From assembly GCF_022711995.1 (NCBI RefSeq), contig NZ_JALAHI010000048.1, positions 1-56,986 of the forward strand: DNA of 56,986 bases. The letters are read 5' to 3'. The position numbers were made by a program, and so were the translations under genes. Below the pieces are notes generated by a model, which saw only the letters and a program-made list of their open reading frames with translations, was not told the origin of the DNA and did not search any database. This document shows positions 1 to 56,986 of this stretch, one piece after another (within the stretch, counting starts at the first letter, position 1; every line of letters begins with the position of its first letter). This DNA comes from Enterococcus sp. GTDB lineage: Bacteria > Bacillota > Bacilli > Lactobacillales > Enterococcaceae.

Positions 1-82
1 AATTTATCTTTATCATTTTTATAGTTTTTTTAAAAAACTGACAGCGATATCTACAAAATTCTAAAATAATTCCGATCCATAC

Positions 83-121
83 AAAAAAGCCCCTTTTTAT
101 CAAATTTGATAAAAAAGGACT
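83..121 (-). terminator. Intrinsic terminator after prfC
   Basis: Read on the minus strand, a long stem (arms at about 88-104 and 105-121, AT-rich with a GC-containing base) is followed by six T residues (83-88). It lies about 85 bases after the prfC stop. Nothing recognisable lies in bases 1-82. Confidence 0.8.
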
Positions 122-205
122 TTCTACAGTCTATTCCAATGTCATTCTACCTACCGTTAAAAACCAAATTAAAATCCCTTATGAAACTTAACCTAGCAAG
201 AATTT

Positions 206-1786
206 TTACATCAAACTCTTCAATTCCACATCCGGATATTTGTCGGCAAACCAACGCATTGCAAATTGATTTTCAAACAAGAACAACGGCTGGTCAAAAC
301 GGTCTTTGGCAAGAATGTTACGGCTTGAGCTCATTTTTTCATCTAAATCTTTCGGGTCGATCCAGCGGGCAATTTTATGTCCCATTGGCGTCATGATCAC
401 TTCTGCATTGTACTCATTCAGCATCCGATATTGGAAGACTTCAAACTGCAATTGACCAACCGCACCGATAATATATTCGTCACTAAGATAGGTTTTATAC
501 AGTTGAATGGCACCTTCTTGTACTAACTGATAGATGCCCTTGTGGAAAGATTTTTGCTTCATGACATTTTTGGCTGTAACTTTCATGAAAAGCTCTGGTG
601 TAAATGAAGGTAATTCTTCATAGGCAACTTTTAACTTTCCTTCATATAAGGTATCACCAATCTGATAATTTCCCGTATCATAAACCCCAATAATATCCCC
701 GGCAACAGCTTGCTCGATATTTTCTCGCGTATCCGCCATGAATTGAGTGACATTACTTAATTTCATTTTTTTACCTGTCCGCTCAAGGGTCACATCCATT
801 CCCCGTTCAAATGTTCCGGAACAGATGCGGACAAAGGCAATGCGGTCTCGGTGTGCGGGGTTCATATTGGCTTGGATCTTGAAGACGAAGCCAGATAGCT
901 CTTGTTCGTAAGGACTGATTTCGTCACCAGCCATCGTTTTATGTCCATAAGGTGCTGGCGCATATTGTAAAAAAGTTTCCAAGAAAGTTTGCACACCAAA
1001 GTTAGTTAATGCAGAGCCAAAGAAGACAGGCGTTTGATCCCCGCGAGCGATTTTCTCTTCGTCAAAGGCATCTCCAGCTTCTTGCAGTAACTCCACTTCT
1101 TCTAACACTTGTTGGTAGACACCGTTTTGATTTAGGGGATGATCTTGAGGAATCTCGCCATTTTGATCAAAAGGAATCAACCGTTCGCCACCATGTGATT
1201 CTGGGCGGTAAATTTCAACTCGTTGGTTATGAATGTCATAGAGACCTTCAAGTCCTTTTCCCATTCCGATTGGCCAATTCATCGGGTAGGACTCGATTTG
1301 AAGCAACTCTTCCAACTCTTCTAAAAGTTCTAAAGGTTCACGACCATCACGGTCTAATTTATTGATAAAGGTAAAAATTGGGATTCCCCGTTTTTTCACG
1401 ACTTGGAAAAGCTTTTTCGTTTGTGCTTCGATCCCTTTGGCGCTGTCAATAACCATCACGGCACTATCGACCGCCATCAATGTCCGATATGTATCTTCAG
1501 AGAAATCCTCATGTCCAGGCGTATCCAAGATGTTCACACGTTTTCCTTGATAATCAAATTGCATCACCGAACTAGTGACAGAAATTCCCCGTTGCTTTTC
1601 GATTTCCATCCAGTCTGATTTGGCAAAATTACCGGTTTTCTTTCCTTTAACAGTCCCTGCTTGACGAATGGCGCCACCGAACAAGAGTAATTGCTCCGTG
1701 ATCGTTGTTTTCCCAGCATCCGGGTGAGAAATAATCGCAAAGGTGCGACGACTTTCAACTTGTTGTTTTAAATTTGGATTCTCCAT
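206..1786 (-). CDS. prfC: Peptide chain release factor 3 (RF3)
   Basis: This 526-residue translational GTPase recycles release factors RF1 and RF2 from the ribosome after peptide release. The N-terminal G domain shows SHPDAGKTT (G1), DTPGHEDF (G3) and NKLDRDG (G4), followed by the EF-G-like domains. Length is normal for bacterial RF3. The start at 1786 has a GGAG sequence about 12 bases upstream, which is a little far, but [19 protein letters not shown] is a normal RF3 beginning. It stands alone on the minus strand between its own terminator and the ABC importer operon, with its own extended -10 promoter. Confidence 0.96.
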
Positions 1787-1856
1787 GTTATGTAGTTACT
1801 CCATTCCTTGAAATTAGAACTCTTTGGATAGCTACCAAAGAATTTCTGACCAAATC

Positions 1857-1865
1857 AGTATATCA
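1857..1865 (-). promoter_or_regulatory. Probable prfC promoter (extended -10)
   Basis: On the minus strand TGATATACT gives an extended -10 (TATACT at 1857-1862). There is no good -35. The predicted leader holds a small hairpin at 1821-1839 (CTTTGG/CCAAAG arms). Inferred from sequence only. Confidence 0.45.
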
Positions 1866-1904
1866 TGTATCAAGAGCGGAAAAAAGAAAAATTGCAGACA
1901 AATA

Positions 1905-1989
1905 CTCTCTAGCCTTCAGATTCAAAGGAAAGACTAGAGAGCAAACTAAGTGAAAACTCGAGTCTTTGTTGCTTCAAACGCAACAAAAG
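1905..1989 (-). terminator. Two stem-loops after the NlpA-type lipoprotein gene
   Basis: Reading on the minus strand from the lipoprotein stop, a first hairpin (1965-1972 with 1980-1987, TTTGTTGC/GCAACAAA) is followed by a second with arms CTCTCTAG/CTAGAGAG (1905-1912, 1934-1941). Neither has a strong T run, so termination is likely but may be leaky toward prfC. Confidence 0.5.
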
Positions 1990-2005
1990 TGATTGAAACA
2001 ACAAA

Positions 2006-2812
2006 CTAGAAAGCCGGAAGCAATGTGTCGCTGTGCTCATTTTCCAAAAATTCTTTGACTTTATCGCTGGTCATCGCTTTGCGGAGGACTTTGATTTTTT
2101 CTGAGTCTTGGTTGTCTTTGCGAGCAACCAAAGAAATTGCAAATCGGTCATCAATCGTTTTTTCTAAAAACAAGGCATCGTCAGGCTTTAGACCAATTTT
2201 GGCGATGTAGGTTGGATAATTGTAGACAAGGGAAACATTGGGTTCATTGTAGGCTTCTGCAAGATTTAATAGATCCACAGACAGCCATTCAAAATTTTTA
2301 GGATTGGCTGTGATGTCTTTGATCGTTCCATTGACCCCTACGCCATCTTTTAATTCGATTAAACCTTGTTCAGCTAGAATGGCTAGTGCTCGTCCTTCAT
2401 TGGAAACATCGTTTGGCAAAGCGACTTTGGTTCCATCAGGGATATCTTCAATTTTTTTGTACTCTTTTGAATAAAAACCAACTTTTGCATTATAAATTTT
2501 GTCCAGTGCCACTAGATTCGCTGATTTTTCTTCGTTATACCGCTGCATATAAGGCTCATGCTGTGCGAAGTTTGCGTCGACTTCTTTATTATTCAACAGC
2601 TCGTTGTATTGAATATTATCATTCACTTGGACCAATTCAATTTTCCAGCCATCTTCTACCGCATCGGCTGCTACTTTGACAACATCTGTCATCGGTGTCG
2701 TTTGAGAAGCGACTTTGATCACTTTATCCTCCGATTGCGACTGATTGCTCGTTCCACAAGCCCCAAGAAGTGTTGCTGCTAGTACAAATCCAAGAAATAT
2801 TCCTTTTTTCAT
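2006..2812 (-). CDS. NlpA/MetQ-family substrate-binding lipoprotein of an ABC importer
   Basis: This is a 268-residue extracytoplasmic binding protein. The signal peptide ends in the lipobox LLGAC with the lipidated cysteine at residue 19. The mature part is NlpA/MetQ-like (the VASQTTPMTDVV start, then FAQHEPYMQRYN and VSLVYNYPTYI). The family mainly contains methionine-binding proteins, but other substrates occur. It is the last gene of an operon lplA, ATPase, permease, binding protein, nine bases after the permease gene. The first gene is lipoate ligase and no methionine riboswitch or T-box is seen, so I leave the substrate open. Start at 2812 has an AGGAG ribosome site. Confidence 0.88.
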   Translation of the reverse strand: MKKGIFLGFVLAATLLGACGTSNQSQSEDKVIKVASQTTPMTDVVKVAADAVEDGWKIELVQVNDNIQYNELLNNKEVDANFAQHEPYMQRYNEEKSANLVALDKIYNAKVGFYSKEYKKIEDIPDGTKVALPNDVSNEGRALAILAEQGLIELKDGVGVNGTIKDITANPKNFEWLSVDLLNLAEAYNEPNVSLVYNYPTYIAKIGLKPDDALFLEKTIDDRFAISLVARKDNQDSEKIKVLRKAMTSDKVKEFLENEHSDTLLPAF

Positions 2813-2820
2813 TCTTACTC

Positions 2821-3489
2821 CTACTTTCTTTTATCCATTTTTTTTGCTAACTTATTCCCTAATAATTGAAGGATAAAAACAGCTATGATCATCAGTATAA
2901 TAGCAAAATACATGACACCATATTCATAGCGTTGATACCCATAACGAATGGCAAAATCACCGATTCCTCCTCCACCTACAATTCCCATAACAGTTGAATA
3001 GGAAACCATGCTGATAATCGTCGTAGTCAAAGACAAGATCAAACCGCTTCGTGCTTCCACCAGTAAAAATTCTTTAACATATTGATACGTCGAGACGCCT
3101 AATGAGCGTGCCAATAATCCGACATCTTCAGGAACATCCAGCAGTACCTGTTCAACTAATCGTGCGTAAACCACAATTGCCACGATGCTTAGTGGAATGC
3201 TGGCGGGGATTGGGCCAAAAGAACTGCCTAATAGAAACCGAGTGACGGGAATCATGGCGACGACAAATAATAAGTATGGAAATGATCGGACGATTGTAAT
3301 CAATAAATTTAGCACTTGGTACAAAAAGGTGTTTCTGCCACCACTTTCGCGACTAATAAACAAAAGGATGCCTACTGGAAGGCCAATCAAAATAGCAGCA
3401 GAAATGGAAATACCCATCATAATCAAGGTTTCTTTCAAGGCCTGTACTAATTCCGGCGAATAGTACAAAATGCTTTCACTTAGAGTCAT
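2821..3489 (-). CDS. MetI-like ABC importer permease
   Basis: This 222-residue membrane protein has about five hydrophobic segments and the MetI-type inner-membrane fold. The cytoplasmic coupling region EDVGLLARSLGVSTYQYVKEF, about residues 140-160, contacts the ATPase. It forms the channel of the importer with the neighbouring ATPase and lipoprotein. The start at 3489 lies inside the 3' end of the ATPase gene (14-base overlap) with a GAGGAG site 8 bases upstream, which suggests coupled translation. Family assignment is firm; methionine as substrate is not shown. Confidence 0.88.
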   Translation of the reverse strand: MTLSESILYYSPELVQALKETLIMMGISISAAILIGLPVGILLFISRESGGRNTFLYQVLNLLITIVRSFPYLLFVVAMIPVTRFLLGSSFGPIPASIPLSIVAIVVYARLVEQVLLDVPEDVGLLARSLGVSTYQYVKEFLLVEARSGLILSLTTTIISMVSYSTVMGIVGGGGIGDFAIRYGYQRYEYGVMYFAIILMIIAVFILQLLGNKLAKKMDKRK

Positions 3490-4198
3490 GATTCAAGCTC
3501 CTCTTCACGCGAGCTACATAATCTAGCGTTTCTTTTTGCATAAGATGAGGCGTATTAGGCAATTCTGCTACGATTTTCCCTTGCTCCATCACATAGACGC
3601 GCTCACAAATTTGGCGTACTGCTGATAATTCATGGCTAACAAATACGATGGCCGGATGGAATGTGCTATGAATTTTTTGCAACAATGCTAAAACATCGCC
3701 TTTTGTGTCTTCATCCAATGCACTTGTGGGTTCGTCACACAAAAGAATTTTTGGTTCTTTGACCAATGCTCGTGCAATGGCGACTCGTTGTTTCTCTCCT
3801 CCGCTTAGGGAAGCAGGATACATGGAGCCCTTGTCAGACATACCGACAAAATCTAAAAAGTCCATCACCGGTTGCTGCGATTTTCCGGCTAATTTTAACG
3901 GTAGACAAACATTTTCATACACCGTCAAATTATGGAGTAGATTAAATTGTTGGAAAATCATCGCAATATCCTGCTGAACTTTTCGCTTCATTTTCTTGGT
4001 CAATCCCCCGGTACTGACGCCATCAATCACAATTTCGCCTGCAGAAGGTGATTCAATCAGATTAAGCAGGCGCAGTAAGGTAGATTTACCAGAACCGCTT
4101 TTACCAACGATACCAACGATTTCGTTTTGAATGGTTAGTGATACCTGATCAAGGACGGTGGCTTGATAAACTTGCGAAACTTGTTTTACTTCAATCAT
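3476..4198 (-). CDS. MetN-like ABC importer ATPase lacking the C-terminal NIL domain
   Basis: This 240-residue ABC ATPase has Walker A GKSGSGKST, signature LSGGEKQRVAIARAL and Walker B ILLCDEPTSALDE. True MetN proteins are usually about 340 residues because of a C-terminal ACT-like (NIL) domain that senses methionine. Here the chain ends soon after the D-loop and H-loop (FVSHE) region, so that domain is absent. The ATG at 4198 was chosen over an in-frame GTG at 4207 because GAGG sits 8 bases before it. It follows lplA by 31 bases and overlaps the permease gene. Confidence 0.88.
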   Translation of the reverse strand: MIEVKQVSQVYQATVLDQVSLTIQNEIVGIVGKSGSGKSTLLRLLNLIESPSAGEIVIDGVSTGGLTKKMKRKVQQDIAMIFQQFNLLHNLTVYENVCLPLKLAGKSQQPVMDFLDFVGMSDKGSMYPASLSGGEKQRVAIARALVKEPKILLCDEPTSALDEDTKGDVLALLQKIHSTFHPAIVFVSHELSAVRQICERVYVMEQGKIVAELPNTPHLMQKETLDYVARVKRSLNHDSK

Positions 4199-4229
4199 GT
4201 ACGTCACCTCACTTTCCTAGAATGTTGAT

Positions 4230-5243
4230 TTAATTGAAAAGGAGTGACACAAATTGATCATTTGTCAGTTGATGGATGTATTTATCAACTTTCACACCTT
4301 GTAAATGATGTCGCAATGCTTCATTATAAGGAAGACCAATCAGCTCTTTTTCAAGACCATGGATGTCTTCTTCGCCAAAAAAATCCCCAGTGATTTGTGC
4401 TTCTGTGATTTTACCCTTGGAAACTGAAAAGCGCAGCTCAACGATGCCAACCTTGTCAAAACGTTTGCGCTTTGTCCATTGATAATTAGGGGCTTCACCA
4501 TAAATCCATTGATCGTTAGCATAACGGCTTTGATACAACTGATCGATTGCCCGTTGGTCTTCAGCGGTTAAAACGATTTCTTTTTCATGAATTTCTTCAA
4601 TATTCTCAACATTATATATATGACAGAGCAATTGATCACGAAATTCCATCGTCGACAACTGCTGATATTCCTCAGAAAGATAAGGCTTGATGTTGGTGAC
4701 ACTTTTACGAACGGATTTTGTTGCTTTTGAAGCAATTTTTTCTTGGGGCACGTTCAATACTTTTGTTAAAATACTTAAATCCACATCGAACATCAATGTA
4801 CCGTGGGAATAACTTCGGCCATTTTTCGTATACATGGCATTGCCGGAGAATTTCTTTCCTTCAACAAATAAATCATTTCTCCCTCGAACTTCAACCCCTT
4901 TTGCCCCCATCTTTTGCAATGCTTTTAAAATCGGTTGTGTCGCACCATGGTAATCACCAAAATGAGTCGCATCTTTATCTGTGACAAAACTAAAACTCAA
5001 ATTGCCTAGATCATCATAAACTGCTCCACCTCCGGAAGTTCTGCGGGTTAAAACGATGTCATTTTCTCGTAAATAGTCAAAATTTATTTCTTCATAAGCA
5101 TTTTGATTTCTGCCAATTATAACACATGGTTTTTGTATGTATAACAGTAGGCACGGTTCTGAAATATCTACGTTATTCATTAAATATTCCTCCGTTGCCA
5201 GATTGATACGAATATCCTTATTTTGCATTCGATAAAATCTCAT
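4230..5243 (-). CDS. lplA: Lipoate-protein ligase A
   Basis: This 337-residue cytoplasmic enzyme activates free lipoate with ATP and attaches it to the lysine of lipoyl domains (E2 subunits, GcvH). It shows RRTSGGGAVYDDLGN (about residues 67-81), KKFSGNAMY with the catalytic-region lysine, and GTLMFD. The C-terminal accessory domain of long-form LplA is present. It is the first gene of the operon that continues with an NlpA-type ABC importer, an arrangement that suggests uptake of lipoate or a lipoylated compound feeding the ligase (inference). Start 5243 is preceded by GAGGTGGG. Confidence 0.93.
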   Translation of the reverse strand: MRFYRMQNKDIRINLATEEYLMNNVDISEPCLLLYIQKPCVIIGRNQNAYEEINFDYLRENDIVLTRRTSGGGAVYDDLGNLSFSFVTDKDATHFGDYHGATQPILKALQKMGAKGVEVRGRNDLFVEGKKFSGNAMYTKNGRSYSHGTLMFDVDLSILTKVLNVPQEKIASKATKSVRKSVTNIKPYLSEEYQQLSTMEFRDQLLCHIYNVENIEEIHEKEIVLTAEDQRAIDQLYQSRYANDQWIYGEAPNYQWTKRKRFDKVGIVELRFSVSKGKITEAQITGDFFGEEDIHGLEKELIGLPYNEALRHHLQGVKVDKYIHQLTNDQFVSLLFN

Positions 5244-5393
5244 ATTCCCACCTCATCGTGATTTCTGTTTGACGCATTCTAATCCTCTCGTTAATCATAA
5301 GAAAAAGCAAGAAATATGCTTAAAAACAAAAGTTTTTTTATTCCTCACCATTCTGTATCATTATTTCAAATACTGTGTTACATTATTTCTCCA

Positions 5394-5424
5394 ACAAAAA
5401 AATGCTTGAAGCCAAAGCTTCAAG
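5394..5424 (-). terminator. Intrinsic terminator after the CBS-domain gene
   Basis: A perfect 12-bp stem (AATGCTTGAAGC, CAAA loop) is followed on the minus strand by a T run at 5394-5402. It isolates the lplA operon from the gene upstream. The remaining 5244-5393 is an AT-rich promoter region with no riboswitch or T-box that I can see. Confidence 0.88.
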
Positions 5425-5431
5425 CATTTTA

Positions 5432-6808
5432 TTAGCGACGAGGTTCGTCTTCTTCAAAATCTTTTTTGAAATAGCGTCTTTCTTCTTCAGGTTCAACGGC
5501 AGTTTCTTCAGGATCATGGAAAATAACCCGAATTTTTAATACGCGAGAACCTTCTATTTCTTCTGTGATCAATGTGACATTATCTACTTTAAAGGAGAGT
5601 TTCTCTCCTTCGTCAGGGATTACTCCTAATGCTGTGATTAAATACCCAGCCATCGTATCAACATCACTCATGTGCAAACTCATATCGAAGGCTTCATTGA
5701 AGTCGTCGATCAGCATACGTCCTTGGATGATGTACTCATGTTCAGATACTTGTTCATACAATTCTTCTACTTCATCCGACTCATCATCAATCTCACCAAC
5801 GATTTCTTCTAAGAGGTCTTCCAACGTAACCAGACCAACGACACCGCCGTATTCGTCTAATAGAATAGCCATCTGGTTTTGTGTCTTTTTCAATTCATAG
5901 AGTAAGTCGTCAATAAAAACAGTTTCAGGTACAAATAATGGTTCTTGTAGGATTTGTTTGATATCTAATGTTTCAAATCCATTTTTATAGGCAAATTTCA
6001 GCAGGGTTTTGGTATGCAAAACACCTACGACTTTGTCCTTGTCCTCATTATATACTGGGATTCGAGAATAGTTTTCCGCTAAAATTTCAGTCAAAATTTC
6101 ATCTACTGAATCATTGATATCGACCATAAATGCAGCAGTTCGCGGCACCATTACTTCACGAGCCACTTTAGTGTCTAAAGAAAAGATTCCTTGTAGCATT
6201 TCCAATTCATCTTCTTCAAAAACACCTTCTGTTTCTAACATATACCGCATTTCATCCCGGGTCATTTTCGTATCTTCATCATCAAAATCCATTGGTGTGA
6301 TGCGAGCTAACAAACTGGTTGAAGCAGAAAGCAGCCACACAAAGGGTTTCGCGATCGTACCGATTACACGGATGACACTTGAAGTGAATTGAGCCACTTC
6401 TTCGGATTTGTTCATCGCAATTCGTTTTGGATACAATTCTCCAAATACGATCGAAACATAGGTCAAAATCGCCAATACGATGATGTTCGCCAAGCTTTTC
6501 GCTGCAGCTCCACCACCTAAGACTGGGGCTAATTCTGATGAAAGTGTATCTGCCAGTGAGGCCCCTGATAAGATGTTGACCAATGTAATCCCAACTTGGA
6601 TCGTTGACAAGAAGTTGGTGGGATTGTCAATGATTTTTAATAATTTTTGTGATTTGACATTGCCTTCCTCAGCCTTTTGTTCGACACGGTTCTTATTAAC
6701 TGAAACAACCGCGATTTCTGAAGCAGCCAAGAAAGCATTGATCAATGTCAAAACGATCAATAGTAAAATTTGCGCTAGTAGCGACTGACTCTCGGGGTCA
6801 GCATTCAT
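5432..6808 (-). CDS. HlyC/CorC (TlyC) family membrane protein with CBS domains
   Basis: This 458-residue protein has the family's standard order. An N-terminal DUF21/CNNM-like membrane domain with about four hydrophobic segments spans roughly residues 8-190. A CBS pair follows (about 205-330, with [12 protein letters not shown] and [23 protein letters not shown]). A C-terminal CorC_HlyC domain and an acidic, charged tail complete it. Relatives such as MpfA and CorC are linked to magnesium tolerance; the old hemolysin label is not supported by anything here. Start 6808 has AAGGAGA upstream, and terminators flank the gene, so it is monocistronic. Confidence 0.9.
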
Positions 6809-6838
6809 AATAGCATTCTCTCCTTATTTTTTCATTTT

Positions 6839-6866
6839 CTAAAAAAAATCGTGGGTTAGACCCACG
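6839..6866 (-). terminator. Intrinsic terminator after the AI-2E family gene
   Basis: The stem TCGTGGGT/ACCCACGA (6848-6855, 6859-6866) with a three-base loop is followed on the minus strand by at least seven T residues. It lies about 45 bases after the stop of the upstream gene. Confidence 0.9.
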
Positions 6867-6909
6867 ATAAAATCGTATCATAAAGCTTTTTTCTTTGCAA
6901 TAAAAACCA

Positions 6910-8034
6910 TCAGTTATCCATCTCAATCAATTTCTCTTGATTTTTCTTACTTTTATCGTCGCGAATCAAATGAACGATAAAAATCACGATGGTACGACAA
7001 ATGGCATAGAAAGGTACGCCTAAGAAGATTCCTAACAGTCCGGCGATATTTCCTGCGACTAACAACACTAAAATGATGGTTAGCGGATGAATCGCCAGCG
7101 ACTTGCCGATTACATTCGGGTAGATCACGTTTCCATCCAATTGTTGAACAACTAGGACAACCACACAGCAGAGCAATGCGCGAAACGGATCATCAAAGAT
7201 CGTGACTAATACTGCCGGAACCAACCCTAAATATGGTCCTAAGTAAGGAATCAAGTTAGTGATCCCTGCAATGACACCAAATAAAAAGGCGTAATTAACA
7301 CCTACCAACCAATAGCCGATAAAGGTAAAGGTGGCAACAAAAATACATTCAATCGCTTGTCCACTAATGTAATTAGACAATGTTTTATTCAAGTCACCCA
7401 GTAACTCGATGATTTGTTTTCGTCTTTTTTCAGGCAAAACCGACTGAATATTTGGCACAAGTTTCTCGCCATCTTTCAACATATAAAATAAGATGAATGG
7501 TACTGTAATAATGATCATCGTTGCAGAAGCAATCGTTCCTACGATGGATCCTAGGCTTGTAGATAGACCGCTCAAAAATTGCTGCAGCAATGATCCATAG
7601 GATAAATTAAGGTTTTCAAGCTGTTGCGCAAAGTCGATCTGTTTAAACATCGGATCATCTGCTAATTTAGAAATCCAGATTTCCATGTTTTTTGCAAAAG
7701 TAGGAATATTTTCTGCAAGTTGTGAAATTTGGTTAATCAGATTTGGAATCACACTCACGATTGTCAGGACTATAGCTGCTACCAATAAGAGCAAAACTAA
7801 AATCACTGCATAAATTCTTTTGATCTTGGTCGTTTTCATCAGAAAGACGACGATTGGATTTAGTAGATAATACAAAAATCCGGCAATCAAGACTGGCGCA
7901 AATAATGTTGAAAAAAATGTTCCTACCGGTGCAAATAAGAAATTGATCTTGCTTAGGACTAAAACCAGTGTTGCAAGAACTAAAATTTCTAAAGACCAGA
8001 AGAAAAGTTTTGATTGTTTGAATTTGTCGAACAA
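6910..8034 (-). CDS. AI-2E family transporter (PerM/YtvI-like membrane protein)
   Basis: This protein of about 374 residues has roughly eight hydrophobic segments and the AI-2E/PerM family layout, including the conserved region GVIAGITNLIPYLGPYLGLVPA and a soluble stretch around residues 115-170. The family exports small molecules or acts in Na+/H+ exchange, and the substrate here is unknown. The open frame extends to a TTG at 8076, but AAGGAGGG lies 7 bases before a TTG at 8032-8034, and a TATAAT at 8057-8062 would start transcription downstream of 8076. I therefore place the start at 8034. Confidence 0.87.
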   Translation of the reverse strand: MFDKFKQSKLFFWSLEILVLATLVLVLSKINFLFAPVGTFFSTLFAPVLIAGFLYYLLNPIVVFLMKTTKIKRIYAVILVLLLLVAAIVLTIVSVIPNLINQISQLAENIPTFAKNMEIWISKLADDPMFKQIDFAQQLENLNLSYGSLLQQFLSGLSTSLGSIVGTIASATMIIITVPFILFYMLKDGEKLVPNIQSVLPEKRRKQIIELLGDLNKTLSNYISGQAIECIFVATFTFIGYWLVGVNYAFLFGVIAGITNLIPYLGPYLGLVPAVLVTIFDDPFRALLCCVVVLVVQQLDGNVIYPNVIGKSLAIHPLTIILVLLVAGNIAGLLGIFLGVPFYAICRTIVIFIVHLIRDDKSKKNQEKLIEMDN

Positions 8035-8056
8035 ATGATTCCCTCCTTTTTTGACT

Positions 8057-8062
8057 ATTATA
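8057..8062 (-). promoter_or_regulatory. Probable -10 element of the AI-2E family gene
   Basis: TATAAT on the minus strand, 22 bases before the preferred TTG start. No convincing -35 is present, because a terminator-like hairpin (8075-8101) occupies that position. Confidence 0.5.
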
Positions 8063-8074
8063 GTGTATTTCCCC

Positions 8075-8101
8075 AAAAAAAGCTTGCGACTTTAGCCGCA
8101 A
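8075..8101 (-). terminator. Terminator-like hairpin between divergent genes
   Basis: On the minus strand a stem-loop (TTGCG/CGCAA with inner pairs, 8084-8101) is followed by GC and seven T residues (8075-8081). It has the form of an intrinsic terminator, yet no minus-strand gene lies upstream of it. Confidence 0.5.
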
Positions 8102-8125
8102 AAGACATTTTTCTTTTCAGAAAAA

Positions 8126-8134
8126 TGGTATACT
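8126..8134 (+). promoter_or_regulatory. Extended -10 promoter of the acetyltransferase gene
   Basis: TGGTATACT gives an extended -10 (TATACT at 8129-8134), 40 bases before the chosen start. The -35 is poor. Confidence 0.55.
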
Positions 8135-8173
8135 TAAAAAATAATTGAGTAAATGAATGAGGTGGTTGATTTG

Positions 8174-8614
8174 ATGTATGTAGCACAAACCAAAGATACT
8201 TTGAGTGAGATTTATCTTGATTCACTGAAAATCCGTAATGATGTCTTCGTTAAGGAACAAGGCGTGCCCTTGAGTCTTGAGATTGACCAAGACGAAGCGA
8301 ATGCGGTGCATTTTGTTCTCTATAATGAACAAAAAGAAGCAACTGCCACTTTGCGGCTACTGCCGATCGATGGTCAAACATTGAAACTGCAGCGTATGGC
8401 AGTTCCCGCTGCTCACCGTAAAAAGGGATTAGGTCGGATCTTGATTGAAGGAGCTGAAGACTTTGCTCGAAAACAAGGGTATCAAACGATTGTTTTAGGA
8501 GCACAACTTACTGCAAAAGGGTTTTATCTTTCACTGGGCTATCAGCCTGAAGGAGAAGTATTCCTAGATGCAGATATGCCTCATATCAAAATGAGTAAAA
8601 ATTTGCAGGACTAA
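8174..8614 (+). CDS. GNAT family N-acetyltransferase
   Basis: This 146-residue protein has the GNAT fold. The acetyl-CoA pyrophosphate loop is RKKGLGRILIEGAEDFA (about residues 82-98), preceded by the strand LKLQRMAVPAAHR, and the C-terminal segment GFYLSLGYQPEGEVF is typical of the YjcF/ElaA-like group. The acceptor is unknown. An ATG at 8153 is in frame, but GAGGTGG lies 8 bases before the ATG at 8174, so I start there. Confidence 0.88.
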   Translation: MYVAQTKDTLSEIYLDSLKIRNDVFVKEQGVPLSLEIDQDEANAVHFVLYNEQKEATATLRLLPIDGQTLKLQRMAVPAAHRKKGLGRILIEGAEDFARKQGYQTIVLGAQLTAKGFYLSLGYQPEGEVFLDADMPHIKMSKNLQD

Positions 8615-8799
8615 ACAGTGTCACGCAAATCGGGCTGGCAGCAATATCCCCTCGATCCATCCAGTCCAAGTTACGGGGAAATGCACCAGTAAGCTATCAA
8701 CGGGTTTCAATAGAAAAGCCCCTGTTGGAGTTTTTCCCAAAAAAAAGTGCCGTCATAACCAAAAGATTTTTTTCAAAAGGTCTATTCAAAGACCTTTAA
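8614..8799 (+). pseudogene. Possible 3' scrap of an IS3-family transposase
   Basis: An open frame of about 60 codons, not in frame with the acetyltransferase and without its own start, contains SIQSKLRGNAPVSYQ. This resembles the conserved end of IS3-family OrfB proteins (RIQxKLxGxxPVxYR, usually after YYN). The DNA just before it (8631-8660) could be a mutated tyrosine-asparagine stretch. It would be a short relic of an insertion; no terminal repeat pair was found. The similarity is from memory, not from a search. Confidence 0.35.
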
Positions 8800-8822
8800 T
8801 TGATTGGAAGATACGAATAAGT

Positions 8823-8858
8823 TAAAAAAAGACTCGACTTTAAAAGTCGAGTCTTTTG
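8823..8858. terminator. Bidirectional terminator
   Basis: A near-perfect stem AAAGACTCGACTT with its complement (8827-8857) has an A run before it and a T run after it, so it can end both the plus-strand acetyltransferase transcript and the minus-strand DUF402 transcript. A smaller hairpin lies just upstream at 8775-8797. Confidence 0.85.
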
Positions 8859-8891
8859 CACAATGAAGTGATCCTTTACGACTACTCCTTG

Positions 8892-9425
8892 CTATTTCTG
8901 AGACAACTGCTTGTAGCGATCATACCAAATGTCCACATACCCCTCAGAAAATGGTCCTTTGCCATTATTGATCCAATCTACTAAAATTTTGACATTTTCT
9001 TTTAAAATAAAATCAATGTCCTGCGGATAGTGCATGATCTTACTATGAAGCTCATATTCATCCACGTCTAGTAAACGTTTCTCACCATCAGGAAATACTT
9101 TGATATCAAGGTCATAGTCGATATACTTCAATGCCTCTTCATCAAGCAAATACGGTGAAGCGAGATTACAATAATAGGAAACCCCCTTTTCTCGGATCAT
9201 TGCGATTACATTAAACCAGTATTTTTTATGAAAATATACAATAGCTGGTTCACGGGTAACCCAGCGTCTTCCATCCGATTCAGTCACCAATGTATGATCA
9301 TTGACGCCAATCATTGAGAATTCGCTTGTCTTTAAGACCATAGTATCCCGCCACGTTCGATGCAAATTGCCGTCATGTTTGTAGCTTTGGATGCTGACAA
9401 ACTCTCCTTCTTTTGGAACTCGCAT
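8892..9425 (-). CDS. DUF402 nucleoside tri-/diphosphatase (Ntdp family)
   Basis: This 177-residue protein is of the DUF402 family. Its staphylococcal relatives hydrolyse nucleoside tri- and diphosphates. The sequence shows the usual start [19 protein letters not shown], the HRTWRDT motif, [21 protein letters not shown], and the acidic metal-site region [14 protein letters not shown] near residues 100-115. Length matches the family. It is a single gene between mutY and a bidirectional terminator. Start 9425 is preceded by AGGGAAGGG. Confidence 0.85.
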
Positions 9426-9518
9426 AGCAACCCTTCCCTCAGCAAGAAAACTTGCGTTTTGTTTGGGTGTTCATTACACCGATATCGTAAATATTATAGC
9501 AATAAAAGAACCCTTTGC

Positions 9519-10664
9519 CTAGAAATGTTTATCGACTTTATGATTTTTCTTCAATTGTTCGACTAATTTTAACTGTGGTTTTGGAAAGACGTACTGATCA
9601 AATTCCTCTGACGTAGCCCATTGACTGTGTTCTACCGAGAATTCTGCCCGTTTACGACCATAAAAAAGCAATACATGCCATTTTAAATGACTAAAGATAT
9701 GGGTGATCTCTCCGAGGTGCCTTTTTTGCCAAACGACGGGAAATTCAGAGAAAATCGGAGCTGGTTCTTCTGCAACAGCATCCAATGTTAACTGTTGATC
9801 CTGCCAATAAGCCAATAATTGCGTATAGGTTGCCTGATCCACTTCCAAAAGCGGAAAATGCCACATTTTAGCTAACAATCCAGTTTCTGGACGCTGCACC
9901 AATAAAAAGCGCCCATCGTCTTCAATCGCACCAGCAATGTAATACACGTCTTTTGGTTTCGCTTTTTTTGATTTTACAGGAAAATCGGTCTGTGTTCCTT
10001 GCTGATAGGCTAAACAATAGGCTTGCAGTGGACACTCCTCGCACAATGGCGAAGTGGGGGTACAGATACTCGAGCCAAGATCCATCAAAGCTTGATTGAA
10101 TTCTCCTGGCTCATCATGAGAAATAATTGTACGCATCGCTTCATCGAAGACACCACGAGAACTCGCTTTAGCTATATCTGCCTCAATACAAAACAAGCGA
10201 CTAACTACACGCATCACATTACCATCGATTGCAGGTTCCGGTAACCCAAAAGCGATACTGCCGATCGCCCCGGCGGTGTAAGGACCAATTCCCTTCAAGG
10301 AACGAATATCAGCGATGGCCTGCGGCATCTTTCCATCAAATTCAGCCATGATTTGTTGAGCGGCAGCTTTTAAATTGCGGGCACGAGAGTAATAACCTAA
10401 TCCTTCCCATGCCTTCAAAAGTTTTTGTTCTTCGGCATCAGCTAAATCTTTGATGGTCGGAAATTGTTCCATAAAGCGGTAATAATAGCCAATGACAGTG
10501 TCCACTCTTGTTTGCTGCAGCATGATTTCTGAGATCCAGATTGCATAAGGATCATTGGTTGCTCGCCAAGGGAGATTCCTTTTTTCATCGTGGTACCAGT
10601 TCAAAAACTTGTCTTGGAAGGAACGAATGTCCTCTTCTGACCACTTTTCCCACTGTTTATTCAT
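9519..10664 (-). CDS. mutY: Adenine DNA glycosylase MutY
   Basis: This enzyme of about 381 residues removes adenine mispaired with guanine or 8-oxoguanine. It has the HhH-GPD domain (LKGIGPYTAGAIGSIAFG, then the catalytic aspartate in AIDGNVMRV), the 4Fe-4S loop C-x6-C-x2-C-x5-C (CTPTSPLCEECPLQAYC) and a C-terminal NUDIX-like domain that reads 8-oxoG. The frame opens at 10679, but GAGG lies 9 bases before the ATG at 10664, which overlaps the end of recX by 8 bases. The two genes are probably co-translated. Confidence 0.94.
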   Translation of the reverse strand: MNKQWEKWSEEDIRSFQDKFLNWYHDEKRNLPWRATNDPYAIWISEIMLQQTRVDTVIGYYYRFMEQFPTIKDLADAEEQKLLKAWEGLGYYSRARNLKAAAQQIMAEFDGKMPQAIADIRSLKGIGPYTAGAIGSIAFGLPEPAIDGNVMRVVSRLFCIEADIAKASSRGVFDEAMRTIISHDEPGEFNQALMDLGSSICTPTSPLCEECPLQAYCLAYQQGTQTDFPVKSKKAKPKDVYYIAGAIEDDGRFLLVQRPETGLLAKMWHFPLLEVDQATYTQLLAYWQDQQLTLDAVAEEPAPIFSEFPVVWQKRHLGEITHIFSHLKWHVLLFYGRKRAEFSVEHSQWATSEEFDQYVFPKPQLKLVEQLKKNHKVDKHF

Positions 10665-11451
10665 CCATAACTTCCTCATCTAAAAATTGTTGGATCGCAT
10701 CGATAGCGAAGCCTTTTTGGTAAAGACCTTGTTTGATTTTCATTTTTCTTTTATTCAAAGGCAACCGCTGATGTCTTCGTAACAGCCGTTGACTTTCCTT
10801 TTGCAGTGCGGCATTTTCTTCTTCGTCGTCTCTATCTGTCGGCAGTTCATCTAAAATTAATTGGATAACTGGCTGTCTAAACCCTTTTTGCATCAGATGC
10901 AATGATAATTTCTGCATCATCTCTTTGTGGCTTTTCCCTTGAAAACGACGCAGCGCTTTTTCGGCCGTATGATAGCCAACATCAAATTGCTGTTCTTGTG
11001 TATACAGCGGCATCACTTCTTGAATCACTTCTTCGGAGAGCCCTTTTTGTTTCAATTGCTGACTAATGACAGACGGTCCTTTATCTCCTAAACGGATTTG
11101 CGTTCGCAAATAGCTTTCTCCATAGGATCGGTCATCAAGCAAGTTCAGTTCTTTGAGTCGCGCCACTACTAAATGACGATCCTCTAAACTGATTTCTTTG
11201 TCTTTGAGATAGGTACGAACTTCTTTTTCGGAACGCAGTTGATAACTAATATAATTCATCGCTTGCTGTAATCCGACATCAAAACCGGAACTTTTCTTGA
11301 TTTCAGCCAATTCTTCTGGCGTTATTTCTTTCCCTTTTAAAAGGCGGAAACGAACCAGAAGATCCTCAGAGACTCGCAAGGATTCGCCATTGGAACAGTC
11401 TACTTCATAAAAGGGACCTTTTCCCTTACTGATACGAGTGATCGTTATCAT
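10657..11451 (-). CDS. recX: Regulatory protein RecX
   Basis: This protein of about 264 residues is the long Firmicute form of RecX, which binds RecA filaments and limits recombination. It shows helical-repeat motifs such as QLRSEKEVRTYLKDKEI, LDDRSYGESYLRTQIRLGDKGP and ALRRFQGKSHKEMMQKLSLHLMQKGF. The frame begins at a GTG (11460), but GAGGTG is ideally placed before the ATG at 11451 (MITITRISKGKG). It is the first gene of the recX-mutY pair. Confidence 0.9.
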   Translation of the reverse strand: MITITRISKGKGPFYEVDCSNGESLRVSEDLLVRFRLLKGKEITPEELAEIKKSSGFDVGLQQAMNYISYQLRSEKEVRTYLKDKEISLEDRHLVVARLKELNLLDDRSYGESYLRTQIRLGDKGPSVISQQLKQKGLSEEVIQEVMPLYTQEQQFDVGYHTAEKALRRFQGKSHKEMMQKLSLHLMQKGFRQPVIQLILDELPTDRDDEEENAALQKESQRLLRRHQRLPLNKRKMKIKQGLYQKGFAIDAIQQFLDEEVMDE

Positions 11452-11527
11452 TTTCTTCACCTCACGAACATATATTCTAGTTTATCACATAAAAGAGGAA
11501 ATTCCTTCAAAAGAGCTATAAAAAGTA

Positions 11528-11536
11528 TGGTAAAAT
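11528..11536 (+). promoter_or_regulatory. Extended -10 promoter of the rRNA methyltransferase gene
   Basis: TGGTAAAAT (TAAAAT at 11531-11536) lies 30 bases before the start codon. The -35 is weak. Confidence 0.5.
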
Positions 11537-11566
11537 AGGGAGACAATTTATCAATAAGGAGCAATC

Positions 11567-12943
11567 ATGGCAAACGTACAACTTAAAAACGGTCAAAAGC
11601 TACAACTGACGATCAAACGCTTAGGAATCAATGGAGAAGGAATCGGTTATTATAAAAAATTGATCGTCTTCGTTCCACGAGTCCTTCCCGGAGAACAAGT
11701 GATTGCAGAAGTGACCAAAGCAACTCCAAGATTTGCGGAAGCAAAAATGACCAAAATTATCAAAAAAAGCAGTGACCGCATTACCCCTCCCTGTAAATTT
11801 TACGATCGTTGCGGAGGCTGTCAACTACAGCATCTTGTATACGACAAGCAACTTGACTTTAAAAAAGACTTGCTCAAACAAGCATTAATCAAATTCAAGC
11901 CTAAAGGTTATCAGAATTATGTCTTAAAAGAGACGATCGGTATGAAAGAACCATGGCACTATCGCAACAAAGCGCAGTTTCAGCTTCGGTATGACGCCAA
12001 AGCAAAACGGATCGAAGCCGGGCTTTACGAAATGGACTCTCATCGTTTAGTGGCCATCGATGATTGCCTCGTTCAAGAAAAAGCCACCCAAGATGTGATC
12101 AATGGCCTGGTACAGTTGCTGAACAAATACCAGATCCCAATCTATGATGAAAGAAAAAACAGCGGGATTCTAAGGACTTTAATGGTTCGTGTGGGTAGAG
12201 CCACCGGGGAGGTCCAAGTGGTTTTCATTACGAATTCCATTAAACTGCCACAGAAAAATGCGTTGATTCGAGAAATCAATCAACGGATGCCCCAAGTGGT
12301 GTCCATCATGCAAAATGTCCAAAATAAAAAGACCTCGGTGATTATGGGAGATGAAACCCTTCATCTCTGGGGGAAAGAAGCGATCGAAGAACGGTTACAG
12401 GAATTGACATTTGATCTTTCTCCTCGCGCCTTCTTCCAACTGAACCCGCAACAAACAAGCGTCCTCTATGACGAAGCCATCAAAGCATTGGCTTTGTCAA
12501 AAAATGAAACTGTGGTTGATGCCTATTGTGGTGTTGGAACGATTGGTCTTAGTCTTGCAAAACATGCCAAAGAAGTCCGCGGGATGGATATCATTCCCCA
12601 AGCTATCGAGAATGCCAAAGAAAATGCCCGCCGAATCCAAGCAGACAATACCCATTATGAAACAGGAACTGCTGAAGAGTTACTTCCTAAGTGGTTTGCA
12701 GCTGGGTTTAGACCAGATGGTATTGTCGTTGATCCTCCTCGAACTGGATTAGACGATCACTTGCTGCAAGCATTGGTTGCTCAGCCACCCAAGAAAATGG
12801 TTTATATCTCCTGTAATGTTTCAACGTTGGCTCGAGACTTGGTCAAACTGGCTTCCGTCTTCAAAGTTGAGTATTTGCAGTCTGTCGATATGTTTCCACA
12901 AACTGCTCGTTGTGAAGTCGTCGTTAAATTAACGCGTATATAA
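11567..12943 (+). CDS. rlmCD: 23S rRNA (uracil-5-)-methyltransferase, RlmCD/RumA type
   Basis: This 458-residue SAM-dependent enzyme makes 5-methyluridine in 23S rRNA. It has an N-terminal TRAM domain (about residues 5-60), an iron-sulfur cysteine cluster starting CKFYDRCGGCQLQH, a SAM site VVDAYCGVGTIGLSLA, and the catalytic cysteine in YISCNVSTLARD, followed by the C-terminal base QTARCEVVVKL. In Bacillus one such enzyme (YefA) handles both U747 and U1939; which sites are used here cannot be read from sequence. AAGGAG precedes the ATG. Confidence 0.9.
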   Translation: MANVQLKNGQKLQLTIKRLGINGEGIGYYKKLIVFVPRVLPGEQVIAEVTKATPRFAEAKMTKIIKKSSDRITPPCKFYDRCGGCQLQHLVYDKQLDFKKDLLKQALIKFKPKGYQNYVLKETIGMKEPWHYRNKAQFQLRYDAKAKRIEAGLYEMDSHRLVAIDDCLVQEKATQDVINGLVQLLNKYQIPIYDERKNSGILRTLMVRVGRATGEVQVVFITNSIKLPQKNALIREINQRMPQVVSIMQNVQNKKTSVIMGDETLHLWGKEAIEERLQELTFDLSPRAFFQLNPQQTSVLYDEAIKALALSKNETVVDAYCGVGTIGLSLAKHAKEVRGMDIIPQAIENAKENARRIQADNTHYETGTAEELLPKWFAAGFRPDGIVVDPPRTGLDDHLLQALVAQPPKKMVYISCNVSTLARDLVKLASVFKVEYLQSVDMFPQTARCEVVVKLTRI

Positions 12944-12947
12944 AAAA

Positions 12948-12995
12948 TAGCCCTAACAGGCTTCGTTTGCTCGAAGAGGTCTGTTAGGGTATTTT
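12948..12995. terminator. Bidirectional terminator between rlmCD and glyS
   Basis: CCCTAACAG (12951-12959) pairs with CTGTTAGGG (12981-12989), with a smaller inner stem CTTCG/CGAAG. T runs follow on both strands, so it serves convergent genes. Confidence 0.9.
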
Positions 12996-13017
12996 TAGGA
13001 TTACTTGTTTCCGAATA

Positions 13018-15090
13018 CTATTTAGTGATCAATGCATCGAGACTAGCTACCGCCAAACTCATTTTGGCGATCTTGTCCAATAACGCAAATCGATTGCGAC
13101 GTATTGCCTCGTCATCTACCATGACCATTGTCTGATCAAAATAGGCTTCGATCAATGGTTTCAGTGACACTAAACTTTGGTAGTTTTCTTCCATCGTTTG
13201 TTGTGAAAACTTATCTTCAATGGCGATCACAGCCTCATAAAGGGCTTTTTCCGACTCGTTTTCAAACAACTCAGGATTGATTTGTTGGTGTTCAAGATCT
13301 GCTTTTTTCGCAAGATTAATGACCCGTGTCAAAGCTTCCATTGATGGTTTGAAATCAGAATCATTCAAATGGGCTCTTAGCATTTCAGCAGCTTCAAATA
13401 AAAGACTGATATCGCCTTGGCGCGAGTTGATCACCGCTTCGATCACATCGTGACGAATGTTTTTTGTTGCTAAAAATTGACGAAGACGTCCATCAACAAA
13501 ATCCATGACCTGCTCTTGTCCATCACTTAACTCAATACCATAGATTGCTGGATGTTCATTGATTGCTGCACGAATTTTTTCTTGCAAGTGAGCAAATGGG
13601 AAGTACCAGCGTTTCTCCGTGATGATGCGGATGATACCATATGTTTGCCGGCGCAATGCGTAAGGATCATTTGATCCGCTTGGAATCATACCAACTGCAA
13701 AGAAAGCCATTAAACTGTCCAATTTATCAGCGATGGCCAAAACCGCACCAATGGTTGATTCCGGTAAAGCACCTTCTGCAGAAATCGGCATATAATGTTC
13801 ACGAATGGCTTGAGCAACTTGTGGTGTTTCTCCCTGTAAGAGGGCATATTTTTCTCCCATCACACCTTGAAGTTCCGGAAACTCGCCAACCATATTTGTG
13901 ACCAAATCAAATTTGTAGATTTCTGAAGCACGTTTCAGTTCTGTTTTTTCAGCTTCTGATAATCCGACAGTTTCGCCAATGATTTGGGCAATCGTTGCCA
14001 CACGCTGCATTTTTTCATATAAGCTGCCGATTTTTTCGTGGAAAGTCACTTGCTTCAACTTTTCTACACATTGTTCGATGGTTAGCTTTTTATCTTCATT
14101 GTAAAAGAATTCAGCGTCTTCCAGACGTGCCGTCAATACTTTTTGATTCCCTTTGACAACATTATCGATTTTTACCCGATCGCCGTTTCTAGCTGAAATG
14201 AAATGAGGTAACAAAACGCCTTCCGGTGTACGCACATCAAAATAGCGCTGATGTTCCTTCATTGAAGTGACTAAAACTTCTTCAGGAACTGAAAGATATT
14301 TCTCATCAAAGTCACCGACAAAAGCAGTCGGGTATTCTACTAAGTTGTTGACTTCTTCTAAAAGGTCTTCATCAAGATCGATCCGCCAGTTGTTTTCTTT
14401 CGCAATGGTCTCAATCTGATCCACGATCAATTGGCGTCGTCTAGAAGGATCAGCAATGACAAATTGAGCATCCATTTGACTCAAATAGTCATCCGCCGTT
14501 TCAAAAGTAACTTCTTCGCCAAGGAAACGATGTCCCCGAGATTTCCGATCTGTTTTCACGTCTAGAATTGTAAATGGGACGACTTCAGCGCCAAACAATG
14601 CTACGATCCAGTGGATAGGTCGGATATATTCAAAGTCATAGTCTGCCCAATGCATCGTAACTGGGAAAGTCAGACTTGTAATGACTTCTTTTAAGCCGGT
14701 TAACACGTCAAGTGCTGGTTTACCTTGAGTATGTTTTGTAACATAAACATATTCTACGCCATTTAATTCTTTAAATGTGATCGCATCTGTGGTCAATCCT
14801 TGTCCTCGAACGAACCCTTGGGCTGCTTTTGTCCAATTGCCATCGGCATCCAACGCAATTTTCTTGGCAGGTCCTTTGACTTCTTCTTGAGAATCAGCTT
14901 GCTTTTCCGGAATCCCAGTCACATAGACAGCTAAACGTCGAGGCGTGGAATAAGCTTCGATCGAAGTAAATTGCAATGCATGATCCGTCAAAAACTCCGC
15001 CGTTTTTTGTTGCAGCTGTTTCATACTTGGCGTGACAACATGTGCGGGCATTTCCTCTAAACCGATTTCTAATAATAGGTTTTGTGCCAT
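13018..15090 (-). CDS. glyS: Glycyl-tRNA synthetase beta subunit
   Basis: The 690-residue beta subunit of the bacterial alpha2-beta2 enzyme carries the tRNA-binding part. It starts [19 protein letters not shown] and contains the HD-like region and the C-terminal anticodon-binding-like (DALR) region expected for its length. The frame continues upstream to 15108, but GGGAGGG lies just before the ATG at 15090. That ribosome site is inside the end of glyQ, whose stop lies one base before this start, so the subunits are translationally coupled. Confidence 0.96.
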
Positions 15091-15091
15091 T

Positions 15092-16003
15092 TTATTTCCC
15101 TCCCGCAATCAATTTTTCCGCTTCTTCTGGCGCTAATAATGGATAACCTAGTTTTTCTCGTTCAGCGACAAATAACTTGGCAACTTGTCTTGCTAAATTA
15201 CGGATACGAGCCAAATATCCAGCACGTTCGGTAACTGAAACAGCACCCCGAGCGTCTAACAGGTTGAAAGTATGGCTGCATTTTAAAATGTAATCATACG
15301 CAGGATGAACGAGGTTTTCATCGATACAGCGTTTTGCTTCTGCTTCGAATCGATCAAAATTGCTTAACAATAACTCTTGATCGCTGACTTCAAAGGAATA
15401 TTTTGAATGTTCAAATTCAGGCTGACGGAAAATCTCACCGTATTTGACCCCTGCCGACCATTCCAAATCATAGACACTTTCAACTTCTTGAATATAAGAA
15501 GCCAAGCGTTCCAAGCCATAAGTGATCTCTGAAGTCACTGGTTTGCAGGCCAATCCTCCCACTTGTTGGAAGTAAGTAAATTGAGTGATCTCCATGCCGT
15601 CTAGCCAAACTTCCCATCCTAGACCGGCACAACCCATTGAAGGATTTTCCCAGTTATCTTCGACAAAACGAATATCATGTTCCAAAGGATCGATTCCCAA
15701 CAAACGCAAACTTTCAAGGTATAATTCTTGGATATTTTCAGGAGAAGGTTTCATCACCACTTGAAATTGATGGTGTTGATACAAACGGTTAGGGTTTTCG
15801 CCATAACGACCATCCGCTGGACGACGAGAAGGTTCAACATAAGCGGCATTCCAAGGCTCCGGTCCAATCGCACGTAAAAAAGTATACGGACTCATGGTTC
15901 CTGCCCCTTTTTCTGTATCATACGCCTGCATCAGCATACAGCCGTTGTCAGACCAGAACTTTTGTAAAGTCAAGATCATTTCTTGAACGGTTAATTTACT
16001 CAT
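15092..16003 (-). CDS. glyQ: Glycyl-tRNA synthetase alpha subunit
   Basis: The 303-residue catalytic subunit activates glycine. It contains the class II core with [20 protein letters not shown] and [44 protein letters not shown], and the later [10 protein letters not shown]. Start 16003 follows AAAGGAAG. It lies 15 bases after a small unrecognised gene and upstream of glyS. The whole set is behind a T-box leader, which links expression to uncharged tRNA-Gly. Confidence 0.97.
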
Positions 16004-16018
16004 CTTATTCTTCCTTTC

Positions 16019-16258
16019 TTACAACGCATTGACTACTGGGTAAAACTCAACCACATATCCTGGAATCAATTTGACTTCCACAATACAATCATCCGTTAAA
16101 ACATCTGACAAATCATACAGCATTTGTTCTGGTGTGGTGGTTAATTCTTTGAGTACTTGATCATCTTCTTTAACCAAAATCTGCAATGGAATACTTGCTA
16201 AGACTTTTAATTTCTTTTCTTTGAATTCTGATGCAGCGATTGTCATATCAAATGGCAT
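16019..16258 (-). CDS. Small protein of unknown function, first gene of the T-box/glyQS operon
   Basis: I do not recognise this 79-residue protein. It begins MPFDMTIAASEFKEKKLKVL, has no signal peptide or membrane segment, and shows an alternating hydrophobic/charged pattern suggesting a small alpha/beta fold (LPLQ-like strand around residue 24, acidic middle, VEFYPVV at the end). The frame extends upstream to 16324, but AAGGAGGG lies 7 bases before the ATG at 16258. It is located between the T-box leader and glyQ and is therefore induced together with glycyl-tRNA synthetase. Confidence 0.75.
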   Translation of the reverse strand: MPFDMTIAASEFKEKKLKVLASIPLQILVKEDDQVLKELTTTPEQMLYDLSDVLTDDCIVEVKLIPGYVVEFYPVVNAL

Positions 16259-16423
16259 GACGGTTCCCTCCTTTTCTTGCTCATTGATTCTACCGCAAAA
16301 GGCTGCGATTTCCTTGTGAAACAAAAGAAGATAACCGGAGGCTGATTCAAAGCCTTTGTTTCTCCTCTTTTTTACGAAAATTCTGCCATTGCATTGAGAA
16401 GAATTTCATCCTCGCTTCACAAC

Positions 16424-16625
16424 AAAAATCCCTATACCTATACTTGCGCATAGATATAGGGACGATATTCTCGCGGTTCCACCCTACTTCCGATTACTCG
16501 GCAGCTTCATTGACTTATACTCCCGGATGCCTGCGAAAAAAGGACTCAACTTGGCTTCCACTATCCCAAGTTCGCTGAATGACTCTGGCTTCTTTCTTTT
16601 TTCCGATCAACGTATTTATTTGATT
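16424..16625 (-). promoter_or_regulatory. T-box leader (tRNA-Gly responsive) of the glyQS operon
   Basis: On the minus strand the T-box AGGGTGGAACCGCG (16472-16485) is clear. Upstream are stem I elements: an AG-bulge-like AGCGAAC and the distal-loop motif GGGATAGTGGAAGCC. Downstream is a terminator stem CCCTATACCTAT (16430-16441) with ATAGATATAGGG (16450-16461) and five T residues at 16424-16428. Binding of uncharged tRNA should favour the antiterminator. Glycine specificity is inferred from glyQS; I did not assign the specifier codon with confidence. Confidence 0.93.
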
Positions 16626-16631
16626 ATCCTT

Positions 16632-16661
16632 ATCATAGTAGCTGTATAGGGGCTTTGTCAA
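16632..16661 (-). promoter_or_regulatory. Promoter of the T-box/glyQS operon
   Basis: TTGACA (16656-16661) and TATGAT (16632-16637) on the minus strand are separated by 18 bases. The predicted RNA start is near 16625, at the head of the T-box leader. Confidence 0.8.
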
Positions 16662-16681
16662 TCAAAAAAATACAAAAGCAA

Positions 16682-18436
16682 TCAATTAGGGCCCAAGTCA
16701 GGCTGGTCGTGGAAAATGATCGTATCTGACACTTGACCGTCACTTTCAAAGATCACGACTTCGTTTTCTCCTTCTCGCAGATAAGGAGCCGGTACGTACA
16801 AGCGTTTTTGCGGTCCTTTCTCCCAGAACCGACCGATATTATGCCCATTGATTACTACAAATCCTTTGCCCCAGCCAGGAAGTTCCAAAAATGTATCCCC
16901 AGGCTGGTCAACTCGAAAGTTCACTTTGGAGAAACTAGGTTGACCCATTTGCCAGTTGCCGGAAAAATCGACTCGATCAAGATTATTCATTGGTAAACTG
17001 TAGATCTCCCATTCGCTTTGGAAAGCACCGTTGACGATCACCCCATCCTTGATGCCTTTATATTGATGATTCATATGGACAGAGTAATTGACCCGTCCCA
17101 TATTCTCAACCAAGATCCCTAATTCATTTGATTCCGCTGTCAAGGTGAAGGTTTTCTTCTGTCCGATTTCCTGATCATATTGGATAAATTGCAGCTGATC
17201 ATTGATAAACGTATGGGCACGATCTTGACAATGGATCAGTCGATAATCTTCAATCACACGAGGAGCACCAATCTGCGAACGGTAATAGACATAGCCGGTC
17301 CCTTGGTCTAATTGTTCCATCGTCAAGGGATAATTATTGTTGACTGGTTGACTGATGGCAGCTAATGTCTCAAAAAGAGAAACTCGCTGACTAACTTCCC
17401 AACTACCATAAGCCCGTTTCGTGATTTTTGTAGTCAATGGAAACTCGGGTAGCTCTGCTATTTCACCAATTATTTTTTGAAATGCCTGGTATTTAGGTGT
17501 CACATCGCCCCATTCCGTCAGCAACGCATCATAGTCATAGCTAGTCACATCAGGCGATAATTTCTCATAATAGTTGGCACCATTCATAAAGCCAAAGTTC
17601 GTGCCACCATGGAACATATAAATATTGACGGAGCCAGCTTCTAAGCAGTCCCGCAATTCATTAGCAGCGTCGGTTACCGATGTGGTATGGTGCTTGTCAT
17701 CTCCCCATGCATCAAACCAGCCGATCCAAAATTCCATGACCATTAACGGTTGTTTCTTACCGTGAAATTCTCGCAGCTTCTTAAAATTCTCCTTGATACC
17801 TGAACCACAGTTAATGGTTGGCAACGCGATGTCCTTGATCGAACCGTTCTCTAACATATCCAGCCAAGGACCATCTGACGTAAATAGCGGCACTTCCACC
17901 CCATTTTTACGCATCAATGCAGCAGATTTACGCAAGTAATTCTTATCGTTGGCATAACTGCCATACTCATTTTCCACTTGCATCATCAAGATTGGTCCCC
18001 CTTGAGTGATCTGCAAATCAACTACTTGTGCAAAAAGCTGTTCAAAATAGCGGGCGATTTTTTCCATAAACGGCAGATAGTCAAAACGGATCTTCATGAA
18101 GGGATCTTTTAACAGCCAATAAGGTAGGCCCCCGAATTCCCATTCCGCACAAATATAAGGTGCTGGGCGAAGAATCACATAAAGCCCTACTTCCTGAGCA
18201 AGTTGAATAAAATGCCGCAAATCCAGCTGATCCTGAAAATCAAAGGTTCCTTCTTGCGGTTCATGCATATTCCAGGGCACATACGTTTCGACTGTATTAC
18301 AACCCATCAAACGTAATTTTTCTAAGCGATCCTGCCAATATGCCGGTACGACCCGAAAATAATGAATCGAGCCAGAGATAATTTTCATGGGTTGTTCATC
18401 TAAATAAAATTCATCTTTGATCGCAAAAGAAGTCAT
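16682..18436 (-). CDS. GH35 beta-galactosidase
   Basis: This 584-residue glycoside hydrolase of family 35 has the opening GSIHYFRVVPAYWQDRLEKL, NTVETYVPWNMHEP, the acid/base glutamate in QVENEYGSYA and the nucleophile in MEFWIGWFDAWG. The C-terminal beta domains end with GRFWEKGPQKRLYVPAPYL. There is no signal peptide, so it acts in the cytoplasm. BgaC-type members prefer beta-1,3-linked galactose; the substrate is not proven here. Its ATG overlaps the stop of the GH42 gene by 4 bases. Confidence 0.93.
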   Translation of the reverse strand: MTSFAIKDEFYLDEQPMKIISGSIHYFRVVPAYWQDRLEKLRLMGCNTVETYVPWNMHEPQEGTFDFQDQLDLRHFIQLAQEVGLYVILRPAPYICAEWEFGGLPYWLLKDPFMKIRFDYLPFMEKIARYFEQLFAQVVDLQITQGGPILMMQVENEYGSYANDKNYLRKSAALMRKNGVEVPLFTSDGPWLDMLENGSIKDIALPTINCGSGIKENFKKLREFHGKKQPLMVMEFWIGWFDAWGDDKHHTTSVTDAANELRDCLEAGSVNIYMFHGGTNFGFMNGANYYEKLSPDVTSYDYDALLTEWGDVTPKYQAFQKIIGEIAELPEFPLTTKITKRAYGSWEVSQRVSLFETLAAISQPVNNNYPLTMEQLDQGTGYVYYRSQIGAPRVIEDYRLIHCQDRAHTFINDQLQFIQYDQEIGQKKTFTLTAESNELGILVENMGRVNYSVHMNHQYKGIKDGVIVNGAFQSEWEIYSLPMNNLDRVDFSGNWQMGQPSFSKVNFRVDQPGDTFLELPGWGKGFVVINGHNIGRFWEKGPQKRLYVPAPYLREGENEVVIFESDGQVSDTIIFHDQPDLGPN

Positions 18437-20442
18437 GATTCAATTCCTTCCTTGATCACGTAGACACCGTACTGTTCTAAGATGGTATCTTCCGTCAATT
18501 GTTTACCAGACAATAGGTCTTGCTTTCCGACAAATTGTGTCGGTACCTTTTCTTCTTGTTCGCGGAAATTGATGATGAAAGAATAAACCGCATCTTCTGT
18601 ATAGCGACAACTGATTTCCAAAGCAGTCTTTTCATCGATTACTGTCGAGTTGAGTTTATTGGCTGCTTCATCAAGAACCAGATCCAATAACTCTTTTTCA
18701 AGTTGGGTACCGATATAGTAAACTGATCCTGCTCCAAATTGATTTTTGGTCACTGCTGGAGAACCAGCATAAAAATTACTGGTGTATTCCGCTATTGCTT
18801 CAGCTGTTTCCAAATGGATGATTTCACTTACTAGATTGCTGTTTCCTTGAGGGCCATCCTTCAATTTAACCCCATTGGTCTGTTCGGGTGCTAGTGCATC
18901 GATTTCTTCTACCCAAACTCCCGCCAAATCTCGCAATGGTCCAGGGTATCCTCCTAAATGAACATTGTCAGATTGGTCAACGATGCCGCTCATATAAGTC
19001 GTAATCAATGTGCCCCCTTGTTTGACAAAATCTTCCAGCGCTGCTTGCATTCCTTCTTTTACCATATATAAGACTGGCGCGACTAACACCTTGTATTTAC
19101 TAAAGTCTCCATCTACTGGCACAAGGTCCGTTGCGATATTTTTTTCATAGAAATAGCGATAATACTGATGGATCTGTTGCACATAGGTCAAATCCACCGT
19201 CGGACCGCTGGTATATTCCAAGGCCCAGTAATTGTCCCAGTCAAAGAGAACGCCAACCTCGGCTTTGTTCTCGCTGCCAATCACTTCACTCAAGCGGGTC
19301 AATTCTTCTCCAAGTGCTGCTGTTTCACGGAATACCCGAGTATCTTCATGTCCAACATGTTCAATCACCGCACCATGGAATTTCTCACAAGCACCAATAG
19401 AGCGGCGAAGTTGAAAGAACTGGATCGTGTCAGCACCATGGGCGATGGTCTGATAGCTTTGCGCGCGCATTTGGCCAGGTTTTTTCAATGAATTATAGGG
19501 TTGCCAGTTTTGCTGAGAAGGCGTTTGTTCCATCAACATAAAGGGGGCTTGCTTTAAGCCTCGCATCAAGTCATGGGTCATTGCAACAAAACTCCAAGGT
19601 GTATTATACGAAGGATAATTATCCCAAGAGACAAGATCCATTTCTTTTGCCCATTTGAAATAATCAAGACCTTTAAAAGTTCCCATCAAATTTGTGGTAA
19701 TGGGTGTTTGACTATCAAACTGACGAATAGCGTCCCTTTCTAACTTAAAGTTTTCTAAAAGACTATCCGAATTGAACCGACGATAATCGATTGAAATTCC
19801 CGCAAATGCCGTTTTTTCAGTACCGATACCCTCAGAAAGTGCATTTGGCAGAACGATTTCATCCCATTCATAAATGGTATGTCCCCAAAATTCTAGGTTC
19901 CACGCTTTATTCAATGCGTCGATCGTTTGGTATTTATCTTTTAACCAAACGCGAAAAGCTTTCTCACAGTTTTCGCAGTAGCATTCTCCTCCATATTCAT
20001 TGTTGACGTGCCAACACGTAACTTGTGGATTATCTCCATAACGCTGTGCCAATTTCCCAGCAAGCCGTTGGGCATATTTTTGATACACTAAGCTGTTAGG
20101 ACAGGCATTGTGCCGCTGACCAAACTTATGATGGCGTCCTTCATAGTCTGTTCGGGCAACTTCTGGATAACGCTTGAACATCCATGCCGGTAACGCCGCC
20201 GTCGAGGTTGCTAACACAATGTCAACCCCTTCTTTACTCAGCATATCAATGATGTCGTCTAGTTCCTCAAAATAATACTCATGCTCCGAAGGCTGGATTT
20301 TGGCCCAAGAAAAGACATTAATCGTTGCACTATTGATATGGGCGTTTCTAAAAATCCGCATATCTTCTTGCCAGACTTCCTGCGGCCATTGATTAGGGTT
20401 ATAATCCCCCCCAAATAAGAATCGATCAAAAACTTTTTTCAT
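18433..20442 (-). CDS. GH42 beta-galactosidase
   Basis: This 669-residue enzyme of family 42 begins FLFGGDYNPNQWP, carries the acid/base glutamate in WHVNNEYGG followed by the zinc-type cysteines CYCENC, and has the nucleophile region MLMEQTPSQQNW. The trimerisation domain follows at about residues 395-600. It is cytoplasmic (no signal peptide). It is the first gene of a two-gene operon with GH35, divergent from an AraC-family regulator. No sugar transporter adjoins, so the substrate must come in through a system elsewhere. Confidence 0.93.
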   Translation of the reverse strand: MKKVFDRFLFGGDYNPNQWPQEVWQEDMRIFRNAHINSATINVFSWAKIQPSEHEYYFEELDDIIDMLSKEGVDIVLATSTAALPAWMFKRYPEVARTDYEGRHHKFGQRHNACPNSLVYQKYAQRLAGKLAQRYGDNPQVTCWHVNNEYGGECYCENCEKAFRVWLKDKYQTIDALNKAWNLEFWGHTIYEWDEIVLPNALSEGIGTEKTAFAGISIDYRRFNSDSLLENFKLERDAIRQFDSQTPITTNLMGTFKGLDYFKWAKEMDLVSWDNYPSYNTPWSFVAMTHDLMRGLKQAPFMLMEQTPSQQNWQPYNSLKKPGQMRAQSYQTIAHGADTIQFFQLRRSIGACEKFHGAVIEHVGHEDTRVFRETAALGEELTRLSEVIGSENKAEVGVLFDWDNYWALEYTSGPTVDLTYVQQIHQYYRYFYEKNIATDLVPVDGDFSKYKVLVAPVLYMVKEGMQAALEDFVKQGGTLITTYMSGIVDQSDNVHLGGYPGPLRDLAGVWVEEIDALAPEQTNGVKLKDGPQGNSNLVSEIIHLETAEAIAEYTSNFYAGSPAVTKNQFGAGSVYYIGTQLEKELLDLVLDEAANKLNSTVIDEKTALEISCRYTEDAVYSFIINFREQEEKVPTQFVGKQDLLSGKQLTEDTILEQYGVYVIKEGIES

Positions 20443-20463
20443 GATAGATGCTCCTTCTTCTAA

Positions 20464-20492
20464 TTGATAGTTATTATTGTAAGGCTTTTCAA
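20464..20492 (-). promoter_or_regulatory. Promoter of the GH42-GH35 operon
   Basis: Minus-strand TTGAAA (20487-20492) and TATCAA (20464-20469) are 17 bases apart. A plus-strand TATAAT at 20503-20508 probably serves the divergent regulator, so the two promoters lie almost back to back. Confidence 0.55.
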
Positions 20493-20552
20493 AAAAATGT
20501 AGTATAATAAGAATGCCACAATTCTATAATAATTCGAAACAAGGAGAAAGCT

Positions 20553-21359
20553 ATGCCCATCTATTTTTATCAAAGCAATCCCCGACTACCCATCAGCATC
20601 GAAAGTATCGGGAATCAGTGGTCACAAGAAGAAGTCGTCCGACCAACTGGTTATCCCTACTACCATTGGCTCCAGACGACTGCTGGTCAAGGAACCGTTC
20701 TTTTTAATGATCAATCCTTTGTCTTAACTCCGGGAACCGGCATTTTGATTTTGCCATTCATCCCCCATCGTTACCATCCTCATGGTGACTGGCAGACGAA
20801 TTTCGTGACGCTCCAAGGAGAGCTAGTGCAAGAATTACTGAAGCCATTTAGCGGAAACCGCTATTTGATTGGGCAAGATAGCCCGTTGTTTTCTTATAGC
20901 GAGTGGATCAATCAGCGAATCTGCGACGATCAAGAAAAGTCGTTAGATCCATTAAGTTCTTCCAGCAGCTGCTACCATTTTCTTTTGGCATTGATGCAGC
21001 AACAAAATGCGGATGCCAATGAAAAACATCATTTGTATCAACGCTATATCGCACCTGTACTACAAGAAATCGAAACCAACTATCCCCAACCGATAACAGT
21101 CACAGAACTAGCAGAAAAGATTTTTGTGACACCGCAGTATTTGTCGCGACTCTTTCAGCGTTTTTTAGGACAGTCCACCTCCCAATTTTTGCTGAATTAT
21201 CGTTTGAATCGGGCCAAGGAGTTATTAGTAGGTGAACCTCATCTGGATATTCAAGAGGTGGCCTTTTCAGTAGGGATCCAAGACGCCAGTCACTTTACCG
21301 CACTTTTCAAAAAAAAAGTTGGCACCACTCCTAAGAAGTTTCGCCAACTTTATCGCTGA
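20553..21359 (+). CDS. AraC-family transcriptional regulator
   Basis: This 268-residue regulator has an N-terminal cupin sensor (TTAGQGTVLFNDQSFVLTPGTGILI, about residues 40-65) and a C-terminal pair of helix-turn-helix motifs (VTELAEKIFVTPQYLSRLFQRF and IQEVAFSVGIQDASHFTALFKKK). It is divergent from the GH42-GH35 operon with about 110 bases between starts and is very likely its activator (inference). AAGGAGA precedes the ATG. Its stop overlaps the convergent recO stop by 10 bases. Confidence 0.9.
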   Translation: MPIYFYQSNPRLPISIESIGNQWSQEEVVRPTGYPYYHWLQTTAGQGTVLFNDQSFVLTPGTGILILPFIPHRYHPHGDWQTNFVTLQGELVQELLKPFSGNRYLIGQDSPLFSYSEWINQRICDDQEKSLDPLSSSSSCYHFLLALMQQQNADANEKHHLYQRYIAPVLQEIETNYPQPITVTELAEKIFVTPQYLSRLFQRFLGQSTSQFLLNYRLNRAKELLVGEPHLDIQEVAFSVGIQDASHFTALFKKKVGTTPKKFRQLYR

Positions 21360-22126
21360 TCTTTCGGTTTTAGAACGTCTTGCCATTGCCCCATTTGGTC
21401 AATGAATTTTTTGCTTTTCAGATTTAATCCTACGTATTCATCGTACAGTAGATCAATGACCTGTCGAATCCTTTGCTTGGTCTCTGGTTTTAATTTGATC
21501 GATGCAATCTGTTCATAGGAGATTTGGGCGAATAAACGAATAAAATGAATCGCTCTTGGATCTCCGTGATACCGGTGATCATCTAATGACCAATGCTTTT
21601 CACACAGCACACCATTATACTTTGATGAATAATCAAAGCGGCCTTCTGTTTGTCCGCAAACTGCACAATGGGTCCATATCGGTGAAACGCCAAATCGTTG
21701 CAACAGTTGGATCTCAAAAATATTGGTGATGATTTCTGCATCGTTGTCGGTATCCATCAACTGCAATGCTTCATGTAAAAAATGATAAAGATTTGGATCA
21801 TAGACACGATCATCGATTGCTGCGTCAGCCAAATTCAATAAATAGGTCGCGTAGCCCGCGAGAAAAATATCTTCTTGAATTTTGCGAAAAGAGTGGATAT
21901 CTTTGGCATTATTCAAAAAAGATAAGCCTTCTGAACGGATATTTCCAATATAAACAGCTTCCGTGTACGAGAGCAATGCTGGCGCTAAGGGATTGTTTTT
22001 GCGATGGGCGCCTTTTACATAAAACATCTGTTTTCCTGCGGATTCCGTGAATATTTTGACAAGCTTGTCTTTTTCTTTATGGTCTCGAGTAAATAACAAG
22101 ATTCCTTTCGTTTCAACCAAATTCAC
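21350..22126 (-). CDS. recO: DNA repair protein RecO
   Basis: This protein of about 258 residues anneals single strands and helps load RecA (RecFOR pathway). It has the N-terminal OB fold (ETKGILLFTRDHKEKDKLVKIFT), then a helical domain with zinc-type cysteines CAVCG and LCEKH. The open frame reaches a TTG at 22132, which is only 2 bases from AAGGAG. The GTG at 22126 has correct spacing and gives the family-like start VNLVETKGI. It lies downstream of era in the same orientation and is convergent with the AraC-type gene. Confidence 0.92.
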   Translation of the reverse strand: MNLVETKGILLFTRDHKEKDKLVKIFTESAGKQMFYVKGAHRKNNPLAPALLSYTEAVYIGNIRSEGLSFLNNAKDIHSFRKIQEDIFLAGYATYLLNLADAAIDDRVYDPNLYHFLHEALQLMDTDNDAEIITNIFEIQLLQRFGVSPIWTHCAVCGQTEGRFDYSSKYNGVLCEKHWSLDDHRYHGDPRAIHFIRLFAQISYEQIASIKLKPETKQRIRQVIDLLYDEYVGLNLKSKKFIDQMGQWQDVLKPKDQR

Positions 22127-22148
22127 AAACAACGCTCCTTTCTAAACA

Positions 22149-22196
22149 AGAAAGCTGAAGCAGCTCGATCATCTTCGCTTGCTCCAGCTTCTTTTT
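22149..22196 (-). terminator. Stem-loop between era and recO
   Basis: On the minus strand the arms GAAGCTGGAGCA and TGCTTCAGCTTTC form a long stem, followed by TTGTTT. It may partly terminate transcription ahead of recO. On the plus strand it is followed by six T residues. Confidence 0.6.
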
Positions 22197-22229
22197 TATC
22201 ATCAAAATTTACAGCTTTTTTAAACCGGC

Positions 22230-23129
22230 TTAGTAATCGTCATTCCGATAGCCGTAATCGGTCAAAAAGGTTTGTTTGTCTCGCCAGTCTTTTTGAACTT
22301 TGACCCACAATTCCAAGTATACTTTGTCATCTAACAAATGTTCGATATCTAATCGCGCTTTCGTACCGATTTGTTTCAGCATTTTACCACCTTTACCGAT
22401 GATGATTCCTTTCTGACTATCCCGCTCAACGATAATCGTTGCTTGAATATGCACTTTGTCATTTTCATCCCGCTTCATTGAGTCGACAACCACAGCGACG
22501 GAATGAGGCACTTCATCTCTGGTCAATAACAAAACTTTTTCCCGCACCAATTCGGAAACAATGAAGTATTCTGGATGGTCTGTGATTTGATCTTCTGGAA
22601 AATACTGAGGTCCTTCCGGCATTTGATCAATCACTAGCTTCATCAATGTCTCGAAGTTGTTGCCTTCTGTGGCCGAAATTGGTACGATCTCAGCAAAATC
22701 CATTTGAGCCGCATAATCTTCGATGATTGCTAAAAGTTCATCTGGATGAACTTTATCGATTTTATTGATGACAAGATAGACCGGCGTTTCATTTTTACGC
22801 AGCCGTTCAATGATGAAGTCATCCCCTTTGCCCCGTTTTTGATCGGCACTGATCATAAACAATGTGACGTCCACTTCTCGCAAGGCACTATAGGCTGTTT
22901 CAACCATATAATCACCTAAACGATGTTTTGGTTTATGGATTCCTGGGGTATCAATAAAAACGATTTGGGCATCCGGTGTTGTATAAACACCTTGGATTTT
23001 GTTGCGAGTCGTTTGAGCTTTATCGCTCATGATAGCAATTTTTTGACCGACTACGCGATTAAGTAATGTTGATTTTCCAACGTTAGGACGGCCAACAATG
23101 GCTGCAAAACCTGATTTGTGTGTTGTCAT
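22230..23129 (-). CDS. era: GTPase Era
   Basis: This 299-residue GTPase is needed for 30S subunit maturation. The G domain shows [27 protein letters not shown] and NKID, and the C-terminal KH domain has [24 protein letters not shown], which binds 16S rRNA. Start 23129 follows GAGGAG. It is in the conserved block with dgkA, ybeY, pgpH and phoH; the cytidine deaminase gene found next to era in some relatives is absent here. Confidence 0.97.
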
Positions 23130-23156
23130 AGGTGATCTCCTCTGTGTCTAACTGTT

Positions 23157-23552
23157 CTAAAAGAACTGTAAAATTTTGGGTATAAAAATGATTGCTGCAA
23201 CGACTAAAGCAAAAACAGCGGTCATTAATACTGCTCCTGCTGCCATATCTTTGATCTTTTTGCCAATCGGATGGAAATGGAAGTCGGTAAACATATCAAC
23301 AACATTTTCAAAAACAGTATTGGTAATCTCAACGATCCAAACCAAAAATACAGATAGCAACAACCAAAGCCATTCCATTTGATTCAGTTTAAAAATGAAG
23401 CCGACAATGATGGCAACAATTCCTAAAAGGACATGTTTGCGCATATTTCGTTCTTCATCAAAAACAGTTTTGATTCCGGTAAAGGCAAATTCGATCGATG
23501 TGATGAACTGCTTGTTTTTTTCAGTATTCTTATCTTTTGAGTCCATAGGCAT
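23157..23552 (-). CDS. dgkA: Undecaprenol/diacylglycerol kinase DgkA
   Basis: This small membrane kinase of about 131 residues has three hydrophobic segments. The family motif ITNTVFENVVDMFTDFHFHPIGKKIKDMAAGAVL includes the catalytic glutamate and metal-binding residues. Gram-positive members phosphorylate undecaprenol in the cell-wall carrier cycle. The frame opens at 23591, but AAAGGA lies 8 bases before the ATG at 23552 (MPMDSKDKN). This start is inside the end of ybeY (23-base overlap), consistent with coupled translation. Confidence 0.9.
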   Translation of the reverse strand: MPMDSKDKNTEKNKQFITSIEFAFTGIKTVFDEERNMRKHVLLGIVAIIVGFIFKLNQMEWLWLLLSVFLVWIVEITNTVFENVVDMFTDFHFHPIGKKIKDMAAGAVLMTAVFALVVAAIIFIPKILQFF

Positions 23553-24006
23553 CCAATATTTCCTTTTGCAATCCGAACATCTCTTTTTCATCTTCTGGGG
23601 TCATGTGGTCATAGCCGTTGATATGCAAAAACCCATGAAGTGCGAGAAAACCTAACTCGCGGTCATAGCTATGGCCGTATTCACTGGCTTGTTCTTTTGC
23701 TCGTTCCACTGAAATCATGATGTCCCCCAGATTACGGGGCATCGCAGGCATTTCTTCATCAAAAATGATCGGTAACTCTTCTTCAGTTTCTTCTTCTAAT
23801 GCAAAACTGATGACATCAGTTGGTTGGTCTTTGTCCCGATAATCGCGATTAATGATTTGAATCGCCGCATTGTCCATAAAGGTCACCGACATTTCGGTAT
23901 CCTCCGGCAATTTCAAATAATCAGCGGCATATTGCAGCAACTCATCGATCTCACTGATTTTTTCTTGACTCACTGTATTTGTTTCATCTAAAAAAGCAAT
24001 TTCCAT
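23530..24006 (-). CDS. ybeY: Endoribonuclease YbeY (rRNA maturation factor)
   Basis: This 158-residue metalloprotein functions in 16S rRNA 3'-end processing and ribosome quality control. It has the zinc motif HGFLHINGYDH near residue 125, and VISFALEE in the middle. Its ATG overlaps the stop of pgpH and its 3' end overlaps dgkA. Gene order phoH-pgpH-ybeY-dgkA-era is conserved in Firmicutes. Confidence 0.96.
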   Translation of the reverse strand: MEIAFLDETNTVSQEKISEIDELLQYAADYLKLPEDTEMSVTFMDNAAIQIINRDYRDKDQPTDVISFALEEETEEELPIIFDEEMPAMPRNLGDIMISVERAKEQASEYGHSYDRELGFLALHGFLHINGYDHMTPEDEKEMFGLQKEILDAYGLKR

Positions 24007-26207
24007 TACCGATCTCTTCTTTCTTGTTCTTCTTTCATTTTTTCCGCTTCTGACTTCATTTTCGGATATTTGATTCGTGAATGGAAGGTACTACATAAGC
24101 CATTGACGAGAGACTTTTCAATGACCCGAATCTCATGCAATGTCAATCCTGATTCGTCTAACTGTCCGTCGAGAATGCGATCATTGATCAAGTTTGAAAC
24201 AAATTCTCTGATTTTTTGATCTGTAGGATTATCCATTGCTCTTACAGCCGCTTCACAACTATCCGCGATACTAACCACGCCAGCTTCGCGGGTTTGAGGT
24301 TTTGGTCCAGGATAGCGGAAATCCGCTTCTGTCACTTCTGGATCACGTTCTTTCGCTTTGACATAGAAATACCGCATCAATGTCGTCCCATGGTGTTGAC
24401 GGCAAATATCCACCACCATTTGAGGCATTTTCTCATTCTCTAAAAGAATCGCCCCATCGATTACATGACCGAAAATGATCTGCTTACTATCCTCGGGTAG
24501 CAAAAAGTTATGGGGATTTTCGGCACCTGCCGGTAAATTTTCCACAAAGAAATTCGCATGTTTCAATTTACCGATATCATGATAGTAACAAGCCACTCGT
24601 GTCAGTAGGCTTTGACCACCAATCTCTGCGACGGCATTGGCACTTAGATTCGCCACCATCATACTATGGTGATAGGTGCCCGGCGCTTCTTCCAATAACT
24701 GCTTCAACAGCGGATGATTGGGATTACTTAACTCATTTAAAACGATCATACTATTGTCAGATACTAATAGTTCAATAAATTGATGCAATCCGATGGTCAG
24801 TAGATAACTAAGCAGTGAACCTGCCAACGCGCAAATGATCGTCGTCCAAGTATTGCCTTTGGCAAAGTCCATCCCTTGGAAAATCACTAGCATGACGCTT
24901 AATAGGAAAGGAAAGACAATGACCCACATGATAGCGGTTCGTCCTTGATCCGCGATTCGCTCTCTTTTGATCATCGTTCCCATCAATCCGGAGAACAGAT
25001 AAGTCACTAGAACCGTGGTCAGCATATTGGTACCACTAGAATCAAAATAGATGAAAATCGCATTGATCACTTGAAACATCGCAGCTAAAATTCCAAGACG
25101 CCGACTGGAAAAGATATTCAAAATCAATGGCGTAAAGGCTGCTGGAAAGAACAGCGGGATAAAAGTGATCAGTTCCGATTGGAAGATTTGGAAAAACTTC
25201 ATCAGCAAGATACTGAACAACATGGCAATGACGTAAAAGGTCACGGCATTCATCCGTTTGTCTTCATCTTTTGTTTGTCGTGTGTAATAAAAGAGCATCA
25301 GCATTTGTAATGCCGCTGTAAAGACTAATGCAATCAGCGGGAACACCGAGAAGGTTTGACTGGTCAAACCAAGCAGCTGCAGCTTTTCTAATGCGTTAGA
25401 ATCAATCTGAGAGCCTTCTCGAACGATGATCTCCCCTTGATAAATCATAACTGGCTGAACAGCATCTTTGGCCGCTTGTCGTGCTTCTTCCGTGCGCTTC
25501 TCATTCGGAAAATCATTGATGACGATTCCTTGATTGACTAAAAAGCGTAACGCAGTAGCCATTTCCGAAGTGACATCTAAAAACTGAATTTTTTCTTCCG
25601 CTTCAGATCGAAAAGTGCTCAATTCAGATTGACGAATCTGCTTAGCCATTTGTTCGTCGACTAATTGTAGTGCATCTTTTTTCACAGTCTCCAGCTGGTC
25701 GCTAGTTAATGAAAATAAGATCGTCAAAAAATTGTTGGTCAATGCTTGATAAAAATCAAGCTCTTCATCACTCATTTTTTCAAACTCTTTTTTCAGAGTC
25801 GCAATGTATTCTTCCGTGTCTGGTTTAGGAACATTTTCATTTTCACTCGCTGCTTTGACCGCCGCTTCATATTTCGTATTGACCGTCTTGTTGACTGTAT
25901 CGATCAATTCAAACAAATGATTGATCCGCTCATGCTGCACTTGCGCCAAATCGTCTTGATAGGTGTATTCCGGCGACACAGCTTCAGCAGCTAATGTTCG
26001 TTTTTGTTCAGTAGCCGTTGTGTTTTCAATCGTCTTGTTGGCACGGATATTTTCTTCCGCAACTTGTCCTTCACTGTAGTCGACATTGTTTTGTTTTACA
26101 CTGGTAAACATGATGCCAATGGAAAAAACAAAGAAAAGCAACATCAGTAACGGTAGGTAGAGTCGGCCTAGTTTTTCTCGAAAATTCCGTAACGGTTGTA
26201 TGATCAT
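24006..26207 (-). CDS. pgpH: Cyclic-di-AMP phosphodiesterase PgpH (7TM-HD protein)
   Basis: This membrane protein of about 733 residues has an N-terminal hydrophobic anchor, a long extracellular region (about 45-270), seven transmembrane segments (about 275-480) and a cytoplasmic HD domain with HHSMMVANLSANAVAEIG, YYHDIGKL and HHGTTLMRYFY. It degrades c-di-AMP and so controls osmotic and cell-wall homeostasis. The frame begins at 26228, but AGGAGGGG lies before the ATG at 26207 (MIIQPLRNF). It sits between phoH and ybeY. Confidence 0.93.
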   Translation of the reverse strand: MIIQPLRNFREKLGRLYLPLLMLLFFVFSIGIMFTSVKQNNVDYSEGQVAEENIRANKTIENTTATEQKRTLAAEAVSPEYTYQDDLAQVQHERINHLFELIDTVNKTVNTKYEAAVKAASENENVPKPDTEEYIATLKKEFEKMSDEELDFYQALTNNFLTILFSLTSDQLETVKKDALQLVDEQMAKQIRQSELSTFRSEAEEKIQFLDVTSEMATALRFLVNQGIVINDFPNEKRTEEARQAAKDAVQPVMIYQGEIIVREGSQIDSNALEKLQLLGLTSQTFSVFPLIALVFTAALQMLMLFYYTRQTKDEDKRMNAVTFYVIAMLFSILLMKFFQIFQSELITFIPLFFPAAFTPLILNIFSSRRLGILAAMFQVINAIFIYFDSSGTNMLTTVLVTYLFSGLMGTMIKRERIADQGRTAIMWVIVFPFLLSVMLVIFQGMDFAKGNTWTTIICALAGSLLSYLLTIGLHQFIELLVSDNSMIVLNELSNPNHPLLKQLLEEAPGTYHHSMMVANLSANAVAEIGGQSLLTRVACYYHDIGKLKHANFFVENLPAGAENPHNFLLPEDSKQIIFGHVIDGAILLENEKMPQMVVDICRQHHGTTLMRYFYVKAKERDPEVTEADFRYPGPKPQTREAGVVSIADSCEAAVRAMDNPTDQKIREFVSNLINDRILDGQLDESGLTLHEIRVIEKSLVNGLCSTFHSRIKYPKMKSEAEKMKEEQERRDR

Positions 26208-26228
26208 TTTACCCCTCCTGTCCGACAA

Positions 26229-27203
26229 TCAACGTTTTTCTTTACTATCAGATTCCTCATAGGCACGTATAATGTCTGCAACAACTGGATGCCGAACGAC
26301 ATCTCCGGCTTCAAAATGTGCAAAAGCAATTTTAGGGATTGCTTCCAATGCTCGCTGGGCATGAACCAACCCACTCGTCGTTCCTTTTGGTAAGTCAATT
26401 TGACTCGTATCACCATTGACAATCATTTTTGAATTGAATCCCAATCGGGTTAAAAACATCTTCATTTGAGCAATGGTGGTGTTTTGAGCTTCATCAAGAA
26501 TCACAAAGGCATCTTCCAATGTTCGTCCCCTCATATAAGCTAAAGGCGCAATCTCGATCACCCCGCGTTCCATCAAGCGATTGGTATGGTCCATACCAAA
26601 AATCTGATAAAGCGCATCATATACGGGACGTAAATAAGGATCAACCTTTTCTTTCAGATCACCGGGTAAAAAACCGAGATTTTCACCAGCTTCAACAGCA
26701 GGCCGGGTCAAAATGATTTTTTGAACTTGTCCTTTTTTCAATGCCGCAATGGCCATCACGACCGCGAGAAAGGTTTTCCCGGTTCCAGCTGGTCCGACAC
26801 CAAAAACCACATCATGGGTTCGAATGGCTTCAATGTATTTTTTTTGTCCGGCATTTTTTGCTCGGATCGGTTTACCGTTGCGATCTTTGATGATCTCTTC
26901 TTCATACATATCAGTAAAGTAATCTAAATTTCCTTTATTCGCCATATTCAATGCCGTAATAACATCTGGTGTGCTGATATTGATCCCCCGCTTGATCAAC
27001 TCCTGCAGGGCATGAATCACGGATTGGGCTTTTTCAGCGGCTACTTTTTCACCAGTAATCTGGATCATTTCTCCCCGCGTATGGATCGTTGTTTGTGTAG
27101 CATCTTCGATGACTTTGATATGTTTGTCATGGGAACCCAGCAATAAACTGATATCATCATTTTGCGTCAATTGGATTTCCAAAGAAATACGCTCTTCTGT
27201 CAA
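26229..27203 (-). CDS. phoH: PhoH-like ATPase
   Basis: This protein of about 324 residues has an N-terminal KH-like part (TLEIQL-like start, HDKHIKVIEDATQTTIHTRGE) and a P-loop ATPase with GVGPAGTGKTFLAVVMA and VILDEAQNTT. Its role in RNA metabolism is only partly defined. The frame extends to 27338, but that upstream 45-residue part is unlike the family. AAAGGAG lies about 11 bases before a TTG at 27201-27203, giving the start TEERISLEIQL, and an extended -10 at 27239-27244 lies inside the longer frame. I therefore use the TTG start. Confidence 0.9.
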   Translation of the reverse strand: MTEERISLEIQLTQNDDISLLLGSHDKHIKVIEDATQTTIHTRGEMIQITGEKVAAEKAQSVIHALQELIKRGINISTPDVITALNMANKGNLDYFTDMYEEEIIKDRNGKPIRAKNAGQKKYIEAIRTHDVVFGVGPAGTGKTFLAVVMAIAALKKGQVQKIILTRPAVEAGENLGFLPGDLKEKVDPYLRPVYDALYQIFGMDHTNRLMERGVIEIAPLAYMRGRTLEDAFVILDEAQNTTIAQMKMFLTRLGFNSKMIVNGDTSQIDLPKGTTSGLVHAQRALEAIPKIAFAHFEAGDVVRHPVVADIIRAYEESDSKEKR

Positions 27204-27238
27204 ATAAGTTACAGCTCCTTTTTTAGGCATTCTAGTTA

Positions 27239-27247
27239 ATAATACCA
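27239..27247 (-). promoter_or_regulatory. Extended -10 promoter of the phoH operon
   Basis: Minus-strand TGGTATTAT (TATTAT at 27239-27244) lies about 35 bases before the TTG start of phoH. No consensus -35 is visible. Confidence 0.5.
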
Positions 27248-27372
27248 CACAATCGCTAAAAGCAAAATTACTTGTAAGCGTCAAGAAACGTTTTGTCAGC
27301 GTTCTTTGCAATTTATTAATAGTTTGTTTTTCGGTCATTGATTCTTCTTAAAAATACTCACTAACAGAGAAC

Positions 27373-27407
27373 AAAAAAGCCGCAAGCATCTTTACGATGC
27401 TTACGGC
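27373..27407 (-). terminator. Intrinsic terminator of the rpsU-yqeY operon
   Basis: A GC-rich 12-bp stem (GCCGTAAGCATC with GATGCTTGCGGC on the minus strand) is followed by six T residues. It lies directly after the yqeY stop. Confidence 0.93.
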
Positions 27408-27413
27408 GTGTCC

Positions 27414-27863
27414 TTACATTTGCTCTAATAATTCCTTGACGATCGCATTCACTTGGTTGCCGTCTGCTTTGCCTTTTACTTGCGGCATTACAGCACCCAT
27501 TACTTTTCCAAATTCTTTTGAAGAAGAAGCACCGGTTTTTTCGATCGCACCAGCAACGATTTTGCGGATTTCCGCTTCATCAAGTTGTGCTGGCAAATAT
27601 TTTTCAACAATTGCAATTTCACCTTTGACTTTTTCAGCCAGATCCGTTCGGTCCGCTTTCTCAAATTCAGTCAAAGAGTCACGACGTTGTTTCATCTCGC
27701 GAGACAACACAGTCAATTCTTCATCTTCGTTCAAGTCAGCACCTTTTTTGATCTGTTCGTTTTGAATCGATGCTTTCAACATACGAATCACCTGCAACGT
27801 TTCCTTGTCTTTGGCTTTCATCGCTGTCTTCATGTCATCATTCAGTGTACTTAGTAGCGTCAC
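27414..27863 (-). CDS. yqeY: GatB/YqeY domain protein
   Basis: This protein of about 149 residues has the YqeY fold also found at the end of GatB. It shows LNDDMKTAMKAKDKETLQVIRML at the start, then EIRKIVAGAIEKTGA and FGKVMGAVMPQVKGKADG. Its precise role is unknown; a link to tRNA-dependent amidation is suggested by the domain. The frame opens at 27884, but GGAG lies 8 bases before the GTG at 27863. It is 33 bases after rpsU in the same operon. Confidence 0.9.
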   Translation of the reverse strand: MTLLSTLNDDMKTAMKAKDKETLQVIRMLKASIQNEQIKKGADLNEDEELTVLSREMKQRRDSLTEFEKADRTDLAEKVKGEIAIVEKYLPAQLDEAEIRKIVAGAIEKTGASSSKEFGKVMGAVMPQVKGKADGNQVNAIVKELLEQM

Positions 27864-27896
27864 ACTACCAGCTCCAATTCTCAAAACAGTAGAAAA

Positions 27897-28073
27897 TTAG
27901 AATTTTTTACGTTTTCTAGCTGCTTCAGATTTTTTCTTACGCTTTACACTTGGTTTTTCGTAAAATTCACGTTTACGAGATTCCTGTAAAGTACCCGCTT
28001 TTGACACGGAACGTTTGAAGCGACGAAGAGCATCGTCAAGTGATTCGTTTTTGCGAACGACTGTTTTTGACAT
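27897..28073 (-). CDS. rpsU: Ribosomal protein bS21
   Basis: This 58-residue basic protein of the 30S subunit begins [20 protein letters not shown] and ends in a run of lysine and arginine ([15 protein letters not shown]). It was read directly from the sequence and is of normal bS21 length. GGAGGGAGGG precedes the ATG at 28073. It is the first gene of the rpsU-yqeY operon, with a strong promoter at 28157-28185 and a leader of about 75 bases. Confidence 0.97.
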
Positions 28074-28156
28074 GTAAATTCCCTCCCTCCGAGCTTAAAA
28101 AGTAACCGTATTTGTCATTGAAATAAAATCTCAAAAAACAAGACTGTCCTTTGAAA

Positions 28157-28185
28157 ATTATAGCTAACCCCTGAAAAAGTGTCAA
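28157..28185 (-). promoter_or_regulatory. Strong consensus promoter of rpsU-yqeY
   Basis: Minus-strand TTGACA (28180-28185) and TATAAT (28157-28162) with exactly 17 bases between them. The predicted RNA start is near 28150. Confidence 0.9.
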
Positions 28186-28241
28186 GGTATTCTACTAAAA
28201 AAGTCCACGAACTTCTTCATTCTGACGCAAAAACCGAATAA

Positions 28242-28673
28242 TCAGCGGCAATCTTCACATCTACCTAAGATTTCAAAGCGATGGCCTTCAATACTACAAC
28301 CCGGCAATTGTTCCTGAAAGAAATCCATTGGGCAAATATGCAGCTCTTTTGTTTTGCCACAAACCGTACAAATAAAATGATGATGATGATGATCTTCCAG
28401 TTCAACACAACAGTTGTAGCGGAATTTCATTTCTCCATTCAACTCTGTTTCTTCTAAGATGCCGATTTCGGAAAAATCATGAAGATTGCGATAAATAGTA
28501 TCATAGCTTAAACCGGGGTATTCTTCTGACATAAACTCATGAATCTCTTTAGCCGGTAAATAACGGTTACGTTTCACTAAATAGGTAATAATCGCTTCTC
28601 TTTTTTTGGTATATTTATAGCCATGCTCTTTTAAAATCGACATCGCATGCTCGATCAATGGTTGATTCTTCAT
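28242..28673 (-). CDS. zur: Zinc uptake regulator Zur (Fur family)
   Basis: This 143-residue Fur-family repressor resembles Bacillus Zur closely in its motifs: HGYKYTKKREAIITYL, PGLSYDTIYRNLHDFSEIGIL, DHHHHHFICTVCGKTKEL and a terminal CEDC. The two CxxC pairs form the structural zinc site and the histidine cluster belongs to the sensing site. The open frame reaches 28778, but GGGAGGG lies 5 bases before the ATG at 28673. It is divergent from ppsR, and a Zur-box-like palindrome occupies the start region of its own promoter, which suggests autoregulation. Confidence 0.88.
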   Translation of the reverse strand: MKNQPLIEHAMSILKEHGYKYTKKREAIITYLVKRNRYLPAKEIHEFMSEEYPGLSYDTIYRNLHDFSEIGILEETELNGEMKFRYNCCVELEDHHHHHFICTVCGKTKELHICPMDFFQEQLPGCSIEGHRFEILGRCEDCR

Positions 28674-28687
28674 CCAATCCCTCCCGT

Positions 28688-28708
28688 AAATCAAAATCAT
28701 TCCGATTT
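28688..28708. promoter_or_regulatory. Candidate Zur box in the zur-ppsR intergenic region
   Basis: The 21 bases from 28688 match 18 of the 20 defined positions, or 18 of 21 overall, of the Bacillus Zur box (AAATCGTAAT-N-ATTACGATTT). The arms are AAATC..AAT and ATT..GATTT around 28698. It lies 15 bases before the zur ATG, just downstream of the predicted zur -10, and touches the -35 region of ppsR. The consensus is from memory. Confidence 0.65.
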
Positions 28709-28714
28709 TTAACG

Positions 28715-28744
28715 ATCGTAAGTATGGTATAATGAATTTATCAA
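28715..28744 (-). promoter_or_regulatory. Predicted zur promoter
   Basis: Minus-strand TTGATA (28739-28744) and TACGAT (28715-28720), spacing 18. Transcription would begin near 28708, at the edge of the Zur box. Confidence 0.5.
28725..28733 (+). promoter_or_regulatory. Extended -10 promoter of ppsR
   Basis: Plus-strand TGGTATAAT (TATAAT at 28728-28733), 34 bases before the ATG. It overlaps the predicted zur promoter on the other strand. Confidence 0.65.
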
Positions 28745-28766
28745 AAATGCAAGAGAGGATTTTACT

Positions 28767-29615
28767 ATGAACCCACAAGAAACGATTGTCACGATTTTTG
28801 TCTTGTCCGATTCTGCAGGAGAAACGGCCTCTAAATTAGCCCAAGCCACGATGGCGCAATACCCAAGCGTTGAATTCAACTTGTTTCGCCGCACCTTTAT
28901 TCACACAAAAGAACATTTGATCCAAGCATTGACCGATGCGAAAAAACACAACGCCATCATTTTGCACACACTGATCAATGACGAGCTAGTCTCATTAACC
29001 AATCACTTTTGTGAAGAAGCTGACCTATATCATTTTGATGTACTGACGCCTCCTGTCACCGAAGTAGAAAAACGCACAGGTATCGCACCATCACGAGAAC
29101 CCGGTGCATTGCATCATTTGAATAAAAATTATTTTAAACGCATCAAAGCAATGGAGTTTGCGGTTAAATATGATGACGGCAAAGATCCTCGTGGTTTTCT
29201 TGAGGCCGATGTCGTACTGCTAGGTGTTTCCCGAACTTCTAAGACACCACTGAGTCTCTTCTTAGCGAATAAAAACTTAAAAGTAGCCAACTTGCCTCTG
29301 GTACCACAAGCCCATATTCCAAAGCAGTTGTGGGAGATTGAACCAAGCAAAATCGTTGGCTTGACCAATGATCCCGATGTCCTTAACAGTATTCGCAAGG
29401 AACGGATGCGTTCTTATGGATTGAATCCCGACACAGCTTATTCAGACATTGAAAAGATTCGAGGAGAATTAGAATTTGCCAATGAACTGTATCAGAAGTT
29501 AGGCTGCATCGTCATTAATGTTGCCTCTCTTTCAATTGAAGAGACAGCTTCGATGATTTTGAATGCATTGAATCTAGAAGACCATAGTTACTATACATCG
29601 GAAACAGAAGAATAA
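28767..29615 (+). CDS. ppsR: Pyruvate, phosphate dikinase / PEP synthase regulatory protein (DUF299)
   Basis: This 282-residue protein belongs to the bifunctional kinase/pyrophosphorylase family that switches PPDK or PEP synthase by phosphorylating and dephosphorylating a threonine. Seen are the start IFVLSDSAGETASKLAQA, the P-loop-like GVSRTSKTPLSLFLANK (about residues 150-166) and the LTNDPDVLNSIRKERM segment. In Bacillus the homologue YqfL is next to ccpN; here zur occupies that place. AGAGGAT precedes the ATG. No target kinase gene lies in this window. Confidence 0.9.
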   Translation: MNPQETIVTIFVLSDSAGETASKLAQATMAQYPSVEFNLFRRTFIHTKEHLIQALTDAKKHNAIILHTLINDELVSLTNHFCEEADLYHFDVLTPPVTEVEKRTGIAPSREPGALHHLNKNYFKRIKAMEFAVKYDDGKDPRGFLEADVVLLGVSRTSKTPLSLFLANKNLKVANLPLVPQAHIPKQLWEIEPSKIVGLTNDPDVLNSIRKERMRSYGLNPDTAYSDIEKIRGELEFANELYQKLGCIVINVASLSIEETASMILNALNLEDHSYYTSETEE

Positions 29616-29635
29616 TCCTACTCCTTCTTTTTTCA

Positions 29636-29693
29636 GACAAAAAGATCCCCGGAATAAATGGCGCATTAGCTGTCCATTATTCTGGGGATCTTT
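29636..29693. terminator. Bidirectional terminator between ppsR and thrB
   Basis: AAAGATCCCCGGAATAA (29641-29657) pairs with TTATTCTGGGGATCTTT (29677-29693), with flanking A and T runs serving both convergent genes. Confidence 0.9.
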
Positions 29694-29715
29694 GCTTGAG
29701 AAAAATTAAATCAGA

Positions 29716-30585
29716 CTAAAACACTTGAACACCTTCACGATCGATCTGCAACCGTTCAATCGTTGCATTAGTCTCCAAAGCGTGCAGCAGGCGACTGATC
29801 TTGTCCGCCCTTTCAGAAGGGACTAGCGCTAATACTGTTGGGCCAGCACCGCTTAAAAAGCAGCCATAGCCCCCTTCTTCTTCACAGATTTGGCGGATCG
29901 TAGATAAATGTGGTATCAATTTTTCACGATAAGTCTCATGGAACCGGTCATTTTGCATCATTTTACCGGCGAGGGGAAGATTGCCTTTGATCACTGCTGC
30001 AATCATTACATTGGCGATGGCACTCGCTTCCACCGCCATTGAAAAGTCCATTTTCTTTGGCAGTACATTTCGACTAGCTTCCGTCAATAATTCTTCTTTT
30101 GGAATATAAGCAATGATCTCACATTCCGGAAAATGATGTTTAACGGCATAGGTTTGCTTGTGTTCATGATCAAAAGCAGTAATCAGGAAATCTCCGTAAA
30201 CTGCTGGCGCCACATTGTCTGGATGTCCCTCAATAGCCGTTGCGATATCAACCTTTTGCGCATCCGTTAAATTCAAATGTCCTAAGCGATTAGCTAGCTC
30301 AATCCCCGCCACGATCACAGACGAACTGCTGCCTAATCCCCGGGCCAATGGAATATCTGAAGTCATGCGGATTTTACGAGGCACCATTGTCGGCGCTAAC
30401 TTTAACGCAACCTGTAACAGCAAATTATGTTCGTCACTAGGAATTCCACTCCCTAATTCATGAATAATCTCCCATCGGTCACTTTCTTCCATAATTTCGA
30501 TAAATAGATATTTTGAGAGAGCAATCCCGCAAGAATCAAAACCAGGTCCTAAATTTGCACTGGTTGCAGGAACGCGGATCTTCAT
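29716..30585 (-). CDS. thrB: Homoserine kinase
   Basis: This 289-residue GHMP-family kinase phosphorylates homoserine with ATP in threonine synthesis. Seen are [19 protein letters not shown] at the start, the ATP loop [16 protein letters not shown] (about 85-100) and the C-terminal [14 protein letters not shown]. Its ATG overlaps the stop of thrC by 4 bases, and it is the last gene of the hom-thrC-thrB operon. Confidence 0.96.
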
Positions 30586-31640
30586 AGTTGAGACACTCCT
30601 TTACGCAAGTGCTGACGCATTTCTTCTAAGTCACTCATTTTATGGATCGTCACTTCTGTTGCATTTATGGCTGTATCTGGATCTTTCAACCCATTTCCTG
30701 TAAAGACTGCCACGACCGTTTCACCAGGACGAATGTTGCCATTTTTCACGTGCTGGATCACACCAGCTAATGAAGCTGCCGAACCTGGTTCAATAAAGAC
30801 ACCGTCTTGTGCGGCTACTTTTCGATAAGCGTTCAAAATCTCGTCGTCGGTTACGGCATCGATAAATCCATTTGATTCGTCACGAGCGGCTTCTGCCAAC
30901 TGCCAGCTTGCTGGATTGCCGATCCGAATCGCTGTGGCGATTGTTTCTGGTTCCTCGATCACTGCACCTTTTACGATAGCTGCGGCACCTTCTGCCTCAA
31001 AGCCATGCATTCTTGGAAGTGATGTTCCTTTTTTGTCATGCCATTCTTTGAATCCCTTCCAATAAGCAGAGATATTTCCGGCATTCCCTACAGGAATCGC
31101 AAGTACATCCGGTGCTTTTTCCAACTGTTCACAAATTTCGAATGCGGCGGTTTTTTGTCCTTCCAAACGATAAGGATTGACTGAATTGACAAGTGCCACA
31201 GCTTCGGTTTTGGCAATGTCTCTGACTGCTTTTAGGGCTTCATCAAAATTTCCCGGAATAGAAATGATATCTGCGCCATAAATGATGGCTTGAGCTAATT
31301 TCCCCATAGCGATCTTCCCATCTGGAATGACCACATAGGCTTTGATTCCTGCTCTTGTGGCGTAGGCCGCTGCAGCCGCACTAGTATTCCCCGTGGACGC
31401 ACAAACGATGGCTTTGGCACCTTCTTCCACAGCTTTGGCCACGGCCATCACCATTCCGCGATCTTTGAAAGATCCAGTCGGATTTAACCCTTCATATTTT
31501 CCATAAAGAGTGATCCCAAGCTCTTTTGATAAGTTGTGCAGTGGAATCAATGGTGTGTTTCCTTCTGCCAATGAGATTAAAGGTGTGTTTTCTGTCACCG
31601 GCAAATACTCTTTGTATTGCTTCAATAGTCCTTCGTACAT
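30582..31640 (-). CDS. thrC: Threonine synthase
   Basis: This 352-residue PLP enzyme converts O-phosphohomoserine to threonine. Markers are [13 protein letters not shown], the PLP lysine in [11 protein letters not shown] (about residue 60), [15 protein letters not shown], and the phosphate-binding GNAGN. It is the short, Bacillus-type form. It lies 3 bases after hom and overlaps thrB. Confidence 0.96.
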
Positions 31641-31643
31641 CTT

Positions 31644-32876
31644 CTACTCCTCCATTACTTTCATGATTTGGCTGATTTGACCATCTTCAAAAATCGACAA
31701 CTCTGCCGTTAATTCCGATTGACTCAATGGTTTCGTCATAAAAGCTTTTTCCGCCATTGACTCTTGATTGATCCATTCCAGTTTCTGCTGGTTCGCTGCT
31801 AATGGTTGGTTCAATGCAATGTAATAACATTGCCGAAGCTCATTAGGTGCCGCTAGTTTCGTCGGTTGTTCAAAAGTCACAAATGGTTCGGTAATGCCGG
31901 CCACTTTATTTTTGGCGATCACAGTCAGATCTGCCAGCACACTCGTTGCGGTAGGCCGTGCTCCTGCGCCAGGTCCATATAACATAGAACGATCAATGCC
32001 CGTGCTTTCAATATACACGCCATTGAACTCATAGTTAATGGAAGCTAAAGGATGACTTTTCGGCACAAGAACCGGTCCAACTGAAACCGCAAGATGATGA
32101 CTTGGCGTCTTTTGCGCGGTACCAATAAGTTTCACTTCATATCCTAGTTGTTGCGCATGAGCAATGTCTTCAATGGCTAAACCACGAATCCCAGTGATAG
32201 AAACATCTTTCATTTCAATCGTCATGCCAAAAGCAAATTTTGTCAATAGAACCATTTTGTAGGCTGCATCAATACCGTCCACATCATTGGATGGATCTGA
32301 TTCTGCAAATCCTTTTGCCTGTGCTTCTGCCAGTACCGCTTCATAACTCAAGTTATCTGCCAACATTTTGGTCAGCATATAATTGGTCGTACCATTAACG
32401 ATGCCAGAAATCGAAGTAATGGTGTCCGGTAAATAATGCGTACTTAATGTACGTAAAATAGGGATTCCCCCTCCTACACTGGCTTCATAATAAAGGGCTA
32501 CTCCAGCCTGTTGAGCTGCAGCAGTCAATTCCGGTCCATGAGTGGCTAAGAGATCCTTATTCGCCGTGACAACGTGTTTTTTGTGCGCAAATGCGCCTAA
32601 GATAAAATCTTTCGCAGGATCGATCTTGCCAATCAATTCTACGATCACATCGATGGCATCATCCTGATAGATTTCTTGAATATCGCTAGTCAATTCAAAC
32701 CCATACTTTTGGGCGATGGCGGTTTTATCGTCATAAGGAGAGGCCAATGCTTTTGTAATACAAATTTCGACACCGGTTCGGGCTGCGATGGCCTCTCTTT
32801 GCTCCGCTAATAATTGGCAAACACCAGTACCTACAACACCCATTCCTAGTAGTCCTATATTTAATCGCTCTTTCAT
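31644..32876 (-). CDS. hom: Homoserine dehydrogenase
   Basis: This 410-residue enzyme reduces aspartate semialdehyde to homoserine. It has the nucleotide loop GLLGMGVVGTGV, TANKDLLATHG, and the catalytic signature GIVNGTTNYML with AEAQAKGFAESDPSNDVDGIDAAYK. The C-terminal region (from about 340) is ACT-like but short compared with the Bacillus enzyme, so feedback control may be weak (inference). AAGGAGG precedes the ATG. It is first in the operon; no T-box was found in the 110 bases upstream. Confidence 0.95.
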   Translation of the reverse strand: MKERLNIGLLGMGVVGTGVCQLLAEQREAIAARTGVEICITKALASPYDDKTAIAQKYGFELTSDIQEIYQDDAIDVIVELIGKIDPAKDFILGAFAHKKHVVTANKDLLATHGPELTAAAQQAGVALYYEASVGGGIPILRTLSTHYLPDTITSISGIVNGTTNYMLTKMLADNLSYEAVLAEAQAKGFAESDPSNDVDGIDAAYKMVLLTKFAFGMTIEMKDVSITGIRGLAIEDIAHAQQLGYEVKLIGTAQKTPSHHLAVSVGPVLVPKSHPLASINYEFNGVYIESTGIDRSMLYGPGAGARPTATSVLADLTVIAKNKVAGITEPFVTFEQPTKLAAPNELRQCYYIALNQPLAANQQKLEWINQESMAEKAFMTKPLSQSELTAELSIFEDGQISQIMKVMEE

Positions 32877-32955
32877 ATAGCCTCCTTACTGAAAACGTTA
32901 TTAAAAAATCGTTCATCCATTTTTAATTTTCTACTAGCATACCAAAAAGCATAAG

Positions 32956-32990
32956 AAAAAACTAGGACTTTCGAGAAATTCTCGTCCTAG
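32956..32990 (-). terminator. Terminator after the ArsR-family gene
   Basis: CTAGGAC (32962-32968) pairs with GTCCTAG (32984-32990), with a further inner GAGAA/TTCTC stem, and a T run (32956-32961) follows on the minus strand. It separates the metal sensor from hom. Confidence 0.9.
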
Positions 32991-32992
32991 CT

Positions 32993-33286
32993 TTAACGGT
33001 GATGAATATGGGCAAATGTTTTTTGTAAAATGTCGACAACGTGTTTGTCATCTAAACTATATAAAATCGTCTTGCCTTGTCGCTCTGATTTTACGATCCG
33101 GTTATCTTTCAATAGCTTCAATTGATGAGAAACGGCAGATTGTTCCATCATTACTTGTTCAGCAATCGAGGTTACATTGCGCTCCCCCTCTTCCAAAGAA
33201 AGCAATATCTTCAAACGGGTAGGATCACCAAGCATTTTAAACATTTGAGTAACTTTTTGGATATCTTCTTGGTCTGGCTGAGTCAT
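32993..33286 (-). CDS. ArsR/SmtB-family metal sensor, CzrA-like
   Basis: This repressor of about 97 residues has the winged helix (MLGDPTRLKILLSLEEGERNVTSIAEQVMMEQSAVSHQLKLLKDNRIV). At the C-terminal helix it keeps the zinc/cobalt site pattern D-x-H-x10-H-x2-H (DKH then HIHH), as in CzrA of Staphylococcus. There is no N-terminal cysteine site of the CadC or ArsR type. The frame starts at 33337, but AAGGAAG lies before the ATG at 33286. No efflux gene is adjacent, so its targets lie elsewhere or it controls mainly itself. Confidence 0.88.
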   Translation of the reverse strand: MTQPDQEDIQKVTQMFKMLGDPTRLKILLSLEEGERNVTSIAEQVMMEQSAVSHQLKLLKDNRIVKSERQGKTILYSLDDKHVVDILQKTFAHIHHR

Positions 33287-33313
33287 GCTGGACTTCCTTT
33301 CTGGATAAGTGAA

Positions 33314-33347
33314 TAGAATTCTAGCTTGTAGAAGCATTCTTTGTCAA
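33314..33347 (-). promoter_or_regulatory. Promoter and possible operator of the CzrA-like gene
   Basis: Minus-strand TTGACA (33342-33347) and TAGAAT (33318-33323) are 18 bases apart. The palindrome TAGAATTCTA (33314-33323) covers the -10 and could be the core of an autoregulatory operator. The promoter is convincing; the operator is inference. Confidence 0.6.
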
Positions 33348-33390
33348 GACTTCTGGGTAAAAAAGACAAAAGAAATACGCCAGCCCTAAA

Positions 33391-33479
33391 AATACCTGAA
33401 AAAGGCGCAAATCCTTTTTCTTACAAAAAGACGGACTGAAAATCTGCGAGACTTTTCTGTTGCTTCTTTTTCAGGTATT
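33391..33479 (-). other. Structured region with 14-bp inverted repeat downstream of pgcA
   Basis: The arms AATACCTGAAAAAG (33391-33404) and its exact complement (33466-33479) enclose 61 bases. On the minus strand the 3' arm also forms a competing hairpin, AAAAAGG with CCTTTTT around ATTTGCG, ending in a short T run. It probably includes the pgcA terminator, and the alternative folds resemble an attenuator. Confidence 0.6.
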
Positions 33480-33507
33480 AAATAAGGAACTGGCTTCAGC
33501 CTAAGAA

Positions 33508-35235
33508 TTAAGCTTCTGTAATTTCGTTGATTGCCGCTTCAAGCGCTGCAATTTTCTTGTCGGCATCTGCTGAAGAATTTCCTTTGACGCCGATATAGAA
33601 TTTGATTTTTGGTTCAGTTCCGGAAGGACGCACTGCGATCCAGCTTTCATCTTCGAGGGTATATTTCAGCACATCAGATGGTGGTGTAGTCATTTTGTGC
33701 ATATGACCATCTAAGCCAACTCTCGTCAACGCTTTGAAGTCTTCTGTTTGAACGACTGGTGTACCTGCAAAAACCGATGGTGCTTTCTCACGGAATGTTT
33801 TCATTAGTGCTGTGATTTTCGCTGCACCTTCCATCCCACTCATCGTTACAGAAATCGTTTTTTCAGCATAGTAGCCATATTCTTCAAAGATGTCTTGCAA
33901 CCCATCGTAAAGGGTCTTATCCGATTGTTTATAGAAAGCGGCCACCTCAGCTAACAAAACAAGCGCTTGAATCGCATCTTTGTCTCTTACAAAAGGTTTG
34001 ACTAAGTAGCCATAACTTTCTTCAAATCCAAACATGAAGGTATGGGAATGATCTTTTTCATACTGTTGGATTTTTTCGGCAATAAATTTGAAGCCTGTTA
34101 AAACATTGATCATTTCCACATCATAGGATTGAGCGATGGCTGTTGGCAATTCGCTAGAAACGATCGATTTTAAGACTGCGGCATTTTCTGGTAGTGTGCC
34201 GGCACTCTTATGGGCTTCTAAAATATAGCGGATCATCAATGCGCCTAATTGATTGCCTGTCAATACTTGATAATCTCCATTAGGCATTCGGACTGCTGCA
34301 CCTAAACGGTCTGCATCCGGATCGGTAGCAATCAGTAAATCTGCTCCTTCTTTTTCGCCTAAAGCGATGGCATATTCAAATGCAGAGTGTTCTTCTGGAT
34401 TTGGTGATTTGACTGTACTAAAGTTCGGATCTGCAACTGCTTGGGAAGGCTCAATAATAAATTGCTCAAATCCAGCCTGTTTCAAAGCTTTTTCACCAAG
34501 CATCCGTCCTGTTCCATGCAATGGTGTATAGACTAATTTCAGATTTTTGCCTGTCGTGTCAATAAGCTGTTGATTGATCGTTACTGTTTTGACTTCTTTT
34601 AGATATGCTGTGTCAACTTCTTCTCCGATAATCGTGATCAAGCCGCTATTTTTTGCTTCTTCTTCGGATAAAACAGGAATTTCTAGCGGGTTTTCGATTT
34701 CTCGAACGAATGCAGTTAAAGCATCCGCATCAGCTGGAGGCATTTGTCCGCCGTCTTCACCATAAACTTTGTATCCATTGTAAGCAGCTGGATTGTGCGA
34801 AGCCGTAATCATGATTCCAGTAAAGGTATGCAGATAACGGACCGCAAAAGACAATTCTGGGGTTGGACGCAAGCTTTCAAAAACAAAGGCAGGTATATCG
34901 TGTTTGGCTAACGTTTTAGCAGCTTCCATCGCAAACTCTGGTGAAAAATGACGTGAATCATAGGCGATCGCGACACCGCGTCTTCTGGTTTCCGGATCTT
35001 GTGTATCCATGAAACGAGCCAATCCTTCCGTTGCTTGACGAACGGTATAGATATTCATGCGATTGATTCCAGGGCCTAAGATTCCCCGCATCCCAGCTGT
35101 ACCAAATTCAAGGGGCATATAAAAAGCATCTTGCAGCATTTCTGGATCCTTTTCTAATTCTGTCAGCTGATCCTTTAGTCCTGCTTCTAACTGTTGATGA
35201 TTTTTCCATTGCTCATAAATTTGTTCCCATCCCAT
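33508..35235 (-). CDS. pgcA: Phosphoglucomutase (alpha-D-phosphohexomutase family)
   Basis: This 575-residue enzyme interconverts glucose 6-phosphate and glucose 1-phosphate for UDP-glucose and wall glycopolymers. Markers are FGTAGMRGILGPGINRMN, the phosphoserine loop TASHNPAAYNGYK (about residues 140-152), the metal loop ATDPDADRLG and the phosphate-binding RPSGTEPKIKFY. Size fits the PgcA type. AAGGAG precedes the ATG. It is a single transcription unit. Confidence 0.94.
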   Translation of the reverse strand: MGWEQIYEQWKNHQQLEAGLKDQLTELEKDPEMLQDAFYMPLEFGTAGMRGILGPGINRMNIYTVRQATEGLARFMDTQDPETRRRGVAIAYDSRHFSPEFAMEAAKTLAKHDIPAFVFESLRPTPELSFAVRYLHTFTGIMITASHNPAAYNGYKVYGEDGGQMPPADADALTAFVREIENPLEIPVLSEEEAKNSGLITIIGEEVDTAYLKEVKTVTINQQLIDTTGKNLKLVYTPLHGTGRMLGEKALKQAGFEQFIIEPSQAVADPNFSTVKSPNPEEHSAFEYAIALGEKEGADLLIATDPDADRLGAAVRMPNGDYQVLTGNQLGALMIRYILEAHKSAGTLPENAAVLKSIVSSELPTAIAQSYDVEMINVLTGFKFIAEKIQQYEKDHSHTFMFGFEESYGYLVKPFVRDKDAIQALVLLAEVAAFYKQSDKTLYDGLQDIFEEYGYYAEKTISVTMSGMEGAAKITALMKTFREKAPSVFAGTPVVQTEDFKALTRVGLDGHMHKMTTPPSDVLKYTLEDESWIAVRPSGTEPKIKFYIGVKGNSSADADKKIAALEAAINEITEA

Positions 35236-35329
35236 TCAAAAACCACTCCTTCTAACATTAAAATGACTATAATTTTAGTATAACACTACTTCCCTTTTTC
35301 TCAAAGAATAACCCAACAAAAATACAAAG

Positions 35330-35372
35330 GCACTGCTATTAAAAACGAATAACGTTTTATAAATAACAGTGC
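35330..35372 (-). terminator. Terminator after trxB
   Basis: GCACTGTTATT and AATAGCAGTGC on the minus strand pair with one G-U, with an inner AAAACG/CGTTTT stem. The T run after it is interrupted (CCTTTGTATTTTT). Confidence 0.75.
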
Positions 35373-35381
35373 TTGTAATAG

Positions 35382-36314
35382 TTATTTAACTAGTTGTTGA
35401 TCTTTTTGCGTTTCGATAAAATCAAATACTTGTTGACCAGCGATACTGCCGTCCCCGACTGCTGTAGTGATTTGTCGTAATCCTTTTTCGCGAACATCCC
35501 CTACTGCATAGACGCCAGGCATTGAAGTTTGCATCAGTTCATTGGTTGGGATCCAACCACTATCGTTGGTTAAACCACTGGCTTTGAAAGGTTCGGTCAA
35601 TGGATCCAGGCCAACATAGATAAAGACACCACCAGCAGCTTCTTCTGTGACCTCATCGGTTTTGACATTCCGGACTTGAACGCCCGTCACAACCATTTCA
35701 TTACCTTTAATTTCTTCCACCACAGAATCCCAAATAAACGAAATCTTTTCATTAGCAAAAGCTCGTTCTTGAATGATCTTTTGGGCACGCAGTTCATCCC
35801 GACGGTGAACGATCGTTACTTCTGAAGCAAATTGCGTCAAATAGATCGCTTCTTCAACAGCTGAATCTCCTCCACCGACAACGATCAAGCGTTTGTTACG
35901 GAAAAAGGCGCCATCACAGACTGCACAATAAGAAACTCCCCGTCCAGCGAATTCTTCTTCGCCTTTGACTCCTAATTTTCTATGTACACAGCCTGTGGCA
36001 ATGATCACTGTTTTTCCTTGGTAACTTTTGTCTTCAGTAGCGACTTCTTTGTAATCGCCATGATCCGTGATCCCTTGAACGATGCCATAAGCATTCTCAA
36101 CGCCAAAGCGGATCGCACTTTCATACATTTTAAAAGCGAGTTCTGGGCCTAAAATCGAATCAAAGCCTGGGTAATTTTCAACCTCAGCGGTATTGTTCAT
36201 TTGTCCCCCTGGAGCGCCCCGTTCAATCATTAGAACTGACAGGTTCGAGCGGGATGCGTACAGCGCAGCTGTCATGCCGGCAGGTCCAGCGCCGATAATA
36301 ATTACATCATACAT
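35382..36314 (-). CDS. trxB: Thioredoxin reductase
   Basis: This NADPH-dependent flavoenzyme of about 310 residues has the FAD motif IIIGAGPAGMTAALYASR, the redox pair in SYCAVCDGAFF (about residue 133), the NADPH motif VVGGGDSAVEEA and the terminal VYAVGDVREKGLRQI. It reduces thioredoxin and so supports redox repair. The frame opens at 36329, but the ATG at 36314 has GGAGGGA upstream and gives the usual MYDVIIIGAG start. It is monocistronic. Confidence 0.96.
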   Translation of the reverse strand: MYDVIIIGAGPAGMTAALYASRSNLSVLMIERGAPGGQMNNTAEVENYPGFDSILGPELAFKMYESAIRFGVENAYGIVQGITDHGDYKEVATEDKSYQGKTVIIATGCVHRKLGVKGEEEFAGRGVSYCAVCDGAFFRNKRLIVVGGGDSAVEEAIYLTQFASEVTIVHRRDELRAQKIIQERAFANEKISFIWDSVVEEIKGNEMVVTGVQVRNVKTDEVTEEAAGGVFIYVGLDPLTEPFKASGLTNDSGWIPTNELMQTSMPGVYAVGDVREKGLRQITTAVGDGSIAGQQVFDFIETQKDQQLVK

Positions 36315-36428
36315 AATAGTTCCCTCCATTTTCGACTACCCATACTTTACTTTCAAAAAGAATTTCTGTCGAATGTTCTGCTTACAAAAAATAATAAGAT
36401 ATTCCTGCTTTTTTCTTTGAAAATTACA

Positions 36429-36456
36429 TTGACTTTCTTTTCATATTTTGTAAAAT
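36429..36456 (+). promoter_or_regulatory. Candidate promoter of the MATE gene
   Basis: TTGACT (36429-36434) and TAAAAT (36451-36456), spacing 16. A second candidate uses TTGTAA (36448-36453) and TATTAT (36471-36476), spacing 17. Either fits a start at 36501. Confidence 0.5.
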
Positions 36457-36500
36457 TTTCACGATACATCTATTATATAGAAAACGAGGAGTCCTTACAA

Positions 36501-37880
36501 TTGAATAAGAAAAAACTTTTAAAAAGATCTGACCGGGAATTACTGTTTCTCAGCTGGCCGATTTTCGTTGAGCTATTTTTGCGGGTGATTATTGGGAATG
36601 TCAATGTATGGATGATCTCTCATTATTCTGAACCAGCAGTCGCTGCAGTCAGTGCGGCCAATCAACTGCTGAATTTAACCGTCTTTATTTATGGCTTTAT
36701 CACTGTCGGCACGCAAATCATTATTGCGCAGCTGATTGGGGCAAAACAACGCGATAAAATCCCGACGGTCATCAATACTGCACTTTTTGGTTCGTTATTT
36801 TTGGGTATTTTGATCAGCTTGATGTTTCTCTTCGGCTCGAATCAGTTGCTGCATTTTATGGGATTAGAAGAAGAGTTGATTGATTTAGGTCGTGGCTATT
36901 TGCAAGTCTATGGTGGCAGCTTGTTCGTTTCTTCTTTAACAGCTGTGATTATCGCTGTTATGCGTAGCCATAGCTTTACGAAACCTGCATTGCTCGTGCC
37001 AATGTTTGCCAGTATCTTAGCGGTTATCGGCAATTATTTTGTCCTTTATAGTCCATTCGGTTTACCTAATTTCGGGGTAACAGGACTGGCTTTCTCCAGT
37101 GTCTTTGGCAATACGATCGGTTTGATCATCGCTGCAGTCTTATTGAAAAAACACGTAGGCTTCTCTGTTCTTTCCGCCCGATTGAAGCATTTGTCTTGGG
37201 ATGTGATGAAGAATATCTTGACGTACGGTCTGCCTTCTTCTGGAGAATCATTGTCTTATCAAGGAGCGCAAGTCGTCGTAACAATGATCGTGGCACAGCT
37301 AGGTTCCAGTGTACTGATCGCGAAATCCTACGTGACAGCAATCACCCAATTTGTCTATTTGATTGCTTCCGCATTAAGTCAAGGAAACCAAATCATGATT
37401 GGGCGTCATGTGGGAGCTGGCGAATTTGAGCGGGCAAAAAAACGCGGCATGCGCACGATGATCATTGGCGTCATTGCTTCCGTCACCATCTGTTTGCTAA
37501 CCTATATCTTTATCGAACCAATCATGGGCATTTTCACCACCAATGCCGAAGTCATTGCCATCGCCAAAGGCGTATTTTTAGTTGAGATCGTCTTAGAAAC
37601 AGCACGTGCGGTCAATATGATCTTAGTTGGTTCATTGAATGCTAGTGGCGATGTCAAGTTTCCATTGTTCTGTAGCTTGATCGTTCTTTGGATCATTAGC
37701 CTACCCTTCTCATACTCTTTGGCCATCGTCTTTAAATTTGGCTTGATCGGTGTCTGGATCGCCTACGCAATCGATGAAGCTTTGCGAAGTATTTTAATGA
37801 TCTATCGTTGGCATTCCGGTGTCTGGAAAACCAAGTCGGTGATTCATGAAGTCAAAGCCGAAGTCGCTTCAGAAGTGTAA
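36501..37880 (+). CDS. MATE family multidrug/cation exporter
   Basis: This membrane protein of about 459 residues has roughly twelve hydrophobic segments arranged as two six-helix repeats, as in MATE (NorM/MepA-like) proteins. Motifs are LFLSWPIFVELFLRVIIGNVNVW at the start and GLPSSGESLSYQGAQVVVTMIVAQLG at the second repeat. The family exports cationic drugs or metabolites using Na+ or H+. The frame begins at 36417, but GGAG lies 9 bases before a TTG at 36501 (NKKKLLKRSDREL), which removes an unlikely hydrophobic leader. A terminator follows at 37955-37999. Confidence 0.88.
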   Translation: MNKKKLLKRSDRELLFLSWPIFVELFLRVIIGNVNVWMISHYSEPAVAAVSAANQLLNLTVFIYGFITVGTQIIIAQLIGAKQRDKIPTVINTALFGSLFLGILISLMFLFGSNQLLHFMGLEEELIDLGRGYLQVYGGSLFVSSLTAVIIAVMRSHSFTKPALLVPMFASILAVIGNYFVLYSPFGLPNFGVTGLAFSSVFGNTIGLIIAAVLLKKHVGFSVLSARLKHLSWDVMKNILTYGLPSSGESLSYQGAQVVVTMIVAQLGSSVLIAKSYVTAITQFVYLIASALSQGNQIMIGRHVGAGEFERAKKRGMRTMIIGVIASVTICLLTYIFIEPIMGIFTTNAEVIAIAKGVFLVEIVLETARAVNMILVGSLNASGDVKFPLFCSLIVLWIISLPFSYSLAIVFKFGLIGVWIAYAIDEALRSILMIYRWHSGVWKTKSVIHEVKAEVASEV

Positions 37881-37954
37881 CTCGCAAGCGCAACAGCCAA
37901 GGCTTACTCCTCTGGCAGCAAGTTTGCTGTAGGAAAACTGTAAAAAAAGATTGA

Positions 37955-37999
37955 AAAAAGCTGTGATTTTGGGCGTTGACCCAAATTCCAGCTTTTTTT
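37955..37999 (+). terminator. Terminator after the MATE gene
   Basis: AAAAAGCTG..ATTTTGGG and CCCAAAT..CAGCTTTTTTT form a long stem with one bulge followed by seven T residues. Confidence 0.88.
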
Positions 38000-38029
38000 G
38001 TAGGTCTGCGCCATAAAAATCAAATATTT

Positions 38030-38058
38030 TTGGCTTTTCCTGCCGATTGAACTATACT
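38030..38058 (+). promoter_or_regulatory. Promoter of the glutathione peroxidase gene
   Basis: TTGGCT (38030-38035) and TATACT (38053-38058), spacing 17. The leader to the ATG is about 70 bases. Confidence 0.6.
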
Positions 38059-38137
38059 AGTTACAAGTTAAGAACTACGTCTCAATCAACGTTTCAAGCA
38101 ATCAGAAAGATGGTCAACAATCGAAAGGAGCACAAAA

Positions 38138-38611
38138 ATGTCTATTTATGAATTTCAAGCCACTCTAGAAAATGGCGAAACCTATTCATTAGAACGCTAC
38201 CGCGGTCAAGCAATGGTTATTGTCAATACTGCCACCAAATGCGGATTAAGTCCGCAATTCAACGAGTTGGAAGAATTGTTCCAACAATATCGCGACCAAG
38301 GATTGATCGTCTTAGGATTTCCTTCCAATCAATTTAAGCAAGAAGTCAGCTCTGCTACGGAAGCCGCTGAAGCTTGCCGTACCACTTATGGCGTTGACTT
38401 TCCGATGCATCAATTGACAGTGATCAATGGAAAGGATGCCGATCCGCTTTTTCAATATTTGGAGGAACAAGCCCCAGGAACGATGGGAAAAGCCATCAAA
38501 TGGAACTTTACTAAATTTCTGATCAATCGTGACGGAGAAGTGGTTGAACGATTCGCCCCACAGACTAACCCAACCAAAATGATTCCTAGTATCGAAAAGG
38601 TACTTGGCTAA
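38138..38611 (+). CDS. Glutathione peroxidase family thiol peroxidase
   Basis: This 157-residue protein has the GPx fold: VNTATKCGLSPQFNELEEL with the peroxidatic cysteine (position normally held by selenocysteine in animals, encoded here by TGC), GFPSNQFKQEVSS with the conserved glutamine-region, and KWNFTKFLINRDGEVV with the catalytic tryptophan and asparagine. Such bacterial enzymes usually use thioredoxin rather than glutathione. GAAAGGAG precedes the ATG. It has its own promoter and terminator. Confidence 0.92.
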   Translation: MSIYEFQATLENGETYSLERYRGQAMVIVNTATKCGLSPQFNELEELFQQYRDQGLIVLGFPSNQFKQEVSSATEAAEACRTTYGVDFPMHQLTVINGKDADPLFQYLEEQAPGTMGKAIKWNFTKFLINRDGEVVERFAPQTNPTKMIPSIEKVLG

Positions 38612-38631
38612 CGCACAATAGCTGAAGAGCA

Positions 38632-38711
38632 AAAAAACACCCCATCATTCATTGATTCGTAGCAACGAGAACCCTCTCGCTGTTTATCGAATTCTGAATG
38701 TGGGGCTTTTT

Positions 38712-38712
<1 letters not shown>
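38632..38712. terminator. Bidirectional terminator between the peroxidase and GH1 genes
   Basis: CCCCATCATTCA and TGAATGTGGGG pair around an inner hairpin CGAGA/TCTCG. An A run precedes it and seven T residues follow, the last overlapping the GH1 stop codon. Confidence 0.85.
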
Positions 38713-40190
<1,478 letters not shown>

Positions 40191-40196
40191 CTATTA

Positions 40197-40234
40197 GCGG
40201 CTTTCTTCTTAGAATTCATCCAAGAAGAAGCCGC
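40197..40234 (-). other. Intergenic stem-loop between the two GH1 genes
   Basis: GCGGCTTCTTCTT and AAGAAGAAAGCCGC on the minus strand pair with one bulge. No T run follows, so it is more likely an RNA-stabilising or processing hairpin than a full terminator. Confidence 0.6.
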
Positions 40235-40242
40235 AAGCCTGA

Positions 40243-41706
<1,464 letters not shown>

Positions 41707-43083
41707 TTAATTAAGTGATTTTGCCAGTTCGTCTTGAACTTCGATTCCTTCTTTTTCCAATCGTTCAATCGTTGCTTTAAAGTTTGGCAGATACGCTTTG
41801 TGGGCAATAAACAACTCATCCATTACGCGTTTAGCTGTTTCTCCTGATGGCACCAATGGGTTAATGGTAAAAGCTTGTAATGCGGTATTGTAATCGCCAG
41901 TAACCGCTGCTTCGATCGTTAAGAGTTCCATTGCTTTCATCACTTGCAGCCAGCCTTTTTCTGCTGTCGGCAACTCGCCAAATGCAACATTGCGGGCACC
42001 TTGACCACCAACGTAAGCTGTGACTTCCACCACGCAGTCTGCCGGCAGATCAGGAACTGCTCCTTCGTTTCTGGTTGAGACCACGATTTGCGTATTTTTG
42101 TTTGCATAAATCGATGCGATCGTTTCGCAGGCAGCATCGGAATAATAAGCCCCACCACGTTGTTGCAGTTGTTCAGGTTTATGATCCAATTCTGGATCTT
42201 TATAAAGTTCAAACAATTCTGCCTCTGTTTGTTTCACTTGCTGTGCTCTGGTTCCAACAGTTTGATATTCTTCCAGCGCATGTTTCAGCATTTCTTCTTG
42301 ACGATAATAGTAACGGTGATACCCACAAGGGATCATTTTCATTTGTTCCAATTGCTCACGATAAAACGGTACATCAAAAATATTTTTCGGTAAGCCGTTG
42401 TCTTCTTCATACATTTTATCGATAATATCCATGGTTACATCGTTGCCATGGGCATCTGTGACTTTATGCCAATGGAAATGATTCAATCCAGCAAATTTAT
42501 AGATTAATTCATCCGGCTCTTTACCGATCAATGCAGGTTCGATCATGGTTGCCATCACAGGCACATTACAAAGACCGATCACTTTGTCCCATTTTCCATA
42601 ACGAACAACCGCTTCTGTGACCATGCCGCTTGGATTCGCAAAGTTGATCAACCAGGCATTCGGACATAGACGTTTCATATCTTCTACGATATCTAGAATG
42701 ATCGGCACGGTCCGAAATGCTTTGAATATCCCTCCTGGGCCATTGGTTTCTTGACCGATCATGCCATAATAAGCAGGGATCCGTTCATCTTTTATACGAG
42801 CATTTAATAATCCGACACGAAATTGAGTAGTCACAAAATCAGCATCTTTCAATGCTTCTTCTCGATCCAGTGTCATATGGATTTTCACATCATAAGGAGA
42901 AGCATCCCACATTCGTTGGGCCATGGCACCAACGATTGCTAATTTTTCTTTTCCTGCTTCGATATCCACTAACCAAATTTCTCGAATCGGTAGTTCTTCA
43001 TAGCGTTTGATAAAGCCTTCCATCAACTCCGGAGTGTAGCTGCTGCCACCACCAATGGTAGCGATTTTGATTCCTTTTGTCAT
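41707..43083 (-). CDS. GH4 6-phospho-beta-glucosidase (LicH/CelF type)
   Basis: This 458-residue enzyme of family 4 uses NAD+ and a divalent metal with a redox-elimination mechanism. It shows the nucleotide loop IATIGGGSSYTPELMEGF, the metal/catalytic region GLCNVPVMATM with a cysteine, then AGLNHFHW, and YHRYYYRQEEML. It is the first gene of the operon and lies divergent from an RpiR regulator. AAAGGAG precedes the ATG. Together with the two GH1 enzymes it hydrolyses PTS-imported beta-glucosides. Confidence 0.93.
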   Translation of the reverse strand: MTKGIKIATIGGGSSYTPELMEGFIKRYEELPIREIWLVDIEAGKEKLAIVGAMAQRMWDASPYDVKIHMTLDREEALKDADFVTTQFRVGLLNARIKDERIPAYYGMIGQETNGPGGIFKAFRTVPIILDIVEDMKRLCPNAWLINFANPSGMVTEAVVRYGKWDKVIGLCNVPVMATMIEPALIGKEPDELIYKFAGLNHFHWHKVTDAHGNDVTMDIIDKMYEEDNGLPKNIFDVPFYREQLEQMKMIPCGYHRYYYRQEEMLKHALEEYQTVGTRAQQVKQTEAELFELYKDPELDHKPEQLQQRGGAYYSDAACETIASIYANKNTQIVVSTRNEGAVPDLPADCVVEVTAYVGGQGARNVAFGELPTAEKGWLQVMKAMELLTIEAAVTGDYNTALQAFTINPLVPSGETAKRVMDELFIAHKAYLPNFKATIERLEKEGIEVQDELAKSLN

Positions 43084-43105
43084 TGTACTGCTCCTTTGCT
43101 ATTTA

Positions 43106-43310
43106 TTTACAAATTAATTATCTGATACGTGAATAGATAACACAATGGTTCCCAGTTATTTGGAAAAAGCGTTTGCATTTTTTTTGCTTTTTTCAGCCTG
43201 ATTTGTAAATATCATTTACAGAATTCATTAGCGATACCGATGAATATTGCTTTTACATCGAATAAATGCTATATTTCAGTCAAAACATCGTAAAAATTGT
43301 ATTTACAATT
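43106..43310. promoter_or_regulatory. Divergent control region: GH4 operon / rpiR gene
   Basis: Two palindromes built on TGTAAA/TTTACA are visible: TGTAAAT-ATC-ATTTACA (43204-43220) and AATTGTA-TT-TACAATT (43295-43310), with a further half site at 43106-43111 close to the GH4 start. They are good candidates for RpiR operators. A cre-like sequence for CcpA lies at 43164-43177 (minus-strand TGCAAACGCTTTTT). A possible GH4 promoter is TTGTGT (43140-43145) and GATAAT (43117-43122), spacing 17. Confidence 0.55.
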
Positions 43311-43339
43311 AGTAACCAAATTTTGTAAAAGGAGAAAGT

Positions 43340-44260
43340 ATGTTATTACAAGAAAAAATGCGGCAAATCAAATTAGCTCCCTCTGAGCGTACACTCGTTG
43401 ACTACCTCTTAGAACACCCGAGAGCAATGGCGGAGCAAACTATCAAAGAGCTTTCTGATAAAACTTATGTCCATCCATCTACCTTTATTCGCATCTCCAA
43501 AAAATTAGGATTCAATGGTTGGGTAGAACTGAAGAATGCGTTTATAGAAGAGCAGACCTATATCAATAGTCACTTTACAAATGTGGATGCCAATTTTCCT
43601 TTTACTTCTCACGATGGAATTATGACGATTGCCAAAAAGTTAGCAAATCTGGAACAAACCACCATTGAAGACACTTTGTCACTGATCCATCATGACCAAC
43701 TGCAAGCAGCAAAGCAATCGCTCTTGAATGCAAAAGTCATCAAGATTTTTGCCAGTAATGCCAATACGCTTATTTCACAAGATTTTGTTTTGAAAATGCG
43801 CCGGATCAAAAAAAATATTTTGGTTTGCAACACCGTGGGTGAGAGTGCCTATGAAGCCGCAAATTGTGATTCCTCCACCTGTGCAATCCTAATTTCCTAT
43901 ACTGGAGAAAATCAGATGATTTTACAAACAGCTGAAATCCTCACAAAAAATCACGTACCAATGATTGGCATCACAAGTATCGGTGAAAACAAGTTGTCAG
44001 AAATCGCCGATTGCGTCTTGAATATCACAACGAGAGAACGTCTTTACTCAAAAATTGCCAATTTTACCATCAATACGTCGATCTGTTACTTATTAGACTT
44101 GCTTTATGCAGTAGTATTCTCCGAGCATTATGAAAAGAATCTCCAGCAACTAATCGAGATCGGCACGAAATTTGATAAGCGTCCTACGACATCCGCCATC
44201 ATTGCTGAACCCGTTTACGATGAGCATCTGGCCTACAAAGACGCATTATTTCCAAATTGA
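43340..44260 (+). CDS. RpiR-family regulator with SIS domain
   Basis: This 306-residue regulator has an N-terminal HTH of the RpiR type (LAPSERTLVDYLLEHP, then IKELSDKTYVHPSTFIRISKKLGFNGWVELKNAF) and a C-terminal SIS domain (about 125-255; ISYTGENQMILQTAEIL) that binds a phosphosugar. It is divergent from GH4-GH1-GH1, which it most likely controls in response to a phosphorylated beta-glucoside (inference). AAAGGAGAAAGT precedes the ATG. A terminator shared with the PTS gene follows. Confidence 0.92.
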   Translation: MLLQEKMRQIKLAPSERTLVDYLLEHPRAMAEQTIKELSDKTYVHPSTFIRISKKLGFNGWVELKNAFIEEQTYINSHFTNVDANFPFTSHDGIMTIAKKLANLEQTTIEDTLSLIHHDQLQAAKQSLLNAKVIKIFASNANTLISQDFVLKMRRIKKNILVCNTVGESAYEAANCDSSTCAILISYTGENQMILQTAEILTKNHVPMIGITSIGENKLSEIADCVLNITTRERLYSKIANFTINTSICYLLDLLYAVVFSEHYEKNLQQLIEIGTKFDKRPTTSAIIAEPVYDEHLAYKDALFPN

Positions 44261-44306
44261 AAAAGCATCGGAAAATTGGATCAATCGATTTTCCGATGCT
44301 TTTTTA
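44261..44306. terminator. Bidirectional terminator between rpiR-type gene and PTS gene
   Basis: A perfect stem AAAAGCATCGGAAAAT (44261-44276) with its complement (44288-44303) flanked by T runs serves both convergent genes. Confidence 0.93.
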
Positions 44307-46295
<1,989 letters not shown>

Positions 46296-46340
46296 TTACT
46301 TTTCCCAGTTTTTTCTGGGGAACCTCCTTTCTTTTTTAGT

Positions 46341-47183
46341 TTAGCGATTCTTTTGCACCAATCGGGCAATATGAATCGTTAAGTACAAACTTTCATCATT
46401 TGACATCTCGTAACGATAATTCGTTATCAGAAACGCTTTGATCTTCTGCACACATTGATAGGCATTGTGATATTTCATCTTTACCATCTCAAGCAGCTCA
46501 TCATCTGTTTCCTCCGCAGGGGTAGAATGACTTTGCATCCGAGATACGAAAAAACGCAGATGAGTCGTAAATCGATAGAAGTAAACAGATTCTTCATCGA
46601 AAGTGGTTTTGAAGTAATATTTAACGATATTGATGATATCTTGCATCGTTTTCGTTAATTCATAAAGATTGTTCTGATCGGTATTTTCCGCTTGCGCATT
46701 TATTAAATGAAGGGCAATGAAGCCTGCTTCATCTTCAGGTAAATCGATACCATAATGCTCACTGATTTTTTCAATTGTTCTTTTGCCGATTTTGTATTCA
46801 TCTGGAAAAAAGCGTTTGATATCCCAGAGAAGAACATTTTTGACAACGATGCCCTTTTCGGCACGTTCGATTGCACTATGTAAATGATCAGGTAAAGAGA
46901 TATAAATTGAATCATTGATCAGCGCGGACAACTCTTCTCTAGCGTATTCAATGACTTGATTTGAAAGTTCAAGATATTCTAATGGCAAATCAGCCAATAG
47001 TTCTTGAAATTGGGATGCAATCGTTTGATTTTCCAAACGATAAACTTTGTCGATGGTTTGATCACTGATATCGTCACCGACCTTTTTCTTAAAGGCAATT
47101 CCTCTCCCCATCACAATTATTTCATTTTGTTTTTCATCAGTAGTTATCACGACATTATTGTTTAACACTTTACTGATTTTCAT
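46341..47183 (-). CDS. licT: LicT/BglG-family transcription antiterminator
   Basis: This 280-residue RNA-binding protein has an N-terminal CAT domain (MKISKVLNNNVVIT, about residues 1-55) and two PRDs whose phosphorylatable histidines are visible: DHLHSAIE and ALHLINAQ in PRD1, FTTHLRFF and TIHIARLV in PRD2. HPr and EII phosphorylate these sites to turn the protein on or off. It is first in the licT-PTS operon and has a RAT/terminator in its own leader. Start at 47183 is preceded by GGGGGTAAAAC, a modest ribosome site. Confidence 0.93.
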   Translation of the reverse strand: MKISKVLNNNVVITTDEKQNEIIVMGRGIAFKKKVGDDISDQTIDKVYRLENQTIASQFQELLADLPLEYLELSNQVIEYAREELSALINDSIYISLPDHLHSAIERAEKGIVVKNVLLWDIKRFFPDEYKIGKRTIEKISEHYGIDLPEDEAGFIALHLINAQAENTDQNNLYELTKTMQDIINIVKYYFKTTFDEESVYFYRFTTHLRFFVSRMQSHSTPAEETDDELLEMVKMKYHNAYQCVQKIKAFLITNYRYEMSNDESLYLTIHIARLVQKNR

Positions 47184-47270
47184 GTTTTACCCCCAATGGA
47201 CCATTGATGTACGAATCTAACTTTATACAAGATAGCCATTCAACGCATTGCCCGACTCCTTTTTGTCCAG

Positions 47271-47346
47271 AAAAAAAACCTAATGAGAGCAGTCTAAATA
47301 GCCTTGCTTTCATCAGGTTTAGCTTGTTTTTCAACAATCACTATCC
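47271..47346 (-). promoter_or_regulatory. RAT antiterminator and overlapping terminator in the licT leader
   Basis: The RAT (47316-47346) folds with outer pair GG/CC, a pair AGU/GCU and an apical stem TTGTT/AACAA with a GAAA-like loop. Its 3' end overlaps the first arm (47305-47319) of a terminator whose second arm is 47277-47291, followed by at least eight T residues (47271-47278). This is the classic layout for substrate-induced antitermination by LicT. Confidence 0.88.
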
Positions 47347-47369
47347 ATACGAATGATTAACTTGTCTTT

Positions 47370-47398
47370 ATAATAACAAACAGAGAAAACGCTGTCAA
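47370..47398 (-). promoter_or_regulatory. licT operon promoter with overlapping cre-like site
   Basis: Minus-strand TTGACA (47393-47398) and TATTAT (47370-47375), spacing 17. TGACAGCGTTTTCT (47384-47397) resembles a CcpA cre with about two mismatches and overlaps the -35 and spacer, so catabolite repression is likely. Confidence 0.75.
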
Positions 47399-47463
47399 CA
47401 GGTTGATGAAAAAAATAAATTTTGTTATCTTATGCATTTTCTTTTGGTCGCTCTCATTTTTTC

Positions 47464-47531
47464 AAAAAAAGATCTTACATATGAGCAGTCATCCCTGTGT
47501 TACTGATGATTGCAGCATTTGATGTAAGATC
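47464..47531 (-). terminator. Terminator after the heterodimeric ABC exporter operon
   Basis: GATCTTACAT (47522-47531 as read on minus) pairs with ATGTAAGATC (47471-47480) at the base of a long imperfect stem, and seven T residues follow on the minus strand. Confidence 0.88.
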
Positions 47532-47568
47532 CTTTTGCTCTTTTTAAACACTTATAAAAAGACTTATT

Positions 47569-49350
47569 TTAAACTTCACTGGATTGTAATTTATACATAT
47601 CGGTATAAAGCCCTTGCTGTTTCAATAACGAATCATGATTTCCTCGTTCAACGATTCGTCCTTTATCTAAAACCAAAATCAACTCTGCGTCCCGGATCGT
47701 GGATAGGCGATGGGCGATAGCGATCGTCGTTCTTCCTTGACGCATATTCGCTAACCCTTCTTGGATCAGTCCCTCTGTTTCAGTATCGATATTTGCAGTG
47801 GCTTCATCTAAGACTAAGATTTTTGGATCAGTCACCATCGTTCTAGCAAATGAAATCAGTTGCCGTTGCCCACTGGAGTAGCTAGCGCCCCGTTCAATTA
47901 CTTTGGCATGATAGCTGCCATCTAGTTTTTCGATAAACTTATCTGCTTGAACAAATTTTGCCGCTGCTTCAATCTGTTCTTCACTGATTTCTGGATTTAA
48001 CAAACGAATATTGTCGGAGATATCTCCATAAAACATGAAGGCATCCTGCAAAACTAAGCCAACTTTTTTCCGCAATTCTTCAATCGTAAAATCACGAATA
48101 TCATGATCGTCAATCAAGATTTGTCCTTCCCCAAATTCGTAAAAGCGCATCAACACATTAATGATCGAGCTTTTTCCGCTACCGGTATGTCCCACCAAGG
48201 CGACAGTTTCTCCTGGATAAGCTGTAAAGGAAATGTTTTTCAAGACGTCATTTTCGCCATCATAAGAGAAACTGACATTACGAAATTCAATCTTTCCTTG
48301 TTCAATGCTTTGATTCGCATCTGGATTTTGCTGCGGGGTGTATTCTTCATTGTCCATGATTTTAAGGATACGGCTGCCAGCTACCATACCATCGGTAAAA
48401 ACGCTGAGAAAGTCCATCATCTGTGTCATAGGATTGAAGAAGCCTTGGACATAGGTGGTAAAAGCATAGATCAACCCAACTTCAATAGGCGAATGCAAGG
48501 CATCAAACCCAAATAATGTTAAGGACATAGCGATTGCAATCGCATAGAGAAAATTGATGATCGGTGACAATAATAATGAATTGGTTCGGATCATCGCATA
48601 TCTCGTCTTCAAGTACTCATCATTTGTTGCCTCGAATTCGCGGTTTAATCGTGCTTCTTGTCGAAACTGTTGAATGATCTGCATTCCAGAAATCGATTCA
48701 TTTAGTTTCGTATTCAATTGACTTAACTTCTCGCGCATTTGGCGATAGATTCTTGAACTAAATTTTTGATAATACCAGATAACGATCATCAAAATTGGTA
48801 AGAAAATCAGATTCAACAAAGCAATTTTTACGTTGATCTGAAACATTGCAGCAAAAGAAGAAAGGACAGCAAAAATTCCCGTCAAAACCATCAAAAACAC
48901 ATACCAAAATTCATACAGTGTTTCGGTATCATTGCTGACTCGCGACACAATTGAACCTGCTGGCGTTTGATCAAAGTACCGCATACCTAAGCTATGCAGT
49001 TTTTCAAAGAGTTTGGTTCGCACGTATTGATAGGTATGCAAAGACGCCATCGAATATAAAAACCATTGAAAGAACCAAATAACTGCTTTGACGACTACTC
49101 CAAAAAAATAAAGCCCGGCAAAAAAGTAAATGATTTGATTCGTTGCAGACTGTTGTGTCAGATAGTTATCCATAAATGTCTGCAAAATCCTCGGTAAGAG
49201 AATATTGACGATCGATAAGAGGAATGCAAAAAAGATCGCTGCAAAAAAAGTTTTTTTGAAAGGTTTTGCAAATTGCAACATCCGTTTGATGATCAGTTTT
49301 TGTTCTTTTAAGGGAATGGATTTTGACCATTCAGATTCTTGACGTTCCAT
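47569..49350 (-). CDS. Heterodimeric ABC exporter subunit with canonical ATPase site (BmrD/YheH-like)
   Basis: This 593-residue half-exporter has six membrane helices followed by an ATPase domain with Walker A GHTGSGKSSI, Walker B ILVLDEATANID (catalytic glutamate present) and a degenerate signature SSGQRQLISFAR. In heterodimers of the BmrCD/LmrCD/EfrCD group one subunit keeps the glutamate and the partner loses it, as here. Drug or lipid-like substrates are typical, but the substrate is unknown. Its ATG overlaps the stop of the partner gene (TAATG). Confidence 0.9.
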   Translation of the reverse strand: MERQESEWSKSIPLKEQKLIIKRMLQFAKPFKKTFFAAIFFAFLLSIVNILLPRILQTFMDNYLTQQSATNQIIYFFAGLYFFGVVVKAVIWFFQWFLYSMASLHTYQYVRTKLFEKLHSLGMRYFDQTPAGSIVSRVSNDTETLYEFWYVFLMVLTGIFAVLSSFAAMFQINVKIALLNLIFLPILMIVIWYYQKFSSRIYRQMREKLSQLNTKLNESISGMQIIQQFRQEARLNREFEATNDEYLKTRYAMIRTNSLLLSPIINFLYAIAIAMSLTLFGFDALHSPIEVGLIYAFTTYVQGFFNPMTQMMDFLSVFTDGMVAGSRILKIMDNEEYTPQQNPDANQSIEQGKIEFRNVSFSYDGENDVLKNISFTAYPGETVALVGHTGSGKSSIINVLMRFYEFGEGQILIDDHDIRDFTIEELRKKVGLVLQDAFMFYGDISDNIRLLNPEISEEQIEAAAKFVQADKFIEKLDGSYHAKVIERGASYSSGQRQLISFARTMVTDPKILVLDEATANIDTETEGLIQEGLANMRQGRTTIAIAHRLSTIRDAELILVLDKGRIVERGNHDSLLKQQGLYTDMYKLQSSEV

Positions 49351-51101
49351 TATGCTTCACTCCCTTCAATTTTGGCTTCTAGCTGTTGCTTGTCCCACAT
49401 TTTTTTGTACCAGCCATTTTTGGCTAACAGGGCTTCGTGGGTCCCCCGCTCGATGATTTTTCCTTCATCAATGACGATGATCTCTTCGGCATGTTTGACA
49501 CTACTCAAACGATGCGCAGAAATGATCGTTGTTTTGTCTTTTCGGTACTCCCGCAATTTGTGCAAAATAGCTTCTTCTGTTTTGGCATCGACTGCTGATA
49601 ATGCGTCGTCTAAAATCAGCAACTCCGGATCCACGATCAAAGCCCGAGCGATGGACAATCGCTGTTTCTGCCCACCAGATAATGAGACCCCACGTTCACC
49701 GACCATTGTTTCGTACCCATCTGGCAACGCCTTGATATCTTCATCGATGGCAGCCAAATCAGCGGCTGTTTCGACTGCTTCTTGCGACGCTTGCGGGACA
49801 GCAAAACGGATATTGTCTCGGATCGTCATGGAAAAAAGAAAATGATCTTGGGGAACATAGCCAATAGACCCCAGTAATGCATTTAAAGAATAGGCTTTGA
49901 TACTATGCCCGCCAAAAAGAATTTCACCCTCATAATGGTCGTATTCCCGCATCAATAACTTCAGAATGGAGGTTTTCCCTGCTCCTGTTTTGCCTACGAT
50001 TCCTAACGTTTGTCCTTCATGTAGGGTAAACGCTATTTGTTGCAGCGTGATCTCTTCGGCATCATGATAGCGAAAAGTATCTAGTGCTACTTCGATTTTA
50101 CCTTGCGCCGGCTCTTGGATCGCCTCTTTTTTTTCAACGATATGGGTTCTTTCCCCCAACAATTCAGAGACCCGATCATAACTGGCATTGCCTCGCTCTA
50201 ATACATTAAACAGACGACCAATGGCAAACATCGGCCACACCAACATTCCAATGTAACTGATAAATGAAACCAATTGACCAATCGATATTTCCCCTGACAT
50301 AACAAACCGGCCACCAACGATAATCGTTAAGACATATGACACACCAATAATCAATGTAATGAAAGGATCGAAGAGTGCATCTAAAAAATTGACTTTGCGG
50401 TTTTTGATGATCGCGTCATCAATTTTGGCTTGAAAATCTTGGATATCTTCTTTCTCTTGTCCGAAGGTTTTGATGACTTTCATTCCAGTAATACTTTCTT
50501 GCGCTTTATCATTGATCGCTGAAAAAGCTTCTTGGGAGTCGCGGAATGCATCATGGAGCTTGCTGCCCAGCACTCTCGCCATGACAGCCAGAAAAGGCAA
50601 GGGAATCAGCGCAATTAGTGTCAAACGCCAATCAACAAAAAAGATCATCGCTATAATCGTCGCTCCTCCAGAGATGAATGAATCTGCAAAAGTTAAAATC
50701 CCTGCCCCTGCTACATTTTGAATCGCATTTAAGTCATTAGTGGCATGGGCCATCAAATCTCCCGTTCGATGCTTCTGATAGAAAAGATGATCCATCTTTG
50801 TAAAGTGGTCAAACAATTGGCGACGCATACTTTTCTCCAATCGAGCCGCACTTCCCCAGATATTTGTCCGCCATACAAAACGGAAAATGTACTGTGCCAA
50901 TGCAGCAGCGATCAAAACCCCAATCCAAAACAGAATCTTTTCTATCGAAATTTCTTTGTTAGCGATCTCATCAATAATGATCCCGATCACTTTAGGTGGT
51001 GCTAACTGAACAAGAGCTACCATGACTAAAGCGGCTACCCCAATGTAATAATGCTTTCTTTCTTGCCGAAAAAACCAACCTAACTTTCTAAAAATCGACA
51101 T
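49350..51101 (-). CDS. Heterodimeric ABC exporter subunit with degenerate ATPase site (BmrC/YheI-like)
   Basis: This 583-residue half-exporter has six membrane helices and an ATPase domain with Walker A GKTGAGKTS, canonical signature LSGGQKQRLSIARAL, and Walker B LLILDDALSAVD, where aspartate replaces the catalytic glutamate. The beginning MSIFRKLGWFFRQERKHYYIG and the motif KHRTGDLMAHATNDLNAIQ are like Bacillus YheI (BmrC). It is the first gene of the pair. In Bacillus, bmrCD lies behind a small leader gene that couples expression to antibiotic-stalled ribosomes; a repeat-rich region occupies that position here. Confidence 0.9.
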   Translation of the reverse strand: MSIFRKLGWFFRQERKHYYIGVAALVMVALVQLAPPKVIGIIIDEIANKEISIEKILFWIGVLIAAALAQYIFRFVWRTNIWGSAARLEKSMRRQLFDHFTKMDHLFYQKHRTGDLMAHATNDLNAIQNVAGAGILTFADSFISGGATIIAMIFFVDWRLTLIALIPLPFLAVMARVLGSKLHDAFRDSQEAFSAINDKAQESITGMKVIKTFGQEKEDIQDFQAKIDDAIIKNRKVNFLDALFDPFITLIIGVSYVLTIIVGGRFVMSGEISIGQLVSFISYIGMLVWPMFAIGRLFNVLERGNASYDRVSELLGERTHIVEKKEAIQEPAQGKIEVALDTFRYHDAEEITLQQIAFTLHEGQTLGIVGKTGAGKTSILKLLMREYDHYEGEILFGGHSIKAYSLNALLGSIGYVPQDHFLFSMTIRDNIRFAVPQASQEAVETAADLAAIDEDIKALPDGYETMVGERGVSLSGGQKQRLSIARALIVDPELLILDDALSAVDAKTEEAILHKLREYRKDKTTIISAHRLSSVKHAEEIIVIDEGKIIERGTHEALLAKNGWYKKMWDKQQLEAKIEGSEA

Positions 51102-51250
51102 AACACCCTCCTATTATTCACTCCTACAGACTTCAAATCATTTGAATCATCTAAATTTTCGGACTATTTATTCAAGAATACTTTTGATGAAGCAATCAAG
51201 ATGAACCGTTTGAGTGCCCCTTTCCATGGCGTTTTTACTCCATAAAGCCT

Positions 51251-51411
51251 TCGCTGGCGCGATCAGTCGCAGTGACTCGCAACACCCGGTATTCCTCCTC
51301 ATCTGCTCTGCCTCGCTAGCGCGGCCAGTCGCAGTGACTCGCAACACCGAGTAGGTATTCCTCCTCATCTGCTCTGTCTCGCTAGCGCGGCCAGTCGCAG
51401 TGACTCGCAAC
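51251..51411 (-). repeat. Three tandem repeats of about 62-66 bp upstream of the ABC exporter genes
   Basis: Copies begin at 51251, 51313 and 51379. Each contains a core (TCGCTAGCGCGGCCAGTCGC then AGTGACTCGCAACA), and the first two are followed by GGTATTCCTCCTCATCTGCTCTG. The third is cut by the yneF terminator. The DNA is richer in GC than its surroundings. On the minus strand each full unit carries AGGAGGAAT, a strong Shine-Dalgarno sequence, and an 81-codon frame crosses all copies (51168-51413). Function unknown. Confidence 0.85.
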
Positions 51412-51443
51412 AAAAAGCGAGCTGATGGGATCAGCCCGCTTTT
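51412..51443 (-). terminator. Terminator after yneF
   Basis: AAAAGCGGGCTGAT and ATCAGCTCGCTTTTT on the minus strand form a long stem with one G-U pair and a built-in T run. It abuts the repeat region. Confidence 0.88.
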
Positions 51444-51455
51444 GCGATAAAAAAC

Positions 51456-51677
51456 CTATTTTTGGTTTTTCATTTGTTGCATCATTTGACGAATCTTCTT
51501 TTCAGAAGGTTTTTGACCCATTGACATCATCATCGAACGCAACATATCCTCATTAACGGGAGGATTTTTCTTCAGATAATCTTGCATATATTTACGCGCC
51601 AAAAAGAAACCACCGATAGCGCCTAATAATAACGCGATAACAGCGATCACGATTACAATTCCTACATTAACAGTCAT
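51456..51677 (-). CDS. yneF: YneF family membrane protein (UPF0154)
   Basis: This 73-residue protein has one N-terminal transmembrane helix ([21 protein letters not shown]), then the family motif [43 protein letters not shown]. The function is unknown although it is widespread in Firmicutes. AGGAGAG lies before the ATG. It is a single gene with its own terminator. Confidence 0.93.
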
Positions 51678-51785
51678 TGGAAATCTCTCCTTTCTCTTGT
51701 ACTCTCAATGAATCATTTTACTAGAAAAAAATATAAAAGGAAAGAGAGAAAGCAGGATTTCTCCAAAAACTTTCTCTCTTAAAAA

Positions 51786-52589
51786 TCAGCTTAGTGCTAC
51801 ATCTCGCTTATTGAACAACCAATTTGTCAAAAAGTAGATCAACAAGCTATAAAGTAAGATTCCAATCGTCATTTCCCAGTAAGTCAAACCAGGACTAACC
51901 ATCATATCTTGCATATTTGTATTTTGCAGTAACTCAGGAATGCTATTCTTGATATTCATGAAATTAAAGGGATTCCACTTTAACCAATCGTATTTTTCGA
52001 TTGCAAACAGCATGATCGAATTGATGATACTACTACCGAACAACATAGAGACCCCTAATCCAACGGCCAGACTTTGCGACCGAATCACGGCTGAAATGAA
52101 CAAAGTCAATGCGATATAAAATAGGATTAGCAACATATTTGTTGCCGCATAGACTAGTGCTACCGTTATTGCAGGCAGTTGATTAAAATCAGTTGCAGCA
52201 AAAGGCGATTCGCCAACCAAAAATAAATTACTAGCAAGAAAACTGCTGATAAATAAAACCAGTGTGCCAAGTAGAGCGAACAACAACGTATTGATCGCTT
52301 TCGCGGCTAATATCTGACTTCTTGAAAAAGGACGTATCAAAAGAAATTTGATGGTTCCTCGACTAAATTCTTCTGCTACTGCTGAGGCAGCAATGATGAC
52401 CACAAATAAATTTAAAAATGATGTCATTTCACTTAAAGACATAAAAAGCTCATTGGCTTTGGTAGTTGGTGCGCCTAAGCGGACAATATAAGTAATCCCA
52501 AAGGTGAAAATCACCAAGAGCGCCAGCATGATCCATGTCGACATTTTTTTCGTGACTTTGATCCATTCGTTTTTTACTAGTGTCAACAT
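51786..52589 (-). CDS. ABC-2 type permease
   Basis: This 267-residue membrane protein has six hydrophobic segments and the ABC-2 layout; EEFSRGTIKFLLIRPFSRSQIL (about residues 69-90) is the cytoplasmic coupling region shared with bacitracin/lantibiotic-type and YtrC-like exporters. It forms a transporter with the ATPase encoded just upstream (one base between stop and ATG, ribosome site GGAGGG inside the ATPase gene). The substrate is unknown. Confidence 0.9.
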   Translation of the reverse strand: MLTLVKNEWIKVTKKMSTWIMLALLVIFTFGITYIVRLGAPTTKANELFMSLSEMTSFLNLFVVIIAASAVAEEFSRGTIKFLLIRPFSRSQILAAKAINTLLFALLGTLVLFISSFLASNLFLVGESPFAATDFNQLPAITVALVYAATNMLLILFYIALTLFISAVIRSQSLAVGLGVSMLFGSSIINSIMLFAIEKYDWLKWNPFNFMNIKNSIPELLQNTNMQDMMVSPGLTYWEMTIGILLYSLLIYFLTNWLFNKRDVALS

Positions 52590-52590
52590 C

Positions 52591-53499
52591 TTAAAGCCCT
52601 CCTTCTTCAGTCCACGCCAAAAACGTTTCTTCTAACGAGGATTGCTGCACTTTCATTTCTTTTAAACCAATGCCCGCGTTTACTAGAGTAGCAGCGATTT
52701 CTGAACGATTATCTGTTTCAAGTGAAATCTGCAATTCATCCGACAGACGAAGAACATCGAGGTGGAAGTTCGCTTTTAAAACATTCAACGCTTCATCATC
52801 ATTATCCGTCTTAATAATCAGAACATTTTTTCCTGACTTTAAGCTTGCCATCGTCACTTGGTGTGTAACTTTCCCTTTTTGCACAACAATCAAGTGATCA
52901 GCTATCTGTTCGATATCGCTTAATTGGTGGCTTGAAACTAAAACAGAAACACCCTGTTCTCTTAGCATGAGAATCATTTCCCGAAACTCTCTCATGCCTT
53001 TTGGGTCAAGACCATTCATTGGTTCATCAAGCACTAAAAGTTTCGGACGGTGAATCAACGCTTGCGCCACACCTAAACGCTGACGCATTCCTAATGAATA
53101 AGTTTTGACTTTTTGATTGATGTGACCTTCTAAATGAACTTGATGAATCAAGTCATCCATCTCAGTGGCTGTCATTTTTGTTTTCGCCATACGTTGGTAC
53201 TGCATCAGATTTTCATATCCGGTCAGATAATTGTAAAATTCTGGATTTTCTACAATTGCCCCAACAGAGGCAATCGCTGCTTTAAAAGAGGTTTCAAGCG
53301 GATTTCCCATAATGGTGATCGATCCTTTGTTGTGTTTCATTAAACCAACGATCATCCGAATAATTGTTGTCTTCCCCGCACCATTCGGTCCTAATAAACC
53401 GACGACTTGCCCTTGCTCTACTGTGAAAGAAGCATTTTCAATGATCTGCTTGTTTCCAATCAGCTTTGATACATTTTGAAGTGATATTACTTCCGTCAT
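52591..53499 (-). CDS. ABC-2 exporter ATPase
   Basis: This protein of about 302 residues has Walker A GLLGPNGAGKTTII, signature YSLGMRQRLGVAQAL and Walker B LLVLDEPMNGLDPKG, with a C-terminal extension of about 90 residues, as in bacitracin-resistance-like (BcrA) ATPases. The frame opens at 53520, but AGTAGGGATGAA precedes the ATG at 53499 (MTEVISLQNVSK). It is the first gene of a two-gene operon with the permease. No two-component genes adjoin. Confidence 0.9.
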   Translation of the reverse strand: MTEVISLQNVSKLIGNKQIIENASFTVEQGQVVGLLGPNGAGKTTIIRMIVGLMKHNKGSITIMGNPLETSFKAAIASVGAIVENPEFYNYLTGYENLMQYQRMAKTKMTATEMDDLIHQVHLEGHINQKVKTYSLGMRQRLGVAQALIHRPKLLVLDEPMNGLDPKGMREFREMILMLREQGVSVLVSSHQLSDIEQIADHLIVVQKGKVTHQVTMASLKSGKNVLIIKTDNDDEALNVLKANFHLDVLRLSDELQISLETDNRSEIAATLVNAGIGLKEMKVQQSSLEETFLAWTEEGGL

Positions 53500-53586
53500 T
53501 TCATCCCTACTTTCTACCAACTATTTTTTCACTATCATAATAATAGTTCTTATTACCATCTCATTAGTACAAATAAAAGTCAATAA

Positions 53587-53667
53587 GAAAAAAGCGCCGA
53601 TTGGCATCCGAGGCTATTCGTTGTGTGAAAACACAAGAATTAACCACCAAATGCACCAATAGCGCTT
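53587..53667 (-). terminator. Terminator after the Mga-like regulator gene
   Basis: AGCGCTATTGGTGCAT and ATGCCAATCGGCGCT on the minus strand pair, with an inner CTTGTG/CACAAG hairpin, and six T residues follow. The rest of 53500-53766 is AT-rich promoter DNA for the ABC-2 operon. Confidence 0.85.
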
Positions 53668-53766
53668 CTATCATCTGATTTTTATCCTATCGAGAACTTG
53701 ATTTTTGCGAAATGGCTGCAAAATAATTAACTTGAAATTCCGCACCCTAGAAACTATTCTCATTTC

Positions 53767-55287
53767 TCAAGAATTGATTGCAGTCGTAAAACTGAGGCGC
53801 TCAAATACCCGCTTATGTTTTTCACTTCTGATGGCATAGATGATGTCTTCCAAGCGTTCCCAATCATTTCCTGTAGGCTGTCCATTCCAATAAAAAACCT
53901 TGATCTGTTGGTCAACCTCTAGATGAATTGGGTAATCACTGATTAGAATATCTGGCTTCTCCACCATAGGAATATGTTCGATCGCACGATGGGTTGTGTG
54001 CAGCAATCGATTTTTGATCCACAGTTCTTGCGTTTTACCAAATTTTGATTGGATGGAAAAAGTTACTGGTTGTTCATATTTGATAAAGACGGTTCTCGCT
54101 AACATACAGTATTGAAAAATAAGCCGGTCATTCTTCTTGATAAAATTCAGTAGTTCGGGAATCTCCGTTTTCAATGCCAGCAAAAATCGCTTCATGGTCG
54201 GATACATCACTGGAAAGTAACCTTGTAACTCGTTTTCCTTCGTTTGCTTGCCAAAGCCATCGATTTTGTGAACTGTTCCAAATACCAATGAGTAGGCATG
54301 AATCATTGCTAGATTAACCAGCAAATAATTCTTTTCTGCATCGGTAAAGGATAGATCAAAATATTCACCTAGTTTTAGGATGATCGTTTCTTCAGCTAAA
54401 TGTCCCTGGTCTAGCCACTCTCTGGGAATTTTAATAAGATCATCTTCCAAATATGTATTCATGACAGCAAACATAAAATAGAGAAAACTGATTTCTTCCT
54501 CAGGAAGACCTTGTACCGAGTAAATATTGGCTTGAAAAAAAGGCACTAGAAAATATTCCGTAAATTCCTTTTTAGAAATCAATGGGTGTTGGAAAGTTTT
54601 GATTTCAGCGGGAATCTCTAGGATTGGATGTTGCTGCTTGATTCGTTGAAAGGAAATCGCCAATAAACAGAGAAATTTATCACTATCAATTTTACGCATA
54701 TAAGGAGCATGGCACTGAAATTGTGTAACGAGCGATTCTTTTCCTCTGACCATTGATAATAATTCTGAATCCATTTCATCAAAAACTTGCCAATACATGA
54801 CATGATAAAAATAACGGATATAGTATTCTTTTCCTTCAAGAGGATTAGCTTTTTTTAGACTATAGGACAAATGATAATTGGCTAAGACGTTATTTAATTC
54901 ACTGAGTTTCCGTTGAATCGTTCGCAAGCTACGATAAGTTTCTTGGCTGAGTTGTTCCAATGACTGATACTTCCCCTTAAAGAATGAATCAAGCAATGTA
55001 AAGCCAATCGATTTTGTTAATAAGACCGCATGTACTTTACTGATTAGAAATCGTTGGGAAAATTCAATTTTTATGGACTTTGATTCGAAGGGATACGTCA
55101 AAGAAAATTCAGAATATTGCTCTTGAAATAATTCTACTTGATGAATAACGGTTAATATCTTACTGGGTTTATAGTTAAATACAGCCATCAATTCTTTGAT
55201 AGAAAAAATTGTTCGGTTCTCTTCGTAGCAATAGGTAAGAAACTGATTGATTTGTTTTTCCGTTGTATCTAATAATACGCTAAACAC
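53767..55287 (-). CDS. Mga-like helix-turn-helix regulator
   Basis: This regulator of about 506 residues resembles the Mga/AtxA-like group: N-terminal helix-turn-helix segments (IFSIKELMAVFNYKPSKILTVI and SLEQLSQETYRSLRTIQRKLSELN), then a long helical part with PRD-like sections and a C-terminal EIIB-like region (KPDILISDYPIHLEVDQQIKVFYW). The frame begins at a TTG (55338), but GAGG lies 8 bases before the GTG at 55287. Genes of this type often sit beside surface-protein clusters in enterococci, and an LPXTG gene is nearby. Targets are not shown. Confidence 0.82.
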   Translation of the reverse strand: MFSVLLDTTEKQINQFLTYCYEENRTIFSIKELMAVFNYKPSKILTVIHQVELFQEQYSEFSLTYPFESKSIKIEFSQRFLISKVHAVLLTKSIGFTLLDSFFKGKYQSLEQLSQETYRSLRTIQRKLSELNNVLANYHLSYSLKKANPLEGKEYYIRYFYHVMYWQVFDEMDSELLSMVRGKESLVTQFQCHAPYMRKIDSDKFLCLLAISFQRIKQQHPILEIPAEIKTFQHPLISKKEFTEYFLVPFFQANIYSVQGLPEEEISFLYFMFAVMNTYLEDDLIKIPREWLDQGHLAEETIILKLGEYFDLSFTDAEKNYLLVNLAMIHAYSLVFGTVHKIDGFGKQTKENELQGYFPVMYPTMKRFLLALKTEIPELLNFIKKNDRLIFQYCMLARTVFIKYEQPVTFSIQSKFGKTQELWIKNRLLHTTHRAIEHIPMVEKPDILISDYPIHLEVDQQIKVFYWNGQPTGNDWERLEDIIYAIRSEKHKRVFERLSFTTAINS

Positions 55288-56068
55288 TGTATGATCCTCG
55301 CTTAAATAAAGTAAACTTCGGAAAAAAGTTCTTCCCAAAAGTTGTTAAATGTTTTGCGATCATACCACTTCAAAAGAGCGATTGTCAATGGGCGATGATT
55401 TTCTGCTCTACCGAAGTGTCAGAAGCTGTGATCATTAGGGAATTATCCGAAAGAGATGAACGCTTCTTATTTCCTTTGTGACAAGGAGCAGCCTCATTTC
55501 TTTCGAATATTCCACTTAATAGATTTCTCTATAGGTTTCACTATAGATTTCGCTGAGTCATCCAAGGCATAACCTTTGAAGAATCAGAAAACTGGACTGT
55601 TCTTTTTGGGGAAGAAATTTCCAATCATTGTGCTTAGAACTCACTATCCTTTTTCGCATGGATAAGACAATGAGCAATGAATTTTTTTATTTGTTGTTTG
55701 CGATCTCTTTGGGGAGAAATCATTTTGACTGTCATTTTTATTACTGTTCAACGAATTGATTGTGCTTAATTTTTTTACTTTGTGAATTTCTACCATCGGT
55801 TGTCAGTCGGTAGATAGACTACTTTTGAGAACTAGTTTTCTTATCAGATTTTACGAGTTGCAAAATGCTAATATATAAGTGAATAAGCGATAAGATAAGC
55901 GGTTTTCAGTGCTGATTCTTCCATTTAATTCTTCATAGCTCTTCTCATGGCACTACTAATTTCATGAAAAACTGGATCTAAAGAATTTTGAAACTGAATC
56001 AAGGAAATGAAAAAGCCCTTTTTATCGTTTCACATACGAATGAAAAAACTCTTGGACTCAGCTGTCTT
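55288..56068. other. 780-bp region without a clear gene
   Basis: No convincing gene was found on either strand. It is AT-rich and contains a perfectly phased triple 12-bp tandem repeat (55518-55553, unit TATAGRTTTCNC) and a 38-codon frame across it (55456-55572) with a poor ribosome site. It probably holds the promoter of the Mga-like gene and the 3' untranslated region of the secreted-protein gene. Confidence 0.5.
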
Positions 56069-56515
56069 TTAATCTTTTGGCAGATCAACTAAGACCCAAC
56101 GATTTGGCTGCAAGTTTTCTGTAATAGCTATTTCACCGTCATAGATAATAACTAAATCCACTTTAGTTTTGTTTTTGATTTCATTAAACGTTAAATCTGT
56201 CTGGATTCTTAGGAAATTTTCCATGCCTAAGACCCAGTCAATATTTGTTAGAATCCGTTCACCAATGATATTCGCCTCACTGCCAGTGCCATCCCAACCA
56301 TAAGTTAGTACCGCGCGCGCACTAGTCGCTGACATTGTTTGATTTGGACGAATTGGAATCATGATCAATTGATGCCGCTCATCAAAAATGATCCGTTTTG
56401 TTCGAACAGTAAACAATAGATTTCCTGCTTTATGCTCACTTGCCAATCCTTCTAGCTTGAAGAAAATAATCAATAACAAAATGAGCAACGGGATTATTGG
56501 TGGGATTTTATTCAT
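56069..56515 (-). CDS. Small secreted or membrane-anchored protein of unknown function
   Basis: I do not recognise this protein of about 148 residues. It has a hydrophobic N-terminal segment (IPPIIPLLILLLIIFFKLEG) that is a signal peptide or anchor, then an extracellular part with no cysteine, rich in beta-strand-like stretches (NLLFTVRTKRIIFDERHQLIMIPIR; RWVLVDLP at the end). The frame starts at a GTG (56524), but the ATG at 56515 is better placed relative to TAGGAAG. It lies downstream of an LPXTG gene and upstream of an Mga-like regulator, so it may belong to a WxL-type surface cluster (inference). Confidence 0.7.
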   Translation of the reverse strand: MNKIPPIIPLLILLLIIFFKLEGLASEHKAGNLLFTVRTKRIIFDERHQLIMIPIRPNQTMSATSARAVLTYGWDGTGSEANIIGERILTNIDWVLGMENFLRIQTDLTFNEIKNKTKVDLVIIYDGEIAITENLQPNRWVLVDLPKD

Positions 56516-56633
56516 CTTCCTCACTTCCTACGATAATTTCAGGTTAACTTGATAGTGAAATTATAGTAAAACTTTTAAGAAATCATGCGCCAAAAAAAAG
56601 CGAAATCTGCGAAAAAATGGCATTTTTAAAAAG

Positions 56634-56733
56634 AAAAAAAGACTGAGCTTTTGGCCGATCCACTTGATTGCTAAAAGAGTGGTGGTGTAGCCCCGCTTTT
56701 AGCAATGCGTATCACGGCTTTTTTTGTTCAGTC
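56634..56733 (-). terminator. Large structured terminator after the LPXTG gene
   Basis: On the minus strand outer arms GACTGA/TCAGTC enclose a second stem GCCG..ATTGCTAAAAG with CTTTTAGCAAT..CGGC and a loop of about 17 bases. Seven T residues (56634-56640) follow. It is much longer than needed for a simple terminator. Confidence 0.8.
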
Positions 56734-56797
56734 ATTAAAACCTCTTTCATCCTAGACGGATAAAAAGTATTTATCTTATTTCTTTGGCTTTGATTAC

Positions 56798-56986
56798 TTA
56801 TTTTCGTTTATAGATGACAAAAGAAATCAGTAGCATGCCCCCCAAGATCATCCATTTATCGGAAGTCATTCCTGTTTGGGGCAATTGTTGTTTCTGTCCA
56901 CCGGTTGACGAACCACTACTCCTACCTAAAGCCGATGGCGAGGATGCGCTCTCACTGCTGGATCTGCTTGATGTCGTACTCTCACT
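56798..56986 (-). CDS. C-terminal end of an LPXTG cell-wall-anchored protein (partial)
   Basis: The last 62 residues of a protein whose start is beyond the window. A serine/threonine-rich spacer (SESTTSSRSSSESASSPSA) is followed by the sortase signal LPQTG, a hydrophobic helix (WMILGGMLLISFVIY) and the positive tail KRK. Sortase A would cut within LPQTG and join it to peptidoglycan. The frame is open to the window edge. It could be the small LPXTG protein of a WxL (csc-like) cluster or a larger adhesin. Confidence 0.93.
   Translation of the reverse strand, partial: SESTTSSRSSSESASSPSALGRSSGSSTGGQKQQLPQTGMTSDKWMILGGMLLISFVIYKRK

Follow-up and report, generated by a model that had tools for sequence, protein, structure and literature searches.

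Why should the gene for a lipoate–protein ligase stand at the head of an operon whose other members encode an importer of the NlpA/MetQ family, and what does such an importer carry? Lipoyl synthase was not found in enterococci or in nearly all of the relatives that we sampled (of 105 genomes sampled from the family, 3 gave a lipA), which implies that enterococci must scavenge lipoate; and we know of no established route by which they bring it across the membrane. The locus considered here lies within a stretch of 56,986 nucleotides, the whole of which we refer to as the window, and comprises the following features:

4230–5243, minus strand: lplA, lipoate–protein ligase of 337 residues and first gene of the operon (TIGR00545, PF21948, PF10437)
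3476–4198, minus strand: short MetN-like ATPase of 240 residues, without a NIL domain (PF00005)
2821–3489, minus strand: MetI-like permease of 222 residues (PF00528)
2006–2812, minus strand: NlpA-type substrate-binding lipoprotein of 268 residues (PF03180, lipobox)
5244–5398, minus strand: region before lplA, in which neither a riboswitch nor a T-box was found

The four genes form one tight operon. From lplA to the lipoprotein gene the gaps are 31, −14 and 8 bases, i.e., the ATPase gene begins at an ATG (position 4198) 31 bases past the lplA stop codon, with a ribosome-binding-like GAGGTG six bases before it; the ATPase and permease genes share 14 bases; and the lipoprotein gene starts 8 bases past the permease stop. 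(An alternative ATPase start, a GTG at 4207, lies 22 bases past the lplA stop and would yield a protein of 243 residues.) Both the coordinates and the Pfam and NCBIfam assignments agree with the gene order given in a first-pass annotation of this DNA.

The ligase scores 415.1 bits against the equivalog model TIGR00545 (cut-off 280) and has both the catalytic and the C-terminal domain (PF21948 and PF10437 in Pfam), and the lipoprotein, whose lipobox LLGAC contains Cys19, is placed in the NlpA/MetQ family by a score of 204.1 bits against PF03180 (cut-off 27). The AlphaFold2 model of the lipoprotein has a mean pLDDT of 84.7, and the nearest solved structure is 4ntl, i.e., EF3198 of Enterococcus faecalis. 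The permease falls below the cut-off of the NCBIfam MetI model (152.5 bits against 212), as does the ATPase with its best NCBIfam model, MetN (211.6 bits against 499.7, over model positions 1–221 of 343); in Pfam the ATPase matches PF00005 and, partially, P-loop families, with no NIL domain. We assign the genome to the E. gallinarum group, its nearest named relative among the compared loci being E. gallinarum L037 (lipoprotein 96%, LplA 91%, PrfC 99%).

The shortness of the ATPase and its want of a NIL domain, both pointed out in the first-pass annotation, hold when it is set beside the importers encoded elsewhere in the same genome, which encodes four NlpA lipoproteins of full length and shows one further match that is weak and partial. 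Two of these lipoproteins sit in complete MetNIQ operons of the kind that the annotation had proposed to look for: their MetN proteins, of 358 and 344 residues, carry the only two NIL matches in the genome. Each of these operons is preceded by a T-box leader, with AUG as the likely specifier at both (from alignments read by eye), and the two already look built for methionine. One of them has a tandem pair of T-box leaders (L008:2162–2722), and there is no plus-strand open reading frame of 40 or more residues between the T-boxes and metN. Another NlpA lipoprotein (L010:6473–7393, contig C123) has no importer genes directly adjoining it and carries Thr where the pocket His would be. Three proteins with an LplA/LipB-type domain are encoded in the genome, and a second LplA, 45% identical to that of the window, lies elsewhere in it; lipA was not found in this genome.

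Nor did we find a methionine-responsive leader before lplA, in keeping with what had been claimed at first reading. An Rfam scan of the whole window returned no family at gathering score, and a permissive scan of positions 4200–5450 for T-boxes and riboswitches gave one match at chance level, with the same library that detected the T-boxes of both MetNIQ operons; three other lplA-linked loci (L042, L047, L079) likewise gave no T-box with this library. If a terminator-like stem at 5399–5430, after the gene preceding lplA, ends the preceding transcript, the lplA leader is at most about 155 bases; by count this stem is weak (1 found versus 2.9 in shuffled sequences), and no promoter-like site above chance was found before lplA.

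The ligand pocket of the lipoprotein also bears on what might be carried. We take the contacts of E. coli MetQ with methionine to be Y69, F86, H88, Y91, R144 and N202, placed by motif and spacing (the spacing that equates N202 with N213 of Neisseria meningitidis is off by one or two residues), in addition to N229. In N. meningitidis MetQ, according to PMC6739813, R156, N213 and N238 (the last equated there with E. coli N229) hold the amino and carboxyl groups of methionine, Y81, F98, H100 and Y103 surround its thioether, and putting Ala in place of N238 lowers the affinity for L-methionine by a factor of more than 10^5. At the seven corresponding sites the window lipoprotein has, by sequence alignment, N66, A83, H85, Y88, R141, Y199 and I226, and so keeps 3 of the 7 methionine contacts; Asn198 adjoins Tyr199, and a one-residue shift of the alignment is possible there.

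This pattern (N, A, H, Y/F, R, Y, I) recurs in all 29 lplA-linked rows of a pocket alignment of 92 rows, 89 of them different (a few linked rows are near-copies, and two are identical): every linked row has Tyr for N202, Ile for N229, Asn for Tyr69 and Ala for Phe86, and every one keeps the Arg. The pocket is nearly uniform throughout the 77 rows of the main clade (mostly Lactobacillales, with Jeotgalicoccus and family f48), whether or not lplA is linked; the Arg is kept in 77 of 77 and either Asn in none. Among 11 sister rows from other Bacilli, the Arg is always kept, N229 is always replaced by Ile, and N202 is kept once. Both Asn are kept in 4 of 4 MetQ-type rows; the three NlpA paralogues in the window's own genome have them. 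In the available text of PMC8416018 we found no passage on the pocket residues. Two lineages deserve separate mention: the importers of Jeotgalicoccus (L065–L069 and L071, at about 5960–7660) have two tandem lipoproteins, the second with His where the window lipoprotein has Tyr199 and Phe where it has Ile226, perhaps for a second ligand; and in Brochothrix campestris (L070:5944–6767) the reading frame of the lipoprotein is broken into two.

With the Asn pair lost and the Arg kept, the head of an alpha-amino acid would be left without partners while a partner for a carboxylate remains, and the replacements of Tyr by Asn and of Phe by Ala would widen the aromatic cage. To judge from the aligned residues, such a pocket fits, without proving, a larger ligand that bears a carboxylate, for which free lipoate would qualify. 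Our favored reading, to which we give about an even chance, is that the window encodes an importer of free lipoate within a lipoate salvage operon; we infer this, and with it the ligand, the direction of transport and the role of each pocket residue, from two sources, the lplA linkage and the pocket. On this model, the lipoprotein would bind free lipoate outside the membrane, with Arg141 holding the carboxylate and the chain and ring occupying the position of the MetQ aromatic cage, widened here; the permease and the short ATPase would bring lipoate in; and LplA would attach it to lipoate-dependent enzymes. Because the ATPase has no NIL domain, intracellular methionine would not shut import down.

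The main alternative is that the importer carries another organic acid, one that is not an alpha-amino acid and is the same throughout Bacilli, with lplA as a stable passenger or co-regulated gene in Enterococcus. We regard this as rather unlikely. The sameness of the pocket in linked and unlinked rows of the main clade is what it would predict, as is the loss of both Asn in 10 of the 11 sister rows, but a ligand common to all of these importers could equally be lipoate. Against it stands the tenacity of the pairing with lplA within the family. (Family names here rest on named loci: we treat f1 as Enterococcaceae and f8 as the family to which Vagococcus belongs.) A homologue of the ATPase at E ≤ 1e-60 occurs in 22 of 59 genomes, our own included, and lplA is directly upstream in 17 of the other 21; one of the remaining four loci, L036, begins right at the end of a contig, which leaves it uninformative. 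When a profile of the lipoprotein was run over the 105 genomes of the family, the scores fell into three well separated groups: a top group of 404–490 bits (45 hits in 44 genomes) that constitutes the clade of this importer, a middle group of 340–356 bits (12 hits) that constitutes the EF3198 clade, and a group under 195 bits that is of methionine type. In 40 of the 45 members of this importer's clade, lplA lies on the same strand, 1402–1512 bases upstream of the lipoprotein gene; of the other five, one (G100) cannot be judged, its contig ending at the ATPase gene, and no lplA-like reading frame was found in the stretch examined at G008, G094, G122 and the second copy in G026. A separate search gave 36 named loci, which overlap with the family genomes: lplA adjoins the importer in 26, all of them among the 28 loci from Enterococcus, Vagococcus and unclassified Lactobacillales, and is adjacent in 0 of 8 loci from Jeotgalicoccus, Brochothrix and Alloiococcus.

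Plain conserved synteny is unlikely to be the cause of this pairing, since the outer neighbors vary: the 29 linked loci (the window, the 26 named loci, L169 and L196) have 14 different upstream neighbors, some of which are short reading frames and maybe not genes. In G028 the hlyX...prfC surroundings are retained with lplA but without the importer; in G125, a sulfatase-domain gene comes next after lplA, and then a gene that we take to encode a protein like elongation factor P; the same two genes (48–64% and 81–88% identical) follow the importer in G008 and G100. These neighborhoods suggest that lplA and the importer formed an old joint locus and that either the one or the other has since been lost from it. 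In quick trees with SH-aLRT support only, the unlinked lplA genes are nested among linked ones, and 6 label changes are needed in each tree, which we read as repeated loss after an old pairing, although a second gain is also possible. Against the lipoate reading, several genomes of the family have this lplA with neither this importer nor lipA (e.g., G028, G029, G031, G124 and G125). The three genomes with lipA, all of one genus, keep this type of lplA and lack the importer of this clade. Replacement of uptake by synthesis would leave just that combination, but they represent one lineage only, and G029, of the same genus, has neither importer nor lipA.

Outside the family the picture is different, and here the alternative of another organic acid draws its remaining support: most sampled loci have no lplA, and many carriers have lipA. 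At E ≤ 1e-75, 111 of 395 genomes from Lactobacillales and 80 of 398 from Bacilli match the importer profile (the two samples overlap). We hand-picked 40 importer loci from outside the family and found lplA no more than 3.5 kb away in 2 of them, both from family f8, and the importer with a nearby lplA was seen in at least two further genomes (G571 and G611). Thus the expectation of the first-pass annotation that lplA and the short ATPase would prove a conserved pair holds within the family and for some Vagococcus, but not beyond; and since the linkage is mostly absent outside Enterococcus and Vagococcus, the importer is probably older than its pairing with lplA. Among the listed genes beside unlinked importers, we saw no coherent pattern that would hint at another ligand. 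In two of the 40 loci, both unlinked (L178:2713–3906 and L185:7054–8244), the nearest gene on one side encodes an M20 peptidase, which may point to an acylated or peptide-like ligand at these two.

Two broader arguments did not survive. Co-occurrence with lplA was dropped as proof: an LplA-type protein is present in 69 of 69 importer-positive Lactobacillales genomes outside the family and in 10 of the 11 importer-negative ones that were included (another 8 were not), and with a ligase that is nearly universal in the order, co-occurrence says little. We likewise rejected the idea that lipoate auxotrophy drives where the importer occurs. Outside Lactobacillales, 71 of 72 importer-positive genomes have lipA, and with so many such carriers lipoate need does not explain where the importer is found; in Lactobacillales outside the family, 6 of 69 importer-positive and 0 of 11 importer-negative genomes have it. 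In several Lactobacillales (G558, G599, G042, G592, G677 and G738), lipA directly adjoins an LplA-type gene.

The first-pass annotation had left the ligand wider than free lipoate, naming lipoamide, lipoyl-lysine and short lipoylated peptides as well. Import of such bound forms, later opened by a lipoamidase, would account for the lplA linkage equally well, and E. faecalis does have a lipoamidase (as reported in PMC2753649). However, retention of the Arg and loss of the Asn pair, which would have received an amino-acid head, favor a plain carboxylate over lipoyl-lysine or lipoyl peptides, and neither a lipoamidase nor a peptidase was found among the reading frames and Pfam matches of the four-gene operon, so that we consider bound lipoate improbable. 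Linkage, pocket and the failure to find lipA support lipoate as the candidate, and most of the genome surveys that the annotation had proposed turned out in its favor; the pocket would narrow the earlier proposal to the free form. That this is a third importer for methionine or a methionine derivative, the lplA linkage being meaningless for the ligand, agrees with its family membership and its MetI- and MetN-like partners, but we reject it as the main reading and hold it to be very improbable, given that the Asn pair for methionine and two aromatics of the cage are replaced, that NIL domain and T-box are missing, and that two complete MetNIQ operons are already present.

Importers of the NlpA type with short ATPases form a subfamily that is spread through Lactobacillales and has a sister group among other Bacilli. 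It is conceivable, though we lean against it, that this whole subfamily, of which EF3198 and the lplA-linked operon would be members, has left methionine and imports lipoate; were this true, it would be, as far as we know, the first ABC importer for lipoate that depends on a substrate-binding protein. The solved structure 4ntl, from the EF3198 clade, is one on which the idea can be tested. Whether the ligand is free lipoate or another carboxylate, methionine importer is a poor name; the pocket residues provide a simple rule that separates these importers from methionine importers, and by this rule the name metQ does not suit the genes of this clade.

In the open-access literature (subscription papers and preprints being outside its scope), we found no lipoate ABC importer of the NlpA kind. 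An ECF-type lipoate transporter was reportedly suggested by Rodionov et al. in 2009 and is, like the window importer, a proposed lipoate importer; but ECF transporters use an S component and no NlpA lipoprotein, and are a different transporter class. PMC6609329 cites that study when naming lipoate among possible substrates of ECF transporters. With MetNIQ of E. coli and N. meningitidis (PF03180), the window importer shares its three-part architecture and fold, and E. coli MetQ is 32% identical to the window lipoprotein, with His88, Arg144 and an aromatic residue at 91 common to both. The window system differs in its lplA linkage, in the absence of NIL and T-box, and in the replacement of Asn202 by Tyr, Asn229 by Ile, Tyr69 by Asn and Phe86 by Ala. 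The nearest solved relative is EF3198–EF3200 of E. faecalis, an operon that is reported to be raised in blood (PMC2766626). EF3198 is 46% identical to the window lipoprotein, and an EF3198-like locus (L077) has the pocket letters of the window except for Phe in place of Tyr88 and Leu in place of Ile226, together with an ATPase that is likewise short and without NIL. In the EF3198 clade, however, lplA is adjacent in 0 of 12 loci (E ≤ 1e-40; four also inspected gene by gene), compared with 40 of 45 in the clade of the window importer.
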